Both the position numbers and the translations under genes were made by a program. The notes below the pieces were generated by a model, which did not search any database, was not told where the DNA came from, and saw nothing but the letters and a program-made list of their open reading frames with translations. Below are positions 1 to 61,603 of a stretch of DNA of 61,603 nucleotides, in pieces; position 1 is the first letter of the stretch; every line of letters starts with the position of its first letter. The stretch is taken from the IMG/VR virus record IMGVR_UViG_3300032322_001005, positions 1-61,603 of that record; one strand, written 5' to 3'. This DNA comes from a virus.

Positions 1-558
<558 letters not shown>

Positions 559-562
<4 letters not shown>

Positions 563-1335
563 AAGATTCCATGATGTTTGGTGTGGCACTTATCGCAAAC
601 ACAAGTAAGAGACTTCTTTCCTTCTTGTGTATGTTCCAATCCATGGAACTTATAGTTGCTGTGATGAACTCTTAAACTTTCGCTTGAGCTACACATCGCG
701 CACTTATATTCAGCCTTCTTCCTAATTTTGCTGGCAATAATTCTCCAGTAAGGCGTCACTAGAAAATCCTCATAAGGCATTGATTTTATGTGTTCGCTTA
801 TTCTTTCATTGTCTGAATGAAAAATTATTCTATCAAATTCAGAATCAATTTGATGCCATTTAATTCCTTCCTTAAATTTTGCATTCGGCAATAGGTAATT
901 ATTGATTATTATATCTGTATATTTTGTTTTACTTTGATTATTGGTTGCAAAGAACTGCGATCGATCTTCTTCTTTTATTCTTTTTTTGTCATATAACTCT
1001 TTGTCTTTGCATGATTTGCATGTTGATGCCTTCAGCCAGTTATATTTGGCTGTGCCATTTTCTTTTTTCCTAATCTCTTCCATGTGAGATATTAGTTGAG
1101 TTTTTGTTATAGTCCTTTTCTCAATACCTTCACACCTGTCGCAAACAACCTCGCACGTAAACAATGACGGGAGTCCTTTATTTGTTCCAAACAGTTCTCG
1201 TATATCTCTATTTTCTGGAACCTTAATCGCTATGGCCTTTATCGTGTCTTTGTCCAATATTGCTCCATGTATTAGCGGCTTATTTCTCAGGACACGTATG
1301 TATCCCAAGCATTCTTCTATTAAGTTTGAATCCAT
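559..1335 (-). CDS. HNH endonuclease with extra zinc fingers
   Basis: 258 aa. The C-terminal fifty residues hold a Cys-type HNH module: CAMC, then LRVHHSNYKFHG, then CDKCHTKHHG. An N-terminal region carries CDRC and CKSC pairs, probably another zinc site. The gene is visibly richer in A and T than its neighbours, which suggests separate acquisition, as for free-standing homing endonucleases. It starts about 14 bases downstream of a strong stem and has no clear Shine-Dalgarno sequence. The stop overlaps the initiator-like gene by ATGA. Either a homing or a packaging/recombination nuclease is possible; homing is my guess from composition. Confidence 0.8.
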
Positions 1336-1348
1336 ATCTGGGTAGGGC

Positions 1349-1500
1349 GATCCCTGCGGTGGCGAACTAAAGCGGCAACTGACGCATGAGAGTGGTGAAA
1401 ACCACAGCAGGGATCATATATGTTGTTTGTTAATTTAGTTTAGTTCCTTTTTCTTACTCGGCTCTCACCCCGAGGCGCGGTTCCCCGCACAGGTTCAAGG
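1349..1500. promoter_or_regulatory. Structured non-coding segment (leader of HNH gene or small RNA)
   Basis: No gene spans 1336-1510. Positions 1349-1357 and 1407-1415 form a perfect 9-bp stem (GATCCCTGC/GCAGGGATC). It encloses a 5-bp hairpin that on the plus strand has a GAAA tetraloop (GTGGT-GAAA-ACCAC). Two more hairpins follow at about 1460-1490 (CTCGG/CCGAG and GCGG-TTCC-CCGC). On the minus strand this is the 5' leader of the HNH gene. I cannot match it to a known riboswitch or ribozyme. Confidence 0.5.
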
Positions 1501-1510
1501 TAGCACTACT

Positions 1511-1765
1511 TCATTCCTCGTCAACTTTATTGTTCAACAATACTCCACGCTGCTCGTGCAGGAGTCCCTGAAGTTCGTTGTTTATCTTTAGCAACTTTGC
1601 GATGTTCTTCTGGAGGCGCAGCACCTCACTACGCTCTACCTCATACATCTCCACGAGGTCGCAGTAATCGCATTGTGCTTTGCCGGGGCGCACGGCTTGT
1701 AGGGGATAGCCGCAGTCGAGACAGGTTCCCGCCTCGCCGTCAAAGATTGTAGGGTTCTCGCTCAT
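1511..1765 (-). CDS. Small zinc-ribbon coiled-coil protein
   Basis: 84 aa. An N-terminal four-cysteine ribbon (CLDC and CDYC, residues about 15-36) is followed by a leucine-rich heptad helix. Its ATG overlaps the stop of the 23-codon gene upstream (ATGA). Near the 3' end the coding sequence contains one copy of the dispersed 15-bp palindrome (encoding LLNNK). Function unknown. Confidence 0.7.
   Translation of the reverse strand: MSENPTIFDGEAGTCLDCGYPLQAVRPGKAQCDYCDLVEMYEVERSEVLRLQKNIAKLLKINNELQGLLHEQRGVLLNNKVDEE
1528..1542. repeat. Dispersed 15-bp palindrome, copy 1
   Basis: TATTGTTCAACAATA, a perfect inverted repeat around one central base. It lies inside the 3' end of the zinc-ribbon gene. 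Confidence 0.85.
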
Positions 1766-1833
1766 AGTTCTCCTTCTCTGGCGAGTTGCATGTATATATT
1801 GTGGAATGTCGCCATTAGTGACGATTTGTTCAT
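1762..1833 (-). CDS. Micro-ORF, 23 aa, coupled on both sides
   Basis: The ATG at 1831-1833 overlaps the upstream stop (ATGA) and its own stop overlaps the next ATG (ATGA). The product starts MNKSSLMATFHNIYMQLA. The two-sided coupling, the same as for its neighbours, is the only evidence that it is translated. It could also serve as a coupling device with no product role. Confidence 0.5.
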   Translation of the reverse strand: MNKSSLMATFHNIYMQLAREGEL

Positions 1834-2087
1834 ACTAATGCTGGTCTGTTTAGTAGATCGTTTAGCCTGTCGCGCAGATCGTCGCGCTCGCGTTCGGTGT
1901 CCAACAATTTGCATTGAATCTGGACTAGTTCCGCATGCGGTCGGTGGTGCCATTTCATTTCTTCCTCTAGTTTTTCTATAGCCTCGTCGCGCTCGCGTTC
2001 AAGTTGGGCGAGGCGTTTGGCAATAGGTGAGTTTGTGGACTCAACCATTTCTGCAAATTCTGCGTCCGTCTCTGGTGTGTCGCTCAT
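1830..2087 (-). CDS. Small coiled-coil phage protein (MSDTPETDAEF start)
   Basis: 85 aa. I chose the ATG at 2085-2087 because it overlaps the upstream stop (ATGA) and because MSDTPETDAEF is a start I recognise from many small phage proteins. The rest is a charged helix with several REREDD-like heptads. A longer in-frame version reaching 2273 would run through the upstream genes and is rejected. Function unknown. Confidence 0.7.
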   Translation of the reverse strand: MSDTPETDAEFAEMVESTNSPIAKRLAQLERERDEAIEKLEEEMKWHHRPHAELVQIQCKLLDTERERDDLRDRLNDLLNRPALV

Positions 2088-2227
2088 ATCGTTACGGTGA
2101 TTCGTTCGATCTTCGGTTTGTTGTCCGTGGTCAGCCACAGCATGAACTTGAACCACGCTAGGTCTGACAAGAAGCAGGCGATAGCTCCGAGAAGCAGGGC
2201 GATTGCGATAGCGATGTAGGTCTTCAT
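2084..2227 (-). CDS. Small membrane protein, 47 aa
   Basis: It begins MKTYIAIAIALLLGAIACFL, one clear transmembrane segment, followed by a short polar tail. Start and stop both overlap neighbours by ATGA, within the minus-strand chain 2484 to 1511. Function unknown; topology is probably a signal anchor. Confidence 0.65.
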   Translation of the reverse strand: MKTYIAIAIALLLGAIACFLSDLAWFKFMLWLTTDNKPKIERITVTI

Positions 2228-2484
2228 AGTTCGACAGCGAATTCTTTCTCGGGGGTTTCAGCAACAATATCAACGAGGAGTTTCGCCGCTTCGGTTAGGT
2301 TTCTTTTGGCGATCTGCACGGAGTTGTAGCACTCCAGTAGATTGCCGATTTCCAGTTCTTCCATAGCAGTCCGTGCATAGACGGAAGCCATAGCGATTTT
2401 TGTGTGGGCGTCTGCGTTGTTCATGCGAGAGAGAAGTTGACAGATGAGTGCATATAGTGCAACCTCTTTTTCTGATGAATGCAC
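2224..2484 (-). CDS. Small helical protein of unknown function
   Basis: 86 aa, helical throughout, first gene of the minus-strand chain. The far start (MHSSEKEV) overlaps the divergent plus-strand start by about 10 bases. An internal ATG at 2424 (MNNADAHTKIAM) would leave about 50 bases for divergent promoters and is a serious alternative. No recognised domain. Confidence 0.65.
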   Translation of the reverse strand: MHSSEKEVALYALICQLLSRMNNADAHTKIAMASVYARTAMEELEIGNLLECYNSVQIAKRNLTEAAKLLVDIVAETPEKEFAVEL

Positions 2485-2855
2485 AACTCAACACCGAAGT
2501 AACAGGAATGTGGGACTCCAGCACGATTGGCGCACCACAGCGAGACATGATTGATGAGCCTTGGCAGGACGAACCCGTGGTTCCCTACCACGTCCTTCTG
2601 CAAAACGAAATCGAAGCACTGCGCGACGAGGTGAAGAATCTCCGTTCGCAGTTATTGTTCCCCAATAGCGAGCCGAAGTTCCTTGGGTTCCCCGTCCGGC
2701 ACTACGACGCTAGTGAAGAAGACTGCAAGCGCACCACCTACGAGTGCTTCATTCTCGGTCAGTGGAGAGAGGTAGTCACAACCGCACTCCGCTGGGGCAG
2801 CGAGGAGGCCGTCGAGTCTATTTGCAACATCCTTCGTCGGGAGGCGAAGAAGTGA
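2475..2855 (+). CDS. Hypothetical protein with coiled-coil centre
   Basis: 126 aa from the ATG at 2475 (MNAQLNTEV). ATGs at 2508 and 2547 are possible because no start has a good Shine-Dalgarno sequence. A short coiled coil (EIEALRDEVKNLRSQL) precedes a compact C-terminal part. It opens the plus-strand replication block and its stop overlaps the next GTG start. Function unknown. Confidence 0.65.
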   Translation: MNAQLNTEVTGMWDSSTIGAPQRDMIDEPWQDEPVVPYHVLLQNEIEALRDEVKNLRSQLLFPNSEPKFLGFPVRHYDASEEDCKRTTYECFILGQWREVVTTALRWGSEEAVESICNILRREAKK

Positions 2856-3211
2856 AATGCCCAGCATGTCGCGCCAAGCTACAGGTGAAGGAATCCCGCA
2901 GGCTGAAGGACGAACACGGCAACCAATTCATTCGCCGTATCCGCTTCTGCAAGAACGAACACCAATGCGTAACGCACGAAATGCTTGCGATACGCTCCCC
3001 CATCCCAGACACTTATCGTCCTAAAAGGGAAAGGGCAGAATACCAAAGGCAATGGAGACGGCTCAATCCCCCGAAGGAGAAACAGAAGAAGGAGTCGGAT
3101 TGGCTCGAAAAGATAAACGCAAAATTGGAGACTACCTCGCCCCAGACACGATCCTCGTTATCGTCGTCTGCATCATCTGTATCCTCTACCTTATCTTCTC
3201 GTGAAAGATAG
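2852..3211 (+). CDS. NrdR-like zinc-ribbon protein without ATP-cone
   Basis: 119 aa, starting at a GTG that overlaps the upstream stop (GTGA). The first 45 residues (MKCPACRAKLQVKESRR, then RIRFCKNEHQCVTHE) follow the pattern of the zinc ribbon of NrdR, the ribonucleotide-reductase repressor. The ATP-cone that NrdR has after the ribbon is absent; a basic, serine-rich tail takes its place. It may bind DNA near the primase genes; a repressor role is inference. It overlaps the primase start by 11 bases. Confidence 0.7.
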   Translation: MKCPACRAKLQVKESRRLKDEHGNQFIRRIRFCKNEHQCVTHEMLAIRSPIPDTYRPKRERAEYQRQWRRLNPPKEKQKKESDWLEKINAKLETTSPQTRSSLSSSASSVSSTLSSRER

Positions 3212-4064
3212 AACCATTCCCCCGTGTCCGGCAGCAGGCGGTGGCGTCCACCTCTGGATCATGCAAGCAGGCTGGCAGTGCAGGCTCCAAGGAATGGATG
3301 CGCAAGAAGCCGTCCGCTACCTCCGAGCAGGCATGACCCGCTATCCGAACCCAAGGAACGAGGTAGAACACGCAGTAGAGAAAATATATGAAACGATTTT
3401 AGAGAATAATGGGCAGTATAATGCACAGTTCAAAGCCCCGAAATGGCCCGAGCAAGACCCTATCCAGATACGGGAGATCGCCGCTAGTAACCTTGGAGCG
3501 GTTGATCTGTGGGAAAGATCACCAATTCGCCTAGGAGATGACCTAGAGGAGCAGGCACAGCGAGTCCTGCCGAGGCTATTCCCGAACAATCCGTGGGTCT
3601 GCGCTGGAGATAAGTGCAAGTTCTTTACCGAGCGATTAGACCAGTTCCTGCAATCGGCTGGAGGGCTGGAACAGATCGTTCCTAGCCCGATGACAGCGAA
3701 GTATGGCAAGACCAAAGACGGCAAGCAAAGCCAGCATACCCTAGACGCTACAGGTGAAAGAAGATTCCTCGTCGTAGAGGGCGACAAGATCGACAAGGAT
3801 ATACAGGCGGCTATACTTCTGAAGCTCGCAGAGAAGATGCCACTAGCTCTGGTGGTAGACTCTGGTGGCAAGTCACTACACGGATGGTTCTATGTAGAGG
3901 GTCAGAATGAAGACAAGGTTCTCTCTTTCTTCCGTAGAGCGTGTGTTCTCGGGGCAGATCGAGGGCTTTGGACGCGCTCCCAGTTCGCTCGGATGCCGGG
4001 GGGCATGAGGTCAAACGGAAATAGGCAGAACATTCTGTATTGGAACCCAGAGGCTATAGCGTGA
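3201..4064 (+). CDS. AEP-type DNA primase (PrimPol-like)
   Basis: 287 aa from a GTG. The N-terminus (PPCPAAGGGVHLWIMQAG) resembles environmental phage primases. Archaeo-eukaryotic primase motifs are visible: an acidic motif FLVVEGD at 189-195, an SGGKSLHGWF motif at 221-230 with the nucleotide-binding His, and ARMPGGMR at 263-270. It should make primers for the DnaB-type helicase encoded at 50.8 kb. It has no helicase domain of its own. It sits in a run of overlapping plus-strand genes. Confidence 0.75.
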   Translation: MKDRTIPPCPAAGGGVHLWIMQAGWQCRLQGMDAQEAVRYLRAGMTRYPNPRNEVEHAVEKIYETILENNGQYNAQFKAPKWPEQDPIQIREIAASNLGAVDLWERSPIRLGDDLEEQAQRVLPRLFPNNPWVCAGDKCKFFTERLDQFLQSAGGLEQIVPSPMTAKYGKTKDGKQSQHTLDATGERRFLVVEGDKIDKDIQAAILLKLAEKMPLALVVDSGGKSLHGWFYVEGQNEDKVLSFFRRACVLGADRGLWTRSQFARMPGGMRSNGNRQNILYWNPEAIA

Positions 4065-4291
4065 TCGACTTGTATACATTTATGGGGATAGACGATAACG
4101 GAGACCACAGAATATATGTATCTCCGTTCAGGCTCAACCATTTGAGCGACATGCACGAGCGGGACGATGCGTTTCCGGCTGGAGTCAAAGGAGCCATCCC
4201 TGAAGAGAAGTGTGTTGAAGCACTCCACAAGATAAGAAAGTATTACGATGATAACGAGAAAGGTCGGACTAAAAAGAGGAAGGCCGCTTAA
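4061..4291 (+). CDS. Small protein downstream of primase
   Basis: 76 aa from the GTG at 4061, which overlaps the primase stop (GTGA); an ATG at 4040 is the alternative. No recognised domain; the tail is basic. Tight coupling suggests a primase accessory, but that is inference only. Confidence 0.6.
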   Translation: MIDLYTFMGIDDNGDHRIYVSPFRLNHLSDMHERDDAFPAGVKGAIPEEKCVEALHKIRKYYDDNEKGRTKKRKAA

Positions 4292-4553
4292 AGCTAGGAA
4301 GGGACTGAACCGAGTCAGCAAGAAGCACAGGGCTGAACTCGCGGTCTATTCGGGTAAACGGAAAGCTTATCTTTTAAGCAATCCATGTTGCGATATCTGC
4401 GGTGTTGAAGCAACCGACATTCACCACAAGGCTAGACGCGGAAAGAATCTGAACAACGTAGAGACGTGGATGCCAGTATGTCGCCAGTGTCATCAATACA
4501 TCGAATCAAACGGCAAGTGGGCACGGGAACACGGCTACATAACACAGACTTGA
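4248..4553 (+). CDS. Small HNH nuclease
   Basis: 101 aa. Basic N-terminus, then CDICG, TDIHHKARRG and CRQCHQYIE, a compact zinc-bound HNH module at residues about 48-90. It overlaps the gene before it by 44 bases. Position between primase and RuvC-like resolvase suggests a DNA-processing role in replication or recombination. Confidence 0.75.
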   Translation: MITRKVGLKRGRPLKARKGLNRVSKKHRAELAVYSGKRKAYLLSNPCCDICGVEATDIHHKARRGKNLNNVETWMPVCRQCHQYIESNGKWAREHGYITQT

Positions 4554-4554
4554 T

Positions 4555-5007
4555 ATGACAATATTCGCAATAGACCCCGGCCCCGAGAAAAGCGCGTTCG
4601 TCCAGTTCGACGGGAAGATCATCGACTACGGGCACGTCCCTAACGCAGAGATGCGCCAGCTTCTAATTGGCAGGGAGTATGACCACGTAGCAATAGAGAT
4701 GATCGCAAGCTACGGTATGGCGGTAGGAGCAAGTGTATTCAATACCTGTATGTGGGTAGGACGCTTCTGCGAAATCGCTAGGAAAGAGCCACAATTGTGC
4801 TACAGAAAAGACATTAAACTGCTTTTATGCGGCACGATGCGGTCAAAAGACAAAGACATCAGACAAGCTCTTCTCAAAAAACTAGGCGGGCAGGGAACCA
4901 AAAAACAACCCGGTGCAACCTACGGCATAACCTCGCATTGCTGGGCAGCGTTAGCCGTAGCAGTGTATGCAAAGTCAACTATTGACAACCAAACAGAACT
5001 TCAGTAA
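4555..5007 (+). CDS. RuvC-like Holliday-junction resolvase
   Basis: 150 aa, RNase H fold. FAIDPGPEKSAFV carries the first Asp (D7) and VAIEMI the catalytic Glu (E48). At the C-terminal helix, where RuvC has HxxDA, this protein has HCWAA (H128), so the last acidic residue is not in its usual place. Small phage RuvC relatives often vary here. It should resolve recombination intermediates before packaging. Its start follows the HNH stop directly and a terminator hairpin follows the gene. Confidence 0.8.
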   Translation: MTIFAIDPGPEKSAFVQFDGKIIDYGHVPNAEMRQLLIGREYDHVAIEMIASYGMAVGASVFNTCMWVGRFCEIARKEPQLCYRKDIKLLLCGTMRSKDKDIRQALLKKLGGQGTKKQPGATYGITSHCWAALAVAVYAKSTIDNQTELQ

Positions 5008-5062
5008 CTTCTACATACAACGGTTATTGGTTTCCCGTTGTTTACTGTAGTGTTCATCACTT

Positions 5063-5087
5063 GGAGGCTCCTCGAAAGGGGAGCCTT
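5063..5087. terminator. Hairpin terminator between convergent operons
   Basis: GGAGGCTCC and GGAGCCTTC pair over nine positions with one G-T pair around a short loop. It lies between the plus-strand replication block and the minus-strand gene ending at 5087. T-tracts are weak on both sides, so it may need a factor. Confidence 0.6.
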
Positions 5088-5350
5088 CAAAGTTTCGGGC
5101 GATAGTAGACGCATGGCCTTTTCTTAGCGGCGATAAGAGTCTTGATCGTTCTTTTCTCGACCTTTCCCTCTTTAAACAATCGGCTCAGCTTCTTCTTGCC
5201 GATCTTGAATTTACTTTTAAGTCCGCCGTCTCGATACCATCCAGTCGATTCAATTTCCTTTTCTGTCTGGCCCGATGTTTCTTCAGCGAGCCTCTTCCAC
5301 GCCTCGCTTACAGCGGCAATATCCAAGGATTGTTTGGTTTTCGTTCGCAT
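5087..5350 (-). CDS. Small basic protein, possible winged helix
   Basis: 87 aa from the ATG at 5350 (MRTKTKQSLDIA). The region GWYRDGGLKSKFKIG is followed by KLSRLFKEGKVEKR, compatible with a small DNA-binding helix-turn-helix. Its start lies 43 bases inside the metallophosphoesterase gene. It is the last gene of its minus-strand unit. Function unknown. Confidence 0.6.
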   Translation of the reverse strand: MRTKTKQSLDIAAVSEAWKRLAEETSGQTEKEIESTGWYRDGGLKSKFKIGKKKLSRLFKEGKVEKRTIKTLIAAKKRPCVYYRPKL

Positions 5351-6078
5351 AGGTTTACTGTTAGTTGGTTGTCTGTGTAGTAGCCGTAACCGAATCCTTG
5401 GCTCCAAGCCAAAGTAGCGCGGCGGGTTTTCGCGTAGTCTGCATCGAGCTTCATCAGTGTCCCGACGCAGTAAGCTGTTGAGGGGTTCAGTGTCCTGCCG
5501 GGTTCAACGCCTACCCTATGCAAGTGTCCCATGATACAGTTGCCATGTGACTCTGCATGATCGCGGATGGCTGATAGATTGAACATGAACCCGTGGATGA
5601 ACTTGAACCCACCCAAAGAACAGTATGACCGAATGTCATACGGATACATCCTCGCCTTGAGGTTCTTCGCCACCTTCTCAAGCTCTTGTATAACAATAGT
5701 CGCAGCATGTGCAGCTAGCGCATTAGGGGAGTGCGCCAGCTTGAACAGGCGATCCTCGTGATTGCCGTAAAGGATATGCTGGGGGCGAAGTTCTTGGAGG
5801 AAGTCCACACCAGCAGCGAGATCGTCAGCAACACTCGCCGCTCTATCCGCCGAGTTCGGGTCGTTCATTGCCCCGCTACGAGCCGCCGCCATATCCACGA
5901 AGTCTCCTAAATGGATAGTGGTATCTGGTTTGAACCTGCCTTTAAATGCGAGAACTGCGTCCCGCGCCTCTGGGTCGATGTGATCGCCGTGTGAACATGA
6001 CACAGCCATCCACTTCTTCCATTGTTTACCCACGTTGAACGGAGCGAACTTATCGCTACGCTTCTGGTTTTTTTTCAT
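5308..6078 (-). CDS. Calcineurin-like metallophosphoesterase
   Basis: 256 aa. Metal-site motifs occur in order: SHGDHID (29-35), GDFVD (58-62), GNHED (105-109), IHG (161-163) and GHLHR (184-188). The first motif is SHGDH rather than the usual DxH. Such phage enzymes act on phosphodiesters or phosphomonoesters; the substrate is not evident. It overlaps both neighbours. Confidence 0.85.
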   Translation of the reverse strand: MKKNQKRSDKFAPFNVGKQWKKWMAVSCSHGDHIDPEARDAVLAFKGRFKPDTTIHLGDFVDMAAARSGAMNDPNSADRAASVADDLAAGVDFLQELRPQHILYGNHEDRLFKLAHSPNALAAHAATIVIQELEKVAKNLKARMYPYDIRSYCSLGGFKFIHGFMFNLSAIRDHAESHGNCIMGHLHRVGVEPGRTLNPSTAYCVGTLMKLDADYAKTRRATLAWSQGFGYGYYTDNQLTVNLCERKPNNPWILPL

Positions 6079-6286
6079 CTTGTTTTTCTATTACGGGACA
6101 CGGGAATTCGTCCTGTGACCACATTGGGTTCCCTCTTTCATCAAGGAAGGGAAAGTGTCTCAAGCAAGAATAGGCTCTGTCTTTAAGTTCCTTCACGGTC
6201 TTAGGTCTGGTCGAGCTATGCAGAAGATCGCGCAAGAAGTTGCGAGTCTTGTAGAGTGCGTATTGTTGTTCGCTTCGAATACTCAT
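6056..6286 (-). CDS. Small hypothetical protein
   Basis: 76 aa from the ATG at 6286 (MSIRSEQQYALYKTRNFL), which overlaps the upstream stop (ATGA). It is mixed helical, with no recognised domain, and overlaps the phosphoesterase start by 23 bases. Confidence 0.65.
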   Translation of the reverse strand: MSIRSEQQYALYKTRNFLRDLLHSSTRPKTVKELKDRAYSCLRHFPFLDERGNPMWSQDEFPCPVIEKQDEKKPEA

Positions 6287-6474
6287 ACTGTTGATTTCTC
6301 CGTGTCTGGGGTGAACAACTGAAAGAAAAGATTTGTGGGGCCGAACCAAGAGAACCCGTTACCCCACGTAACGATTCCTGCTGTGGAAGATTCCACGACT
6401 TGTTGTGACTTACCGCAGCCTTGCTGGTCGCCACGGAATGTCCACCACGTTCCTTGTTTCGGTAGTTGGTTCAT
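6283..6474 (-). CDS. Small hypothetical protein, aromatic and Gly/Ser-rich
   Basis: 63 aa, starting MNQLPKQGTWWTFRGDQQG. Both ends overlap neighbours by ATGA, which supports translation and rules out competing frames here. No recognised domain. Confidence 0.6.
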   Translation of the reverse strand: MNQLPKQGTWWTFRGDQQGCGKSQQVVESSTAGIVTWGNGFSWFGPTNLFFQLFTPDTEKSTV

Positions 6475-6785
6475 AATTCAAATGCTGTTTCTTTGCACAG
6501 GTATTGTTTCGGGAACACAGAGAGGAGTCGCATCACCGCATCTTCAGCACGGGCAATAGAGTCCTCGTCGTTGTCCGGCAGAACTGCGTGTAAGACTTCG
6601 TGGATCGCTGTGCCGAGTGCCTCGCTGCTGGGCTTGATGTAAATCGTGTTGTCCTCATACGAGCAAAGCCCCTCGTCATCATCGGCGATGTTGACCTCCG
6701 GTGCGTCGGACTTTCTAGGGGCACGGAAGAGCAGCTTCCACTTCTCTCCGTTTATTGTCAGCGTTCGCCTGACTACGTTTGGCAT
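6471..6785 (-). CDS. Small HExxH metallopeptidase-like protein
   Basis: 104 aa. AIHEVLHAVLP (residues 60-70) carries an HExxH zinc motif (H62, E63, H66), followed by an acidic helix (DNDEDSIARAEDAVMRLL). Small phage proteins of this kind are often called SprT- or ImmA-like. The third zinc ligand is not obvious, so activity is uncertain. It is the first gene of the minus-strand run down to 5087. Confidence 0.65.
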   Translation of the reverse strand: MPNVVRRTLTINGEKWKLLFRAPRKSDAPEVNIADDDEGLCSYEDNTIYIKPSSEALGTAIHEVLHAVLPDNDEDSIARAEDAVMRLLSVFPKQYLCKETAFEL

Positions 6786-6828
6786 GTGAATAACTCTGAA
6801 GGAGGTTAAAAGAAATGTAAAGAATTTT

Positions 6829-7119
6829 TTACCACTTCACCCTTGAAGACCAATATGCCGCAGACATTGTGCCTTTAGAGATATTCTTTGAATGTCTCGC
6901 TTTAAATGACTCGCGGCGTTTACGATAGGCGGCAGACTCTCCTTCTTTTTTTGGGCTTCCGCTAACTCCCTGCTGCCCGAAGCGAATAACCTTCTTTTGG
7001 CTTCCGCTCTTTGCGTAAACAACGTGGCTTTTGGTAGGGTGGGACGGAGTGCGCTTCGGCTTGTTGTATCCCGAAAGACCAAGCCGCTTCATTGTCCCGT
7101 TAGATTTTTCTGTCGCCAT
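6829..7119 (-). CDS. Conserved small basic phage protein
   Basis: 96 aa, strongly basic. The block KVIRFGQQGVSGSP is followed by KARHSKNISKGTMSAAYW and a terminal KVKW-like end. I recognise this pattern from aquatic phages, where its function is unknown. It probably binds nucleic acid, given its charge. One of several small basic proteins in this genome. Confidence 0.75.
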   Translation of the reverse strand: MATEKSNGTMKRLGLSGYNKPKRTPSHPTKSHVVYAKSGSQKKVIRFGQQGVSGSPKKEGESAAYRKRRESFKARHSKNISKGTMSAAYWSSRVKW

Positions 7120-7237
7120 AAGTAAGTGCCTCCTTGATGATTTGCTTTACGTGGTTAATCTGCCGCGCCTTCAGACATTTGGCAAGCACTTCCCGCAACC
7201 TAGCGATCTCCTTGCGGAGTTCCTCTTCAGTAGGCAT
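7100..7237 (-). CDS. Small coiled-coil protein, 45 aa
   Basis: It starts MPTEEELRKEIARLREVL and is a single charged helix. Start and stop overlap neighbouring genes by 11 and 20 bases. It is too short for usual gene finders. Function unknown. Confidence 0.55.
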   Translation of the reverse strand: MPTEEELRKEIARLREVLAKCLKARQINHVKQIIKEALTYGDRKI

Positions 7238-7328
7238 AAGCAATCTTCATTATCCCGTAGACCGCGATCAGCGACGTGCAAATGGACATTAAGGCCAGCA
7301 CGAATATTTTGTATTCATCTTCGTTCAT
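7227..7328 (-). CDS. Small membrane protein, 33 aa
   Basis: MNEDEYKIFVLALMSICTSL and on is essentially one transmembrane helix. It starts at the edge of a dispersed palindrome, directly after the endolysin, so it may belong to the lysis genes. Low-complexity evidence only. Confidence 0.5.
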   Translation of the reverse strand: MNEDEYKIFVLALMSICTSLIAVYGIMKIAYAY

Positions 7329-7342
7329 ATTGTTAAACAATA
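7328..7342. repeat. Dispersed 15-bp palindrome, copy 2
   Basis: TATTGTTAAACAATA, perfect. It contains the endolysin stop codon (minus strand reads ATT GTT TAA) and abuts the next start. Confidence 0.85.
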
Positions 7343-7905
7343 AAAGTCTTGGCAAAATCGTAGGCTTTGTTCCAGCGGTTGACCAGCCCCACCCAGAACT
7401 TGGCCCTCGCCCCTACAGGTGGGGCTACCTTGCGCTCATACGCCTCTCTAGCGCGTCGGAGGGAGGTAAGCAGGGCATCGGGCTTCTTCAGCGCCTCAAG
7501 CAGCGTAGCGCGGGTTTTAGGCCCAAAGTTGCCGTCATCTATTACACGCAAGGCAATCTGCAAAATACGTAAAGCTCCACGTGGCCCACGGTTGAATACA
7601 GAATCTCGCAAGAATGCCTCTATCGCAGGATGAGTTGTCCACTTCGTAACAATATCCGTATAAGCCAGTAGGTAGTCTACGATGTATTCCTCCGCAGCGG
7701 GGAACCTCTTCGCCTCCAGAAGTTCTTTAAGCCGTCTCGCCGCATCTGGGTGAAACCTGTCGTTGATTCCGGCGATCTCGTAAGTCCCTCCCCCGTCAGC
7801 AGCGGGTAGCTTGTAAACACGTAGGCTCCCGTTCTTGTCCCGCCTCGCCTCGACGGAAACGATGAACCGCGCCATCTCCAGCCTCTGTGCCAAGGTGGAT
7901 CGCAT
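7333..7905 (-). CDS. Endolysin, GH108-like N-acetylmuramidase
   Basis: 190 aa. The N-terminal part has VEARRD with a candidate catalytic Glu (E19) and DGGGTYEIAGIN (37-48), matching the EGG...GGxTxxGI pattern of the GH108 lysozyme family. The C-terminal part (RGPRGALRILQIAL, then DGNFGPKTRATL) matches the small peptidoglycan-binding module that goes with it. It cleaves the glycan strands of the cell wall. It has no signal peptide, so export must depend on the holins next to it. Its ATG overlaps the stop of the upstream membrane protein (TAATG). Confidence 0.8.
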   Translation of the reverse strand: MRSTLAQRLEMARFIVSVEARRDKNGSLRVYKLPAADGGGTYEIAGINDRFHPDAARRLKELLEAKRFPAAEEYIVDYLLAYTDIVTKWTTHPAIEAFLRDSVFNRGPRGALRILQIALRVIDDGNFGPKTRATLLEALKKPDALLTSLRRAREAYERKVAPPVGARAKFWVGLVNRWNKAYDFAKTFIV

Positions 7906-8378
7906 TAGAAGTCGGCGTTACCTCTGATCTCGCCTTTCAGCGGGAAGACAGACATACTGAAAAACAAACTGTCCAGCAGACGCACAATAAACGAACGGCG
8001 ATCTTCAATAGGATGAACCTCAATCGGGTTATCATACCACACGTGAGACGGATACGGTATTTGCGAATAGCAAATGTTCGCACAGATGAGCAGCAGGAAC
8101 ACGCCGAATACCTTCTTGCGGACTGGTTTCGCTCTGCGAACCTCTGCCTTAGGATTGAACTTGCCTCCGGGTGTCGTTCGCTTGATCTGCTTCCTAGCTT
8201 TAACCCGCCCGTAGATCGCAAGCGATGCGCCTGCAAAGTCCATCACGAGCGTAACGATCTCGGTCAACTCCTCGTTAACAATATCGACCTTGAGATACTT
8301 AAGAAGCTGGGCAAGAAGCAGGACGATAACACCGATAATCGTCCGAGATTGCCACCAAGCTTTCGTCTCTTCGCTCAT
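7905..8378 (-). CDS. Holin-like membrane protein with extra C-terminal segment
   Basis: 157 aa. Residues about 12-60 (SRTIIGVIVLLLAQLLKYL, then ASLAIYGRV) form two membrane helices and resemble phage holins. A second hydrophobic stretch (KKVFGVFLLLICANICYS, near residue 95) is followed by a polar domain, which is unusual for a holin. It could be a holin fused to a spanin-like or anchored periplasmic part. Direct coupling to the endolysin supports a lysis role. Confidence 0.65.
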   Translation of the reverse strand: MSEETKAWWQSRTIIGVIVLLLAQLLKYLKVDIVNEELTEIVTLVMDFAGASLAIYGRVKARKQIKRTTPGGKFNPKAEVRRAKPVRKKVFGVFLLLICANICYSQIPYPSHVWYDNPIEVHPIEDRRSFIVRLLDSLFFSMSVFPLKGEIRGNADF

Positions 8379-8665
8379 TGTTTGATCCGCTGCACAGCCA
8401 ACTCGATTGCAAGGTTGATAACAGAGTTCGCGGCTTCGATCCCGCGTTGTTTGGCGGCTGTCTCGATACGAACAAACGCAGCCTTGCGCTTCTCCTCGTT
8501 CGTCTTGTTGCTCGTCAGCAAAGAGGAGACAACTTCAAGAGCGATAGGAAGAATGTCCGCAAGCAGCTTAGACGTGCTGTCCCGCAGAATAGGAACGATA
8601 AAGGTAAGAACCGTCTTGGATGCCCCTGTAAGAAGGGCGAGTAACTTAGTTAGTATGTTTTTCAT
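8375..8665 (-). CDS. Putative holin or lysis accessory protein
   Basis: 96 aa from the ATG at 8665 (MKNILTKLLALLTGASK). An amphipathic or hydrophobic N-terminal half is followed by an alanine-rich end (AANSVINLAIELAVQRIKQ) that recalls LL-H-type holins. Overlaps on both sides place it in the lysis operon. Confidence 0.55.
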   Translation of the reverse strand: MKNILTKLLALLTGASKTVLTFIVPILRDSTSKLLADILPIALEVVSSLLTSNKTNEEKRKAAFVRIETAAKQRGIEAANSVINLAIELAVQRIKQ

Positions 8666-8870
8666 TTCTCTTCTCTTTCTCGATGTGTCGTTTTTCCAGC
8701 ATAATAAAGATGGAAACAATCGCGGCAATCGTTCCGAATGCAAGCGACGAGACGCGGAGCCACGCCTCAAGATGAGGGAGGAAGCTGATAGCGAATGCGA
8801 GAAGAGATGTCATACTTCCAAGAACTCCGTGGGTTTGGGATTGAATCGGTGTATCAATATTCATATCCAC
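8646..8870 (-). CDS. Putative holin, two membrane segments
   Basis: 74 aa (or 72 from the second ATG). Two hydrophobic segments (LGSMTSLLAFAISFL and LAFGTIAAIVSIFIML) flank a short loop, with a highly charged KEKRNEKH tail: classic small-holin topology. First gene of the lysis cassette, right after a tail-fibre gene. Confidence 0.65.
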   Translation of the reverse strand: MDMNIDTPIQSQTHGVLGSMTSLLAFAISFLPHLEAWLRVSSLAFGTIAAIVSIFIMLEKRHIEKEKRNEKHTN

Positions 8871-8882
8871 TTATCTATATTG

Positions 8883-9458
8883 TTAAGAATAGGTCGCTGT
8901 CAATCTATCATCCCACTCTACGTTAGTCGCAGTAGTGGTAGTTACGTTGCCGCCAGAGTCAACTACGTTGCGGTAGATTGTCCACACAGGAGAGGATTCG
9001 GAGGAGCCTAAAGGAGCCAGACCGATGTAAGATGTATCTGTAACAAAATCAGAGCGAATCTCTTGAGACAGTTCAATCGTTCCGTCTTTGTTAGGGATAG
9101 TAAGAGTTCTAACAGTAGCGGTAGATACCCCCGAGACGTCGAACTGAACTTCTCGCGTAGAATCTGCATCGTGATAAATAGTAAAGTTCGCGTCCGAGAA
9201 TACGTCGGGGAATGTCCCTGCGTATGTCCAGTCGGTCAAAGCTCCCGCATTACTCAAGCGAACGTATATACCCGCCGGATGCCTGCCGATAAACCAAGTG
9301 CCGGATGCCTCACGAACTAAGTAAGCCGAGTTGACTGCGGGAGTTCCGACAGTAATAGGCAGATCGGCGTAGTATTGCACTTCGCCGTCGATGTAGGAAG
9401 ACCCGCCTCCTCCACCGGAGAAGTCCAGCTTTCCAGTAAATGGATTAAATACCCACAT
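8883..9458 (-). CDS. Tail-fibre-associated protein
   Basis: 191 aa. It begins MWVFNPFTGKLDFSGGGGGS, a start I recognise in phage fibre proteins, followed by a beta-rich sequence. Its end (VEWDDRLTATYS) resembles the end of the 12064 product (WSDRETLTYT), so the two probably share a fold. Likely on the virion surface. Confidence 0.65.
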   Translation of the reverse strand: MWVFNPFTGKLDFSGGGGGSSYIDGEVQYYADLPITVGTPAVNSAYLVREASGTWFIGRHPAGIYVRLSNAGALTDWTYAGTFPDVFSDANFTIYHDADSTREVQFDVSGVSTATVRTLTIPNKDGTIELSQEIRSDFVTDTSYIGLAPLGSSESSPVWTIYRNVVDSGGNVTTTTATNVEWDDRLTATYS

Positions 9459-9715
9459 TAGCTGATATTAGAAAGACGGTCATTATCCGCCACCGCACCA
9501 CCCACGTAAGTTAAAGTAAGAGTTTTTACGTTACTCCCGCCATTCTTGTAAAAGACTTGGTATATGTTATTTGTGGAACCGTAATAAGTAATGTCCACCT
9601 CGTCATACGGGGGGATTGGAAAAGACGATACCGAGCCTGCCGTCTGGTAGGTGTTCTCTGTGATTTTACGGAGCAGGTTGTTCTGTCCGTCGCCAAGTAT
9701 CGGTAATGCTGCCAT
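9458..9715 (-). CDS. Small tail protein with QNNLL anchor motif
   Basis: 85 aa. LGDGQNNLLRKITENT near the N-terminus recurs twice in the spike at 13772, so it is probably a docking motif. The remainder is beta-rich. Start overlaps and strand agree with the surrounding fibre genes. Confidence 0.65.
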   Translation of the reverse strand: MAALPILGDGQNNLLRKITENTYQTAGSVSSFPIPPYDEVDITYYGSTNNIYQVFYKNGGSNVKTLTLTYVGGAVADNDRLSNIS

Positions 9716-9756
9716 ATCAAACTTTTAAGCCTTTAGTTATCGTTAAACAAGTAAAT

Positions 9757-10122
9757 TCACTCTTGGAATACAGCGTAGTTTAGCTTCGCGTCTGTCATTG
9801 TCCAGCGCATCCACGCCCTCGCTATATCGTTCGGATCGTCAAAGTAAGCCCTGATCTGCACAGACTTCCAATGCGAATCCCACACCCAGAGTCTATTCTT
9901 CCCAGTAGGATACATATAAACACAGACAGCGTGACCCCACTTGTCGGTGTAAATAACAAGAACCTTTGCCTGAATACCGTTCGCTTTCAGCCCCTGCGTC
10001 ATTACAATCGCCTCGGGGAGACAAGCGTTCTTATACTTGCCTACCCACGGAGGGGTATTCGCAGGAGGATTCGCCGTGCATCCCGCTACGAGCAACGCCA
10101 GCAGCAGGATGAAGACTCGCAT
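9757..10122 (-). CDS. Lipoprotein with transglutaminase-like cysteine-protease fold
   Basis: 121 aa from the ATG at 10122, which overlaps the upstream stop (TAATG). The N-terminus is a lipoprotein signal with lipobox LVAGC (C15). The mature part shows a Cys-His-Asp pattern: C34 in NACLPEA, H64 in WGHAVCV, D82 in VWDSHW, as in bacterial transglutaminase-like cysteine peptidases. If processed it sits on a host membrane, not in the virion. Possible jobs are superinfection exclusion, envelope opening at lysis, or modification of a surface protein. The lipid anchor and triad are visible; the role is inference. Confidence 0.7.
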   Translation of the reverse strand: MRVFILLLALLVAGCTANPPANTPPWVGKYKNACLPEAIVMTQGLKANGIQAKVLVIYTDKWGHAVCVYMYPTGKNRLWVWDSHWKSVQIRAYFDDPNDIARAWMRWTMTDAKLNYAVFQE

Positions 10123-10493
10123 TAGCTCAAGGCTGCGGCAAGCTGTGCGCCAGTCGTAGCAACCGTGCTGGAGTTCTTCAGGCGGGTTCCGATAGCACCA
10201 CTCGTAGTAAGCGTGGATGTCTGCGTATCCCAAACTTCTGTAGCAGTAAGTGTTGAGACAGGAACTTCATTCGTGCCATCCCAAACTATGCTACCAGAAC
10301 CGACGTTCGTAGAAGCAGCGATAAATGCAATTTCGTATGTTCCCGCAGAGCCAGTCATATTCCCGCTGTAGAAGCCAGAGGAACCAACCTCCGTAAGCGA
10401 GATGGCGGAACCTACTGAGGCTCCATTTTGAAAACGTTGAGCGGTAACTGTAAGCCCGCTTGTCGGAAGTGCGATGTTGAGTTCGTTTGCCAT
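10122..10493 (-). CDS. Beta-rich tail accessory protein
   Basis: 123 aa, rich in Ser, Thr and Gly with no cysteine. It starts MANELNIALPTSGLTVTAQR and looks like a small Ig-like or fibre-tip domain. Its stop overlaps the lipoprotein start. Position within the fibre genes supports a structural role. Confidence 0.6.
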   Translation of the reverse strand: MANELNIALPTSGLTVTAQRFQNGASVGSAISLTEVGSSGFYSGNMTGSAGTYEIAFIAASTNVGSGSIVWDGTNEVPVSTLTATEVWDTQTSTLTTSGAIGTRLKNSSTVATTGAQLAAALS

Positions 10494-10501
10494 ATTAGTA
10501 G

Positions 10502-10738
10502 TTAGTTAGCTGGTTCCCATTGACGCTCCACCCTATCGTCAAACCATACGACAACAGGATTCCATTCGCCTTCTTCGGGTTTATCAAGTTTAACGAGAGG
10601 AACGATAGTCGGCGTGACCCAATCTTCGGGTGTAGGATAAGGTGCAAGAGTATCAAGGCGGGGATTGCCCTCGTCATCCAGCACGATGCTGATCAGTTCC
10701 TTGGTTCCGTCTGCGAAGATTACTCCGTATGTTTTCAT
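10502..10738 (-). CDS. Small hypothetical tail-region protein
   Basis: 78 aa, starting MKTYGVIFADGTKELISIVL, acidic, ending in a Trp-containing segment. No domain recognised; it may be a fibre chaperone because of its place between fibre genes. Confidence 0.6.
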   Translation of the reverse strand: MKTYGVIFADGTKELISIVLDDEGNPRLDTLAPYPTPEDWVTPTIVPLVKLDKPEEGEWNPVVVWFDDRVERQWEPAN

Positions 10739-10741
10739 AGA

Positions 10742-12061
10742 TTAAGTTCCCCTTGTGATTTCAACGGCATCCACCGAAGCAACCCAGCGCCATGTTTCGG
10801 AGGCGATGCCGGTGACCTCGATCTTAAGTGAATCATTTGTATCATCGGCTGTAAGCGAAATGCTTGTTCCAGCAGCGTTATCTGTTCCGATAGTCACTGG
10901 GGCGTAAACTTCCGTGGTTGTGCCAGTAACATTCTTCAAGCAATACTGGCGCAAGTAGTGTGCTACTGCGGAGCCGTCGCTCTTGACGCCAGAGATATTG
11001 ATCGTGCAGGCGAAGATTTTATTGGATGGGATCGTGAGGCGAACTGTTCCCGCAATTCCTTGCAAAGACAATTCAACTGGTGAGTTGGTGGTAGTTTTGT
11101 TACTTAAAACAAATCGAGCGCGCTGAGCATCGCCTTTTGCTGCAAACTGCCTTCCAGAATGGGCTTGCATTGAATATCTATCAGCCAAACCTTGGCACCC
11201 ACCAAGAATGGCTCCATATATGGCGGAAGTTTCGTTTTCATCTCCTGCGCCAATAAAAGAACGAGCATTTCCGCCGCCAGCTTTGTTGGTAGAACCAGCC
11301 GCAACAGCACTGTTGGTTTGTGCCTCATTAGATGCACCACCACCAACAAATCCTTGTTGTCCAGCCGTATTACTATTCCCACCAACAACGCTTCCGTCTG
11401 CGCCGCTGGCTGTATTATTTTGACCAGCGCCAATAAATGACCTTGCTCCAGAAGCAACTTGTGCCGCAGTTGATCGAACGGTTTGCCAATCCACGGCATT
11501 AGCTCCACGAGCGTTTCCGCCACTTGCCGCGCCGTTTGGCTTTTGGGCGAGCAGCGCCCCCGTGCCTTTCGGCGTGAGGACGAGGCTGGAGTTGGTTTGC
11601 CCGCTGTGTTGGTTGGTGATTGCGACATTGTTTTGAGTGCTTGTAGTTGCGTCATCTATAACAATGTCGCTGCCTTGTGCAGTATAGCCACCCGTGCTGT
11701 CTGCCCTAGGAATCGCATTATCAACCGTGCCGAGAGTTCCACCGATACCTGTGATGTTGCCTCCAGAAACCGTGATGCCTACGGGAGTCAATTGCTCCAT
11801 CACGCCTGTTCCCGCAGTGCTGCGGCCTACGATACGGTTGGTGGCGATGCTAGTAGAAATGTCGGGTGTGGCCCCACCGGAGCTACTCAAAGGAGCGGTA
11901 GCAGAAACAGATGTTACACCACCCGATGCGTTAAGTGTGGTTCCTGAAAGAGAAAGCCCGGTTCCCAGCGTGATCTCTTCAATCGCACCAGTCCCCGCAG
12001 TTCCGCGTCCCAACAGTTTGTTGGTCGCCATGATTGTCTTGCCCGAGCTTGTTCCGATCAT
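10742..12061 (-). CDS. Tail fibre with YadA-like head repeats
   Basis: 439 aa from the ATG at 12061, two bases after the upstream stop; ATG at 12031 (MATNKLLGRG) is an alternative. Two related TAGTG segments near the N-terminus are followed, at residues about 200-300, by repeats of the kind SFIGAGQNNTASGADGSVVG, as in trimeric autotransporter heads. A beta-rich C-terminal domain ends the protein. It is probably a trimeric receptor-binding fibre. Confidence 0.7.
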   Translation of the reverse strand: MIGTSSGKTIMATNKLLGRGTAGTGAIEEITLGTGLSLSGTTLNASGGVTSVSATAPLSSSGGATPDISTSIATNRIVGRSTAGTGVMEQLTPVGITVSGGNITGIGGTLGTVDNAIPRADSTGGYTAQGSDIVIDDATTSTQNNVAITNQHSGQTNSSLVLTPKGTGALLAQKPNGAASGGNARGANAVDWQTVRSTAAQVASGARSFIGAGQNNTASGADGSVVGGNSNTAGQQGFVGGGASNEAQTNSAVAAGSTNKAGGGNARSFIGAGDENETSAIYGAILGGCQGLADRYSMQAHSGRQFAAKGDAQRARFVLSNKTTTNSPVELSLQGIAGTVRLTIPSNKIFACTINISGVKSDGSAVAHYLRQYCLKNVTGTTTEVYAPVTIGTDNAAGTSISLTADDTNDSLKIEVTGIASETWRWVASVDAVEITRGT

Positions 12062-12063
12062 CG

Positions 12064-12435
12064 TTATGTATAAGTTAGCGTTTCTCTGTCAGACCAAGCA
12101 CCTGTAGCACTCCCGTCTGAAACAACTTCTCCCGCAGAGTTTATTTCTGTTTTGTAAATTGTCCAGTCATTTGAATCTTCTGGATCGCTTTCTGGATAAT
12201 CTTCCCAAGCAAGCCGTCCGATATAAAGTTCCAATCCGTCTGAACTGGTGGCGGATAAAAACAAATAAAGCGAAGTATCGCGTGGTCTAGCCAGCCTAAA
12301 TACTTCGCCCGATTCGTCTTTGCTGTAGAGCCTGCGATCCGTTAGATTGATCGCAAGCTCCCCAGCGGTGAGGTCTTGCGCCTCGGGAACTCGTCCCGAG
12401 ACGCTTGACCGTTTTAATTTGATCGTTGTAGGCAC
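12064..12435 (-). CDS. Tail protein with Mtd-N-like anchor domain
   Basis: 123 aa. The first 50 residues (IKLKRSSVSGRVPEAQDLTA, then GELAINLTDRRLYSKD) match the N-terminal fibre domain best known from the major tropism determinant family. The C-terminus resembles that of the 8883 product. It probably joins fibres to the baseplate or tail hub. Confidence 0.75.
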   Translation of the reverse strand: MPTTIKLKRSSVSGRVPEAQDLTAGELAINLTDRRLYSKDESGEVFRLARPRDTSLYLFLSATSSDGLELYIGRLAWEDYPESDPEDSNDWTIYKTEINSAGEVVSDGSATGAWSDRETLTYT

Positions 12436-12452
12436 GATCCTTCTAACTTATA

Positions 12453-13454
12453 TTAGAAGGTTCCGCCGTCAACTTCTCCCTCAAGAGCGGAGATGCGGGA
12501 CTCGTGGTCCGCAACGTCGGTCTCAAGGCTGGTAGCACGTCCCTCAAGGGCGTCGATGTCGGACTCAGCCGTATCAACGCGACCGCTCAGGGTGCTAGCC
12601 GCAGACTCAATTGCAGTAATGTCGCTCTCAGCAGTATCAAGCCGACCGTCGAGTGACTCAACGTCACCTTCCAGATCGGTAGCACGGCCTTCCAGAGCGT
12701 CGATGTCACCTTCAGCAGTCGTAACGCGACCAGCAAGCGTGGTGGCGGCGGACTCGATAGCGGTGATGTCGGACTCGGCTGTGTCAACGCGACCAGCGAG
12801 GGTGGAGGCGGCTGTTTGGATGCTAACTACATCGCTTTCAATGTTTGTCAATCGACTGTCAGTTGAATCGTCCAATGAGCTTAAGCTGCTCTGAAGGGAT
12901 GACACATCACCTTCAAGGGTGGTGGCACGACCTTCAACAGCGGTGGCGCGGGACTCAAGCGAGTCGATGTCACCTTCAGCCGTGGTGACACGTCCGCTCA
13001 GGGTAGAAGCAGCACCTTCAATCGCTGTAATGTCTCCCTCAATCGCTGAAAGGCTGTTCGCCACAGTCGAGGCGAAGTTAGCATCATCGTTAAGAGCGGC
13101 AGCGAGTTCGTTCAGGGTGTTGAGCGCAGCGGGAGCAGCGTCGATAACGTTGCTGATCGCGGTGTCAACATATCCCTTGTTGGCGGCGTCGGTAGAAGCA
13201 ACAGGAGTTGCAACGTTCTCAACGACGAGTGAGCCAGCGTCAATACCACCCGAGAAGGTTTTCTTACCGGAGACGGTCTGAGCAGAGGATTTGTCAACGA
13301 ACGTGCCCTTACCAGCGATGGCCTCAATCGAGGTGCCATTGCCGATGTAGAGTGTTTCGTTTACGAAGTTATGTGCCAATTCACCAGCAAGCAAAGAGGC
13401 AGGTGCGCCCGAAGCTCCGGTTAGACGGCGTTTAATGCGGATATTAGTAGCCAT
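12453..13454 (-). CDS. Long coiled-coil tail fibre
   Basis: 333 aa. The N-terminus (IKRRLTGASGAPASLLAGEL) is the same Mtd-N-like anchor as in the next gene. Then comes a KKTFSGG...STDAANKGYVD segment common in phage fibres, then about 200 residues of seven-residue repeats (AEGDIDALEGRATDLEGDV type), which should form a trimeric coiled-coil shaft. It is the likely shaft to which smaller tip proteins attach. Confidence 0.75.
   Translation of the reverse strand: MATNIRIKRRLTGASGAPASLLAGELAHNFVNETLYIGNGTSIEAIAGKGTFVDKSSAQTVSGKKTFSGGIDAGSLVVENVATPVASTDAANKGYVDTAISNVIDAAPAALNTLNELAAALNDDANFASTVANSLSAIEGDITAIEGAASTLSGRVTTAEGDIDSLESRATAVEGRATTLEGDVSSLQSSLSSLDDSTDSRLTNIESDVVSIQTAASTLAGRVDTAESDITAIESAATTLAGRVTTAEGDIDALEGRATDLEGDVESLDGRLDTAESDITAIESAASTLSGRVDTAESDIDALEGRATSLETDVADHESRISALEGEVDGGTF
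12470..13075 (-). repeat. Heptad-encoding DNA repeats in fibre shaft gene
   Basis: Imperfect 21- and 42-bp units encode 7- and 14-residue coiled-coil repeats. The DNA copies are similar enough to allow slippage or recombination, hence fibre-length variation. Confidence 0.7.
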
Positions 13455-13489
13455 ATTATTATTTCTTTCTGGTTGTTGTTTTGTTTGAA

Positions 13490-13511
13490 GCTAGGGTTAC
13501 TTAGCCCCAGC
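13490..13511 (-). promoter_or_regulatory. Hairpin in the gap before the long fibre gene
   Basis: On the minus strand GCTGGGG pairs with CCCTAGC (one G-T) around an 8-base loop. It lies between the stop at 13537 and the start at 13454, without a T-tract. It may be an attenuator or mRNA-processing stem. Confidence 0.35.
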
Positions 13512-13536
13512 CCTTCCTTGCGAAAGTGTCGCTGTT

Positions 13537-13770
13537 TTAAAACTCTCCCCCGTCGTTGTCAACACGCAAAGGAACATATTTATTTTGATCGCTATTCCAC
13601 AGATAAGGAAGACCTTCTTCTTCTTCAAAATAGATGCGACCACGTTCTCCTGTTGCGGGGAAACTATCTTTTGTTTGATAAGTTACCACATCGTCAAAGT
13701 CTGTAGGCAAGCTATCTGCGACAAGCTTACCCTTCTCTTCGACCACTCGTCCGTTGTAGATTACTTTCAT
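13537..13770 (-). CDS. Small hypothetical tail-region protein
   Basis: 77 aa, starting MKVIYNGRVVEEKGKLVADS. A TAA-T-ATG junction joins it to the spike gene upstream. Acidic with aromatic residues; no domain recognised. Confidence 0.6.
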   Translation of the reverse strand: MKVIYNGRVVEEKGKLVADSLPTDFDDVVTYQTKDSFPATGERGRIYFEEEEGLPYLWNSDQNKYVPLRVDNDGGEF

Positions 13771-13771
13771 A

Positions 13772-14542
13772 TTAAGGCGCGTCTGCGTTTACGATGTTGT
13801 TGTCTCCGTCTAGGCAGAAGCGGATGATGCCAGAGCCAGATGGGGTTGGGAATCCACCATTAATAACTTTTGAGGAAATAATTTGTCCTGACATTTCTCC
13901 TCCGGTTTCTCCAAATGAATCAAAATCTGCCAAACAATTAAAATAATAACCTGCCGCCGCATTTCCAAAACTTGCCGTCCCGCCCACGCATCCAAAAAAT
14001 CTTCCGCTGGTTGTTAAATTATTTGAAAAACTTCCCTCTCCACCTTTGCAATTTTCAAATGTTTGCAAAGTTTTGTTATTTGCAACTTTGAAAGCCTGCG
14101 TTCCGACAGAAATTCCGCTAACCCTTACATCGTTAGCAGTTACGTTCAGCGTGTTATTGGAAACAATAACAGCGGGGTTTTGAAATTGTGCGCCTAGTCC
14201 TACGAGGTCTACATACTCTGCGTCTATCGCAAGTTCGGAGGAAAGTGAGTAAGTTCCGGGAATGATGAAAACTGTAATGCGATTGCTCGCTGATGGGCTT
14301 TTAGCTTTAGCCTCGGCGTATTTTGCAGCAAGGCTGTCGCCGGGTTGGACGAGAACATAATTATTACCACTCTCTTGTATCGCGGTAGCAAGTAGCCCAG
14401 AGCTTGCGTAAGTATTCTGCGCGATCTTGAACAGCAGATTGTGCTGTCCGTCACCTACTCGCGGTTGAGACTCGCCTGTGTTGGCGGCTATTTTCGCAAG
14501 GAGGTTGTTCTGTGAATCGTTAAGTTGTGGGAACTGTGCCAT
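13772..14542 (-). CDS. Beta-helix tail spike
   Basis: 256 aa from the ATG at 14542. Two copies of the docking motif (LNDSQNNLLAKIAANT and VGDGQHNLLFKIAQNT) come first. From about residue 90 the sequence has beta-helix features (ITVFIIPGTYSLSSELAID, then repeated short turns with Cys-Gly-Gly) like pectate-lyase-fold spikes. It may bind or cut host polysaccharide; no catalytic site is identifiable. Confidence 0.7.
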   Translation of the reverse strand: MAQFPQLNDSQNNLLAKIAANTGESQPRVGDGQHNLLFKIAQNTYASSGLLATAIQESGNNYVLVQPGDSLAAKYAEAKAKSPSASNRITVFIIPGTYSLSSELAIDAEYVDLVGLGAQFQNPAVIVSNNTLNVTANDVRVSGISVGTQAFKVANNKTLQTFENCKGGEGSFSNNLTTSGRFFGCVGGTASFGNAAAGYYFNCLADFDSFGETGGEMSGQIISSKVINGGFPTPSGSGIIRFCLDGDNNIVNADAP

Positions 14543-14543
14543 T

Positions 14544-14867
14544 TCAAGCAATTCCTGCGCGTTGACGTAGACGCTCTTGGAACGGCACTTCCTCTTCTAC
14601 GGACTCTTCCTCTTCCATTTCACCCTCGGGCATCTCCTCTTCTTCCATTTCTTCCTCTTCTTCTTTAGCAAGAGGATACCCGTCGATTGAAACAAGGGTG
14701 AACTCTCCATCTCCGCAGTAACAAACTTTAGCGAGAACCTCTTTTTCCTCGCCTTCCTTCATATCGGAATAATCGAAACCCTCTGGAGCATCGAACTCGA
14801 CGCCCTCTTTCTCGGGTTTGCCCATACCGATAATAACAGCCATTCCGCCTTTGCCTTCGTTTTTCAT
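14544..14867 (-). CDS. Acidic capsid-region protein
   Basis: 107 aa from the ATG at 14867 (MKNEGKGGMAVIIG). A small beta-like part (CYCGDGEFTLVSIDGYPL) is followed by a tail of nearly uninterrupted Glu. It lies directly after the major capsid gene, where many phages encode a head-decoration or head-completion protein. That role is inferred from position. Confidence 0.6.
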   Translation of the reverse strand: MKNEGKGGMAVIIGMGKPEKEGVEFDAPEGFDYSDMKEGEEKEVLAKVCYCGDGEFTLVSIDGYPLAKEEEEEMEEEEMPEGEMEEEESVEEEVPFQERLRQRAGIA

Positions 14868-14891
14868 ATTGTTCGATCTTTCTTTAGTTAA

Positions 14892-14922
14892 GGTGCGAGG
14901 AGGGATCGAACCTCCCCGCACC
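14892..14922 (-). other. tRNA acceptor/T-arm-like hairpin after capsid gene
   Basis: On the minus strand GGTGCGGGGAGG pairs with CCTCCTCGCACC (one G-T) around TTCGATC. The 12-bp stem and 7-base T-loop sequence match a tRNA minihelix (7-bp acceptor plus 5-bp T stem). No matching D arm, anticodon arm or 5' acceptor strand was found. It could be a terminator or processing stem, a tRNA relic, or an attP-like tRNA end. Confidence 0.6.
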
Positions 14923-14949
14923 GTGAGCGTAGCTTACGCTACCAACTGC

Positions 14950-16137
14950 TTAGGAGCAGGACTGGTAGATCGTGGCTGGCGAGCAGCGGAGGTGCATGAT
15001 AGCATAACCCCACTCAACACGCTTCGGCTGAGAACCCTGCATGAACAGAGCGTAGAAGTATCCGGTCAGGCCAAGGATGTTGTTCACGTTGTCCTTGTTG
15101 TTGATCCAGATGAACTCACCGCGATAGTTGACAGGATCGAACTTCAGTCCCGAACCGGGGCTGGTGATGACCTGAGCAACACGCGAAGTGAAGACGTGCG
15201 GGTTGTAGATAACGCTAACCTCGTAAGGAGCGGTGCGGTAAGCCGGATTGACAACCGCTTTGCTGCCCGTGGTGGCTGCGGCGTTCGCGTAGAACGGAAC
15301 GCGGACAAACTGCCCGTTGACGAAGTTGTAACGAGGAGCTTGACGATCAACGATGTGAACGAAGCCAGAATAGGCGAACGAAGCGCCGAAGGGCTTGATC
15401 AACTCGTCAACCTGCGAGGAGAAGCGGAGGTCTTGACGGATGTCAGAGTTCTGCTTCTTGATGTAGTTCGACGTTTCAGGCGAGCAGATGAGCGCGTATT
15501 GCGGCTCACCGTCAACCATCGCGTAATGACCCTCGGCGGAATCACGAGCCAGATCAAGATAGAACTGGTCGAGCATGCCTTGGTCGAGAGCGAAGGTCGG
15601 GGCAACGGCAGGGAACGCCTGATCCGAACCGCTGACAGACATCGCAAGGGTGTCGTTCACGTCGGTAACAACCTTGTTGCCGCAGAGACGGATGAACTCG
15701 TCGCGGTAACGGTTGCTCCAGAACCACTGGCTGTTCTCTTTGAGAACCTTAACCTCACCAGCCAACTGCTCCTCGGCCTTCCACGCAGTGCGGAGGTCGT
15801 TGACGCAGAAGCCGGGGCTACGGATAGCCGACTGCTGGAGGTTGTAGCTCTTGAGGGTGCGAGCAAACTCAACGGTTTGCGGGGTCGGGTTACAGGAATT
15901 GCCTGTTCCGTCGTTGGTTCCGACGTCTTCCCAAGCTGTAGAACTGACGTTTCCGACAGTCGAACGCTCTTGGATAAGGGTCTGGATGGACTCACCCATT
16001 CCGGCAGGGAAGGTATCCTGCTTGATGAGGCGGTTCCACACATCGGTTCCGATAAGTTTCGCGGAGATCATTTCTCCGATACGACCAGCTTCTTGCTGGA
16101 GTTGCTGATTCACATCAGCGAGATTGTATTGTGACAT
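14950..16137 (-). CDS. Major capsid protein
   Basis: 395 aa. Placed after portal and scaffold, the usual order. The protein has a helical N-terminus (LADVNQQLQQEAGRIGEMIS), a middle containing ALICSPETSNYIKKQ and an end (WGYAIMHLRCSPATIYQSC) that I associate with HK97-fold capsid proteins of environmental podoviruses. No protease gene or maturation cleavage site is evident. The stop codon lies in a hairpin loop (arms CTACCA/TGGTAG and CTGC/GCAG, 14939-14968). The start has no Shine-Dalgarno sequence but an A-rich upstream stretch. Confidence 0.8.
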   Translation of the reverse strand: MSQYNLADVNQQLQQEAGRIGEMISAKLIGTDVWNRLIKQDTFPAGMGESIQTLIQERSTVGNVSSTAWEDVGTNDGTGNSCNPTPQTVEFARTLKSYNLQQSAIRSPGFCVNDLRTAWKAEEQLAGEVKVLKENSQWFWSNRYRDEFIRLCGNKVVTDVNDTLAMSVSGSDQAFPAVAPTFALDQGMLDQFYLDLARDSAEGHYAMVDGEPQYALICSPETSNYIKKQNSDIRQDLRFSSQVDELIKPFGASFAYSGFVHIVDRQAPRYNFVNGQFVRVPFYANAAATTGSKAVVNPAYRTAPYEVSVIYNPHVFTSRVAQVITSPGSGLKFDPVNYRGEFIWINNKDNVNNILGLTGYFYALFMQGSQPKRVEWGYAIMHLRCSPATIYQSCS

Positions 16138-16431
16138 TTGTTTATATTTCTAAATGATTGTTAATTGTAAGTCGCCCCTCCCGCATTTGCGGAAACGGCA
16201 TTTTCTCTTATCTCCTCCGAGCCACTTGAGAAGCCCTTGCGGGTTTTTTAAGCTCACAATTAGTCTATACTATGTATGCGGAACACAGCCTCCGTGGAAC
16301 CTTTTTCAACAGGTTATCCAACCCTGCATCGCAAGGGGTAATGTATTATTTAAAGTTATGCAAGGATTATTTACAAAAAAGAAAGGCGCACCATTTACGA
16401 TGCGCCCTTCAATCAGATGACGACTTCTGAA
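16138..16431 (-). promoter_or_regulatory. 294-bp leader region of the capsid operon
   Basis: No gene was found here. On the minus strand it holds the scaffold terminator (16375-16406), then a segment with TATAGT-like sequences near 16270, then a hairpin CCGCA-TGCGG near 16180, and an A-rich run just before the capsid ATG. A stem CTTGAGAAGCCC/GGGTTTTTTAAG at 16226-16253 followed by T works as a terminator only on the plus strand. A separate capsid promoter is plausible, but no clear -35 box is seen. Confidence 0.4.
16375..16406 (-). terminator. Rho-independent terminator after scaffold gene
   Basis: On the minus strand GGCGCA pairs with TGCGCC around a 10-base loop, followed by TTTCTTTTTT. 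It separates scaffold from capsid transcription and would allow different dosage. Confidence 0.75.
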
Positions 16432-17625
16432 TTATGCAACCATTCGGGACACCATGTTTTTCACGAAGTCTTCCGTGTCAACTTTGGTGTAGTCTACAGG
16501 TTTGTTTGTATCTTGAGGAGTCCTCGGTGAGGAACCTCCAGCGGCGGGTGCGGCGCCTCCGCGCAACTTGACGTTCTCCTTACGGGTTGTTTCTAACTCG
16601 CTTTGGAGTGATGTGATGCGATCCACGAGATCGGGGAGAATAGCAGCCCCTGCGATTCCGTAAACCTTGAGGTCTTCGGGCCATTCGTCGTAGTTCATAA
16701 TCTCCTGCTGGAGTTTGGCTACGTCTGGGCGCTTGTCTTCCGGCAGAAGGTTAAACACCTTTTCTCCGATCTTGGGGATGACCGTATTGATCGCAGTTTC
16801 GCGTTGAGCGATAAACTGTTTATACGCCTGTTCGCGTTCGGCTAGTTCGCGTTTCTGCGATAACTCAAACGCTTCTTTGCTGTTCTGCTCGATCTCTTGT
16901 TTGCGGTTGTGGATGGCAAGCATGTTGTCTGCAAGGGTGTAAATCTTTGTTTTGTCCCTTTCAGACCAATCGGCAAGCAACTCTTCCAAGGCTTTTGGGT
17001 TGCCGTTAATGTCGGCTTCCAAAGCATCAACAATATCCGAACCGTCTACGTTGTTTCGCTTGGCGTAGAAGTCCACGTCATCGAACAACTTGTTAAGAGG
17101 CTCCGTAACGTATTGCTTATACTCCTTGCTGGATTGAACTCGCGAGATGTAAAGCTCTCCGTCCAAAGCTTCGCGCTCTGCCTTGATCTCTTCGATCTGG
17201 GCCTTAAGCGTGTCGACTTCTTTTGAAGTAGACTCAAACTCCTCGCCGCGTTTTTTAAGTTCGGCAAGTTCCTTTTGAGCGGACTTCAAGTCTTTCTCTG
17301 CTTGCTTGAGTTCCTTCCAGCGAATCTTTGACTTTTCGTCGGTAGGCTGGGGTTCCTCGGATTCTGCGGCAACTGGCTCCTCTGTAGAAGGTTCTTCTAC
17401 TTCTGGAGTGGATTCCACTTTTTGCCCCGTCTTTTCTGGAGCAGGTTCCGCCTTCGCCTCTTCTTTGATAGCGTATGAAGGAACGGGTGTGTTTGGATTC
17501 GGGGGACGCTCGGTTAGCGTGGACTCCGCGCTAAGATCATTCCTAGCAATGGAATCCAATGCTCCGCGTAGATTTGTAATTGCCTCGTTTGTAGAAGCTG
17601 GTGCCTCTTGTGCTTGTTCGGACAT
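16432..17625 (-). CDS. Capsid scaffolding protein
   Basis: 397 aa. An acidic, Pro/Glu-rich N-terminal third, long coiled coil at about 100-150 (KELKQAEKDLKSAQKELAEL), helical remainder and a short basic C-terminus (VKNMVSRMVA). Composition and position between portal and major capsid are typical of scaffolds. It should guide capsid assembly and leave before packaging. Confidence 0.75.
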   Translation of the reverse strand: MSEQAQEAPASTNEAITNLRGALDSIARNDLSAESTLTERPPNPNTPVPSYAIKEEAKAEPAPEKTGQKVESTPEVEEPSTEEPVAAESEEPQPTDEKSKIRWKELKQAEKDLKSAQKELAELKKRGEEFESTSKEVDTLKAQIEEIKAEREALDGELYISRVQSSKEYKQYVTEPLNKLFDDVDFYAKRNNVDGSDIVDALEADINGNPKALEELLADWSERDKTKIYTLADNMLAIHNRKQEIEQNSKEAFELSQKRELAEREQAYKQFIAQRETAINTVIPKIGEKVFNLLPEDKRPDVAKLQQEIMNYDEWPEDLKVYGIAGAAILPDLVDRITSLQSELETTRKENVKLRGGAAPAAGGSSPRTPQDTNKPVDYTKVDTEDFVKNMVSRMVA

Positions 17626-17641
17626 GTTGCCTTTCTATTGT

Positions 17642-17776
17642 TTACTTTTTGATGCCTGCACGGTGACGGGCGCCCCAAGCCTTGCCTTTGGTGGCAACGC
17701 TGGTTTTTTTGCCGATTGTTTTCTTCGCAGGTGCCATAGCGCCCATGCGACCACTTTCTTTTTGCATTGTTTTCAT
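17642..17776 (-). CDS. Small basic protein, 44 aa
   Basis: It begins MKTMQKESGRMGAMAPAKK and is rich in Lys and Arg. A longer in-frame version extending to 18061 is rejected because it overlaps the next gene completely. It sits between portal and scaffold genes; DNA or capsid binding is possible but unproven. Confidence 0.55.
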   Translation of the reverse strand: MKTMQKESGRMGAMAPAKKTIGKKTSVATKGKAWGARHRAGIKK

Positions 17777-17780
17777 ATCT

Positions 17781-18149
17781 TTACTCCGGTTGGTTGTTGA
17801 TTTGTGAGAGCCTTTCAGCCTCGTTGATTTCGTCCACAGTGTATAACCCTGTAGAGAAAAGTCGTTCTCTTGCTTGCTTAATGTATTCCTGCTCAAGCCT
17901 GTTGTCTTTAAGTTGAGGACGCTTGGCAAGCGATTGCAACTTGTTGTGAAATTCGTTAGCTCCGATAGACTTGCCTGCCTCCAGCGATAGAACGTCACGC
18001 ATATCCACGTCGCTGCGAACTGCTGGCTCTTTAGGAAACGATTCTTGTCGAACAATAACAAGTGCTTCCTTCATAACTGGATCGTCAAGCAATGCCTCAA
18101 GCCTGACTAGTTTCTCTGAGTTGAGTTGGAATAACTGCCTTGCGGTCAT
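17781..18149 (-). CDS. Helical head-region protein
   Basis: 122 aa, almost entirely charged helix (MTARQLFQLNSEKLVRLEAL). The start overlaps the portal stop (ATGA). Likely a minor head or assembly protein. Confidence 0.6.
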   Translation of the reverse strand: MTARQLFQLNSEKLVRLEALLDDPVMKEALVIVRQESFPKEPAVRSDVDMRDVLSLEAGKSIGANEFHNKLQSLAKRPQLKDNRLEQEYIKQARERLFSTGLYTVDEINEAERLSQINNQPE

Positions 18150-20461
18150 ACGCGGATGCCCTGACGTTGTATTTTACTCGCAGCTTCCGCATCGCGGATT
18201 GCAAGTTTCTGGTTTGCTTCCTGTTGTTTCATAATCATCTTCTGCTGGTGTGACTGGTAATCCATCTCCAGCTTGGCTTGACGTTCGGCACGCTGTGCTT
18301 CGATCTTCGCAATAACGTCAGGCGAGATGCCTTGAGGGGTAGCCTCTACAGCCTGTCCTTGCGCCATAGCGGCCTGCTGCGCCTCCATCTCTTGAGCCTG
18401 CATCTTCTGAACCTTGAGCGTTCCGTTGTGCAGAATCTCGTCAGCCTGCTGAAGCATCTTGCGGAACATCGCAGATTCTTGACGAAGTAGCGGGTCTTGA
18501 GACATGCGCTCAACGTGTTGTGCCATGTGCTGGTTAAGATTGTTGATACCCGGCAGCACTCCAGCGATAGACATCGGATCAACCTCCAATGCGTCCTGTG
18601 TTTGAGTGACCAGTGGGTTAAGTGCTTCGGCGTGAACCTTGGCGTGGACAAGATCGTTCTGTCCGTCGAGGACGGTAATCTGCCCGCCCTGAACGAGGAC
18701 GTTGTTCTCAACTTGAGCAAGCGATGCATCCCAAGTGGGCGTTTCGGTTTCGCCGGGGGCAACAGCGTAACGTGCTGCATTCTCGTAACCAGCAGTCTCC
18801 GAAGCGATGTCCCAGATAAGGTTCTTCTTGCCGAAGTCAGGCAGCGAACCAAAGATTGCCATCAACCTATCGTAAGCCAACATACGCGCAGCTTCAGACC
18901 CAGCACCGACTGGTTTGGTGATTCGCAGTCGATCTGTATCCAGCGCGTAAAATGCTTGGAGGTAGCGGTCTTTCGCACCAAATCCTTCCGATCCACGCAT
19001 GAGCAAGCGTTTCTTGAGTTCGGAAATATATTGCCCTCCAGACTCGTTAGAGTCGTAGTCGCGGCGTTTCATCCGATTAATCATCTGGCGCATCAAGCTC
19101 TCCCAAGGATCGAAGAACAAGTTAAGCGCAGAGATGGACATCTTCGCAATGTTGCCAAGTTCAGCGCGAACTTGGGTAGCCGACTTCTCTACGCTCGTAT
19201 TGATAAGCGATTCCGTATTGTATGACGAGGTTCGCTCGCGGAATAGCTGGGTAAACGCGTTAACGATTGGCAGTGTCCCGTTACTGACGTTGGGAACTAT
19301 AGTATCCTTAATGACCTCAATACCCGGAGAAAGCAAATTATAGACTCCATTCGGGATGAACTGCATCTCTTGCAATGCAGACTCGTCTTTAGGTTGGAAC
19401 GTAGGAGCCGAACCAAAAGACGCAATTTCTAGCAAAGAACAATACGCACGGTTCAGTGCGCCGTTAATTGCGAAGACGTCGTATCCCTGCCCGCGAACGC
19501 CGTGATAGTATCCGTTAGTTCCGACTCCGTAAGTAAATACAGTATAGGCTTGGTAGCTGTCTTCAAATCGCCCGATCTTTTTGTAAAGGAAGTTTTGCAC
19601 TCCGTTGTCATCCACGATCATGTAATGACTCACCTTATCGTCAAACTCTTTAACCCAGATGTGGACAACGCGAATTGACTGCTGGTTTGCCGCTTGTGTG
19701 GTGAAATACAAGTCGTTGTTGCGAAGCTCGATCTCAAGTTTCTCCCAATCGTATTGTCGGAACTGGTAGTAATTGTTGTTGTTGTTGACGCACTGGATGA
19801 TCGCTCGCTTGCATGCCTCTACGTTGAATCCGTTGATTGTGGCGACCTCTTCGTCTTTGATCAACTGATAAAGCTGTGTGGGACTGTAGAATCGCAGGCA
19901 GGCGGCAACGTCGATATTTTCCTGACCGATCTCCGTCTTACGGGGAATTTTGAAGTCGGACATGTCGGTTGACTTCCAACGCCAATCCCATTCGTCGTTG
20001 AAGAGAGCAACGCCAACTCCGTGTTTAATAAACGCATTGCAAAGTTTGAGATACGTCGGGAAGAAATTCCTCCAAGAGCGAATACAAGCAGTCACCTCTT
20101 GGGCAACAACCTGCTCAAGCTCGTCCCTTTCAGCCATCGGCCCGTAAGTAGTCGGGCAGCTAAAGAACGTTTGGGGCGCATTGATGATATCCGTGTATCC
20201 TGCAATCGCGGTGTCGAGAACCTGCTTGGCGAATCCCCAAGAGACGTTGACTCGGTATCCTTGTCCAGCGTTGATAAGCGCACGTTCGTCGTAAGGTCGC
20301 TCGTTGTCGTAAGCAGCGTCAATCTTGCTACGGTCAAAGGCGCTAACCGCATCCGCCCTGCGCAATGTCTCCCAAATCTCATAAGCTGATTTAGCGTCCT
20401 TAATGCGGGAAACTGGCGGCTTGCCCGTCTCCTGCGAAAGTGTTTGCAATACGTCACTCAT
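18146..20461 (-). CDS. Portal protein
   Basis: 771 aa. Large size, position next to scaffold and capsid, aromatic-rich stem region, a segment FNDEWDWRWK, and a long Gln/Met-rich helical C-terminus (KVQKMQAQEMEAQQAAMAQG) are all as in portals of short-tailed phages. It forms the ring through which DNA enters and leaves. The start overlaps the glycosyltransferase stop (ATGA), so the two are made together. Confidence 0.8.
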   Translation of the reverse strand: MSDVLQTLSQETGKPPVSRIKDAKSAYEIWETLRRADAVSAFDRSKIDAAYDNERPYDERALINAGQGYRVNVSWGFAKQVLDTAIAGYTDIINAPQTFFSCPTTYGPMAERDELEQVVAQEVTACIRSWRNFFPTYLKLCNAFIKHGVGVALFNDEWDWRWKSTDMSDFKIPRKTEIGQENIDVAACLRFYSPTQLYQLIKDEEVATINGFNVEACKRAIIQCVNNNNNYYQFRQYDWEKLEIELRNNDLYFTTQAANQQSIRVVHIWVKEFDDKVSHYMIVDDNGVQNFLYKKIGRFEDSYQAYTVFTYGVGTNGYYHGVRGQGYDVFAINGALNRAYCSLLEIASFGSAPTFQPKDESALQEMQFIPNGVYNLLSPGIEVIKDTIVPNVSNGTLPIVNAFTQLFRERTSSYNTESLINTSVEKSATQVRAELGNIAKMSISALNLFFDPWESLMRQMINRMKRRDYDSNESGGQYISELKKRLLMRGSEGFGAKDRYLQAFYALDTDRLRITKPVGAGSEAARMLAYDRLMAIFGSLPDFGKKNLIWDIASETAGYENAARYAVAPGETETPTWDASLAQVENNVLVQGGQITVLDGQNDLVHAKVHAEALNPLVTQTQDALEVDPMSIAGVLPGINNLNQHMAQHVERMSQDPLLRQESAMFRKMLQQADEILHNGTLKVQKMQAQEMEAQQAAMAQGQAVEATPQGISPDVIAKIEAQRAERQAKLEMDYQSHQQKMIMKQQEANQKLAIRDAEAASKIQRQGIRV

Positions 20462-21393
20462 TCTTCATCCTTTACTTTGCGATCCTTGAACATGCTGAAG
20501 AACGATTTTGGTTTTTGCTTAACCTCTTTCTTTTCCTCGGTTTCCTCAAACTCCTCGGCAATTCGTTCGGCATCTTCTACGGATACTTGTTTAGCTACTT
20601 TCATATCGTTGTTGTTATTGTCCAACAATAGGTTGATGAGACTTCCATCCTTGCAACCGTGAACGAGAACGGCGTCCTCGTGAATCGGATTGTTGAAATG
20701 AATGTCCCAAGCCAAGTTGGCAATCGAATCACATACAACATCGCACTTCTCTTTGCGATAGTTTTTTGTCCTCCAATTATTTTGAATGGATTTCGAATCG
20801 TTTAAGGACGGCACAGTATACCATTGGATGACCGATGACCAATGACGCGTTGTCGCGGAGAGTGAGGATAAAACTGGAGCGTGGCAGATTTCTGTCGAGT
20901 AGATGCCGACAGGAGCCATGCGGCTTCCAGCAGCGGATTCAGGAAGCAGTTCGCCGTTGCGTCCTTCGTAGTTTCGTTCTTTTGTTCCGAAGTAAAGTAA
21001 TGGTTCACGCTTCTCCTTCACTGCTTTGGTTGTATCCGCATAATATTCTGCACTCAAAATATCCAGCCAGTTATCCGTAATCGGCGTAGTATCCAACTCA
21101 AACCACAAAAAGGCATCGAGTTCTTCGTCGTTACGTAGATGGTAGCAAGTCTGCTGGAAATAATGATTGCAAGCCATAGGCCAGCCGTAGTTGTTGTCTG
21201 GGATGATAAGTTTATCAACAGTATCGAACTTACCGCGAAGTTGCTCCACAGCAGCGTCTACATCCGTCTGAACGGAATGCGATCCAACAACGAGCAGGTC
21301 GTGGTCTGGCGTGTTTTCGTATTTGTCAAAGGCTGCGTAGAGGTTAGGCAGCAATTCGCGGTCTGATTGCGAGATAGGAATAACTAATTTCAT
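20458..21393 (-). CDS. GT-A glycosyltransferase-like protein
   Basis: 311 aa from the ATG at 21393 (MKLVIPISQSDRELLPNLYA). A nucleotide-sugar binding fold is suggested by LLVVGSH, NNYGWPMACNHYF and the acidic FWFELDTTP (a DxD-like site near residue 118). A Lys/Glu-rich tail (after about 270) is extra to the fold. It overlaps the portal start. It may glycosylate a virion protein or a host glycan. Confidence 0.6.
   Translation of the reverse strand: MKLVIPISQSDRELLPNLYAAFDKYENTPDHDLLVVGSHSVQTDVDAAVEQLRGKFDTVDKLIIPDNNYGWPMACNHYFQQTCYHLRNDEELDAFLWFELDTTPITDNWLDILSAEYYADTTKAVKEKREPLLYFGTKERNYEGRNGELLPESAAGSRMAPVGIYSTEICHAPVLSSLSATTRHWSSVIQWYTVPSLNDSKSIQNNWRTKNYRKEKCDVVCDSIANLAWDIHFNNPIHEDAVLVHGCKDGSLINLLLDNNNNDMKVAKQVSVEDAERIAEEFEETEEKKEVKQKPKSFFSMFKDRKVKDEE
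20616..20630. repeat. Dispersed 15-bp palindrome, copy 3
   Basis: TATTGTCCAACAATA, inside the glycosyltransferase gene (encodes LLLDNN on the minus strand). Confidence 0.85.
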
Positions 21394-21394
21394 A

Positions 21395-21751
21395 TTAAAA
21401 AAGCATCGAAAAAGTCGCTTTAAAGCGTATGGGTGAGGACGGTCTTTTATCGTCCACAAACTCTTGGCAGTTTACTTTTCGCCAAACGCGGCGAGGCATA
21501 AAGAAGCCATACTCGTAAATACCGCGAGATATAATGATAACTTTAAAACCCGCACGATCCAACACGAACGGCGATCCTTGGAGTGAACGTTTAACAGCCA
21601 GAGCCAGAGGACTGTTAAGAGGATCGTGCTTAGTGCCGTTATCATAGTCGGAGGGATTTACTTGGATGTGGAAAGTAACATCCTCGCGTTTTGCGTCAAT
21701 AAACTTTTCGGCCTGCGTTTTCTCCAGACCGAGAGCTTGAAGGAGCGTCAT
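21395..21751 (-). CDS. Hypothetical protein between terminase and portal
   Basis: 118 aa from the ATG at 21751 (MTLLQALGLEKTQAEKFIDA), overlapping the upstream stop. Beta-rich second half (RAGFKVIIISRGIYEYGFFM). No family recognised; its place between terminase and portal suggests a head-tail or connector role. Confidence 0.6.
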   Translation of the reverse strand: MTLLQALGLEKTQAEKFIDAKREDVTFHIQVNPSDYDNGTKHDPLNSPLALAVKRSLQGSPFVLDRAGFKVIIISRGIYEYGFFMPRRVWRKVNCQEFVDDKRPSSPIRFKATFSMLF

Positions 21752-21906
21752 ACCATTCCGGCTTCGCGCTTGGCTTTTTGGATTTCCTTCTTGAGCCAAG
21801 AAGTGAACGTGGTTCCCTTCATCATTAGCCAAGCCCGAAAGAACTTCCAATCGTCTGGATTCAGCTTGGCAACTGTCCTGTGTTTGCACTCTTTTTCGTT
21901 TGACAT
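21748..21906 (-). CDS. Ribbon-helix-helix-like protein, 52 aa
   Basis: MSNEKECKHRTVAKLNPDDW then a helix FFRAWLMMKGTTFTSWLKKE: the pattern of a short strand and two helices of Arc/MetJ-type repressors. ATGA overlap with the next gene. It diverges from the large terminase only 48 bases away, so it could regulate that gene or its own operon. Confidence 0.55.
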   Translation of the reverse strand: MSNEKECKHRTVAKLNPDDWKFFRAWLMMKGTTFTSWLKKEIQKAKREAGMV

Positions 21907-21914
21907 GGGGCATA

Positions 21915-21942
21915 GTTATACACTAATACACACCCGTTGCAA
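21915..21942 (-). promoter_or_regulatory. Sigma70-like promoter for the RHH/portal operon
   Basis: On the minus strand TTGCAA (21937-21942), a 16-base spacer and TATAAC (21915-21920). The -10 box ends eight bases before the ATG at 21906, so transcripts would be nearly leaderless. Confidence 0.45.
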
Positions 21943-21954
21943 CAATTTTTTTGA

Positions 21955-23772
21955 ATGAATATAGACGGCGACCCAAGCACTCCTATTTACGGCGAGCCGA
22001 TCAAAGGGAGAAAATACAAATACGGATTCAATTGGCGGCAGGGAACGCACGATCTCGCTATTGAACTAGCGATGTTCCGCGAGAAGATTACTCGCAGGAT
22101 TCCAGAAGATACAGGAGGACATAAAACATCAGACCACTTCCTTGCGATTGCTAGGGCGCTTTGGCCCGAGAAGGAAGGCAAGGCAGCAGCCAACTTTATC
22201 TGGCACCCTTGGGCGACTCGCATGTTAGAGGCCTCTTGCAAGTATGACTACCTTGCGATTGCTGGCTCGGGCGGCTTCGGTAAGTCAGAATTTTATGCAA
22301 TATGGGCTATTATCAACTATTTAGCCGATCCAGAGAACACGATTGTCCTCGCTACTTCTACTACAATCAAAGCATCAAAACAGCGTATCTGGGGTAAGAT
22401 CGTCAAGTATTGGCAAATCTGCGAACAGCTTGGATTGCCGGGTAAGCTTGTAGATTCGCTTAATACGATTCGCTATGTGGATGGCAAGGGTAAGGCAAGC
22501 AAGGGCGATCTCGCTGGGATTACGCTGATACCGGGTGAAAAGAAGAAAGAGAAGGATGCCACTGGAAAAATGCAGGGTATCCACCAAAAGAACGTTATCT
22601 TTGTCGCGGACGAGCTTTCAGAACTATCCGAAGCGATTACTGAAGTAGCATTTTACAACTTGAGCAAAGGTTGTGAACGCTTTCAGTTTATCGGCATCTC
22701 CAACCCAGCATCTTACGTCGATGCGTTCGGAAAGTTCGCCAAGCCTAAAGCAGGATGGGATTCAATCTCTGTAGACGATGACGATTGGGAGACCGAGCGT
22801 GGGACATGCATCCATTTTGATACACTAAAGAACCCGAATATGATGAAGGGTAAGAAGGTATATTCGTGGATGGATGGGCCGGAAGACCTAGAGAAGGTTC
22901 CCGTATCAGAACGCAATACAGCCTCGTATTGGCGAATGTATCGCGGGTTCTGGTGCCCTGCTGGGGTTACAGATCAAATTTACAGCGAGGTAGAAATCAT
23001 CAACGCCAAAGCTACAGACAAGGCGATCTGGCTGGATAACGAACTTGTTAAGGTCGCGTTCCTCGATCCTTCGTTTACCAATGGAGGAGACAGGGCGATT
23101 CTTTACTTCGGCACGGTTGGCAAACTAATAGAACCTTATGGATACAAGGGGCTACAATACGACGAATTCCTTAAATTCGCGGAAGATGTTACAGATCAGT
23201 CCTCCACCCGAACCGAGCAGATTGTTCGCTGGTTTAGAGACGAATGCATAAAGCGTGGAGTTCAGCCGAAGAACGCAGGATACGATAAGTCTGGCGCAGG
23301 CGGGCCGCTGGGAGACGTTATCTCAATCGCTTGGAGTAAAGATGTCTTTGGCCTTCAGTTCGGTGGAAAGGCATCAGAGAAACCAGTCTCAGCATACGAC
23401 CAGACACCTGCGTATGAGCGGTATGTTAACTCGGTTAGCGAGATATGGTATTCACTTAAGGAATACATGCGAGCCGGACAGATTAAAGGTGTCTCAGGCG
23501 ATATGATGCAAGAGATGTGTCAGCGCAAACTTGATAAGCACGGAGTTAAAGACTTGAACATGCGCATCAAAGTAATGCCTAAGTCTGAAATGAAGTTATC
23601 TTACGGCATGTCGCCGGATATTGCAGACGCAGGAATGGGACTTCTTGCGCTTTGCAGGGAGAGACTAGGCTTAGACAGCACCACCGTTACCAAGGCGATC
23701 AATCAGAACAACAGGGTTGAAAGCAAAGGCTGGAAAGAAGCGTTCAGCAAATTCCGCACGGTTTATCGCTGA
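21955..23772 (+). CDS. terL: Terminase large subunit
   Basis: 605 aa. ATPase: Walker A AGSGGFGKSEF (GSGGFGKS at 104-111), Walker B VIFVADE (214-220), coupling motif GISNP near 247. Nuclease domain of RNase H type: FLDPSF with D371, GYDKSG near 450 and DIADAGMG near 572. It pumps DNA into the capsid and cuts it. It is the only plus-strand gene between 5.0 and 48.1 kb, and the small subunit lies 32 kb away on the other strand, an uncommon arrangement. No Shine-Dalgarno sequence before the ATG. Confidence 0.9.
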   Translation: MNIDGDPSTPIYGEPIKGRKYKYGFNWRQGTHDLAIELAMFREKITRRIPEDTGGHKTSDHFLAIARALWPEKEGKAAANFIWHPWATRMLEASCKYDYLAIAGSGGFGKSEFYAIWAIINYLADPENTIVLATSTTIKASKQRIWGKIVKYWQICEQLGLPGKLVDSLNTIRYVDGKGKASKGDLAGITLIPGEKKKEKDATGKMQGIHQKNVIFVADELSELSEAITEVAFYNLSKGCERFQFIGISNPASYVDAFGKFAKPKAGWDSISVDDDDWETERGTCIHFDTLKNPNMMKGKKVYSWMDGPEDLEKVPVSERNTASYWRMYRGFWCPAGVTDQIYSEVEIINAKATDKAIWLDNELVKVAFLDPSFTNGGDRAILYFGTVGKLIEPYGYKGLQYDEFLKFAEDVTDQSSTRTEQIVRWFRDECIKRGVQPKNAGYDKSGAGGPLGDVISIAWSKDVFGLQFGGKASEKPVSAYDQTPAYERYVNSVSEIWYSLKEYMRAGQIKGVSGDMMQEMCQRKLDKHGVKDLNMRIKVMPKSEMKLSYGMSPDIADAGMGLLALCRERLGLDSTTVTKAINQNNRVESKGWKEAFSKFRTVYR

Positions 23773-23773
23773 A

Positions 23774-23790
23774 GTATTGTTAAACAATAC
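23774..23790. repeat. Dispersed palindrome, copy 4, extended to 17 bp
   Basis: GTATTGTTAAACAATAC is a perfect inverted repeat (core 23775-23789). It lies just after the terL stop and contains the stop of the convergent gene (ATT GTT TAA). Here it could also act as a weak bidirectional terminator. Confidence 0.85.
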
Positions 23791-24424
23791 CTTTACGCTT
23801 CGCTTCGTCTAATTCTTCCTGCGTCCACTGCTGGGCATACCACACGGGTTCGTCCCAAGGAATCGGCCTTTGTCTATCCACACCGAACGAGATTCGTCCG
23901 TAAGTGTTGGGAGATTGCTCCTCCAGCTTAACGAACTTGTCTTCTGGAAGCATGTCTTTATCGCTGGGAAGAAATAGATAATCGCGGATGAATTCAAGAA
24001 TACACCAGTGTTTGATAAGGAATGTCGCTTGAGCGCAAGCCATCCAAGGTGCTGCGGTCATCTTTGCGCCGAATACCATGCCCTTATCTCCGCAATCTTC
24101 GTATAGTTTATTTGGAACATCGCCGTGCCAAATGCAGTCTGACTCTTTGAAGATTAGGTCTTTATTCGCCCCGTAGGCTATCAATGCCAGCGTCAGAACA
24201 GAATGTGACCACCCGCACAATCCATCTCGATTCTCCTTAATGCAGTCCCCTACATGACCCAAGTTATCGTTTAACAAGATCATGTTATCGCAATCAGCAG
24301 GAACTTTCGTGCAGACTACGTAATAATCTTTCGTGTATTTCTCGGTATTCTTCTTCCAAAGTTGAAAGAATTCGGAGTCCCAAGTGGAGCGGTAATGATA
24401 GCCGGAACCGACGATGTAGTTCAT
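23780..24424 (-). CDS. Glycosyltransferase-like protein (GT-A type)
   Basis: 214 aa. VGSGYHYRSTWDSEF start, alternating strands (YYVVCTKVP, NMILLNDNLG), then DLIFKESDCIW, a likely metal/sugar-nucleotide acidic site, and KMTAAPWMACAQATFL. The pattern fits a small GT-A transferase, with no close family named. Last gene of the modification cluster; the start overlaps the methyltransferase stop. Confidence 0.55.
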   Translation of the reverse strand: MNYIVGSGYHYRSTWDSEFFQLWKKNTEKYTKDYYVVCTKVPADCDNMILLNDNLGHVGDCIKENRDGLCGWSHSVLTLALIAYGANKDLIFKESDCIWHGDVPNKLYEDCGDKGMVFGAKMTAAPWMACAQATFLIKHWCILEFIRDYLFLPSDKDMLPEDKFVKLEEQSPNTYGRISFGVDRQRPIPWDEPVWYAQQWTQEELDEAKRKGIV

Positions 24425-24987
24425 TTAAAATATGCGCAGACTGTTGGCTTTACCCATCTTGCTGTAGCAATCCCACGAAGCTTGTTTGTGTAAAACTCCT
24501 GCCTCTTAAACCCGTATTTCTTGAACACATCGTCCCAATATTCTTGAGGCTTGCAGTTAACGTGGTGATGCCCACCCTCAGACCACTGCGGTTCAGAATA
24601 GGTCAAAAATACAAGGTTCGCCGTTGAGAATAACCGCATGTAGTTGTCTTGGTATTTTTCCTCAACATGCTCAAGAAACTCGCAAGACCAAATGATGTCT
24701 GGTTTAAGCATACTTCCGATTGGTAGCGGGCCTTGTGTAAAGTCATGAATGAGTATGCGATCTTGGACAGGACTGTTGTCCAATGCTAGTTTACTTCCGT
24801 CTACACCGATTGCCTCTACACCGTGATCGAGAAACCATTTAACAGCATGCCCTTCTCCGCAACCGATATCCAGCATTGTTCGCGGTGTGAACTTCTTAAC
24901 GATATCCATCCACACAACAGGGTCGAACGTATCTGGATCGCCACCAGTAATGAATCCACCAAGATGTCCGTCGCACACCAAACTCAT
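24421..24987 (-). CDS. SAM-dependent methyltransferase
   Basis: 188 aa, class I Rossmann fold. MLDIGCGEGHAVKWFLDHGV (38-57) is the SAM glycine loop, AIGVDGS the acidic strand-2 end, and SCEFLEHVEE the motif after strand 4. Similar enzymes methylate sugars or small metabolites in glycan gene clusters. Overlaps both neighbours. Confidence 0.8.
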   Translation of the reverse strand: MSLVCDGHLGGFITGGDPDTFDPVVWMDIVKKFTPRTMLDIGCGEGHAVKWFLDHGVEAIGVDGSKLALDNSPVQDRILIHDFTQGPLPIGSMLKPDIIWSCEFLEHVEEKYQDNYMRLFSTANLVFLTYSEPQWSEGGHHHVNCKPQEYWDDVFKKYGFKRQEFYTNKLRGIATARWVKPTVCAYFK

Positions 24988-25508
24988 TTGATCCCCTCCC
25001 CTGCAATGGATTCAACCCAATTCGCATGATCTCCGATAACTTTCCAATGCCCCTCAAGGTTGCATAAATTCCTATCCGGCGACATTCCAATTGCAACGTA
25101 GCGATAATCAAATCCGGCAGCATTGAGTGCAACGCTCAAAATTTCTTCAGACCACATTGTTTTATGTCCATGGTTGACCATAAGATTCCGTATTGCCGAA
25201 TCCAGCGTGGCCTCGCCGAAGCCAGACGATCCGAGCCAATAAAGATATTCGTTATCTGCTTTAGCTGCAACGCGAGTAATAGACGGAACGCAGACTCGCA
25301 ATACTCCACCTTTCTTCAAAATGCGATAGCACTCCGAAAAGAAGTTAAATACCTCTCTGCTATCTAAATGCTCTACAACATGTTCCGCAAAGATGCAATC
25401 TGTTGAATTGTCTGCAAATGGAAGTGATTTTGTTATGTCCACGTCCAAATCATAATTCTCCCACCCATCAAGCAGATTTCCACCACAGCCAAAGTTTAAT
25501 TTCTTCAT
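24984..25508 (-). CDS. SAM-dependent methyltransferase, type-11-like
   Basis: 174 aa. It begins MKKLNFGCGGNLLDGWENYD, with the SAM loop FGCGGN at the very N-terminus, then LPFADNSTDCIFAEHVVEHL and LKKGGVLRVCVPS. This is the pattern of short methyltransferases common in O-antigen loci. Overlaps on both sides by four bases. Confidence 0.8.
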   Translation of the reverse strand: MKKLNFGCGGNLLDGWENYDLDVDITKSLPFADNSTDCIFAEHVVEHLDSREVFNFFSECYRILKKGGVLRVCVPSITRVAAKADNEYLYWLGSSGFGEATLDSAIRNLMVNHGHKTMWSEEILSVALNAAGFDYRYVAIGMSPDRNLCNLEGHWKVIGDHANWVESIAGEGIK

Positions 25509-26038
25509 GGCTTTTGAAATGCAACCGCACCATTGATTAGGTCGGTAATCCAGATGGAATTTGCAGGAGAATAGTTTGCCTCAAACTTCTTGGTCATATC
25601 CATCAGATATCCATGCTGCTCGTGCGTAATATCATCAAACACAAGCCATCCCTTAGAATTAAGAAGCTGCCATCCGTCGATAAGATCGCGTTCGCCGCCT
25701 TCGTAGGAATGATCGCCGTCGATTGTCACCAAATCAAATGACACACATTCAGCGATAAGTTGTGGCAGAATGTCGTGAGAATTGCCATCTATGAACCTTG
25801 CTTCACCAGTATAGCCAAGCTTGTTCAACAAGTCTTTAATGTGGGCGTTACTGCCCCTTCCTGTGCCGCCATACTCTTTACCCCACATATCAACAAGCGT
25901 TAGGCTTTTGACTGTAGTGCATTCGTTAATAACCACCTCAAGGCTGGTCCCTTCGTTTACTCCAACCTCTAGGTATGATTCTGCTCCTCCGCATACGCGA
26001 GAGAGGGCTTCTCTGATTGCATATTGATGTTTGCTCAT
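25505..26038 (-). CDS. SAM-dependent methyltransferase, Methyltransf_24-like
   Basis: 177 aa from the ATG at 26038, which overlaps the upstream stop. LEVGVNEGTS (23-32) is the SAM loop, SLTLVDMWG the strand-2 acid, and TIDGDHSYEGGERDLIDGW (105-123) the hallmark of the group. Members methylate hydroxyls of sugars or antibiotics. Third methyltransferase in a row. Confidence 0.8.
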   Translation of the reverse strand: MSKHQYAIREALSRVCGGAESYLEVGVNEGTSLEVVINECTTVKSLTLVDMWGKEYGGTGRGSNAHIKDLLNKLGYTGEARFIDGNSHDILPQLIAECVSFDLVTIDGDHSYEGGERDLIDGWQLLNSKGWLVFDDITHEQHGYLMDMTKKFEANYSPANSIWITDLINGAVAFQKP

Positions 26039-26853
26039 AGTTGTATAAATTCCCGTATCCACTCCGAGTATCCCATCGTTCCCTCGCATCCACGTCTTGC
26101 GTCGATAACAAGATGCTTTTCCACAAAGTTTCGCATGGAATCAACTCGTTGTTTTATTTCACTTTCTGTCATGTTTTGTAGATGTTTCACAATATCGTTC
26201 ATGTTCGTGTTGTCCAAGTTGAATCTCGGGGAGAAATCCAACTCTTGACCGAACGGCATCGTCCAGTCATCGAGACGAACTGGTATCGCTCCTAGCAACA
26301 TGGATTCAAATAGCCGCATAGAACTCGGGCCGTTCCCTCTGGGACAAAGCGAGAATACGGAATCTTTAAGTTCGTTCGCATACGCTTCGGCTAGTTGAGG
26401 TCTGCGCTCTGCTGGTGTTTTCCACCAATCAATCCACGTCAGCCGAATGCCGTCCACCTGCATTCTGTGGCGGTTGTGCCAAGTCTGTCTGTGTCCTCGA
26501 AAGCTGATCTTTGTATTGCGTTTGCGGTTATCGAAATCTCCGCGCAAGTAGTTTGGGATGAACCTATCGTATTCGTAAGGAATGTTGAACCCGCAATTCG
26601 TTCCGAAGATGTATCCGTAGGGGACAAACGCTGGAGCTTGGTCGCCCGTGATGATAGCGATAACTCGCTTGTTCAGATTGCTGATCCTGCCCAAGTCTTC
26701 CGTAACCTCGTGGCTATCTCCTACTGTGTGATACCAAATGAAATCCGCCTCACTCAAGTTCTGGACGACCTCGATATTCGGGTTGTTGCCCATGAACCCT
26801 TTGTAGCCAAAGTGGTGTATAGATGTATGTAGATGTGGAAGTGTAATCTTCAC
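26035..26853 (-). CDS. Exostosin-like (GT47) glycosyltransferase
   Basis: 272 aa from a GTG at 26853 that overlaps the upstream stop (GTGA) and follows GGGAGGAATTG. The C-terminal half has CPRGNGPSSMRLFESMLLGA followed by IPVRLDDWTMPF, the signature of exostosin-domain transferases. The N-terminal half is a GT-B-like Rossmann domain. It transfers a sugar from a nucleotide donor; acceptor unknown. Unusual in phages. Confidence 0.75.
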   Translation of the reverse strand: MKITLPHLHTSIHHFGYKGFMGNNPNIEVVQNLSEADFIWYHTVGDSHEVTEDLGRISNLNKRVIAIITGDQAPAFVPYGYIFGTNCGFNIPYEYDRFIPNYLRGDFDNRKRNTKISFRGHRQTWHNRHRMQVDGIRLTWIDWWKTPAERRPQLAEAYANELKDSVFSLCPRGNGPSSMRLFESMLLGAIPVRLDDWTMPFGQELDFSPRFNLDNTNMNDIVKHLQNMTESEIKQRVDSMRNFVEKHLVIDARRGCEGTMGYSEWIREFIQL

Positions 26854-28526
26854 CACCAATTCCTCCCGTTCGCAGCCAGCCAAGCCGAAGCTAGTCGCTT
26901 GTTGTATTCGTTGCCTGCACATCCCCGATTCTGCAACCAATGGCTCTCGTGCATCTCGTGGTAGATCGCGTTGTGCAGCTCGATTCCGCCCGTCATGCGA
27001 ACCAAGTCCCGCATAATCATATCCCACGCCTCTCTGCCGAGCAACATGTCGGGAAACAGACCCTTCCTCTTGACCCACCATTCCTTCGTAAAGGCAAACA
27101 GATCAGCGCCGGGATACTTCCTCCCAGCAGCGCACTCCACCTCGTTTAACGCCAGCCTGTCGATTCTACGGAAGTCGTTGCGCTGTGCGTAGCAAGAACC
27201 GAAGTTATAGCAGGCGTCAAGTATCTCTCCCGTAATGCCCGGAGTTAGATTGATGTCCGCGTTCAGAATGCAGATGATGTCGTTGGCATTCGCTTTTGCG
27301 TTCGTTTGGTCGAGCATGTCGTGGATGAACGGAACGGGTGCGTCGTTTATACAAGTCGCGTCTCTGGTCGAAGTGAAGTCCACTTCCTTCCATTTTCCTC
27401 CAGAAAGCCAATTCTCTTGCAAAATACTACGATCCGCTGTGTCGTATCTCCTTTGCGTTTCCGCGTCGTTCTGCGCCTTCCTAGAGCGAACAAACCATAT
27501 CTCGGGAGGGATTCGCTTGTCGGATACCGCACTAGCGATGTCATCAATCTTTTTGACTACATCCGAGTAAGGAACCCGCAGATTGTGATGCGGTTTCCAG
27601 CTAGACTGATGCCACATCGTATTCTGGTCTGTCACCAAAGCGATTGTGTTGATCCCCGATGCTGATGCCAAGTGGAGTGGAGCCGAGTCGATTGCGATAA
27701 GCGAATCCGCCTCGTCGTATAGCCCCAGCAAATCGTAGAGTCTCGCAGACCGGATGCCAGATATGTTGATGAAATTGTATTCGGGCAGGGCTTTGAACAG
27801 CCCTTTCATCAGTTCCTCGCCCCAGAAGAAGGGAGAAGAATGCCCATCCATTGCCAAAAGCACGTTCTTCTTGTTAAAAGAAATGTATTGTTTTTTCAAC
27901 ACGTCTTCCCGAATTTGATCTCTATTGTCGAACAATAACCGTTTGGAATGCGGAGAGATAGGTATTCGCGAGTTGACCCAAATATCTCTGTCGAACGACC
28001 ATCCCTTCTGGTCGATACGCATATCTTCTGCGCACACAGCACAGTTGATTACGCACGACTCTGGGAAACTCCTCGTTGCCCAGTTAGTTGCATGAGCGGG
28101 GAGCCTGAAGTCCTTCTCAAAGACAATCGGTTCTACGTAGGTGCAGCCGTCCAGCAACGGAGCGAATTCTTTTGAAACAACGAGCTTCTGTTTTGTCCCA
28201 AGTCTTTCGTATTCAGACTGAATCGCGGGGAGTAAACAAAGAATATCTCCCGCCCTGCCGAGCATGACGTGCAGGCTTTTGTCCGAAAAATGTATATCTT
28301 TTTCCGACAAAAACCCTGTCAGGTGATTCTGTCTCGGGATGTGCGGCATGGTTTCTCTGATGATGTCGTGCATAATTTCATCCTTCTTGCGCTGGTCGCC
28401 AGCACTCTTCGCCCACATGGCTAGCTGACGGATGCAATAGCTCTTTTGCATCTTGCCGTTGATCGTGTAGCGCCAATCTCCGGGCGGGGTCGTATTGATG
28501 TCGATCCCGAATTTCTCAACGCTCAC
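26850..28526 (-). CDS. Two-domain glycosyltransferase: GT9-like plus GT-A-like
   Basis: 558 aa. PPGDWRY (14-20) opens a small N-terminal domain shared with the next gene upstream. Residues about 86-330 are heptosyltransferase-like: VMLGRAGDILCLLP (87-100) and IDSAPLHLASASGINTIALV (279-298). Residues about 340-558 form a second transferase-like domain with LNADINL (421-427, DxD) and a segment IYHEMHESHW. Two activities in one chain suggest successive steps of one glycan. Confidence 0.7.
   Translation of the reverse strand: MSVEKFGIDINTTPPGDWRYTINGKMQKSYCIRQLAMWAKSAGDQRKKDEIMHDIIRETMPHIPRQNHLTGFLSEKDIHFSDKSLHVMLGRAGDILCLLPAIQSEYERLGTKQKLVVSKEFAPLLDGCTYVEPIVFEKDFRLPAHATNWATRSFPESCVINCAVCAEDMRIDQKGWSFDRDIWVNSRIPISPHSKRLLFDNRDQIREDVLKKQYISFNKKNVLLAMDGHSSPFFWGEELMKGLFKALPEYNFINISGIRSARLYDLLGLYDEADSLIAIDSAPLHLASASGINTIALVTDQNTMWHQSSWKPHHNLRVPYSDVVKKIDDIASAVSDKRIPPEIWFVRSRKAQNDAETQRRYDTADRSILQENWLSGGKWKEVDFTSTRDATCINDAPVPFIHDMLDQTNAKANANDIICILNADINLTPGITGEILDACYNFGSCYAQRNDFRRIDRLALNEVECAAGRKYPGADLFAFTKEWWVKRKGLFPDMLLGREAWDMIMRDLVRMTGGIELHNAIYHEMHESHWLQNRGCAGNEYNKRLASAWLAANGRNWW
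27923..27937. repeat. Dispersed 15-bp palindrome, copy 5
   Basis: TATTGTCGAACAATA, within the two-domain glycosyltransferase gene (encodes LLFDNR). Confidence 0.85.
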
Positions 28527-29152
28527 AACCCCTCCCGCTTCCAGCAGTGCGTAATTTGCCTAAAGTCGTTTTTGAGTTCATCATTTAGCCCGTTGTGTTG
28601 CACGTCGAGGGGAACGTGAACAGCGGACTTTAGCTCACAGGAGCATACAAGGCAAGCACCGAGAGCATAATCGTTCTTGGTTTTTCTGTCGCCTAGAACT
28701 CCGTGAATAAGCTTCATCACTCCTCCCATACACGCACCGCAGGAGAATTGGAGCGTAACGTTGTTCGGGCATCCCGCACAGATGTTCGCCCTGCGCTCTG
28801 CTTCCTCTTGCGAGACGAATGCAGCCCTGCCGTTCAAGACCTGCATCGCCCACGACTTGATCATATTCAAGAACGACAGCACAGCCTGCAACGAAAGCTT
28901 CCGGCGAACCACCTTGTCCAGCGAGACGGGATTGCAGAGCTTTCCCCACCCATTCTGGATGCACATCTCCGAGATTAACTCGTCCTCCCAGTCTCCCGTC
29001 AGAACGATATTGTTTGCCAAGCAATGATTCACATACGCTTTGATGAATGCTCGGTAATCATAATGTTTGAGAAGCAGTCCTGTAATAGGATGCTTGTAGC
29101 GCCACTCACCGGGGGGACACGTGGCCTTGTCCGTGTAGCGATATTGAACCAT
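28523..29152 (-). CDS. Cysteine-rich protein with PPGxWRY domain
   Basis: 209 aa. CPPGEWRY (12-19) and the following helix match the start of the two-domain glycosyltransferase. The C-terminal part has seven cysteines (C125, C128, C138, C141, C167, C170, C172) in CxxC pairs and should bind zinc. I know similar architectures only as phage hypothetical proteins. Start and stop overlap the giant gene and the glycosyltransferase. Confidence 0.65.
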   Translation of the reverse strand: MVQYRYTDKATCPPGEWRYKHPITGLLLKHYDYRAFIKAYVNHCLANNIVLTGDWEDELISEMCIQNGWGKLCNPVSLDKVVRRKLSLQAVLSFLNMIKSWAMQVLNGRAAFVSQEEAERRANICAGCPNNVTLQFSCGACMGGVMKLIHGVLGDRKTKNDYALGACLVCSCELKSAVHVPLDVQHNGLNDELKNDFRQITHCWKREGL

Positions 29153-32100
29153 TACTTGTAAAGGTTCTGTAATCTCTTCTCTGCCTTCTCGCGTTCTTTG
29201 CCCTGCTCGATCACGTCTTTGTTCATCTGCCTAATCATCCTCGCAACGTCCGTGTCGTTCAAGCGCATTGTGTATAAAAGTTCGCTAACCCCAGCAACGA
29301 ACATTACCCTGCGCTCTTCAGGGGTCAACGTATCGGCAAGCTCTTGGCTGGACAATTCTTTAACCCGATCCGAAAGTTCTGCAAATTGCCCGGGCATGAT
29401 TTCCAGCATACCAAGATTTACTCCCGATCCTTTGCCAGTATAACGATACAAGAAAGCGCGGTCTTTCATGTATTTATCAAACGGCATTACCTCGCCGCTA
29501 TCATCCAGCGCATTTTCGTTTTCGATCTGCGATTCGATGATGTATTGCATGTAGTTGATTGAATCAATCGCTTTGCTTTCAAAAATCTCAGGGAAACCGC
29601 CCAAAACAATATTGGAAAACAATTCTGTCCTGAACTTGCGCCAGATCAAATTTGCTTCTTCTTTCTGCTTTTCTTCGTCGGGTTCGTCCATATCTACTCC
29701 TAGGAGCGCGTAGATAGTAGAAGCACCGAGTCCGTAAACAGCAGGCAGAAGGAATCTGCGAGCTGCATTGAATGTAATCATTCCAGCAATTGTTCCGCTA
29801 AGCCCCTTTGCCGCAGCTTTCCTTTGATCTGAATCGCCAAAGATTGCATCTCGCGCATCCGAAAACATGCGAAGTCTTTCTTGAAGAACGAACGAATAGA
29901 ATGGCATGAAGATCGCTTTGAATAGATTGGCGTATCCATTGTTACCCCTCTGCGATAGTTCTGCCATCCTTGTCGGGTCTGAAGAGCCTTGATACATGTC
30001 GATCATTTGTTCGGCATACATCGCAGCCTCAAGGCGAATCGGGTCGCTTTCAGCATTTAGTCTCGATTCGTTCTCCCATCCAGTAAACTCAACACCTTTG
30101 TCTTGAAGATACTTTCTGTAATAAGAAAGCCATCCAGAGCCAGCCGCCAAGAAGTCAGACTTTTTGAGTGCGTATAACCAAACATTGTTAAGGCGCTCTA
30201 CAGCATCAGATACAACTACCCATCTTCCGTCCTCGACAAATCTTTCAATCTTGCCGTAATTTCCTTCTGTTTGGTTAATCCACTTGGTTCCACCAGCAAT
30301 CTCGCCACGCTCTCCGATGGAGTATTGCCGCAGTAAACTCATGGCACCTTCGCTTGATAAGTCTCTCGTGCTTTCGGCAATCAACGCAGGGTCGCCTACA
30401 TTTGCCAACGTCGTAGCCATTTGCGAAGGATATTGCTTAAAGAATTGTCCGTATCCGCCGAGTGCAAGGCCGATGCCAAACCTGCGCGTAACGTTTGCAA
30501 TCGTGTTGGCAATCGCGCTACCTCCATCTCCGTCGTATGTTCTTGCTAGTGCGTTTGAAAGAACAGCGAGCCGCCTGTTAAGGAAATCAAGGTTCTCTGC
30601 GCCGCCAACAGCCTTCTCTGCATCTGGAGAGTCGAGGAACGCGATAATCTGTTGCCAAGCCGCGTTTGTATTCGCTTTGGAGATTTGATCTGAAAGCGAG
30701 TTGAGAACGTTTTTCGTAAGGTTGTAATCAATTACAGAATCTTTAGGAAGAACTGTAACCTTCTTGCGCTTAATTGAGTTCGCCGCTTGCTTTGGCTTGG
30801 AAACATCTTTTCCTGTTGTAATAACAACCTTGTCTGGTGGTTTTACCTTTGAACCGACCTGCCTATACCGAATTGGCAGGTAGTTCGGATTGTTGTAATT
30901 GTCGGTTTGATTATTAAACAATTCGTCATGTTCCTTTAACATCGGCTTATATTCTGGAAGAACCTGATCTTTTAAGAATATAAGTGCCTCGTAGTTCGCA
31001 ATGTGTGTTCTCTTTAGGTTTTCAAGAATACCCTGCACACTATCGGCATATACCTCATCCAATGCCTTTTTAATAAACGGAACGCTTTCTCTATCAGACC
31101 TTGATGGCGAGCGTTCTTTAACTGCTATATCCTCTTCGATAAGTTTTCTAATTCGCTGAATCCCTTCAGCCTCAGTCTCGTCTGGATCAATCTGAATAAG
31201 ATTTCCAGCTACCCCCATAGAGAACATTCCTTGTTTGTCGGAAATCTTTTGTTTTGTTTCGTCTTCAATCTGTAAATACCTTTCGCGTATACCGTCAGAT
31301 ATTTCGGCGTTGATTTTATTTGCCCTTGCTGTCCCTTTAGAAAGCCTTGCCATTCCCATTTGAACAAGAAGACGCGGCGCTCCATTTTTGCCAGCAATAT
31401 TGCGAAATGTGTCCGCAACAGACTGAACGCTAAGATTCAATGCACGACCAGTTCTTTCTCCAAGGAACGAGTTTAGGAAATTAAACATCGCCTCATTGCG
31501 TTTGATTTGGTTTGGGTCGTTTGCAGCTTCCGCCGCTCCCATTTGCCCCTTGGCTGTCGCTGAAAACTTCTGCGCTCCGAAAAAGTAATTGTTAACAAGA
31601 ATCGAGTTTGCCGCCCGAATAAACTCCTTACGCGCACCTACGTCCAACTGCGACAAATTAAGTCGCTTCATATCGTCAAGTATCTCTGTCGTATCGTCTG
31701 TCGGGTTTGGATTTTTGTAGTTTACCAAAGCGATCTGAGCTTCTTCAGAAATCTTGTTGATCGCAGCTTCAAGTGCCTCTGCTCGCTTTACTCGGCGTTC
31801 ATCACGAGCATCTTGCTTGCGGGCCTCGATCATGCTGGTGAATTCCTCTTCGGACATATCCAGCAAATCAACAGCCTCGTCTTCGGTGATACCTTCTCTT
31901 CCTAGCTCTTGAGACAATGCACGGAGATACAGTTGGCGCTCCGCTTCTTGGCGAGTAGCGTCTATCTCTGTATAAAGATCGTTGAGATAGCTCTGCATTT
32001 CTGCGTCTGGAATAACAACATAATCCTCCGCAGTCACAGGTCCATAGCCCTTCATATACTCGGTTAGAACTGCCGCAAACTCACCGGGGTTGTTTATCTC

Positions 32101-35100
32101 CCTAGGGTTGATTCCAGCGAACTCTTTCAGAACGTCTTTTACTGGTGCTGGGATATCTTTCTGTTTTGCTAGATTCTTTGCAGAGCTAATGGCTTTCTTC
32201 GCATCCGACACGTCCCTGTCGTAATTCGCGTTGTCGATTACCTTGTTCGCGTAGTTCAAGAACGAGAGGATGGACGCGTCGTTGTCGAAACGGACTTGCA
32301 TCGCCTTGTTGACGATAGCGCGAAGCTGCGGGGCTTTTACCCTACCGCGAATTGTTTCCTCGCGGAGTTGGGCTGTCAGGTCTTTTACGAACTCCTTCTG
32401 CTGCGCGGCATCCAGCCTGCGCTTCTTCGCCCCGAGTTTGAGTTGATCCTTCAACGCGGTCTTCTCGTTTATCGTTAACAAGTCACGCTTGCGCTTCACT
32501 CCAGTTGTCGCCTCGATCAATCGCTGGATTGTTGTTGGGCGTGGTTTCTTTTGCGGAGCCTCTGCGGCGGGTTCTACTGTAGGCTCGGCTTCTACTGCCG
32601 CCTCTGGTTCAGCCGCCATCCTAAATATTCCTGCATCCATCTCGCGGATGATTCGCTCTCCGCTCTGGAAGCGTTTAATCGCTGAAGAGAGGACTGCCTG
32701 CGCTCCTCGGTCTGTCAGCCTGAACTTGGTTCCGACCAGCCTGTTCAGCACAGCCTTTACGGCATTTACAAATCGCTCCCACTTCGGGGCGATCCTATTC
32801 TCTGCGATCAGCGTCCCGAATGCGCGGACTTGGTTCTCCTCCATCTGCACGGACTGAGACTCTTCCGAGTAGTGGCGGCGAATAATATCGTCTGCCTGCG
32901 CCTGTTGCTCTGGTGACAACGCGTTCCAAAACTCTTTAAACGCAGCCTGCACTTCAGGATCGCCGTAGACGAAGTGACCGAGTTCGTGCGCGATATTGTC
33001 TGCGATGTTGTCTTCTTTGGAGAGATACGCTTGGTTGAGGATAATCTGACCAGTCTCTAGGTTGTATCCCGCCTTGAAGCGATAGTCTGGGTCTGTGCTA
33101 TCGTTAACAATTGTGAGGTTCGCCGGGGCTTTTCCGCCGAAGAACTTCTTCGCCGCTACCAAGATTTGCTCGTATGTGTAGCGATTGCTTTCTTGAACTG
33201 GGCTTGGCTCAACCGCCATGTATCTTTGGTCTGGCCCGATTATTCCAGTTGGGCGGGCTTCCGTTTTGGGATTCTTAACAAATACGCGAGAGCCAACCAT
33301 TATTGCCTCATCGCCACCGACAACCGTCCTCTTACTTCTTACATCAATAAATTGGCTTGATCGTATCGGATTATAGCCAACCTCCGTCCACACATTCGGA
33401 TCGTTAATGTCGGCAGGGAGTTCAGCGATTGGCTCGTAGTTGCCCTTGACTGTAGCTAGTCGGAACTTGCCAGCACCCATTGCAATGGTTAGCGCCCCGC
33501 CTTCTCGCATGTTGCGAGTCATAAATCTTGGATTTGTAACTTTAGCTATGCCAGTAAATGCAACAACGTCTCCAATTTTTTTAGAATCATCGGCAACTGG
33601 AAGATGTGCCGTAATTGCATATACCGTGTCGCCTGCCTCTGTTGATTTGTTATAAGTTGGAATGTCTATTCTAAATTCATACTCGGAACCTTCTTGGAGG
33701 CGAGAATTCCCATTTTTGTCAAGCAATCCAACCTGATCAATTTTATTGCTCTGAATGTATTGTTTTATTTTTGCATCTGTCGGAATTGGGTCTGGCCCTT
33801 TGGCAACGAATGGGTCAAGCGCGCCTACCAAATTAGCATACTCATCAACAGTAATCTCCTTGTTCTTCATCCTTACCGCAGCGACAGCTAGTTGCGGGTT
33901 CCTAGCCATAACCCTGTTTGAAGATGCTTTATCAAATGCCGCCTGCTCTTCTTGGGTTCGCGGTTTTATCGCTTGCGGCTGAATCGCCATTCTCCGCACT
34001 CCTTTCGCCTTTACGGGCTTTACGTCGTTCTTCTCTACGACCTGCACCTCTCCGGTTCGCTCGTTCTTTACGGAGTAATACTGCTCTCCTAGATCGCGCT
34101 CTGTTGCTGTCTGCGGGATGACTTTTTCTACTACGTAGGTCTGCGGGCTTTTGCCGAGCTTGATGCGGTTGCCTACTGCGATTCCCTCTGGTGCTGCTTC
34201 TGGTGCGGGTGGAGTTGTTACAGCGGGGGCGACGGGTGCGGGTGCTGGCGCAGGGGCCGCTTGTATCTCCGCGACTCGCTCTGCTGGGGTGAGGCGAGGA
34301 AGAGGAGCTTGCGCTCTAGATAAAATAGCCTCTCCGTCTTGATTTATGACGGGCTGGCCTTTGATAATATCGACAAGCCCCGCTGCGGATAGCGCGGAAA
34401 TCTGTTCGCGTTTTGCCGTGTTTTCCGCTACAGAGCGCAAATTGTTTATTACTTGTGCATCGGCAGAAGTTATTGGTTCTGCTGCTACTGGCTGCGGGGC
34501 GGCTGCGGCTGGCTGGGCTGCTCGTTCTCTGCGCTCAAGCTCTTGGACGCCGGACTCAACTTCGCTAATAGTTTCTGGGAATGCGACAGCTTCGCCAGAA
34601 GGGCGAACCTCCCTGCGTAGCGAGGACTTGTATTGTTGGTATTTGGGGTTGCTTTCATAATTTGTGATGTCTTGGTCAATTAGCAGATATGGTTCAGCTA
34701 ATGCTTGTTTTTGCTCTTCGGATATCGGAAGTCTGTCAATAACTCGCAGTGCTGTATCAATCTGTCGATTTGCCACCTCGATCTGCTCTGGGCTGATCTG
34801 CGTGTAAAACTCTGGTGTGCTTGAGATTTTGACAGACCTCTTTCCCTCTTTAACCAATTTAGATTCGCCAACGTCAAATATGTCGGCAATCGCGTTAAGT
34901 GTTGGAGAGTTTTCAATTTCAATTAACGCCTGCGGAATTTCAAAATCGTCCTCTGTTGCGGCGATTTCTTCTTCTGTTACCTGAGGCTTGGATTCGATAA
35001 CCGACGCAACCTGTGGCAACGCAGGCTCGGCAGGAGCCTGTCTAGTCTGCCCTTTGCGAACCCACTCAACCCCTTCGATCTCGCTGATAGGTTGGTTGGG

Positions 35101-36768
35101 ATTTACTGGAACTTCATACTTTTCAGCGGTGGCGAACGGCCTGAATACCGTCACCCCATCTTCAACAGATATTGCTCCGCGCATTCCGTTGAATACGAAT
35201 GTGTCTTTGTCTCTGATTGATTCGGCTATGGTTCTTTGCGGAGCGGCAAGCTCTTCTGGAGCGGCAGGCGTAATGGGTGCGGCAGGTGCTGCTGGCTGCG
35301 TAACAGCCGCAACTGCGGGAGCTGCCTCTTCTACGGGTGGGACTGTAATCGGCGTGGGTGCTACCCCTGCACGGAACTCGGCAAGTGCGTCCAGCCCAGC
35401 TTGAGCGAATGCACGGGTATCCGCGTCTTCGCTTTCGAGTTCTTCGCGGAAGCCCCGCTCGGTCTGGGCGATAGACTCCGGCGACATTTTGGCGAAGGTT
35501 GTTTTGAACTCTTCTTTGGCGGGAACCTCGTATACCGTGGGCTTGGGTGCAAACTTCTCGCGCTCTTGCGCAAGTTCGGTTTCTGTCTGTTCGTTGGTCT
35601 GTTTCTCTTGCTGCAACGCATCCTTTGCTGAAGTAACCGTAACTGCCTGTGCAGTAAGGGGAGCGTTATTGTTTTCCAAGTTTGACGCAACCTTCGCGGC
35701 CTCTTGAAGTTGACGTTGTTTTCTACGCTCGGCAAATCCTTGTTGCACTTTACCGATTGCGATTTCCGCAGCACCCGGCCCGACCTCGCCAACGATTTCA
35801 GCAAACACATCCTTTGGTCTAATTTCTTCGCCAGCAGCAAGCGATCCAGCAACTTCACCACCGCCACCCAGAGCGGCTTGAATCGCTGTTTCTGCGGCGA
35901 CTTCACGCACTGGCGTCTTAAACGCAGCCTTGGTGATTTTAGCCACCTTACCGCCGATACCAGCGGATAGTGCATCAAACGCAGCGACAGGAACGCCTCG
36001 CTTGAGTGCTTTGTCTTTTGCCTCGTCAACCAGCTTTTGGTTGGAAAAGAATTCGGTGATGCTGTCTGGATTGTTTATGTCCATTCCTGCATTCTGTAGT
36101 TCCTCAAGCATCTTGCCGCCGTATTCGGTAGCCAGCGAACCAGCAAATGTTCCTGCAATCTGACCACCCAAGAATCCAGCGGGTGCCCCAATTACTGTAG
36201 GTGCGCCAATAGCAGCGCCAACCGTTCCAGCGGCAAGACCAGTGCCCAATGCTGGAAGATTTCCAGAAAGACCCTCTGCGACGATATTTGTCGTAACCTC
36301 AAACGGATTGGTGACAAACGCCTTTACCGCATCCATTCCTTCGGCATCCTGATACGCCTTGTAGTCGGGCGATACCTCTCGTGCCTTTTTTTCAAATTCC
36401 AACTTAGAGATTTCTTTTGCTTCCTCTGGAGTTACGCCTCCGACTGTTTTGATCGCTTGTTGGGATGAGGCAAAAGCGTTCTGTGCCGCGTTGGCGATTC
36501 CTTCAAATACACCAACCTCTGGCTTTAGCTTCCTTTTGGAAAGTTGACCAAAATCAGCAAACTCTTCCTCGTCGCCATACTCTTTGGCTTTCTGATTATA
36601 CCATCCTGTAAACCCAGAAGCGAACTCCTCGTCACGATACAGTCCTTGCTGCATGGCGCGGTCAACCGCAGTCCTGCTCCACTTGCCAAAGTAATCTTTC
36701 TTCTTTGCCGTGTCTAAAGACTGAAATTCAGGATCGGATTCTACTTCTTTCCAAGTCGGAAACCTCAT
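29152..36768 (-). CDS. Giant polyvalent-type virion protein with metallopeptidase motif
   Basis: 2538 aa from the ATG at 36768 (a TTG lies three codons earlier). Gly/Ala-rich hydrophobic stretches at about 165-220 and 265-345 could enter membranes. Long Ala/Pro/Glu-rich linkers at about 360-900 include PAPAPAPVAPA. NIAHELGHFVYGD near 1260 is an HExxH zinc-peptidase motif. From about 1450 the protein is helical and charged, with another hydrophobic stretch near 2320. This patchwork fits phage polyvalent proteins that are packaged and ejected with DNA. It has no RNA polymerase motif that I can see. Neighbouring coiled-coil proteins are probably its partners. Confidence 0.75.
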   Translation of the reverse strand: MRFPTWKEVESDPEFQSLDTAKKKDYFGKWSRTAVDRAMQQGLYRDEEFASGFTGWYNQKAKEYGDEEEFADFGQLSKRKLKPEVGVFEGIANAAQNAFASSQQAIKTVGGVTPEEAKEISKLEFEKKAREVSPDYKAYQDAEGMDAVKAFVTNPFEVTTNIVAEGLSGNLPALGTGLAAGTVGAAIGAPTVIGAPAGFLGGQIAGTFAGSLATEYGGKMLEELQNAGMDINNPDSITEFFSNQKLVDEAKDKALKRGVPVAAFDALSAGIGGKVAKITKAAFKTPVREVAAETAIQAALGGGGEVAGSLAAGEEIRPKDVFAEIVGEVGPGAAEIAIGKVQQGFAERRKQRQLQEAAKVASNLENNNAPLTAQAVTVTSAKDALQQEKQTNEQTETELAQEREKFAPKPTVYEVPAKEEFKTTFAKMSPESIAQTERGFREELESEDADTRAFAQAGLDALAEFRAGVAPTPITVPPVEEAAPAVAAVTQPAAPAAPITPAAPEELAAPQRTIAESIRDKDTFVFNGMRGAISVEDGVTVFRPFATAEKYEVPVNPNQPISEIEGVEWVRKGQTRQAPAEPALPQVASVIESKPQVTEEEIAATEDDFEIPQALIEIENSPTLNAIADIFDVGESKLVKEGKRSVKISSTPEFYTQISPEQIEVANRQIDTALRVIDRLPISEEQKQALAEPYLLIDQDITNYESNPKYQQYKSSLRREVRPSGEAVAFPETISEVESGVQELERRERAAQPAAAAPQPVAAEPITSADAQVINNLRSVAENTAKREQISALSAAGLVDIIKGQPVINQDGEAILSRAQAPLPRLTPAERVAEIQAAPAPAPAPVAPAVTTPPAPEAAPEGIAVGNRIKLGKSPQTYVVEKVIPQTATERDLGEQYYSVKNERTGEVQVVEKNDVKPVKAKGVRRMAIQPQAIKPRTQEEQAAFDKASSNRVMARNPQLAVAAVRMKNKEITVDEYANLVGALDPFVAKGPDPIPTDAKIKQYIQSNKIDQVGLLDKNGNSRLQEGSEYEFRIDIPTYNKSTEAGDTVYAITAHLPVADDSKKIGDVVAFTGIAKVTNPRFMTRNMREGGALTIAMGAGKFRLATVKGNYEPIAELPADINDPNVWTEVGYNPIRSSQFIDVRSKRTVVGGDEAIMVGSRVFVKNPKTEARPTGIIGPDQRYMAVEPSPVQESNRYTYEQILVAAKKFFGGKAPANLTIVNDSTDPDYRFKAGYNLETGQIILNQAYLSKEDNIADNIAHELGHFVYGDPEVQAAFKEFWNALSPEQQAQADDIIRRHYSEESQSVQMEENQVRAFGTLIAENRIAPKWERFVNAVKAVLNRLVGTKFRLTDRGAQAVLSSAIKRFQSGERIIREMDAGIFRMAAEPEAAVEAEPTVEPAAEAPQKKPRPTTIQRLIEATTGVKRKRDLLTINEKTALKDQLKLGAKKRRLDAAQQKEFVKDLTAQLREETIRGRVKAPQLRAIVNKAMQVRFDNDASILSFLNYANKVIDNANYDRDVSDAKKAISSAKNLAKQKDIPAPVKDVLKEFAGINPREINNPGEFAAVLTEYMKGYGPVTAEDYVVIPDAEMQSYLNDLYTEIDATRQEAERQLYLRALSQELGREGITEDEAVDLLDMSEEEFTSMIEARKQDARDERRVKRAEALEAAINKISEEAQIALVNYKNPNPTDDTTEILDDMKRLNLSQLDVGARKEFIRAANSILVNNYFFGAQKFSATAKGQMGAAEAANDPNQIKRNEAMFNFLNSFLGERTGRALNLSVQSVADTFRNIAGKNGAPRLLVQMGMARLSKGTARANKINAEISDGIRERYLQIEDETKQKISDKQGMFSMGVAGNLIQIDPDETEAEGIQRIRKLIEEDIAVKERSPSRSDRESVPFIKKALDEVYADSVQGILENLKRTHIANYEALIFLKDQVLPEYKPMLKEHDELFNNQTDNYNNPNYLPIRYRQVGSKVKPPDKVVITTGKDVSKPKQAANSIKRKKVTVLPKDSVIDYNLTKNVLNSLSDQISKANTNAAWQQIIAFLDSPDAEKAVGGAENLDFLNRRLAVLSNALARTYDGDGGSAIANTIANVTRRFGIGLALGGYGQFFKQYPSQMATTLANVGDPALIAESTRDLSSEGAMSLLRQYSIGERGEIAGGTKWINQTEGNYGKIERFVEDGRWVVVSDAVERLNNVWLYALKKSDFLAAGSGWLSYYRKYLQDKGVEFTGWENESRLNAESDPIRLEAAMYAEQMIDMYQGSSDPTRMAELSQRGNNGYANLFKAIFMPFYSFVLQERLRMFSDARDAIFGDSDQRKAAAKGLSGTIAGMITFNAARRFLLPAVYGLGASTIYALLGVDMDEPDEEKQKEEANLIWRKFRTELFSNIVLGGFPEIFESKAIDSINYMQYIIESQIENENALDDSGEVMPFDKYMKDRAFLYRYTGKGSGVNLGMLEIMPGQFAELSDRVKELSSQELADTLTPEERRVMFVAGVSELLYTMRLNDTDVARMIRQMNKDVIEQGKEREKAEKRLQNLYK

Positions 36769-36812
36769 AGCGGTCAACTATACAGCAATGGTTATTGTTT
36801 CCAAGAACTTTA

Positions 36813-37598
36813 CTACTCCCCGATAAACGAGCGAAGTGCATTCAGCCCGCTACCCTGTGTGGACTGCGGTGTGGGCTGGGCAGACGGCATTGTCGGCATT
36901 GTTGGAGAGGGCATCGCTGGTGCTGCGCCGCCGAATCCTCCGCGAGGAGCGTTCTGCTGCTGGTAATCGAATATCATTCTGTTGAGTTGCTCAATTGCAA
37001 ATGCTTTATCTGGCTCATTTTCTTGCAACTCGGCAAGGTCTTTTTTGCCTAAAAGCATATCTCTACGAACGATCATATCTTCGTAGTCCTTTGGAGATAG
37101 ACCAACCGTTTCCGGCTGTTTTTGCCTTAGTTTATTTGATTGGAACATTTCATTCCTGCGAACAAGTGGATCAACAACCGTTTTTTGGAAATCTGGATTT
37201 TCGTAAGCAAGCGGGTTTTCAGACTGCAATGTGATGAGTTGGTTCAAAAAGTCATCGCTCGCTGGGTCTAATTGAGAAATAGCGGAGCGGGCTTCTGGTA
37301 TCTGGCGATACATCTCGCGTGTTTGATTCACAAGAGAATCTTGAATCTGAAGATCGGCTTGACGCTTTGCTAGTTCTGCTTCACGAAGATTTAGCATAAC
37401 GTCCTCTTCAGCCAACTCCTGCCTGACAACCCTTGGCGCTGTTGCACGGCGAATGTCTGCAAGGGGATACTTTTGCGACATTTCTTCGTAATCAAACCCA
37501 AGTCCACCAGTTCTGGAAAGACGCGACGTTCCACCTTCGATCAAACGCTCGGAAAGCGATCCGCCAAATTGTGGAATTGTTTGTCTTTGCGGTGGCAT
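36813..37598 (-). CDS. Putative internal virion protein
   Basis: 261 aa. A helical core with Gln/Glu-rich heptads (LREAELAKRQADLQIQDSLV) and a C-terminal Pro/Gly/Met/Gln tail. Good Shine-Dalgarno (GAAGGAG) upstream and a TAA-T-ATG junction. Likely ejected or core protein, from its place beside the giant gene. Confidence 0.6.
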   Translation of the reverse strand: MPPQRQTIPQFGGSLSERLIEGGTSRLSRTGGLGFDYEEMSQKYPLADIRRATAPRVVRQELAEEDVMLNLREAELAKRQADLQIQDSLVNQTREMYRQIPEARSAISQLDPASDDFLNQLITLQSENPLAYENPDFQKTVVDPLVRRNEMFQSNKLRQKQPETVGLSPKDYEDMIVRRDMLLGKKDLAELQENEPDKAFAIEQLNRMIFDYQQQNAPRGGFGGAAPAMPSPTMPTMPSAQPTPQSTQGSGLNALRSFIGE

Positions 37599-37599
37599 A

Positions 37600-38823
37600 T
37601 TAAGACGCGTTTCTCCTTCTAAGGTTTTCTTCTTCTCGCCTTTGTTGTTCAGCGCGGAGTCTGTTTTCGATCAACTGCGCGTTTCTTGCGCGACCGGCCT
37701 CTGTTTGAAAAAACTTAACCCTTTCTTTTCTGTCTCTTGGAACATCTGCTGTATATGTTGAAATCATGTCTTCAATCGCAGCTTGCGCTCCGAAGTCCCT
37801 AGCTCTACGCGCCTCCCTTGCCGCTCGGTAAAGTGGTTTGATAGTTGCTGTGTATCTCTTTTCAATTTCTTCTGCCTCTTGTTGCTGCGCTTTTCCTGCA
37901 AGACGCTCGCGTGTTTGTTCTCGCGCTTTGAATACCTGCCTTTGAGTTTCAAGCTCTCTTTCGCCGCGTCGTTGCAATACTCCAGAAACACCAGTTTGAA
38001 GTTTTTTCTTTTGCTCATCGCTCATCCCGCGTGTTCCCTGTGCAAGCATTTGCTCAAGGCGAACAGCTTCAGCTTGAATTCTCGCTTGTGCTTTAAGCTC
38101 TGGAGTCGCTGCTGCATCGTATTCTTCAGCAGCCTGACGCATCCTGCTTACGCGGTCAGCGGCTTCCTTCTGTCTGGCAGCGTATAGCTGTGCCAAATCA
38201 GCTTTCCTTGTTTTTTCAGTCTGAAGCCCTTCTCGGTATGCCGCTTCTTTTTGAGCCACATCCTCCGCTGATTTTCCTTTGAAGCTAATTCCTGCAACAA
38301 CACCCTCCTTGCCAGTTCCCTTTAAATAAGACTCGGCGGCTTCTTTTGTATCAAAAAGCTCATCACTTTCGGGTTCACCGCGAATTATAGCGCGATACAT
38401 TCTGCGAGGAGCCGATTCTGCTGGCTTTTCCTTTTCAACAGCCCTTTGTGGCTCTTGTTTTGTGCGCGGCTTTGAGACGGTAATCGTAGGGACTTCCTCT
38501 TGTTCTGAAGCTTGAGTCCTATCAAACCTTGTAGGAAGATCATAATAAGGATACCTTCCAAGATCAATTGGTCTATTTGCAAGTCCAGCAGCGGCTTCCC
38601 CAGTTGCGGCAGCCACATTAACTGCCTGTGGATATACATTTAAAAGTGGCTCGGAAACATATTCCCTAAATGCATCTGTAATATATTCATCGGCAGACTT
38701 TGCTCTTCCAGCAAAAGAAGACGCCCCAGACCGAATGGCCCGCCCAGCAGATGACGCCTTGGAGGAAATAGATTCTCTAAATCGTTTTCCGGCTCTTCCT
38801 GCCTCTGTATATTCTTCTGCCAT
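37600..38823 (-). CDS. Coiled-coil putative internal virion protein
   Basis: 407 aa. An N-terminal Ser/Ala/Arg part is followed by a long Arg/Glu/Gln coiled coil from about residue 190 to the end. It has a strong Shine-Dalgarno (AAGGAG) directly after a dispersed palindrome, so a promoter or regulator site may lie there. Probably an internal core protein. Confidence 0.6.
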   Translation of the reverse strand: MAEEYTEAGRAGKRFRESISSKASSAGRAIRSGASSFAGRAKSADEYITDAFREYVSEPLLNVYPQAVNVAAATGEAAAGLANRPIDLGRYPYYDLPTRFDRTQASEQEEVPTITVSKPRTKQEPQRAVEKEKPAESAPRRMYRAIIRGEPESDELFDTKEAAESYLKGTGKEGVVAGISFKGKSAEDVAQKEAAYREGLQTEKTRKADLAQLYAARQKEAADRVSRMRQAAEEYDAAATPELKAQARIQAEAVRLEQMLAQGTRGMSDEQKKKLQTGVSGVLQRRGERELETQRQVFKAREQTRERLAGKAQQQEAEEIEKRYTATIKPLYRAAREARRARDFGAQAAIEDMISTYTADVPRDRKERVKFFQTEAGRARNAQLIENRLRAEQQRREEENLRRRNAS

Positions 38824-38836
38824 TTTCTTAGCTCCT

Positions 38837-38851
38837 TATTGTTGAACAATA
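38837..38851. repeat. Dispersed 15-bp palindrome, copy 6
   Basis: TATTGTTGAACAATA in the 53-bp gap between the fibre gene and the internal-protein operon, just before the AAGGAG of the latter. The clearest operator-like position. Confidence 0.85.
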
Positions 38852-38876
38852 ATTCTTTCTACGCATTGCGACAAGA

Positions 38877-39953
38877 CTAATCCACGGAGATGGCTACTAT
38901 GCGTCCCCTTTGGAATGAAATGTTTGTTGTGCCAGAATGGTTTGCCACAAACAATGCGATCTCGTCGTTGTTCGCTAGGCTGACGATCCAATTCGTTACG
39001 AGCTTTGCGAAGTTGTTTGAACTTGTATTTGAGCGGCACTCTGTCTCTGGAATGGTTGTCCCGTTTTTAGCCAACCGGACACCGAGGAGTTGGTTATTTC
39101 CAGCGGATGCGTCCATGCTGGCAAATACTTTGACCACCCTTGTCTCTCCAGAGGTGTTCTTGATCGCAAAGGCATCCGTTGTTCCCAAGACAATCCCGCT
39201 TGCTGTGGACGAGTCTAGGGTCGCTGTAAGCCCCGTTGTCTTGTAAACATCCTGCGTGAGGCCGGAGATCGTCCCGCTGTCCATCTTGGATACCTGCCCA
39301 CGGATTGAAGTAATAGCCCCCGTCTTGATAGAGCCTGCGTTGTTGTAGTCCACGAACACATCGTCTCCGCTTGCACGGAAGGCTACAGCACCGCGAGGGA
39401 GGGTTCCGACCGCTTCCGATCCTGCCGTAGCACCTCCGTCTGCCAGAGCCGTGGAACCGCTTGCAGTTGTAAGAGCCGCCATCCCTGTAGAGTCAGTGCG
39501 AATCGCCCCGTTTCTAGTAGACGGCCCAGACCAATACCCGAACTCGGATGTATTCGCTACGGTTGTTTTTGCAAAGTATCCGAACGCAGAAGAGCTTGCA
39601 CCGCCGCCGTAACATCCGTATCCGAATGCGCTTGAGCGAGTGCCGTAGGCCCAGTTTTGAAAACCAAATGCAGAAGAATAAAAACTTGAAGATTTATTTT
39701 CGCAACCAAAAGCAGATGAATAGTTTCCACTTGCAATATTTATAAACCCAAACGCACTATCAACATCTGTAGTTGCCTGATTGCCAACGCCAATTGCAGA
39801 ACACCCTTCTCCGAGAGAAGTATTATTTACTCCAACTGCAATAGACTCTGTATTGCTTGCTACACAACCAACTCCGGCAGCGAACGCATCTGACCCCGTA
39901 GCGGCCTGCCCCGTCCCACCTTTAGCGATTGGTAATGGAATTGAAATAGGCAT
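38877..39953 (-). CDS. Tail fibre with YadA-like head repeats
   Basis: 358 aa. IPLPIAKGGTGQAATGSDAF is a typical fibre start. Residues about 25-150 repeat a 14-residue unit (SSAFGFQNWAYGTR type), as in trimeric autotransporter heads. A beta-rich C-terminal domain ends in FQRGRIVAISVD. A likely second receptor-binding protein. Confidence 0.7.
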   Translation of the reverse strand: MPISIPLPIAKGGTGQAATGSDAFAAGVGCVASNTESIAVGVNNTSLGEGCSAIGVGNQATTDVDSAFGFINIASGNYSSAFGCENKSSSFYSSAFGFQNWAYGTRSSAFGYGCYGGGASSSAFGYFAKTTVANTSEFGYWSGPSTRNGAIRTDSTGMAALTTASGSTALADGGATAGSEAVGTLPRGAVAFRASGDDVFVDYNNAGSIKTGAITSIRGQVSKMDSGTISGLTQDVYKTTGLTATLDSSTASGIVLGTTDAFAIKNTSGETRVVKVFASMDASAGNNQLLGVRLAKNGTTIPETECRSNTSSNNFAKLVTNWIVSLANNDEIALFVANHSGTTNISFQRGRIVAISVD

Positions 39954-39954
39954 A

Positions 39955-42510
39955 TTAGTTAATATCCGAGTCTATTAGGTTGTAGCTCTCCGTCAACGTT
40001 CCGAGATTGTTGCTGACGTTCGCGTTAATGTTGTTGTTCATCCGGCATCCCGCAAGGGAGATTGTAACCGCGCTGCCTGCCGTGATGCTGTTTCCTGTGC
40101 CTGTGGCGATTAAAGTGGAGTCGAATATTCTTGCTCCCGCTTCTACATTAAGCGCATTGTTGTTTATTCCCGTGCAGACAAAGCGACAACGGCGTATAGT
40201 TCCTGTAAATGTTCCGGCGTATGAATTGTTATTGGTCAACAAGCATTCTGTAAATGTTCCAGTTGCGGTTGCTCCGCTTCTTGAGCCAAACCCATGCCCA
40301 GATGTTACAACGCAATTTTCAAATGTTCCACTTGCTGTAAAAAATCCAAAACAATCGCTTGTTCCCGTGCAGCGCCTAAATATTCCAGTTGCATTGAATG
40401 AGCCGCCCGGATATCCACCGAACGACTGCGTTGTTGCAGTGCAATCCTCAAATAATCCAGAGGCAAACTCTGTTCCAAATGAATTTGATGTTGCCACACA
40501 TCTACGAAATGTTCCCGTAGCCTGAGCATTTCCAGCGCCAGCATGTCCAGCAAATGAATCACTTGTTGCTACACAGTCTTCAAATAATCCCGATGAAAAA
40601 GAAGACATGCACCCAAATGATGCTGCACCACCAACACACTTGCGATATGTTCCAGCATACTCTGTTGCCCTGCGCATTCCAGAACTGCTATCTCCGCTGA
40701 ATACGCAGTTCTCGATATACGTAAGATTGAACCGTTCTGTCGCTGTTCCGATGCTTCCCGCAGCATTAACCGTAGAAGGATAAGAAAACGAGTTATCGTC
40801 AATCCTCGTGACGGTAAACACCCCGTCCACGCTAGAGTTGCCAGACCCGCTGATGCGAACAGAGTCGCCTGTCTGGAGTCCGTGTCCGTTCGCCGCGATT
40901 GTCATCGTTGTTCCGTCTCCAGACCACGTAGTAATCGCTGTGGCTTTAGGGAACGGGAAGTATGCCGCCGTTCTGCCAGCACCCGATCCTGCTGGCGCAC
41001 CCGTGCGGTCTATTGTAACTCCCTTAATCTTCACGTCGTTCGCGGTCTGATAAATCGTTCCGCTGTCTGAAAGGATGACTTGGCTTGTGATAACAACCTG
41101 CTCTGGCGTGTCGGTAAGCCCGATGATGTCTACGAAGTCTGTGTCGAGGTTAAGGCGGGTTGTTCCTAGATCGTATCTGCCGGGGAGGAGGATAACTGTA
41201 GCGCGGTTGGTTGCGCTTAATGCGGCTGTATTGGGAGTAAATGCCTTGGCTGCTGCGTAGGCGTTGCGAAGCTCTGCGCCGTTGGTTGTCGCTGAAGCGG
41301 AAGGACGGACGATGATGTAGGCTCCTGTGGATAGGTTGCCAGCAGTCGTGTCCATTAAGCGAAGCGGAAGGTCTTTAGACGCAGTTCCAGTAACATGCAT
41401 TAACCCATTTCCTGATCCGCCGCCCCAAGTAGCAACCAGATTTCCACTAAGGTCATTAATACTAGTTTCTTCTGCGGAAAAAACAAGCGCACCAGCCCAA
41501 TGAACTCCGCTGCTATACATTCCCAAGTCTCCACCGTTTGCAAAAAACCCTCCGTCCGTAGTAAAATATCCGTTGCTTGGGTTGAACTTCAACTTCGTGC
41601 TGGAGCCATAGAGGGTAGTGGCTGTTCCTGCGGATTGGTATGCGAAGACTGGAAAGAAATCTCGGTTGGCTGTTGTGTTGTCGTTTATTGTCGCCGTAAG
41701 AGCAGAATTTGCACTGCTGGCGGTTCCTGTAAGCGTCCCCACAATACTCGGTGCAGAAAGCGTATTTGTTGAAGGGTTAAACGTAACCCCGCTTGCAACG
41801 CGAATCGTCTCTGCTGATTGGCTAGTGGCATTAGAAACAAATGGAACGTAGTAATCTGCATTCGTCGTTGTTGCGGTTGTTGCTACAGCAGTACTTGTTG
41901 TTGCATTTGATGCCGTTCCCGTTACGTTTCCTGTAAGGTTTCCCGTAAAGGATGTCGCCGCAAGATCGCCCGTGGACGGATTAAAAGAAAGCTTGGTAGT
42001 AGAAACCTTGGCTGGTTGACCGCTTCCAGCCGCCGCAACAAATACAGGAAAGAATGATGCGTTGGTTGTAGTATCGTTTGCAGCATTGATGTTTACAGCC
42101 GCTCCTGTAAGTGAGGTAAGCGTGATGTTAACCTCTGGAGTTTCGATAATAACGTCGTTATTTGATTCTACTGCTTGACCTATTGGAATATCAGAAAGTT
42201 CAAACCTGCCGGAAATAATTGTGTTTTTCGTTGATCCTGTAGTCCAATCCAAATACCATTTTTTATTTGAAATCGGGCCAATTGCAGATGTTTCGATATC
42301 GGTGAGATTCAGTGATATTAGTCCATTCGGAGCATCGTTCACTGTAACCGTGATTGGCTTAATGTTTTTTGTAGGATATTCTTGTAAAACAATACCAGCC
42401 TCAAATGTATATCCAACAAGAGATACGTTGAAATCAAGGTTGCACGAAAAGTCTGCGCCTACGACGCCTTTAATATTCAGAAGACCGGGGACTTGTGTAT
42501 AGTTAGCCAT
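39955..42510 (-). CDS. Large beta-helix tail spike
   Basis: 851 aa. An N-terminal beta domain (MANYTQVPGLLNIKGVVGAD) probably docks to the tail. After fibre-type repeats, about residues 425-800 are beta-helical, with repeats such as GTFRRCVATSNSFGTEFASG, each carrying a conserved Cys in a ladder. It may cut or bind host polysaccharide. Joined to neighbours by TAA-N-ATG. Confidence 0.75.
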   Translation of the reverse strand: MANYTQVPGLLNIKGVVGADFSCNLDFNVSLVGYTFEAGIVLQEYPTKNIKPITVTVNDAPNGLISLNLTDIETSAIGPISNKKWYLDWTTGSTKNTIISGRFELSDIPIGQAVESNNDVIIETPEVNITLTSLTGAAVNINAANDTTTNASFFPVFVAAAGSGQPAKVSTTKLSFNPSTGDLAATSFTGNLTGNVTGTASNATTSTAVATTATTTNADYYVPFVSNATSQSAETIRVASGVTFNPSTNTLSAPSIVGTLTGTASSANSALTATINDNTTANRDFFPVFAYQSAGTATTLYGSSTKLKFNPSNGYFTTDGGFFANGGDLGMYSSGVHWAGALVFSAEETSINDLSGNLVATWGGGSGNGLMHVTGTASKDLPLRLMDTTAGNLSTGAYIIVRPSASATTNGAELRNAYAAAKAFTPNTAALSATNRATVILLPGRYDLGTTRLNLDTDFVDIIGLTDTPEQVVITSQVILSDSGTIYQTANDVKIKGVTIDRTGAPAGSGAGRTAAYFPFPKATAITTWSGDGTTMTIAANGHGLQTGDSVRISGSGNSSVDGVFTVTRIDDNSFSYPSTVNAAGSIGTATERFNLTYIENCVFSGDSSSGMRRATEYAGTYRKCVGGAASFGCMSSFSSGLFEDCVATSDSFAGHAGAGNAQATGTFRRCVATSNSFGTEFASGLFEDCTATTQSFGGYPGGSFNATGIFRRCTGTSDCFGFFTASGTFENCVVTSGHGFGSRSGATATGTFTECLLTNNNSYAGTFTGTIRRCRFVCTGINNNALNVEAGARIFDSTLIATGTGNSITAGSAVTISLAGCRMNNNINANVSNNLGTLTESYNLIDSDIN

Positions 42511-42511
42511 T

Positions 42512-43486
42512 TTATCGTCCGGGCCACAAGTTGTTGAACTGCATTGAAACTGGGTCGATATTCAGCGTCCAGCGTGATCCGCCACGAGTTTCTTTTGTCT
42601 CGCCGTTAAGAAGTTGAAGAGCCTTCATAAAGAACATCTCCGACCTTTCGAGATCGGCCTCGTCTTCGTATCGCAGGGAAATCAACATGTTCTTCAATGC
42701 TCCAAGGTTGGATACAAAAACCTCGTCCGTATCCAGAATGCAGGGAACATAGCGAATCTTGCAAAGAACATCAACATAATCAATTTCCGGCTCGTTCGGA
42801 ACTGCGTAGCGATGATAGCTCGCCGTAGTTTCTGAATTCTCGTATTCGCCGATTAGCGTTTCTTGTGCGGGATTCGCGTTGTTGACGGCGTAGAGATTGA
42901 TGGTTCCAGTCGTAATCGGCTTTTGGAACATCGTGAGTTGTCCTTTGAAAACTTGATTGATCGTAATGTCTGGGTTGACCAATGCCGTTGTTAGCGTAAC
43001 GCTGTTTCCGTTTTGGTCGTTTCCCTTGATAACAACAGACTTTCCTGCATCCGCTAAATTTTCAATCTCAACCTTCAGCTTGTATTCCTCGTATGGAGAA
43101 TCTTTGAACGTGCAGAATCCATCCCCAAGATCGTCAATAAAGGTTTCGTTAAACCCGTAGCGGGGCCAATACGTCGCGCTCCATAAATCGGTAATCGGAG
43201 TAAGATAGGTGAACCACCCGTTGCGAATCCGTATAGGGCCGCTGGCTTCGTCTTTAACCCATTTGGCAGCAAGCGCGGAGATATACTGACGTGGCAACGT
43301 AATCATTCCGTCAGGCGAAACAAAGCGAACTGGGAAGATTGTCCCGTTCCACTTCCCGCTGTTAATCAACCTCTCTTGAGCAAGGTTGAGATATGAATTA
43401 AATCTGTCTACGCTCGCTTGGTTATCCAGTGAAGGAACGATTGCGGTGTAAAGTTGTTGCCGCGCCTCTCCAAGCGTAATTCTCAT
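42512..43486 (-). CDS. Head-tail adaptor or tail tubular protein
   Basis: 324 aa from the ATG at 43486 (MRITLGEARQQLYTAIVPSL); the upstream extension overlaps another gene and is rejected. N-terminal helices followed by a beta domain, as in gp11- or tail-tube-A-like connectors of short-tailed phages. The assignment is from pattern and position. Confidence 0.55.
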   Translation of the reverse strand: MRITLGEARQQLYTAIVPSLDNQASVDRFNSYLNLAQERLINSGKWNGTIFPVRFVSPDGMITLPRQYISALAAKWVKDEASGPIRIRNGWFTYLTPITDLWSATYWPRYGFNETFIDDLGDGFCTFKDSPYEEYKLKVEIENLADAGKSVVIKGNDQNGNSVTLTTALVNPDITINQVFKGQLTMFQKPITTGTINLYAVNNANPAQETLIGEYENSETTASYHRYAVPNEPEIDYVDVLCKIRYVPCILDTDEVFVSNLGALKNMLISLRYEDEADLERSEMFFMKALQLLNGETKETRGGSRWTLNIDPVSMQFNNLWPGR

Positions 43487-43487
43487 T

Positions 43488-43874
43488 TTAAGATGAAAAT
43501 GCTCCGCTGCCAAATCCAGTTGCTTTACCGATCCCGCGAGTGTCGGCAACCCCATACTTTGTCCCAACGATGGGTGTTCGTTGACGGAATTGCGAGTATC
43601 CGATCTCTTCCTCTTGTGCTTCTCTCTCAAGTTGCCGCCTGAGCGGGGCGAATTTCTTTTCAGCCTCCAACTCGTTTTCAACTTCTTGCATTGCAACAGC
43701 GCGACGCAAATCCAATATTTGCTTCATTTGGGGGCTGAGATTTTCCTCTGAATCTTCCCCAAACAATTTGCTGTATGAGGATCGCATTAAGCCCTTTGCT
43801 TTATTTTCAGCCTCGACTGTAGCCAATGCACCAGACCGTGACGTCATTCCTGACCTGTAAGTTGTTGGACTCAT
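43488..43874 (-). CDS. Helical structural-region protein
   Basis: 128 aa. Ser/Thr-rich start, then a charged helix (MQEVENELEAEKKFAPLRRQ) and a Gly-rich end. TAA-A-ATG junction with the adaptor gene. Possibly a tail or internal protein. Confidence 0.6.
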   Translation of the reverse strand: MSPTTYRSGMTSRSGALATVEAENKAKGLMRSSYSKLFGEDSEENLSPQMKQILDLRRAVAMQEVENELEAEKKFAPLRRQLEREAQEEEIGYSQFRQRTPIVGTKYGVADTRGIGKATGFGSGAFSS

Positions 43875-43919
43875 ATTGCGTTATTTATATTTCCAATACA
43901 GACTCTTTCAAGCAAATAA

Positions 43920-44147
43920 TCAGGCATCGCAGGATTCTGTCTCCAGCCACGTCAACTGCCCACCAACAGAACCAAGAACAAACGTTCCGCTCCCGCTGGG
44001 GGGTGGCAAAAACTTGGGTATTGCTGGGATATCTTTTCCGTTAAGCGAATATTGTTCACCAATAGGAATATATTGTTTTCCAGAATCAAATGACGGCGGA
44101 ATAAGAATCTGCATGTTATCCACCGTTGCTGTCGTGATGGTTTGCAT
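43920..44147 (-). CDS. Small hypothetical structural-region protein
   Basis: 75 aa. Beta-rich and proline-rich (MQTITTATVDNMQILIPPSF). The start overlaps the upstream stop by one base. No domain recognised. Confidence 0.6.
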   Translation of the reverse strand: MQTITTATVDNMQILIPPSFDSGKQYIPIGEQYSLNGKDIPAIPKFLPPPSGSGTFVLGSVGGQLTWLETESCDA

Positions 44148-46081
44148 TATGTATATCTGTTGTCGATTGTTACTGTTGTAGCTGTAACTTTAACAAAACC
44201 CCATTTGTATAGCTCCACATTGGAATCAACCAAATAGTTTCCATTGGGGAATTTTGGAGCGTCAACCTCAACTCCATTTATATTTGCCTTTGTTGTTGGA
44301 AGTGTTTCTGGCCTTACCCCGTATGTTGGTTGACCAACACCTTTGGTGTCGCTTGGTATTGACCCTATAAATTGCGGAACTATGTTAATCGGCCCGTGTA
44401 GTGTCTCTGGGACATTTACAGAGTTTGCAGATACATTTACATCAAAAGCACTGCTGGTTCCAAAAGAACTAGCCGTTCCATTAATTCCTATTGTGCTGCT
44501 TGTTGATGATGATTCTGACTTAGACCTTCCCCCAGTAACAACAACGAGGTTTTCGGTTTTAAGCCTTAAATAAGGCCAAGGACTGTATGCTGGGCCACCT
44601 CCACCTGAAATTGGTATTGTTGAACTTGGGAAAAGATAGCTAATACTTCCGCTGGTTGGTGTTTCTACTATATCTGGAAGACCAGTATTAAAAATAACAA
44701 CAGTTGAAAAAGTAATATTAAACCTATCAAGTCCATTTAATGTTGCGCTATAAACACCGGGAATTGAAACAGTTATAGTATTTGAGCTAAAAAATCCAGA
44801 TACTGTGCAAAATAACGATCCGCCGGAAACAAAATATGAGGTAATTGTTTTTGTAAATATTTGATCTGGAATTCGTTGTTGAACGCCAAACTGAGAAAAA
44901 TTATTTAACGTTGTTAATAATGATTCTTGCGTTATTCCACCACTTGCTATCTCCATAAAAAAGATATGCTTCTTTCCTTCGATGCTTCCGCTGAATCCTT
45001 TTTCTATTTCAAAGTAAATGTCTCCACCAATCGACCAACCGCTTTTACTTGATCCAGAATTTGAGCTACTTACCGAGCCTGTAGACGTGCTGCCGCTTGT
45101 GTCAAAACTTGATCCGGCTCCATAGCTCTGCCCAAAATATGGAATTACATTTAACAGCTTGTCTGGTAAACTAATTGGAACCGCCGTTGTAAATTGATAG
45201 TATTGTTTCTTGAGGGCTTCTGCTATCTTGTTTCTGTCGTATGTTCTGCTTAAACTTTTCCATTGGTCAATAGGCCTAAATTCCTTTCCAGTTACAGTAT
45301 TGACTCCAGTATAAGTGCTGGGCGCTACAATCGTTTGATCGTAATAAATGCCAAGCCCAAGTTGTTCGTCATACTCAACTCCAGTAGTCGTAGGCCAAGA
45401 GTCAGCAACGATTCTGTTCCTTTGACCTTTATACGTGTCTTCTGCCTTTACGACGTCCTCAAGCGTTGTAAGCGATCCACTAACGCCAGCTAATGGATTA
45501 TTAATTAAATTCTGCCTAGTAACGGTTGCTGGAACAAGGCCAAGCGGAGAGTCTACCAGCGCCCTAGAACTTACAACTGGGCCGTTCAGCGTCTCATATA
45601 CGCGGACAACCTTGATGTATTGCGAGTCAAGTTCACCTTCAACCCTCTCTGCCTCTTGCTCTGTGAGTATCGCTCCAGCGAATAGCGGGTCTGGTTCACC
45701 GTCTTCCAAAGGTTCATACTCATCCCTTGGAATTATATAGCTGCGAACATACATTGGATGGTCTTTAGAACCTTCGATATACTTAATTGTATAGTTGTAG
45801 GTGTCTTGATCTACCCTGTCATTCGCCCAGATGCGCTTTACCCATTGCCCGTCCTCGCTGTTCGGGGCTTGGCTGATTAGCTTGTGGTCTGGGAAACTGC
45901 CTTGCACTGAAGCGTGGGGAACGTCATCCCACTTTGTTCCATATTCCAGCGGAACGTATTCTCCCTTCCACGCGTTAACGACCTCTACGATAATCGTGTC
46001 TTTGATGACAGGAGTAGGATACGACGAGATGCCCTTACCGGGGGCTGGAGCCATTGCTTTTGTCGTAGGAATCGGATTCAT
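44147..46081 (-). CDS. Large structural protein, probably tail
   Basis: 644 aa. Mixed N-terminal 300 residues, then a Ser/Gly-rich beta region (SGSTSTGSVSSSNSGSSKSG) and an Asn/Thr-rich end, without cysteine clusters. Amino-acid make-up and position among tail genes point to a tail or spike-base protein. No family recognised. Confidence 0.6.
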   Translation of the reverse strand: MNPIPTTKAMAPAPGKGISSYPTPVIKDTIIVEVVNAWKGEYVPLEYGTKWDDVPHASVQGSFPDHKLISQAPNSEDGQWVKRIWANDRVDQDTYNYTIKYIEGSKDHPMYVRSYIIPRDEYEPLEDGEPDPLFAGAILTEQEAERVEGELDSQYIKVVRVYETLNGPVVSSRALVDSPLGLVPATVTRQNLINNPLAGVSGSLTTLEDVVKAEDTYKGQRNRIVADSWPTTTGVEYDEQLGLGIYYDQTIVAPSTYTGVNTVTGKEFRPIDQWKSLSRTYDRNKIAEALKKQYYQFTTAVPISLPDKLLNVIPYFGQSYGAGSSFDTSGSTSTGSVSSSNSGSSKSGWSIGGDIYFEIEKGFSGSIEGKKHIFFMEIASGGITQESLLTTLNNFSQFGVQQRIPDQIFTKTITSYFVSGGSLFCTVSGFFSSNTITVSIPGVYSATLNGLDRFNITFSTVVIFNTGLPDIVETPTSGSISYLFPSSTIPISGGGGPAYSPWPYLRLKTENLVVVTGGRSKSESSSTSSTIGINGTASSFGTSSAFDVNVSANSVNVPETLHGPINIVPQFIGSIPSDTKGVGQPTYGVRPETLPTTKANINGVEVDAPKFPNGNYLVDSNVELYKWGFVKVTATTVTIDNRYT

Positions 46082-46108
46082 CGCGGAACTATATTGTTAA
46101 CAAGTCTA

Positions 46109-46333
46109 TCAATCAATGTAATTTCTGGCTGAGTCGCAGCAGCCGCTAACTCTTGGAGCGGAACTTGGGTGGCTGCGTTCCGCTTTGGCGAAGAGTTCTT
46201 TTGCGTAGGATTCGTTGTTCTGTCCCTTGCTTATGCAAACCTTGCAAGTCCCGTGGCTTGGTTTGCCGCCATACATTCCAAGGCCGCAGGCGTTGTATTC
46301 TTTCGTGCTGGCAGTGATGTGTGGGCAAGTCAT
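46109..46333 (-). CDS. Small cysteine-rich protein
   Basis: 74 aa from the ATG at 46333, overlapping the upstream stop (ATGA). MTCPHITASTKEYNACGLGM followed by GGKPSHGTCKVC makes a four-cysteine/His zinc-like cluster. I have seen this CGLGxYGGxPSxGxC pattern in other phages' small proteins; function unknown. Confidence 0.6.
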   Translation of the reverse strand: MTCPHITASTKEYNACGLGMYGGKPSHGTCKVCISKGQNNESYAKELFAKAERSHPSSAPRVSGCCDSARNYID

Positions 46334-47049
46334 GAGACGGAGCCTAGTGTATAGCTTCCAACTGGTGTATTTTGAAACCCAGATTTTTCTCCAGAGCTTG
46401 CATCTAATTGAATGCAATCTCCGACTGGGCCAAAATAGTCAAGCCATCCAATAACCCAGAGTGCATCAGTGTTAAATTGTCCAGAATTATATGTCAACGT
46501 AACCTTATTTCCGCAAGAATCTAATCCCTCCCACTCGCATAATGATATCCTTGTAACTGCGACATCGCCTCCCGGCGGCCCAGACACCGTATAAGTATCC
46601 GCGAATTGGTCTTCTAAACTGAAATAATCAAGCGGATCATTAAATATTGGAGCAAATAAGCATGCTCCATATTGTGATGATTCATTTGCAACTTCCGATC
46701 CTTTCCATGTCGGCCCAGAATTTGGCCCCTCATCGTCGTTTGAATAAATTCCAATTCCAACTGTTTCATTATTAGAATCTATTCCTAAAAAATATGTTGT
46801 CGGAACGCCGGGCGCTCCGGCTCCAGTTCCGGTTTGAGGAGATGAAAGTTTTGTAAAAACAGTCACTACCGGAGGAACATCACTACTGACTTGAACAACA
46901 GTATCAGGCAAATCCTCGTAAGTATATAATCCATCAAACAACGCTTGCGCCGGATACATGCAGCACTCGCCAGCCTCGCAACAAGTGCAACTCACCTTCC
47001 CGTTCTTCGTGATAATCTTCCCGTTGGGGTTTAACTTAATCGTCGGCAT
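46330..47049 (-). CDS. Structural-region protein with cysteine cluster
   Basis: 239 aa. KVSCTCCEAGECCMYPAQAL near the N-terminus holds five cysteines in 11 residues; the rest is beta-rich and acidic. Coupled by ATGA to the cysteine-rich gene after it, so the two may bind metal together. Probably a virion surface protein. Confidence 0.6.
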   Translation of the reverse strand: MPTIKLNPNGKIITKNGKVSCTCCEAGECCMYPAQALFDGLYTYEDLPDTVVQVSSDVPPVVTVFTKLSSPQTGTGAGAPGVPTTYFLGIDSNNETVGIGIYSNDDEGPNSGPTWKGSEVANESSQYGACLFAPIFNDPLDYFSLEDQFADTYTVSGPPGGDVAVTRISLCEWEGLDSCGNKVTLTYNSGQFNTDALWVIGWLDYFGPVGDCIQLDASSGEKSGFQNTPVGSYTLGSVS

Positions 47050-47052
47050 ACC

Positions 47053-47919
47053 TCAATACCTCTGTATCCAAGACTCCATCTCGTCTACGGTATACGACAA
47101 TCCCTGCTGAATCAAGTCCGCTCTCAGCATCGCTACGACTAGGTGTTTGTCTTTTGCTTTGTAAATGTGGTTGTTGAACGTGATCTGGTATCCGTTCTTG
47201 GGATACTCTGGACTCGCTGAAAAGTGTTTTCCTTTAAAGGTAAACGATACCTCTCCGTAGTTAACGTGCTTCTTGTTCTCTCTCGGGAAATAGCAGTCGT
47301 AGGCGTAAAGGCAGCACTCTTGGATCGCGTTGTGCTTTAATCCCTCGCAGATGGCGTTAGGCGAGCTTTGGTTCCCGATAAAGAGGTCTGATGCCTTGAT
47401 AGCCTGCGCGACGTCATACAGGTCGTTTGTGCGCAAATACTCGACCTTCCCGAACTGCTCGCAGAACGTGTGGTGTTCCTCCGGCAGTCCGATAAAGAGA
47501 ATATCGTCCTTAAACTTTTCGACTATCTTCCTCCATGGAAAGTATTCACCGTGCCACCTTGCCCCGCGTGAGATGACGATTCTGTTCTTTGCGTCCAGAC
47601 TTCCAAGTGGAACATCCAGCCAAGGCTGCGTCAAATCCGGCTTTACCATCATCCACCTCGCTACCCGACTGGCGATGTTTTCCCCGTAGCGCATCCCGCC
47701 GTTTCGATACGTCGAAATATCGAAGTTAATTTTTTCTCCTTCATGTTTGTGGACAGAGATGCCCGGAGATTCGATTAGCCTCCTGAACGTATCTATCCTA
47801 TGCAAGATTGGCTTCGTCCAAGGTCTGTCCGCGATAAACAACTTCTTCACCCCATACTCCTTCATCGAGGGAATGGAATAGATTATATCGCCGATACAGC
47901 CGGAATGGAATGCGTTCAC
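47053..47919 (-). CDS. Heptosyltransferase-like (GT9) glycosyltransferase
   Basis: 288 aa. I chose the GTG at 47919 because GT9 enzymes begin almost at once with a strand and G-x-IGD loop, here AFHSGCIGDIIYSIPSMKE. An ATG at 47955 would add 12 residues and overlap a small ORF. VISRGARWHGEYFPWRKI and ASDLFIGNQSSPNAICEGL match the family. Lies 18 kb from the main sugar cluster. Confidence 0.7.
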   Translation of the reverse strand: MNAFHSGCIGDIIYSIPSMKEYGVKKLFIADRPWTKPILHRIDTFRRLIESPGISVHKHEGEKINFDISTYRNGGMRYGENIASRVARWMMVKPDLTQPWLDVPLGSLDAKNRIVISRGARWHGEYFPWRKIVEKFKDDILFIGLPEEHHTFCEQFGKVEYLRTNDLYDVAQAIKASDLFIGNQSSPNAICEGLKHNAIQECCLYAYDCYFPRENKKHVNYGEVSFTFKGKHFSASPEYPKNGYQITFNNHIYKAKDKHLVVAMLRADLIQQGLSYTVDEMESWIQRY

Positions 47920-47924
47920 CTGTC

Positions 47925-48059
47925 TTATTGTTGAACAAGCGTGGAAGAAAAACAAGTCACTTTTCCTTTCAAAAGATTGTTGCGAAGTTCAAAGAAGTGG
48001 TGTTTACTTGCCTTGTCGTGGAAATAGAGAGCCACGACGATAAACATAGCAAGCAACAC
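47925..48059 (-). CDS. Possible small membrane protein
   Basis: 44 aa from a GTG (or 40 from an ATG at 48047). LLAMFIVVALYFHDKASK is a membrane segment followed by a basic tail. Its stop lies in a partial copy of the dispersed palindrome. No good Shine-Dalgarno sequence; weakly supported. Confidence 0.4.
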   Translation of the reverse strand: MLLAMFIVVALYFHDKASKHHFFELRNNLLKGKVTCFSSTLVQQ

Positions 48060-48164
48060 CGAACAATAAATGTAAGACCCTTCTTTTGGCGTATTCTGGA
48101 GATTCCGCAGTTGCTTGCTAAAAATCTCTAACTCTTCAGATGCGCCAAAAGAGGGGTCAATTTA

Positions 48165-48617
48165 TTGTGTATGAGTGTAAAAGTTCTGTCGGAGGTATTC
48201 GACAAAAGCCTTACGAGCGGCAATGCGAGGCTTGTGCTTCTCGCGTTGGCTGACTGTGCAAGCGAAGATGGGGCATGCTGGCCTTCGCTGCGGAAACTGA
48301 AAAAGAAATCAGGCGTATCTGAAGAAACAGTTCGCAAGTATCTCCACGCTTTTGAGGCAATCGGGCTTATCTCTTCTGAAGAGCGATATGATGTTGGAGG
48401 AAGGCGAACATCCAACGTCTATACAATCAACCTCGAAATGCTCGGAAGGGATTCGCCGGAGCATAAAACCTTGTATTCTGTCATACCGAAAAGCAAAAGG
48501 CGGGGGAGGGGTAGGTATGAACCAGTTCAGAGGGGGGTAGGTATGAACATGTTCATAGGGGGTAGGTATGAACCAGTTCATAGGGTCTATAATGAACCGT
48601 CTATAGAACCGTTATAA
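48165..48617 (+). CDS. Winged-helix (HTH_36-like) replication or regulatory protein
   Basis: 150 aa from a TTG eight bases after GAGGGG; the ATG at 48171 is the alternative. Residues about 10-90 are a winged helix (NARLVLLALADCASEDGACW, then KKSGVSEETVRKYLHAFEAI and GLISSEER), as in phage replication initiators. The C-terminal 40 residues are encoded by tandem 26-bp repeats and have little protein logic (RYEPVQ, RYEPVH). This again looks like an initiator with its binding sites inside its own gene. A transcription regulator is the alternative. Confidence 0.75.
   Translation: MCMSVKVLSEVFDKSLTSGNARLVLLALADCASEDGACWPSLRKLKKKSGVSEETVRKYLHAFEAIGLISSEERYDVGGRRTSNVYTINLEMLGRDSPEHKTLYSVIPKSKRRGRGRYEPVQRGVGMNMFIGGRYEPVHRVYNEPSIEPL
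48508..48587. repeat. Three 25-26-bp repeats with TATGAAC..GTTCATA dyads
   Basis: Units read GGGGTAGGTATGAACCAGTT and on, with the second reading GAACATGTTC. Each has an inverted repeat of GAAC/GTTC, perfect to TATGAAC-AT-GTTCATA in the middle copy. Periods are 26 and 25. They occupy the 3' end of the winged-helix gene. Confidence 0.85.
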
Positions 48618-48625
48618 AGAACCGT
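48594..48625. repeat. Three GAACCGT direct repeats
   Basis: GAACCGT at 48594, 48606 and 48619, spaced 12 and 13 bases, separated by TATA-rich bases. They span the end of the winged-helix gene and look like half-sites of the preceding dyads. Confidence 0.7.
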
Positions 48626-48659
48626 CATGTTGCTTTTGTTGTTTTGAAAGGATAATCGC

Positions 48660-49358
48660 ATGGGATACACAAATAAGATCGGCAGGAGAGATCGCCGAAA
48701 GATAAAAAAGATCGGCAAATTCAAGATGACTCGCTGGGAGTATCGCAATGAGTATCTGAAGTCGCCGGAGTGGCAGGCACTACGCGAATCGTTTTTGAGG
48801 TCGCATAGCGGACTTTGCGAACGATGCGGAAAGCCCGGCTGCGATGTTCACCACACAGCATACAAGTTCAAAGAAACCGAGTGGGAACAGAAACAGCGAT
48901 TGATGCTTCTTTGCAGAAGCTGTCACAACACGGTTCACAAAGCGATAAACTGCAAACTCCTTTGGTTTCCGCACCACAAAGAGGATGTTATTGCGCTGAC
49001 AGATGATGCTCTAAAGAGGCGATTGAGTAGATCGAAAAAGAAAGAACTTGTTCCAATGATGCTGATTAGCAACATCGTTAAGAACGGAACTTCGCATGGT
49101 ATCTGCTTGGCGTGTGCCAAGCTAAAGATAACACAAAGCACGTTTTGCTCGATTCCAGCAAACCTAAAGGCGACTCAAGCACAGATTGATTACTTGCGAT
49201 GGGTGGAAAAGACAAGGCCGACCAAAGACGGCTGGAAATACAAGAACAACAAAAAACAAACCAAGAAGAGTGCGAAAGAAAAAGAAAAGCTACGCAAACT
49301 AAAGATAAGCCTCGGATTACGAAGTGCTAATGTTCAAGAAGACCTTTGCCCGTTTTGA
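48660..49358 (+). CDS. HNH endonuclease
   Basis: 232 aa. WEYRNEYLKSPEWQALRESF followed by CERCGKPGCDVHHTAYKFKE and CRSCHNTVH: a clear HNH module at about 25-100, preceded by a very basic start and followed by a Lys-rich tail with CLAC. Starts 42 bases after the iteron-like repeats. It may be a homing-type or replication-linked nuclease. Confidence 0.8.
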   Translation: MGYTNKIGRRDRRKIKKIGKFKMTRWEYRNEYLKSPEWQALRESFLRSHSGLCERCGKPGCDVHHTAYKFKETEWEQKQRLMLLCRSCHNTVHKAINCKLLWFPHHKEDVIALTDDALKRRLSRSKKKELVPMMLISNIVKNGTSHGICLACAKLKITQSTFCSIPANLKATQAQIDYLRWVEKTRPTKDGWKYKNNKKQTKKSAKEKEKLRKLKISLGLRSANVQEDLCPF

Positions 49359-49375
49359 TGCAAAGCGTATGACGT

Positions 49376-49404
49376 TTGACAAAAATGTATACACTTTGGA
49401 AAAT
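49376..49404 (+). promoter_or_regulatory. Candidate promoter of the dCMP deaminase gene
   Basis: TTGACA at 49376-49381, 17-base spacer, GAAAAT at 49399-49404 (4 of 6). The ATG is 14 bases after the -10 box, so the leader would be very short. Confidence 0.4.
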
Positions 49405-49417
49405 CTATTAACAAAAC

Positions 49418-49819
49418 ATGCGATACGAAGAATACGCTTTAAGCATTGCCGAGACGGTAGCGCAGAAGAGCAAAGACCCTTGGAGGAAGGTGGGTGCCTG
49501 TATCCTGCGGCACGACAACTCGATTGCTTCTGTAGGGTATAACGGGTTTCCGGCAGGTATGACTGAGGATTGGTCAGACCGCGAGGAAAGGAGGCTGTTC
49601 GTCGTGCATGCCGAGCAGAATGCTCTGCGATATATCAGACCTGAAGAGTGCGGGCTAATCGCCGTTACGACGCTACCCTGCAATGATTGCCTGAAAGCGA
49701 TTGCCTCCTACGGCATCAAGCGAATCGTTTACCGCGATTGTTACGAACGAGATTCTTCCAGCGAGCGGATTGCCGAGAAGTTCGGCATCGAACTAATCCA
49801 ACTTCCTACTGCGAGTTGA
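49418..49819 (+). CDS. dCMP deaminase
   Basis: 133 aa. Zinc-deaminase motifs HAEQNAL (H64, E66) and PCNDC (C88, C91), with DPWRKVGACIL and NGFPAGM of the deoxycytidylate deaminase family. Converts dCMP to dUMP, feeding dTTP synthesis. No thymidylate synthase is visible here. It overlaps a small convergent gene by 14 bases. Confidence 0.9.
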   Translation: MRYEEYALSIAETVAQKSKDPWRKVGACILRHDNSIASVGYNGFPAGMTEDWSDREERRLFVVHAEQNALRYIRPEECGLIAVTTLPCNDCLKAIASYGIKRIVYRDCYERDSSSERIAEKFGIELIQLPTAS

Positions 49820-49958
49820 GAGACTGAAACGTTTTGTTCTTCAGCTTCTTTTTAGCGAGACGCTTGTCGTAGATGCTGCGATAATTATCCGTATATTTCG
49901 GGATATCCTTTTTAGGCGGATAGTTCTCGTAGTCTGATTTGGAAGATTTCTTTTTCAT
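49806..49958 (-). CDS. Small basic protein, 50 aa
   Basis: It starts MKKKSSKSDYENYPPKKDIP and is Lys-rich throughout. ATGA overlap with the gene upstream. Another member of the small basic protein set. Confidence 0.55.
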   Translation of the reverse strand: MKKKSSKSDYENYPPKKDIPKYTDNYRSIYDKRLAKKKLKNKTFQSLNSQ

Positions 49959-50269
49959 GCCAGCGATCCCATCTGAGTTCCGTAAGGCGATGACAAAATA
50001 CGCGGGTCTTTTGCAAGTGCTTTTTTCTTTTCCCTGTCTGCGAGCATTTTCTTATACTCGTCCAAACGAGATGTCTTGGCGGTTCCAAGCCTTCTTTCTC
50101 CGTCCTTATCTACAACCTGCGCTTCATCGTCTTCTTCTTCGATGCCCCTGCGGCGACGCTTAGAGTATTGGCCCGAATATTCTCCCCCTTGCGACAAGGG
50201 TTTCTGCCCCCGAGACATTCTGCGCTCGTTAACTCGGGCAAGTTGCCCTTCTGTCCAACCGTATGCCAT
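49955..50269 (-). CDS. Basic hypothetical protein
   Basis: 104 aa. MAYGWTEGQLARVNERRMSR, an Arg-rich KRRRRG cluster, an acidic stretch and a Lys-rich helix. Coupled to both neighbours. Function unknown; nucleic-acid binding plausible. Confidence 0.6.
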   Translation of the reverse strand: MAYGWTEGQLARVNERRMSRGQKPLSQGGEYSGQYSKRRRRGIEEEDDEAQVVDKDGERRLGTAKTSRLDEYKKMLADREKKKALAKDPRILSSPYGTQMGSLA

Positions 50270-50481
50270 TAGCGATCAAATCCTGTTCCTTGCGATCCCA
50301 TTTTGAATCCACGAGCGCGTTCTGCGGCTTCGCGCTGATCAGCGGTAGCCCTTTCTCCTTGAATTCGCCCCTGCATAAATGGATCGCTCATTGCTTTTTT
50401 GCGTTCTTCTTCAGTCATCCTATCCCATCTGTTCCCATACATTCTGCGATAAGCCTGACCGATGTAACTGTTTTCCATCAT
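50269..50481 (-). CDS. Small hypothetical protein
   Basis: 70 aa (one less from the second Met). MENSYIGQAYRRMYGNRWDR, then Arg/Glu-rich helix. First gene of a three-gene minus unit that diverges from the helicase operon. Function unknown. Confidence 0.6.
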   Translation of the reverse strand: MMENSYIGQAYRRMYGNRWDRMTEEERKKAMSDPFMQGRIQGERATADQREAAERARGFKMGSQGTGFDR

Positions 50482-50527
50482 AATTTTAACTTTCTATTGT
50501 TTGCCGATAAACTATACTACCTCCGGT

Positions 50528-50773
50528 ATGAGTAAAGAAAAACTTTTCGCGCTATATCTTGCGAAGAATCCCGGCTTCGACAGCGAGACGATTACGTTCA
50601 CGCAAGAAGGTCTGAAGAAGTTCTTCAACACAACCTACGACGCGGCCTACAAGCAAGGGTTCAATCAACAGCCCGACACCGACGAATACGAGGAAGAAGA
50701 TTTTTCGCCTGCGTATTCGGCTAATACAGCGAGCGTTGACGAGCTTCTCGGAATGTTCGGTATGCGGAGATAG
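50528..50773 (+). CDS. Acidic hypothetical protein before helicase
   Basis: 81 aa from the ATG at 50528 (MSKEKLFALYLAKNPGFDSE). It has a TATACT box at 50513-50518 only nine bases before its start, which argues for a very short leader. Helical, acidic end (DTDEYEEEDFS). Possible helicase partner by position. Confidence 0.65.
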   Translation: MSKEKLFALYLAKNPGFDSETITFTQEGLKKFFNTTYDAAYKQGFNQQPDTDEYEEEDFSPAYSANTASVDELLGMFGMRR

Positions 50774-50810
50774 TTGACGAGGTGCCCAGCATTTCGTATG
50801 CTCTTCTTCG

Positions 50811-52079
50811 ATGAACACCAACCTACCCGCCGATCTGGCGTCGGAGCAGGGATTCCTATGCTCCGTCATTACAAACCCGAAGATAATCGACAAGTCCGTT
50901 GACCGCGTAACCGAAGAGCATTTCACTTCCTTCGGCAACCGCGAAATCTGGAAGGCTACGTTAGCCCTGTGGCAAGAAAGGCGGGCCGTAGACCCGATTA
51001 CTGTAGCAGGAAGTCTTGAGAAGGCTGGCGTATTTGAAGAAGCTGGGGGGAAAGAGTATTTAACCCAAACCGTAGAGTATTGCCTTACGCCTTCGCATTG
51101 GAAAGAATACCTGCAAAATATCCACGAGTGCTTTGTTCGTAGAAAGATACACGCCGCAGCACAGAAGATGATCGAAGGTGCGCTCGACAAAGGAAAGAAG
51201 ATCGAAGAACTGCAAGAGAATGCGAGTAAGGATATTGTCTCGCTAAGTGCGACAAATGCCGAGAACCGTCACATATCGGCGGTTCTGAGCAATTGTATTA
51301 CGAGGTGGGAGGAGGCAGCAAACTCTGGAGGTGCGGTTAATCGCGGGCACGAGTCTGGGATCAGCAGGTGGGATCACGCGACCAGAGGATTCAGACCAAG
51401 AACCCTGCACGTTATTGCGGGTGCGGCTAAAGCAGGCAAGACTACTTCTGCCTTGCAGATGGTAACGAATCCAGCTTTCGAGAAAAACGTTCCTATTGCC
51501 TTGATCTCGATGGAGATGGGCGCGGAAGAACTGCTCGACAAGTATATCGCGCAGAAAGCCAAGGTGAATATCTCCGATCTACTGGACGGAAGGCTGGATC
51601 ATGGAGCGCACGAGAGGATGTCACAAGTTATCGCTAAATCTTCCAAACTACCAATTTACATCGCAGACGAGGCGTGTATGACAGTGACGCAATTCAAGGC
51701 GAGATGCAGGAGGCTCGTGTCCGAGAACAAGGTAGAGATCATCATGGTCGACTACGCCCAGTTGATGGAGGCATCCGGCGATCCCAAGAATAGAGAGCGC
51801 GAGGTGGCAGAGGTAAGCAGAACGGCGAAGATTCTCGCCAAAGAACTGAATGTCTGTATTGTCCTTCTGGCCCAGCTAAACGACAACGGAGCCGTCCGCG
51901 AGTCGAGGACATTCTACATGGACTGCGACTCTTTTACAAAAGTCCACAAAGACGAGGAGAATACAGACCCGTATGCTTATTGTCTAACAATAACCCACAA
52001 CCGACACGGAGCTACAACAATGGTTCCCGTCAGGTTCGTGAAGTCCCAAGCCAGATTTGAGGAGGCCAGTTATGAATAG
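50811..52079 (+). CDS. dnaB: DnaB-type replicative helicase
   Basis: 422 aa. An N-terminal DnaB domain (residues 1-110) and a RecA-like ATPase: Walker A AGAAKAGKTTSALQ (204-212 core), LISMEMGAEE, Walker B EIIMVDYAQLM (310-319) and LLAQLN. Unwinds DNA 5' to 3' as a hexamer. It should work with the AEP primase and one of the winged-helix proteins. Confidence 0.9.
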   Translation: MNTNLPADLASEQGFLCSVITNPKIIDKSVDRVTEEHFTSFGNREIWKATLALWQERRAVDPITVAGSLEKAGVFEEAGGKEYLTQTVEYCLTPSHWKEYLQNIHECFVRRKIHAAAQKMIEGALDKGKKIEELQENASKDIVSLSATNAENRHISAVLSNCITRWEEAANSGGAVNRGHESGISRWDHATRGFRPRTLHVIAGAAKAGKTTSALQMVTNPAFEKNVPIALISMEMGAEELLDKYIAQKAKVNISDLLDGRLDHGAHERMSQVIAKSSKLPIYIADEACMTVTQFKARCRRLVSENKVEIIMVDYAQLMEASGDPKNREREVAEVSRTAKILAKELNVCIVLLAQLNDNGAVRESRTFYMDCDSFTKVHKDEENTDPYAYCLTITHNRHGATTMVPVRFVKSQARFEEASYE

Positions 52080-52311
52080 AATAGAAGAAACGCTGGCGAT
52101 GATGGAGCTTGTATATCGCTGTGAGACACTTGAAAGGGAAAGAGACGAGTGGAGAGAGTGCTGCGAGAGGATGCTTTGGTCTGCACCAGCGGCGTTTGCA
52201 AACAATATCGAGTGGCTTAAAGCCATGCTTCTCGCAAAGAAACTTATAGAAAAACAACTTGCTACAAGAAAAGTAAATGCGATTCTAGAAGAGAAGAAAA
52301 CTGATCTTTGA
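52072..52311 (+). CDS. Small coiled-coil protein after helicase
   Basis: 79 aa from the ATG at 52072, overlapping the helicase stop. MNRIEETLAMMELVYRCETL and a long charged helix. A helicase-loader role would fit its place but nothing in the sequence shows it. Confidence 0.6.
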   Translation: MNRIEETLAMMELVYRCETLERERDEWRECCERMLWSAPAAFANNIEWLKAMLLAKKLIEKQLATRKVNAILEEKKTDL

Positions 52312-52443
52312 AACATTTTAGGACAATTCCGAACGGTTCGATGCGCGTCTCCAAGGCGCGGGCATAACCGAAGAGGATAAAGTCCACCCCGTTCCTATGC
52401 CGGACGATGCAAATGCCGACTGCCCAAAATTGAGGACAGGGCT

Positions 52444-52581
52444 ATGCAAAGCGTGATGCGGCAACGCTTCTGGATTCTGGAAGAGCATCACGGCGGGGAA
52501 AAGAATTTGCGGTGGAGCATTGAGGGCGGCACGCTAATTGGTCGTAGCTCTAGGGAGGTAGAACGGCATCCGCATGGTTGA
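52444..52581 (+). CDS. Possible small protein, 45 aa
   Basis: MQSVMRQRFWILEEHHGGEK and on, with GAGGACAGG upstream as ribosome-binding site. It lies in a 455-base stretch (52312-52766) otherwise without genes. A weak promoter (TTGAGT, 18 bases, CATATT at 52704-52733) may drive the next gene. Confidence 0.4.
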   Translation: MQSVMRQRFWILEEHHGGEKNLRWSIEGGTLIGRSSREVERHPHG

Positions 52582-52766
52582 CCACTACCCTTACTTGGCG
52601 CATTCGTGCGTTATTTTCCAAGGAAAAGCATAGAGCAGCCGAGCGACCTGAACTCCACCGCACCACTTTTTGTTTAGAAATCGCTGTATAGTTCAAGCAA
52701 AACTTGAGTTGCAGCGTAAATACCAAACATATTGCGCTAGACGAGAAATAAGGTAAGATAGATCGC

Positions 52767-52994
52767 GTGACCGCAGAAGAAACAATCTCCAAGTTCAAGC
52801 AAGCCTACGAAGAGGCAATCGAAGAGAACAAGCTCCTGCACGACGAGGCGGTAGAAATGGCGCAGGAGATCGAGGAGTTGGAGCAAGAGTTGCAACTCGC
52901 GGAGTCCGACATGCAGATCATCCTCTCGGAGATGGGGCGTCAGGGACTGGATATGCAGTTCGTTTCGCGGTTAAGGAAGGTAGTCGAGGAATGA
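52767..52994 (+). CDS. Small coiled-coil protein
   Basis: 75 aa from a GTG. An almost uninterrupted Glu-rich heptad helix (MAQEIEELEQELQLAESDMQ). Its stop overlaps the next ATG (ATGA). Function unknown. Confidence 0.65.
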   Translation: MTAEETISKFKQAYEEAIEENKLLHDEAVEMAQEIEELEQELQLAESDMQIILSEMGRQGLDMQFVSRLRKVVEE

Positions 52995-53215
52995 AAAAAG
53001 CGGCAAAATCTGCCCACCAGAGTCATACCCCCGAAGAGGGTGATTCAAATATCATACCCGAAAGCGAAAGTGCTGTAGAGACATTCCTCCAAATTATCGG
53101 TATGATTAAGCCGCATAAAACAGAGATCAACCTGATTTTCGAGCAGGACTTCCTCTACGAACTCGCGGAAGAAGTCAAAGAACTCGCGGAGTCCTCCAGA
53201 GCAATCCTCCGCTAG
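52991..53215 (+). CDS. Small acidic protein
   Basis: 74 aa. A Lys/His start (MKKAAKSAHQSHTPEEGDSN) and an acidic helical end (LAEEVKELAESSRAILR). Coupled to the gene before it. A weak stem (GGTAT/ATACC) follows at about 53226. Confidence 0.6.
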   Translation: MKKAAKSAHQSHTPEEGDSNIIPESESAVETFLQIIGMIKPHKTEINLIFEQDFLYELAEEVKELAESSRAILR

Positions 53216-54084
53216 GAACACACAGGTATATCAGGGATACCAAAAGCGAACCCTACACCGAACGGGTATAGAGTCGCAGAGAAGGGTAGGAATAGCAGTA
53301 GATCGGGTATACAGAAAAGCTTCGTAAAAGCCCGCTATTCGCGTTAGGGTAGCCAAACCGAGCAAAGTATCGGAAAGAAGAAGAAAACTCGCTGTAGAGG
53401 CTATAAACGCAAAAGAGAGGCTGGCTATACAGTGGGAGAGAGTCGTGTTTCGATAGGCAACAAATACACGAGTGGTGTCGCTATACAAGCAACGTAGTGA
53501 GTAACAAATAGTTAGGCGTATAGTATAGGCATAGATGTAGAGTTTGTGTAGAGATAATTTTTAATTTTTAATTTTGATTCGGGAATTTAAATTTTGATTT
53601 TCCCCTAGGTCGTTTTTTTACCCTGCGGCGCCGTGCCAAGTCCCCCTCCCCCTACCACGGGTGGCGTGTGGTGTGCTGCTGCCGCTCCGTCACTCCGCCC
53701 GCCGCTCTACCCTACCGCCCGCCCCGCTTGGCATGGTGCGGTGCCTCTCATGTGGTGCGGTGTGCGGTGCGGTGCCTGCCATGCTTGGCCTTGTGTGGTG
53801 CGCTGCCAGTCTCAACAATAGCGGCTGCCTTACCTTGTGCGATGGGCCGCGCTTGCCTAACCCGTTGATGCTGTGTCGCGCTACACTATAACATGATATA
53901 AACAGCAATAGTCGATAGCTGAACATTGCGCGAGGATGCCCGTAGAATGCGCGAAACGATTGGCAAGGGGTAGCATAGCGGGGCAAATTGCGATGCAATA
54001 GCGGGGCGATTAGCGCGAAGGAATAGGCAATGCGAGATGCTGGCCTGATATCACCGGAGCGAATCACCTTGCGCGAAGGTTGGC
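53216..54084. other. 870-bp non-coding region
   Basis: No convincing gene. Three parts are visible. 53216-53545 is purine-rich on the plus strand with many CTATAC/GTATAG words. 53546-53620 is AT-rich. 53630-53860 is GC-rich with GGTGCGGTGCC at 53735-53745 and 53766-53776 and inverted GCATGG/CCATGC arms. After 53900 the words TTGCGC, GGCAA and GCAAT recur. It may be a control or replication region. Confidence 0.6.
53554..53618 (+). other. AT-rich block with iteron-like half-sites and T-run
   Basis: TAATTTTT repeats are followed by GATTCGGGAATTT and GATTTTCCCC, which share CGGGA/TTTTCCC with the left-end iterons. GGGAA (53581) and TTCCC (53600) are inverted, and a T7 run follows at 53612. Either a terminator or an unwinding/initiator-binding site. 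Confidence 0.4.
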
Positions 54085-54279
54085 ATGAAAGATGCTGCGC
54101 ATTTCCGCAAGGCTATGCAAAAGCGCAACTTGCAAAAGGCATGGCAAGAATTGCACGGAAAGCGGCAACCTTTGCCGGGTAAATCCTGCCTACCGGAAGA
54201 AATTGCCATTTCGGAAAGGTGTTGCGTTTGCGGAGCTTATGGCTTGGCATGGGAGATGCTGCGCAATTTCGTTGCGTAA
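54085..54279 (+). CDS. Possible small protein with CxxC
   Basis: 64 aa. MKDAAHFRKAMQKRNLQKAW, then CCVCGAYG. GAAGG lies five bases upstream. Base composition is that of the odd GCAA-rich region around it, so it may be chance. Confidence 0.4.
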   Translation: MKDAAHFRKAMQKRNLQKAWQELHGKRQPLPGKSCLPEEIAISERCCVCGAYGLAWEMLRNFVA

Positions 54280-54386
54280 GTGCTTGAAATTGCACCTTGC
54301 CATTGCCTTGGCAACACTTGGCATGGCGAATGCTATGTATTTTGCCAAGCGGGGGAACCCGTCAAACACCAAACCAAACCAAACCA

Positions 54387-54602
54387 ATGATCATCGAAAC
54401 CAAAGAACAGTTCGCAATATTCAGAATCCTTCAGCTTCGCGCCGCTCTCCGTTTGGAGTGTGCGGGAATGCGTCATTCAAGCGGAAGATCGGTTGCCAAG
54501 CTAATCAAGCAACAGTACGGATTTAAGGGGAGCAAGCAAGCCATACTGGAACAGCTTTGCGCACATATCGAAGCTATCAAGGCGGGGGAGGCTACCGCTT
54601 AA
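54387..54602 (+). CDS. Small helical protein, possibly nucleic-acid binding
   Basis: 71 aa from the ATG at 54387 (MIIETKEQFAIFRILQLRAA). Basic helices (SVAKLIKQQYGFKGSKQAIL). Preceded by hairpin CGGGGGAACCCG (54350-54361) and an AAACC-repeat leader without Shine-Dalgarno sequence. Function unknown. Confidence 0.65.
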   Translation: MIIETKEQFAIFRILQLRAALRLECAGMRHSSGRSVAKLIKQQYGFKGSKQAILEQLCAHIEAIKAGEATA

Positions 54603-54608
54603 CCTTTC

Positions 54609-54631
54609 GGCGGGGGTTCTATCCCCTCGCC
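54609..54631 (+). promoter_or_regulatory. Intercistronic hairpin
   Basis: GGCGGGGG and CCCCTCGCC pair with one bulge, just after a stop and 18 bases before the next gene's start. The leader that follows is A/C-rich. Confidence 0.5.
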
Positions 54632-54649
54632 ACCTAACCAATCAAAAAT

Positions 54650-54853
54650 ATGACAACCGAACAGATTCTTGAAATTTACCCCGGTCCGTGGAAGGTAGAA
54701 ACGAAAATAAAAAAAGACCGTGCTTGGGTAATTTTAACAGACTACAACGGGAACGACATTGCGGAGATTTATGGCGAAAAGGTTTCAGAAGCGCAAGCCC
54801 TCGCCACCTTGCTTTGCAAGCTCCCAGATGCCGTCACTCTCTCAACAATCTGA
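54650..54853 (+). CDS. Small hypothetical protein
   Basis: 67 aa. MTTEQILEIYPGPWKVETKI, alternating beta and helix, compact alpha-beta fold. Leader TAACCAATCAAAAAT without Shine-Dalgarno sequence. Function unknown. Confidence 0.65.
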   Translation: MTTEQILEIYPGPWKVETKIKKDRAWVILTDYNGNDIAEIYGEKVSEAQALATLLCKLPDAVTLSTI

Positions 54854-54856
54854 ACC

Positions 54857-54988
54857 ATGCGCACTTTCACTATCCACAAACAGAAACCTATTATGAAACT
54901 TGCAAACAGGATCGAAATCTACACGCAACCGGAGGAAATTCCGGTTCGCGGAAATGCGCTGGCATCCGGTGACGATGCGGCGCTCTAA
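54857..54988 (+). CDS. Small hypothetical protein, 43 aa
   Basis: MRTFTIHKQKPIMKLANRIE, starting three bases after the previous stop. The second Met (residue 13) may be the true start. Followed by hairpin GTTCC/GGAAC (54992-55005). Function unknown. Confidence 0.5.
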   Translation: MRTFTIHKQKPIMKLANRIEIYTQPEEIPVRGNALASGDDAAL

Positions 54989-55035
54989 TTTGTTCCCCCC
55001 GGAACGCCTAACTTAAACCAATAGATAAATACATA

Positions 55036-55314
55036 ATGAACCGCATCACTAAAAAAACACTTCAGGCCCGAATCGATACCATCAACTCTATCCTTGGCCT
55101 TCCGGCTACGCCTTACACCTTGCAAGAGGACGGGACGCGAGCTGTAAATCAAGGCGTCTTTATTCTTACCATGGCATATGGAGGATACGGCGTTGGAAAG
55201 ATGAGCGAAGAGGGCGGGACATGGAGCGAAATCTGGAATGGTCACATATCGGCGCGTGATGCTTATGAGCGCATTTCCGCATTCATTCGCGGCCTCACAT
55301 TCAAGACAACATGA
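55036..55314 (+). CDS. Small hypothetical phage protein
   Basis: 92 aa. MNRITKKTLQARIDTINSIL, then a Gly-rich middle (MAYGGYGVGKMSEEGGTWSE). I recognise this type from other phages without a function. Overlaps the next start (ATGA). Confidence 0.65.
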   Translation: MNRITKKTLQARIDTINSILGLPATPYTLQEDGTRAVNQGVFILTMAYGGYGVGKMSEEGGTWSEIWNGHISARDAYERISAFIRGLTFKTT

Positions 55315-55511
55315 CAACGCCAAAAATTGACGCCGCAAAACATTTCGACCTGCACAAAAGCCTCATCCGCCTATCCGCATTACGCCTTGCCTTGGGTGAG
55401 GCACAAAAGCGGGAGGAATTCATAGACTGGCGCAAACTGGATCGCATTCTCGACAAGTGGCGGTTGCGGGACGCCTTCGCATTCTACTCCGCGCGGCCCG
55501 AAATGTTCTAA
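55311..55511 (+). CDS. Small helical protein
   Basis: 66 aa, basic helices (MTTPKIDAAKHFDLHKSLIR). Coupled to the gene before. Followed by hairpin AACCCG/CGGGTT. Function unknown. Confidence 0.6.
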   Translation: MTTPKIDAAKHFDLHKSLIRLSALRLALGEAQKREEFIDWRKLDRILDKWRLRDAFAFYSARPEMF

Positions 55512-55514
55512 CCT

Positions 55515-55529
55515 AACCCGGTGCGGGTT
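55515..55529 (+). promoter_or_regulatory. Intercistronic hairpin, terminator-like
   Basis: AACCCG-GTG-CGGGTT, followed after a gap by CCTTTTATTG and a partial copy of the dispersed palindrome (55545-55557). Confidence 0.5.
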
Positions 55530-55608
55530 CCATCCCTCGCCTTTTATTGTCAAACAAGCAAACCAAAAAACGAACACAACACAAACAACTAAGGAGACTA
55601 AAGAAAAA

Positions 55609-55824
55609 ATGAACACAACACAACACATTACCCGTAGCGAAGGGATGCGATCCCGCTGCACTTGCGAGCATTGCAGAGAATCACGGCGGATTCGTTTAAA
55701 TGATTCCGCCCCCGATATGTTCGACGCCCTTCAAGCTGTCTGCGATGCCTACGGGGAACAGGATTCGCTACTAATGGCGCAAGTCAAAGCGGCACTTGAT
55801 AAAGCGAAAGGAGGCGCTAAATGA
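55609..55824 (+). CDS. Small protein with cysteine motif
   Basis: 71 aa. SRCTCEHCRESRR near the N-terminus could bind zinc with partners; a helical second half follows. Good AAGGAG-like sequence (CTAAGGAGAC) upstream. Overlaps the next gene (ATGA). Confidence 0.65.
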   Translation: MNTTQHITRSEGMRSRCTCEHCRESRRIRLNDSAPDMFDALQAVCDAYGEQDSLLMAQVKAALDKAKGGAK

Positions 55825-55958
55825 AACCGCACAAAACACCGGAATGGATTCTTCAGACTAAATCAATCCGCCAAACACGGGAACGCAACGCAACTATACT
55901 TGTCGCGCTTTGCATCCTCACAATCTCATTCGCAATCGTCGCACTCATCGCAAAATGA
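55821..55958 (+). CDS. Small single-pass membrane protein
   Basis: 45 aa. MKPHKTPEWILQTKSIRQTR, then ATILVALCILTISFAIVALI, one membrane helix. Both ends overlap neighbours (ATGA). Confidence 0.6.
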   Translation: MKPHKTPEWILQTKSIRQTRERNATILVALCILTISFAIVALIAK

Positions 55959-56140
55959 TTCACTTACACACACAAAACAAGAAGCTGACATTCGACACGC
56001 GAGCGGAAGCAGAAGCGTTCGCGGATTCGGAAGGGCTGGACGAAAACCTTTGCATTCTTCACGGGGACGGGCGTGTCCTGTCCTTCCGTAGAAAAGGGGA
56101 CTCAAAGTTCACCACGATCACGAAAAGGGAGGGAGAATGA
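55955..56140 (+). CDS. Small hypothetical protein
   Basis: 61 aa from the ATG at 55955 (MIHLHTQNKKLTFDTRAEAE), which overlaps the preceding stop. Compact alpha-beta pattern. Function unknown. Confidence 0.6.
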   Translation: MIHLHTQNKKLTFDTRAEAEAFADSEGLDENLCILHGDGRVLSFRRKGDSKFTTITKREGE

Positions 56141-56295
56141 AACCGCCAAGCGCAACGATTCATCAACTGCGGGCGATTCTCAAACTCAAAAAGCGGGTCG
56201 GGTTGCCTGCTGGCTACCTGTGGGAACTAAACAAAGCAGAAGCGGAGCGGGTCCTCCTGCTCCTGCGAATCCAAGCGAGACGAATAGCCAGATAG
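56137..56295 (+). CDS. Small basic helical protein, 52 aa
   Basis: MKPPSATIHQLRAILKLKKR, Leu/Arg-rich helices. Last gene of the plus-strand operon; ends two bases before the stop of the convergent small terminase gene. Confidence 0.55.
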   Translation: MKPPSATIHQLRAILKLKKRVGLPAGYLWELNKAEAERVLLLLRIQARRIAR

Positions 56296-56296
56296 T

Positions 56297-56809
56297 CTAA
56301 GACTCCTCCAGCAACAAAGGCTCTCCGTTCTTCGGGATGGAGAGCCTTTCGCTTACAAGCTGGATTGCGATGTTCGTCTTGTTCTCCTCGTCGTTCAACT
56401 CCCCGGCTGCACGCATATCAAGTTCAATCGCCTTGAGTTTATCGGAGACTCGCGGCCCTTGCAGGGTTCTCCGTCCTTCCCCGTCCACCGAAAGCGCGAC
56501 ATAGGGTTTCGTTTCGTCAATCTCGTTGGGCTTGGCGCGGACTAACTCGGCGAGCATGGAACGCTTCTCAAGAATCGACATGACATTGTTAGCCCAAGCG
56601 GACTCGCGGAGTGTCTGCATATACTGCTGGACTCTGGGGCGTTCGCTGATTTTCTTTCCACGGAGATAGGAATAGCGAGGGCAGCCAGAAGGTTTATAAC
56701 CGGACTCGTTGTAGGCTTTCGCATAAGACATTCCAGCAACTAAATTGCGGGCAAAGGCCGTCTCGTAAGGCGTAAGCTCGTTCTCAAATCCTTTTTTTCG
56801 GCGTGGCAT
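56297..56809 (-). CDS. terS: Terminase small subunit
   Basis: 170 aa. LTPYETAFARNLVAGMSYAK and AYNESGYK, then a helix-turn-helix with RPRVQQYMQTLRE: the pattern of Terminase_2-family small subunits. Recognises the packaging site and recruits the large subunit. Placed among small early-type genes, far from terL. Its last codons form a perfect hairpin. Confidence 0.75.
   Translation of the reverse strand: MPRRKKGFENELTPYETAFARNLVAGMSYAKAYNESGYKPSGCPRYSYLRGKKISERPRVQQYMQTLRESAWANNVMSILEKRSMLAELVRAKPNEIDETKPYVALSVDGEGRRTLQGPRVSDKLKAIELDMRAAGELNDEENKTNIAIQLVSERLSIPKNGEPLLLEES
56316..56349. terminator. 11-bp hairpin at convergent operon ends, inside terS
   Basis: AAAGGCTCTCC and GGAGAGCCTTT pair perfectly around 12 bases. 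It is within the last 18 codons of terS and just past the plus-strand operon, so it may stop both transcripts. Confidence 0.65.
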
Positions 56810-56810
56810 A

Positions 56811-57359
56811 TTATTCGCAGGAGTAAATCTGGTTGTTCAATTTCAATTTCGGCAGCGGAATATCGGAAACAATAAAAGAACGATCCACAAATGCAACTCT
56901 GTTAGTTGGTTGGATTGTCAGCCTGTCGTTGTCGAGGCGGATGAAGAAAAACTCTTTGTCTTGTTCGGGGGTCATCGAATAGCCATCGAGAATATGCGCC
57001 GCGCTGAATAGATATTCCCCTCCGTAAATCTTGCCGTCGATCAGCACGGAGACTCGGAGGCCGGAGAGATGATCGTTTTCCAATAATGTGAACTCGAAAG
57101 CGTAGCAGTTCCAAAGTTGCGCCTGCGAAATTGTCCAACGCGTGTCGTTCTCGGGGGAGAAGGAGACTAAATGCGGCGGGATGTTGCGATATAGTGCCCC
57201 GCCTTCGCGCAGAATGACGTTAATTCCCCACGTTCTTGCTGGAATGGCAGTCACCCCTACCCAACAGACTTCGACCAATCCTCGTGGCTCCTCGTGCGTA
57301 AACGAGCTATCAATATAAATGTATTGATGCCTTGGTAGATGACCGATCTTTGTGAACAT
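56811..57359 (-). CDS. Beta-rich protein next to terS
   Basis: 182 aa. MFTKIGHLPRHQYIYIDSSF, strongly beta with many aromatic residues. Joined to terS by TAA-T-ATG. No family recognised; could be structural. Confidence 0.6.
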   Translation of the reverse strand: MFTKIGHLPRHQYIYIDSSFTHEEPRGLVEVCWVGVTAIPARTWGINVILREGGALYRNIPPHLVSFSPENDTRWTISQAQLWNCYAFEFTLLENDHLSGLRVSVLIDGKIYGGEYLFSAAHILDGYSMTPEQDKEFFFIRLDNDRLTIQPTNRVAFVDRSFIVSDIPLPKLKLNNQIYSCE

Positions 57360-57685
57360 TACTTGGAATCGTATTCTTGTCCGTCGTTAAAGTGATCTAT
57401 TCCAAAGTGTAGCGTGAGCCAAACGAACGGCTTTCCAGTATCCTCGTCCACGCCCTCTCGGAATCGTGCCGTGAACCCGCCGCCAGCGGAACCTTCGTGC
57501 TTCACCGCATTCTTGAGGTGACTACGGGCGTTCTTCTTAATCTCCCATAGTTCGGGGACTGCCTTCGGGTTTTCGGCTGTTGCCCATGTCCACTTGAGCG
57601 CGGTCATTATCTGATGGACTTTCTCAAACTCGAAATCGTCCATGATATTGTCGATCTGTTCTTGAATTGCTTCTTGCCTCGTCAC
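57359..57685 (-). CDS. Hypothetical protein
   Basis: 108 aa. An N-terminal helix (TRQEAIQEQIDNIMDDFEFE), then a segment with HLKNAVKHEGSAGGGFTARF and beta strands. I recognise similar proteins in other phages without a function. Overlaps both neighbours. Confidence 0.65.
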   Translation of the reverse strand: MTRQEAIQEQIDNIMDDFEFEKVHQIMTALKWTWATAENPKAVPELWEIKKNARSHLKNAVKHEGSAGGGFTARFREGVDEDTGKPFVWLTLHFGIDHFNDGQEYDSK

Positions 57686-57912
57686 AGGTTCCTCCTCGCC
57701 TTGATCTTGCGATACTCCAAAATCAAATCCTTGCCCGTCTGCGGAGAATGCTCCTGCAAAAATGCGGCGAATCGCTCGTTCATCTTCACAAGTTCAAAGA
57801 CAGTCCCGCGAAGGTTGTATTCCCTCTCTTCGCTCTTGCCCAAGAGTTTGCACTGCTCGTTTAGTTCTGTCTGAAGGGAACGAATCTCGTCCTCCTCTTC
57901 CATGAGGATCAT
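57682..57912 (-). CDS. Small coiled-coil protein
   Basis: 76 aa. MILMEEEDEIRSLQTELNEQ, a charged helix throughout. ATGA overlap with the basic gene upstream. Function unknown. Confidence 0.6.
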   Translation of the reverse strand: MILMEEEDEIRSLQTELNEQCKLLGKSEEREYNLRGTVFELVKMNERFAAFLQEHSPQTGKDLILEYRKIKARRNL

Positions 57913-58139
57913 CGGTAGGAGGCAGCTTTCGCTGCGATCTTCTTGGGTTGCTTGACGAATTGTTTGCCCGCGCGATTGCCTTTAGCCTTCGCTCGGTTCG
58001 TAGCTGCTTTCTCTGAGGGACTAAGGGATTTCCACGCAGCCTTAGGGAGATAACGTTTCTTGCCCTTGGATGGCGACCCGTCAGAGGTTGTCCACTCCTG
58101 TTCCGTCCATCGCTTGAGAGATTGTTGCGGAGCTTTCAA
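57909..58139 (-). CDS. Conserved small basic phage protein
   Basis: 76 aa from a TTG that overlaps the upstream stop (TTGA). SLKRWTEQEWTTSDGSPSKG, then RYLPKAAWKSLSPSEKAATN and a Lys-rich end. A pattern widespread in environmental phages and some bacteria, function unknown. The longer frame to 58205 reads through the neighbouring gene and is rejected. Confidence 0.75.
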   Translation of the reverse strand: MKAPQQSLKRWTEQEWTTSDGSPSKGKKRYLPKAAWKSLSPSEKAATNRAKAKGNRAGKQFVKQPKKIAAKAASYR

Positions 58140-58315
58140 TTTTTGTATCCTCCTCCAGCCTTTTTGTATTGAGAAGCAAGTAGTTGTGCCTTCCTCGCAC
58201 TCCACTCTCCGGGGTCGCCGCCTTTAGTTCCAGCCTTGATCTTGTTGAACAAGCGTTTCCTCATCGTTGGCTTGGTGTAGTTCCCAGCCGCGTTGACTTT
58301 GCTTTTTGCTTTCAA
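58136..58315 (-). CDS. Conserved small basic phage protein, 59 aa
   Basis: It starts at a TTG. VNAAGNYTKPTMRKRLFNKI, KAGTKGGDPGEWSARKAQLL and GGGYKN match a family I know from aquatic phages, usually next to the other two basic genes here. Function unknown. Non-ATG start explains why it is easily overlooked. Confidence 0.75.
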   Translation of the reverse strand: MKAKSKVNAAGNYTKPTMRKRLFNKIKAGTKGGDPGEWSARKAQLLASQYKKAGGGYKN

Positions 58316-58319
58316 GGGA

Positions 58320-58502
58320 CTATTTCTTTTTGACTCCAGCCGACCTGAGCGCGATGGCTACTGCTTGGCGACGGCTCTTGACGATTGGTGCCTTTTTCGG
58401 CCCCTTCGGGTTGACTCCGCCGTGCAGTTTACCTGCCTTGTATTCCCGCATGACGGTGGCGATTTTGTTTTGTTGTCCTTTTTTTGTTGTGGGCTTTTTC
58501 AT
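58320..58502 (-). CDS. DUF6496-like small basic protein
   Basis: 60 aa from the ATG at 58502. NKIATVMREYKAGKLHGGVN and KSRRQAVAIALRSAG match the DUF6496 pattern (Lys-Val-Met-x-Glu-Phe-Lys...Gly-Lys-Leu-His, then Lys-x-Arg-x-Gln-Ala-x-Ala-Ile-Ala). Function unknown; probably nucleic-acid binding. Confidence 0.7.
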   Translation of the reverse strand: MKKPTTKKGQQNKIATVMREYKAGKLHGGVNPKGPKKAPIVKSRRQAVAIALRSAGVKKK

Positions 58503-58503
58503 A

Positions 58504-58689
58504 TTAAGCGAAGTATTTGTTGCACATTCCTGCAATGTTGTTGATGTTTTCAAGGTGGAGTTTAGCCACCTTCTTTGGTTGTTTACGCTCCATACGAAGC
58601 GCAAAGTTCATGTCTTCAAGATACTTGATGCGTCGCTTAAGCGATTCAACTGTATCTGTCATCTGCTGCATGGTTTTTATTGCACTCAT
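58504..58689 (-). CDS. Small coiled-coil protein
   Basis: 61 aa from the ATG at 58689 (MSAIKTMQQMTDTVESLKRR). One heptad helix. ATGA overlap upstream and a TAA-T-ATG junction downstream. Confidence 0.6.
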   Translation of the reverse strand: MSAIKTMQQMTDTVESLKRRIKYLEDMNFALRMERKQPKKVAKLHLENINNIAGMCNKYFA

Positions 58690-58907
58690 TTTGTGTTCTC
58701 CTTGTCTTCTTGTTCTACGAATTCTATCTCTGAATAGCCGTCTGCTATACGCCATCCTACGTATATAAGCGCAAGGCATACGAGCGTCAGCCAGATGGGA
58801 AGCCACTGAATAGCGGCGAACAGGATGACTCCAGAGCCGCCGAATATGGAGACTAAGGCGAAGATCGCCAACGCCACATCTCCCCACGTTACTTCTTCGG
58901 GCCGCAT
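58686..58907 (-). CDS. Small membrane protein, two segments
   Basis: 73 aa from the ATG at 58907. ALAIFALVSIFGGSGVILFA and IWLTLVCLALIYVGW are two membrane helices, followed by an acidic tail. Holin-like topology, but it is far from the lysis genes. Confidence 0.6.
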   Translation of the reverse strand: MRPEEVTWGDVALAIFALVSIFGGSGVILFAAIQWLPIWLTLVCLALIYVGWRIADGYSEIEFVEQEDKENTK

Positions 58908-59176
58908 ATAATCTGTTCCATCCCTTCTGTTAGTGTTGCGAAGTATGTCGGCTCGTGCTTGGTGTCCATCAACTTCTCCAGCGCACGGACGAGGACTGCG
59001 CCGAGCTTGAGAATCTCGCGTGTCTCTTCGATACTCTTGACTGTTGACTCGCCAAAGTTTGTGCCAATCTCGTTCTCGTTCTTGTCCACGATGATCGCCC
59101 CGTTCTTTGCGAGAATGTCTTCGCACTCTTGAGCGAGGTCGAGCAGGTGGTTCCAGCGTTCGTTAAAGTATTTCAT
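58889..59176 (-). CDS. Small helical protein
   Basis: 95 aa. MKYFNERWNHLLDLAQECED, helical with a short beta part. Overlaps both neighbours. Function unknown. Confidence 0.6.
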   Translation of the reverse strand: MKYFNERWNHLLDLAQECEDILAKNGAIIVDKNENEIGTNFGESTVKSIEETREILKLGAVLVRALEKLMDTKHEPTYFATLTEGMEQIICGPKK

Positions 59177-59427
59177 TGTAATTCGATTTTGCAGGAGACT
59201 ACGGGCGTTGGCTTGAGTTGCTTGACTTCTTGCACGATAACAAGTTGGCTAGACCAATCTGTATTCTCTCCGAGTTCGATTGAATCGCTGCAAGAGAACG
59301 TCTCTAAGCAATCTTCTGCGATCCATTTCTCTGCCGCTGCGACGGAATCAAACGGCCCCGTTGCCTCACGGCGTTGCTCGGAACAACATCCGTATTCCAA
59401 GTCTATTACCCAGTATTTGTTTTTCAT
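59173..59427 (-). CDS. Small hypothetical protein
   Basis: 84 aa. MKNKYWVIDLEYGCCSEQRR, alpha-beta fold with four cysteines. ATGA overlaps on both sides. Function unknown. Confidence 0.6.
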   Translation of the reverse strand: MKNKYWVIDLEYGCCSEQRREATGPFDSVAAAEKWIAEDCLETFSCSDSIELGENTDWSSQLVIVQEVKQLKPTPVVSCKIELQ

Positions 59428-60452
59428 TTGATTATTTTCTCCAGAATTTCATTGGTTTGTTCGTCAAAGGTTTCTTCCTTCGCCATATCCGTGAGGAACT
59501 CGCGGAGTATGCCTTGGGTTTTGTCGGACAACTGGTGGAAACTTTTCACCAGTGCGACAGCGAAGTGGAACGAGGCTTGCCCTGCGTTACACATCGCACA
59601 CTTAGTAGCGATAATCAGAAGCTCTTCTGCGCCTCCGAATTCTTTAATCCAAGCGGTTGATGATTTATCCAGCTTTTGCAGAGGCTCTTTGCCTTTCAGC
59701 ATGCGGACGTGTGACCGAGCTTCGGCGCATGTCCAGCTTTCTCTACGCGCTTGATCTATCAGCGACTTGATCTGCTCGTTGTTTGTAGCTTCGTCCTCGC
59801 TGAACTTTGCGGTGGCGATCTCGACTGCTACTGTCGGGCTGATCTCGTGGCGCTGGTGTAATGGGATTCGCTGGGCTGTCCGGTGCCAGTTGGACACAGC
59901 AGAGTAGGACATCTTGAGACTGGCTGCGATCTGATAAACAACGTTCTCGTGCCCGAGGCGGATGAGGTTGCTGATTCCATCACCAGCAAGCCACATTCCC
60001 TTTGAAGACATGTCCACGCCCATACCAATAGCTGCGGCGTAGTCTTCAGGTGTAGGGATTGTCCCCTGCTTTGGGCGGAACTGCGTCATGAACTCACCGA
60101 AGTCGAAGCGTTCGGAGAGGCGCGAGTAACTGTTATCGAGTCGAGAGGTAAGCGCGGACTCAAGGATGGACTGCTCCGTGCCCTCTGCTTGTTTAACAAG
60201 TTCGACTGGTAGTTCTTCCAACTCGCCATCGGAGTATTTGATTAAGGCGCATGCTTCTTCAAGCAGCGCCCAGTGATTTTTCGGGGAGTCCTCGTCAATT
60301 TCATCCTCCCGCTCACAGCAAGCGATGAGTTTTAGAGCCGTTTTGATATCTGCCTTGTGCTTTATAGCAAGCATTTCGGCGAACTGCTGGCGAGATACCT
60401 CGCCTGTCGGGAGCTTAAAGGTGGCCCGTAACCTTGGTGTTTGTGTGTTCAT
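59424..60452 (-). CDS. HTH DNA-binding protein, possible ParB-like regulator
   Basis: 342 aa from the ATG at 60452 (MNTQTPRLRATFKLPTGEVS). The centre has VVYQIAASLKMSYSAVSNWH, a clear helix-turn-helix, then RIPLHQRHEISPTVAVEIAT, the kind of segment that follows the HTH in ParB/KorB-type proteins. C-terminal half helical. It could be the protein that reads the dispersed palindrome, but nothing shows this directly. Confidence 0.65.
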   Translation of the reverse strand: MNTQTPRLRATFKLPTGEVSRQQFAEMLAIKHKADIKTALKLIACCEREDEIDEDSPKNHWALLEEACALIKYSDGELEELPVELVKQAEGTEQSILESALTSRLDNSYSRLSERFDFGEFMTQFRPKQGTIPTPEDYAAAIGMGVDMSSKGMWLAGDGISNLIRLGHENVVYQIAASLKMSYSAVSNWHRTAQRIPLHQRHEISPTVAVEIATAKFSEDEATNNEQIKSLIDQARRESWTCAEARSHVRMLKGKEPLQKLDKSSTAWIKEFGGAEELLIIATKCAMCNAGQASFHFAVALVKSFHQLSDKTQGILREFLTDMAKEETFDEQTNEILEKIIK

Positions 60453-60485
60453 CGAATTTCGTTGTAGCAAATGACGTGCCAAGTT

Positions 60486-60692
60486 CTATCCCACGTTAAT
60501 GTCACGCTCGTAGCCCTCCTTCTCTGCGCGGCCCTCAAGTGTGCAAATGATCTCGGATGAGAAACTTCTGCGATTCTCGGCGCAGGCTCGCTGGTAATGT
60601 TTGTATAGGGCGACTGGCATTTGGAACCCTACGTAGTGGGTAGGTTCTTGTAGCTTCTTAGCCACAGAGGTGTTTCTTTTTTTCACTGGCAT
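60486..60692 (-). CDS. Arc-like ribbon-helix-helix regulator
   Basis: 68 aa from the ATG at 60692 (MPVKKRNTSVAKKL). THYVGFQMPVALYKHYQRAC then RRSFSSEIICTLEGRAE: strand plus two helices as in Arc/MetJ repressors. Sits upstream of the HTH gene. Probably represses early genes. Confidence 0.65.
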   Translation of the reverse strand: MPVKKRNTSVAKKLQEPTHYVGFQMPVALYKHYQRACAENRRSFSSEIICTLEGRAEKEGYERDINVG

Positions 60693-60961
60693 GATTCGCA
60701 CTCCTCGTCCAAGTTGCATTGCGGCGTGATAACTTCGCTTGGGATATCGTCATCTTCCGCAAACTTGGGCTTTGCCTCAGGAACATTTGTCCCAGAGTCT
60801 TTTTCTTTTAAAAGGTTCTCGTTTATCTCCATAATCTTATATGAATAAGTTCCGGCTGGAATAGTATGAACCCAGAACTGGGCCTCGCCGTGGGTAGAGA
60901 ACCACTTTCCGTATGTCCACTCCGTCGAGTTGACGGGCTTTGCGAGTAACAAGTATCCCAT
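60683..60961 (-). CDS. Small hypothetical protein
   Basis: 92 aa. MGYLLLAKPVNSTEWTYGKW, beta-rich start, acidic end with CNLDEECESC. Overlaps the RHH gene start. Function unknown. Confidence 0.6.
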   Translation of the reverse strand: MGYLLLAKPVNSTEWTYGKWFSTHGEAQFWVHTIPAGTYSYKIMEINENLLKEKDSGTNVPEAKPKFAEDDDIPSEVITPQCNLDEECESCQ

Positions 60962-61010
60962 ATCTGATGTGCGGGACGGGATTAGGGGAGTCTCCCGCCC
61001 CGCTTGCCCC

Positions 61011-61235
61011 TCAGAAATCGTTGTCCGAATCGACTCGCTGTCCGTTCACGACAACTTTCGCCTCGCTAATCTTGAGCGAAAGGAATGTCGCGCCTTTCTG
61101 GCTGGTCTTCTTCCAGCCAGCGAGTGCGTAGTCTTTGCCGTCAACGTTGATGTTGCCGTCGTAGTCTGGTTGCTTCTCGTTCTTCTTGTTCTTCTTAACG
61201 AAGAGAACACCGCGATTTGTTTGGTCGAATGCCAT
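61011..61235 (-). CDS. DUF736-like small protein
   Basis: 74 aa from the ATG at 61235. NRGVLFVKKNKKNEKQPDYD, then YALAGWKKTSQKGATFLSLK: the pattern of DUF736-like proteins, small beta-rich proteins of phages and plasmids. Function unknown; single-strand nucleic-acid binding has been suggested for such folds only by analogy. Confidence 0.7.
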   Translation of the reverse strand: MAFDQTNRGVLFVKKNKKNEKQPDYDGNINVDGKDYALAGWKKTSQKGATFLSLKISEAKVVVNGQRVDSDNDF

Positions 61236-61243
61236 TGTATTTG

Positions 61244-61585
61244 TTAGGGTTGTGCAACCGCACGATAGGCGATCACGTCTTGTTTGATTTTGGCGATCCC
61301 ATCCGCGAGGAATGCCGCCGAGGTTGTGTCTGACATGCGGAAGAAGTCGTTGGCTTTGGCAGGAACACGCTCGTCCTTCTGCCATTTGCTCGTTGCGAGG
61401 AACTCGTCTGGAGTAATGTCCTCCTGTATTAGCTGCTCGAAAAGTGCCTTGTGGTTCTCGCCGTTGAAGCGTTTGCCTGTAGCTTCTTTAGCTGGGGCTT
61501 CCGCTGTCTCTACCTTCGGGGCGGGTTTGGACGATTCTACGGGCTTTGTAGGCGCAGCATTAGGCTTTCCTTGGGGGCGTCCCAT
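61244..61585 (-). CDS. Hypothetical protein, Pro/Ala-rich start
   Basis: 113 aa. The ATG at 61585 has GGAGAAGCGGCA upstream and is chosen; the frame is open to the window edge, so a longer product is possible. The first 35 residues are Pro/Ala/Lys linker; the rest is helical (ENHKALFEQLIQEDITPDEF). Function unknown. Confidence 0.6.
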   Translation of the reverse strand: MGRPQGKPNAAPTKPVESSKPAPKVETAEAPAKEATGKRFNGENHKALFEQLIQEDITPDEFLATSKWQKDERVPAKANDFFRMSDTTSAAFLADGIAKIKQDVIAYRAVAQP

Positions 61586-61603
61586 TGCCGCTTCTCCGTC
61601 ATC

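Follow-up and report, generated by a model that had tools for sequence, protein, structure and literature searches.

Among the closest described systems is oriLambda, in which palindromic iterons located inside gene O are bound by O dimers and are followed by an AT-rich stretch of about 40 bp (PMC5043065, PMC6022878, PMC7466680). The B. subtilis phage SPP1 has two origins, oriL and oriR, and one initiator, gp38 (PMC6316719). On plasmids, iterons are for the most part plain direct repeats, to which the initiator binds as a monomer (PMC5043065). Here, we analyzed the entire IMG/VR virus record IMGVR_UViG_3300032322_001005 (61,603 bases, hereafter the window), which carries two unlike initiator genes, A and B. 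According to our analysis, the 3′ end of the initiator B gene (48508 to 48660) very probably constitutes a lambda-type replication origin, oriB, with palindromic iterons inside the gene, an adjacent stability minimum, and linkage to a DnaB gene.

The locus shares with lambda O and oriLambda, and with the Stx phage origins, the location of the origin inside the initiator gene, an N-terminal DNA-binding domain encoded upstream of the array, and iterons with dyad symmetry followed by an adjoining, easily melted stretch of about 40 bp, which here is only 65% AT. It differs from lambda in that its three iterons are of unrelated sequence, that GAACCGT 13-mers replace the purine-strand AT tract, that a C-terminal domain past the array is lacking, and that a DnaB gene lies nearby in place of P; the protein matches HTH_36 and not Phage_rep_O. 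Binding repeats inside the initiator's own gene and a phage-encoded DnaB-family helicase are also found in SPP1 (PMC6316719), which, however, uses one initiator for both origins together with a known loader, gp39, whereas the window encodes two unlike initiators with repeats of their own. The combination of iterons and 13-mers recalls the iteron plasmids RK2, P1, and F, although here the iterons are palindromic and lie within a gene. With the O-like proteins of PHROG 391/1032 (such as SfV orf39 and Klebsiella and Campylobacter prophage genes), initiator B has in common the N-terminal domain, the in-gene iterons, and the GAACC-type repeats that follow them. The relatives examined in these groups are mostly 199 to 507 aa long and include a C-terminal part, whereas initiator B ends in the array at 148 aa. 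The features of the locus and of its surroundings are listed in Table 1.

Table 1. Features of the window relevant to the two initiator genes and the putative origin
Feature	Position	Strand	Remarks
Initiator A (other replication initiation protein)	72..562	-	Cut by contig end; phrog_4707 E 1.3e-18, phrog_428 E 8e-15
In-gene repeats of initiator A	206..254	-	3 x 16 bp, GGATTTTCCCGTGTCG on +
Leader of initiator B gene	48076..48158	+	Long imperfect hairpin; -42.7 kcal/mol, z -7.9
O-like replication initiator B	48171..48617	+	148 aa, winged helix in residues 1-100; Pfam, PHROG, AlphaFold2, Foldseek
Iteron 1	48508..48534	+	Dyad 48516-48531 TATGAACCAGTTCAGA; one arm mismatch in dyad
Iteron 2	48534..48560	+	Dyad 48542-48557 TATGAACATGTTCATA
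Iteron 3	48559..48585	+	Dyad 48567-48582 TATGAACCAGTTCATA
Low-stability stretch, candidate unwinding element	48567..48660	.	Easiest 50-bp segment starts at 48567
Three 12-13-bp repeats (13-mers)	48588..48625	+	GAACCGT at 48594, 48606, 48619; TRF; window copy of family-wide GAACC(A/G)TCA 9-mer array
HNH endonuclease-like ORF	48660..49358	+	Abuts array; Pfam/PHROG profile matches
dCMP deaminase	49418..49819	+	phrog_174 E 1e-37
DnaB-like replicative helicase	50811..52079	+	DnaB_C E 2e-50; phrog_19 E 1e-78

Initiator B matches HTH_36 with residues 18 to 68 (Pfam scan, E 8.7e-12) and the PHROG profiles for replication initiation/O-like proteins with residues 3 to 104 (phrog_1032, E 8e-20; phrog_391, E 1e-19). 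The latter match is N-terminal and falls short of full length, covering the first ~104 of 281 to 298 profile positions, about the first third. Since the Pfam scan gave no Phage_rep_O match and the C-terminal helicase- or loader-recruiting domain is absent, initiator B is to be placed, judging from its sequence, outside the lambda O family proper. AlphaFold2, run on a 30-sequence alignment, predicts a winged helix for residues 1 to 90 (pLDDT of 84 to 95 by 10-residue block), a helix at 98 to 103, and disorder (pLDDT <50) for the repeat-encoded residues 108 to 148. Foldseek on this model returned generic winged helices only, including the DnaD N-domain 2v79. The ORF ends among the 13-mers, the third of which lies past its stop.

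A preliminary description of this DNA had recognized a plus-strand winged-helix, initiator-like gene, with which the HTH_36 and PHROG O-like matches agree. It had placed the start at TTG 48165; here, instead, ATG 48171 is deemed the conserved start, since the TTG is out of frame in relatives. Both its three 25- to 26-bp repeats with TATGAAC..GTTCATA dyads and the three GAACCGT direct repeats after them were recovered, but the iterons occupy the stretch from 110 to 33 bases before the stop and not the last 80 bases.

The three iterons, copies of GGGGTAGGTATGAACNNGTTCA(T/G)AG, are built on TATGAAC-NN-GTTCATA dyads spaced 26 and 25 bp apart and are 89 to 100% identical. With up to three mismatches allowed, GGGGTAGGTATGAACNNGTTCA occurs at exactly these three places in 61.6 kb, and none of 100 shuffles reaches three; when the initiator B gene alone was shuffled, not even a second copy of the repeated 22-mer, present three times in the gene, arose in 40 trials. 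It is the array that speaks against chance palindromes, single 7-2-7 dyads being at chance level (3 found in the window, 3.75 per shuffle). The reading frame is common to copies 1 and 3 but differs for copy 2 (GRYEPVQ, GVGMNMF, and GRYEPVH), so that the encoded peptide appears incidental. The preliminary description had held the same view of the C-terminal peptide, and this frame change, the predicted disorder, and sister ORFs that stop inside a retained array all bear it out.

The relatives of initiator B provide a natural experiment in which the putative origin has been separated from the protein whose gene contains it, the array being read through, cut at its end, or near-wholly non-coding, and its DNA survives in all three related virus groups despite these differing coding contexts. 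The first is represented by L004, which is 99% identical in amino acids and has the same array and stop. In the second (L005 to L008, four separate metagenome contigs, 69% aa identity), a TAG follows iteron 1, the only iteron that is still coding, and the three iterons, here GGTGAAC-CC-GTTCAC, are retained together with 13-mers of the form TAATAAAGAACCG; compared with the window, these contigs have single-base indels that break the frame within the array, whereas the HTH is free of them. In the third (L013/L046, L017/L048, L023/L047, and L040 to L049; 54 to 59% aa identity, ORFs of 199 to 304 aa), the ORF of ten relatives continues across the three iterons and the three 13-mers and on into a C-terminal part. 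A gapped palindrome scan of viral contigs gave 18 matches; 14 of them are simple or coding repeats without relation to the array, and only L013, L014, L017, and L023 encode a relative.

Across seven genes of the third group, identity at four-fold degenerate sites is 92% within the array and 63.5% within the HTH, while codon positions 1 and 2 show slightly lower conservation in the array than in the HTH (88.5% versus 91.2%). Each copy is symmetric at 6 to 8 of 8 dyad positions in the window, L004, and L005 to L008, and in L005 the inner symmetric pair of the dyad is G-C in place of A-T, a change shared by the two arms in all three copies. The spacing of 25/26 is retained in nearly all relatives. 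Because four-fold sites are conserved, the array persists as non-coding DNA, and the dyads have changed coherently, selection is seen to act on the DNA of the array and not on the peptide, as far as sequence comparison can tell, with the symmetry itself being kept; the middle iteron in the third group is often degenerate on one arm, and thus not every copy requires strict symmetry. The preliminary description had proposed comparing the 3′ ends of related phages, and relatives that keep the protein tail without the DNA repeats were to count against its proposal. The outcome was the reverse, in that sisters keep the repeats without the tail, and no relative with the tail but without the repeats was found among those examined. 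The possibility that the repeats encode a selected protein tail draws on a peptide, NQFIPSI..NHHNEPKIEPS, that is similar among the read-through relatives; it was rejected, and its probability is deemed negligible, since it is contradicted by the tail-less L005 to L008 and by conservation at the DNA level, which at four-fold sites exceeds that of the HTH, as well as by the frame difference between copies and the predicted disorder of the tail.

The 13-mer side of the array is easily melted. The 50-bp segment starting at 48567 lies at the 2.3rd percentile of stability of the whole record. Within the gene's 3′ part, the 50-bp segment that melts most readily coincides with the 13-mer side in each of the four viruses tested, ranking at 0.2, 3.8, and 7.6 percent within their own loci in L005, L048, and L046, respectively. 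The AT content of the 13-mer part (65%, versus 51% overall) is modest and counts as a point against oriB. The phage DnaB gene lies 2.2 kb downstream of the array, and a DnaB gene is present in eight of nine related records, the ninth having its initiator gene near the contig end. From this arrangement, we infer that initiator B would bind the three palindromic iterons, probably as dimers and at a spacing of ~2.5 turns, and form with them a nucleoprotein complex that may strain and open the adjoining low-stability stretch with its three GAACCGT 13-mers, where the phage's own DnaB could then be loaded. With the C-terminal domain beyond the origin lost, helicase recruitment would have to proceed via the remaining part of the protein (the winged helix and the helix at 98 to 103) or via another protein. 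The cumulative GC-skew minimum at ~47 to 48 kb agrees with an origin here, although it is confounded by a switch in gene direction at the same place.

The preliminary description had suggested two origins or one origin plus an autoregulated operator, and for this array sequence features favor the origin. Palindromic dyads and a winged helix would suit a repressor that controls its own gene or the following one and plays no part in an origin, and the next gene starts ~78 bp after the last dyad. However, the sites lie in the 3′ end of the gene, some 340 bp past its start, an easily melted stretch adjoins the array, which is mid-gene in ten relatives with no downstream gene start, the PHROG matches are to replication initiators, and no sigma-70-like promoter is found in 47900 to 48800; on this last ground in particular we rejected an operator-only role, which is very unlikely. 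Iteron binding could nonetheless regulate transcription besides initiating replication. In some phages, arrays of direct repeats function as parS (PMC7157519), which raises the question of whether the array is a partition centromere or packaging site recognized by the same or another protein. This is more doubtful still, as no ParA/ParB-like neighbor was recognized among the genes examined and the array is located within an initiator gene, next to a low-stability element and upstream of DnaB.

The origin assigned to the initiator B locus adjoins a border at which nuclease genes appear to be exchanged. L005 and L007 are 94% identical up to a start codon right after the array, and identity resumes at the deaminase. 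Exactly at this start codon, a T5orf172 (GIY-YIG type) ORF in L005 (6488 to 6824) is exchanged for an HNH ORF in L007 (6488 to 7191), and the HNH-like ORF of the window is replaced by a T5orf172/GIY-YIG-type ORF in L005, L006, and L008. Sequence comparison thus marks the 3′ border of the origin as a nuclease-swapping site, and invasion by a nuclease gene at this border could explain the loss of the C-terminal domain of the initiator. In ICP1, a T5orf172 nuclease targets the iterons of a satellite's origin (PMC8263062), which is a parallel only.

The absence of this domain also bears on whether oriB is still active, since the module could have decayed, leaving the function to oriA. Replication would then start only at the initiator A locus at the left end, and oriB would be a relic; the C-terminal part of the relatives has no homologue anywhere in the window, which was searched for it, and a second, unlike initiator with iterons is present. 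We nevertheless regard this as improbable, if less so than the operator, because the winged-helix domain is intact without indels relative to sisters of 69% identity, the three dyads have changed together in L005 to L008, which drift would not bring about, and the array is retained as non-coding DNA in four contigs. Initiator B offers a case of an O-like initiator that works, or has to work, without its C-terminal half.

That the window holds two unlike initiator-like genes, each with in-gene repeats, had been noted in the preliminary description; PHROG matches and repeats agree, and both genes occur in the divergent relative G004 (the L005 virus). There, the initiator A homologue is 58 to 61% identical and carries an in-gene repeat array of diverged sequence, so that two iteron-bearing initiator genes per genome are found in both the window and G004, each kept between two viruses that are ~60 to 70% identical in each of them. 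Since the second initiator has in-gene iterons of its own, the virus likely has two origins. Near initiator A, we also observed genes for a DNA primase-like protein (3201 to 4064, plus strand; phrog_2597, E 4e-7) and a Holliday junction resolvase-like protein (4555 to 5007, plus strand; phrog_1770, E 4e-13), which suggest a second replication/recombination module. Initiator A is truncated at the left end of the window by 71 consecutive C (1 to 71), most likely an assembly artifact. A 34.9-kb relative, G006 (L325), encodes a second DnaB (1426 to 3171, minus strand) beside a different initiation protein, phrog_2509, and therefore carries two helicases in one contig.

The GAACCGT repeats resemble arrays of GAACC(A/G)TCA in far more distant O-like genes with unrelated iterons. 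A blind DNA scan for two 9-mers 2 to 5 bp apart returned at least 120 viral contigs (L085 to L204), and for 96 of the 120 matches listed both 9-mers are in the sense orientation within an ORF recognized by an O-like HMM that had been built from similarity-detected proteins (63 of the first 80 and 33 of 40 not inspected beforehand); several of the misses among them are truncated at contig ends. Among the matches listed, all three frames are used by the first 9-mer (79/21/12), and the spacing is 11 to 13. When proteins were found regardless of DNA, 10 of 16 clusters (60% identity) had at least two copies within 45 bp, compared with 0 on the antisense strand and 0.02 expected from shuffles, the figure of 10 being optimistic since these loci had contributed in part to defining the motif. 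Across loci L085 to L204 and L040 to L084, many phage O-like initiator genes show 9-mers repeated at 11 to 13 bp, 3′ of iterons. Named phages of enterobacteria, Aeromonas, Pseudomonas, and Vibrio have the 10-mer GAACCAGTCA in their O-like genes (L319, L324, L336, L337, and L338), and the Eeyore/YeP1 group (L340 and L341) has a GATCC(A/G)TCA variant.

Named hosts include Burkholderiales, Campylobacter concisus, Bifidobacterium, and Rubrobacteraceae, a taxon breadth that is taken only from genome-scan matches whose ORF begins like an O-like initiator; many matches of the triple 9-mer in the genome scan are minisatellites (Flavobacterium, cyanobacteria) and were discarded. The 9-mer is not general to HTH_36 genes: in a blind draw of 20 PF13730 genes from bacterial genomes, a sense-strand 9-mer follows the HTH only in L445, with two copies, and in L441, with one. 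Both of these are O-like by PHROG, and the O-like L440 and L446 are without it. No origin-related description of the 9-mer was found in the open-license literature searched. We consider it an evenly balanced proposition that GAACCGT is an instance of a shared origin element, in which two to three GAACC(A/G)TCA copies about one helical turn apart lie just 3′ of otherwise unrelated iterons in many phage O-like genes, in hosts of several phyla, and are read by a common factor; the window lineage would have lost the C-terminal half, possibly through nuclease gene invasion at the 3′ border of the origin, while the element stayed. The 9-mer would perhaps be recognized as a single strand after melting, and its candidate readers would be the conserved winged-helix domain, the helicase or helicase loader, or a factor of the host. 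If this is true, the 9-mer array would be a sequence handle for phage origins across many hosts and would raise the question of what reads it; the arrays of the window and its relatives provide short, testable candidate origins for uncultured phages.

No known structured RNA or tRNA was found. The leader of the initiator B gene is predicted to fold into a hairpin whose right arm buries an SD-like AAAAGAGGGG; it is kept in L005 to L008, where the left arm is invariant. This arm has matches in five viral contigs only, and a mobile element was rejected because the matches are confined to these same five. The hairpin possibly serves the translational or transcriptional control of initiator B.
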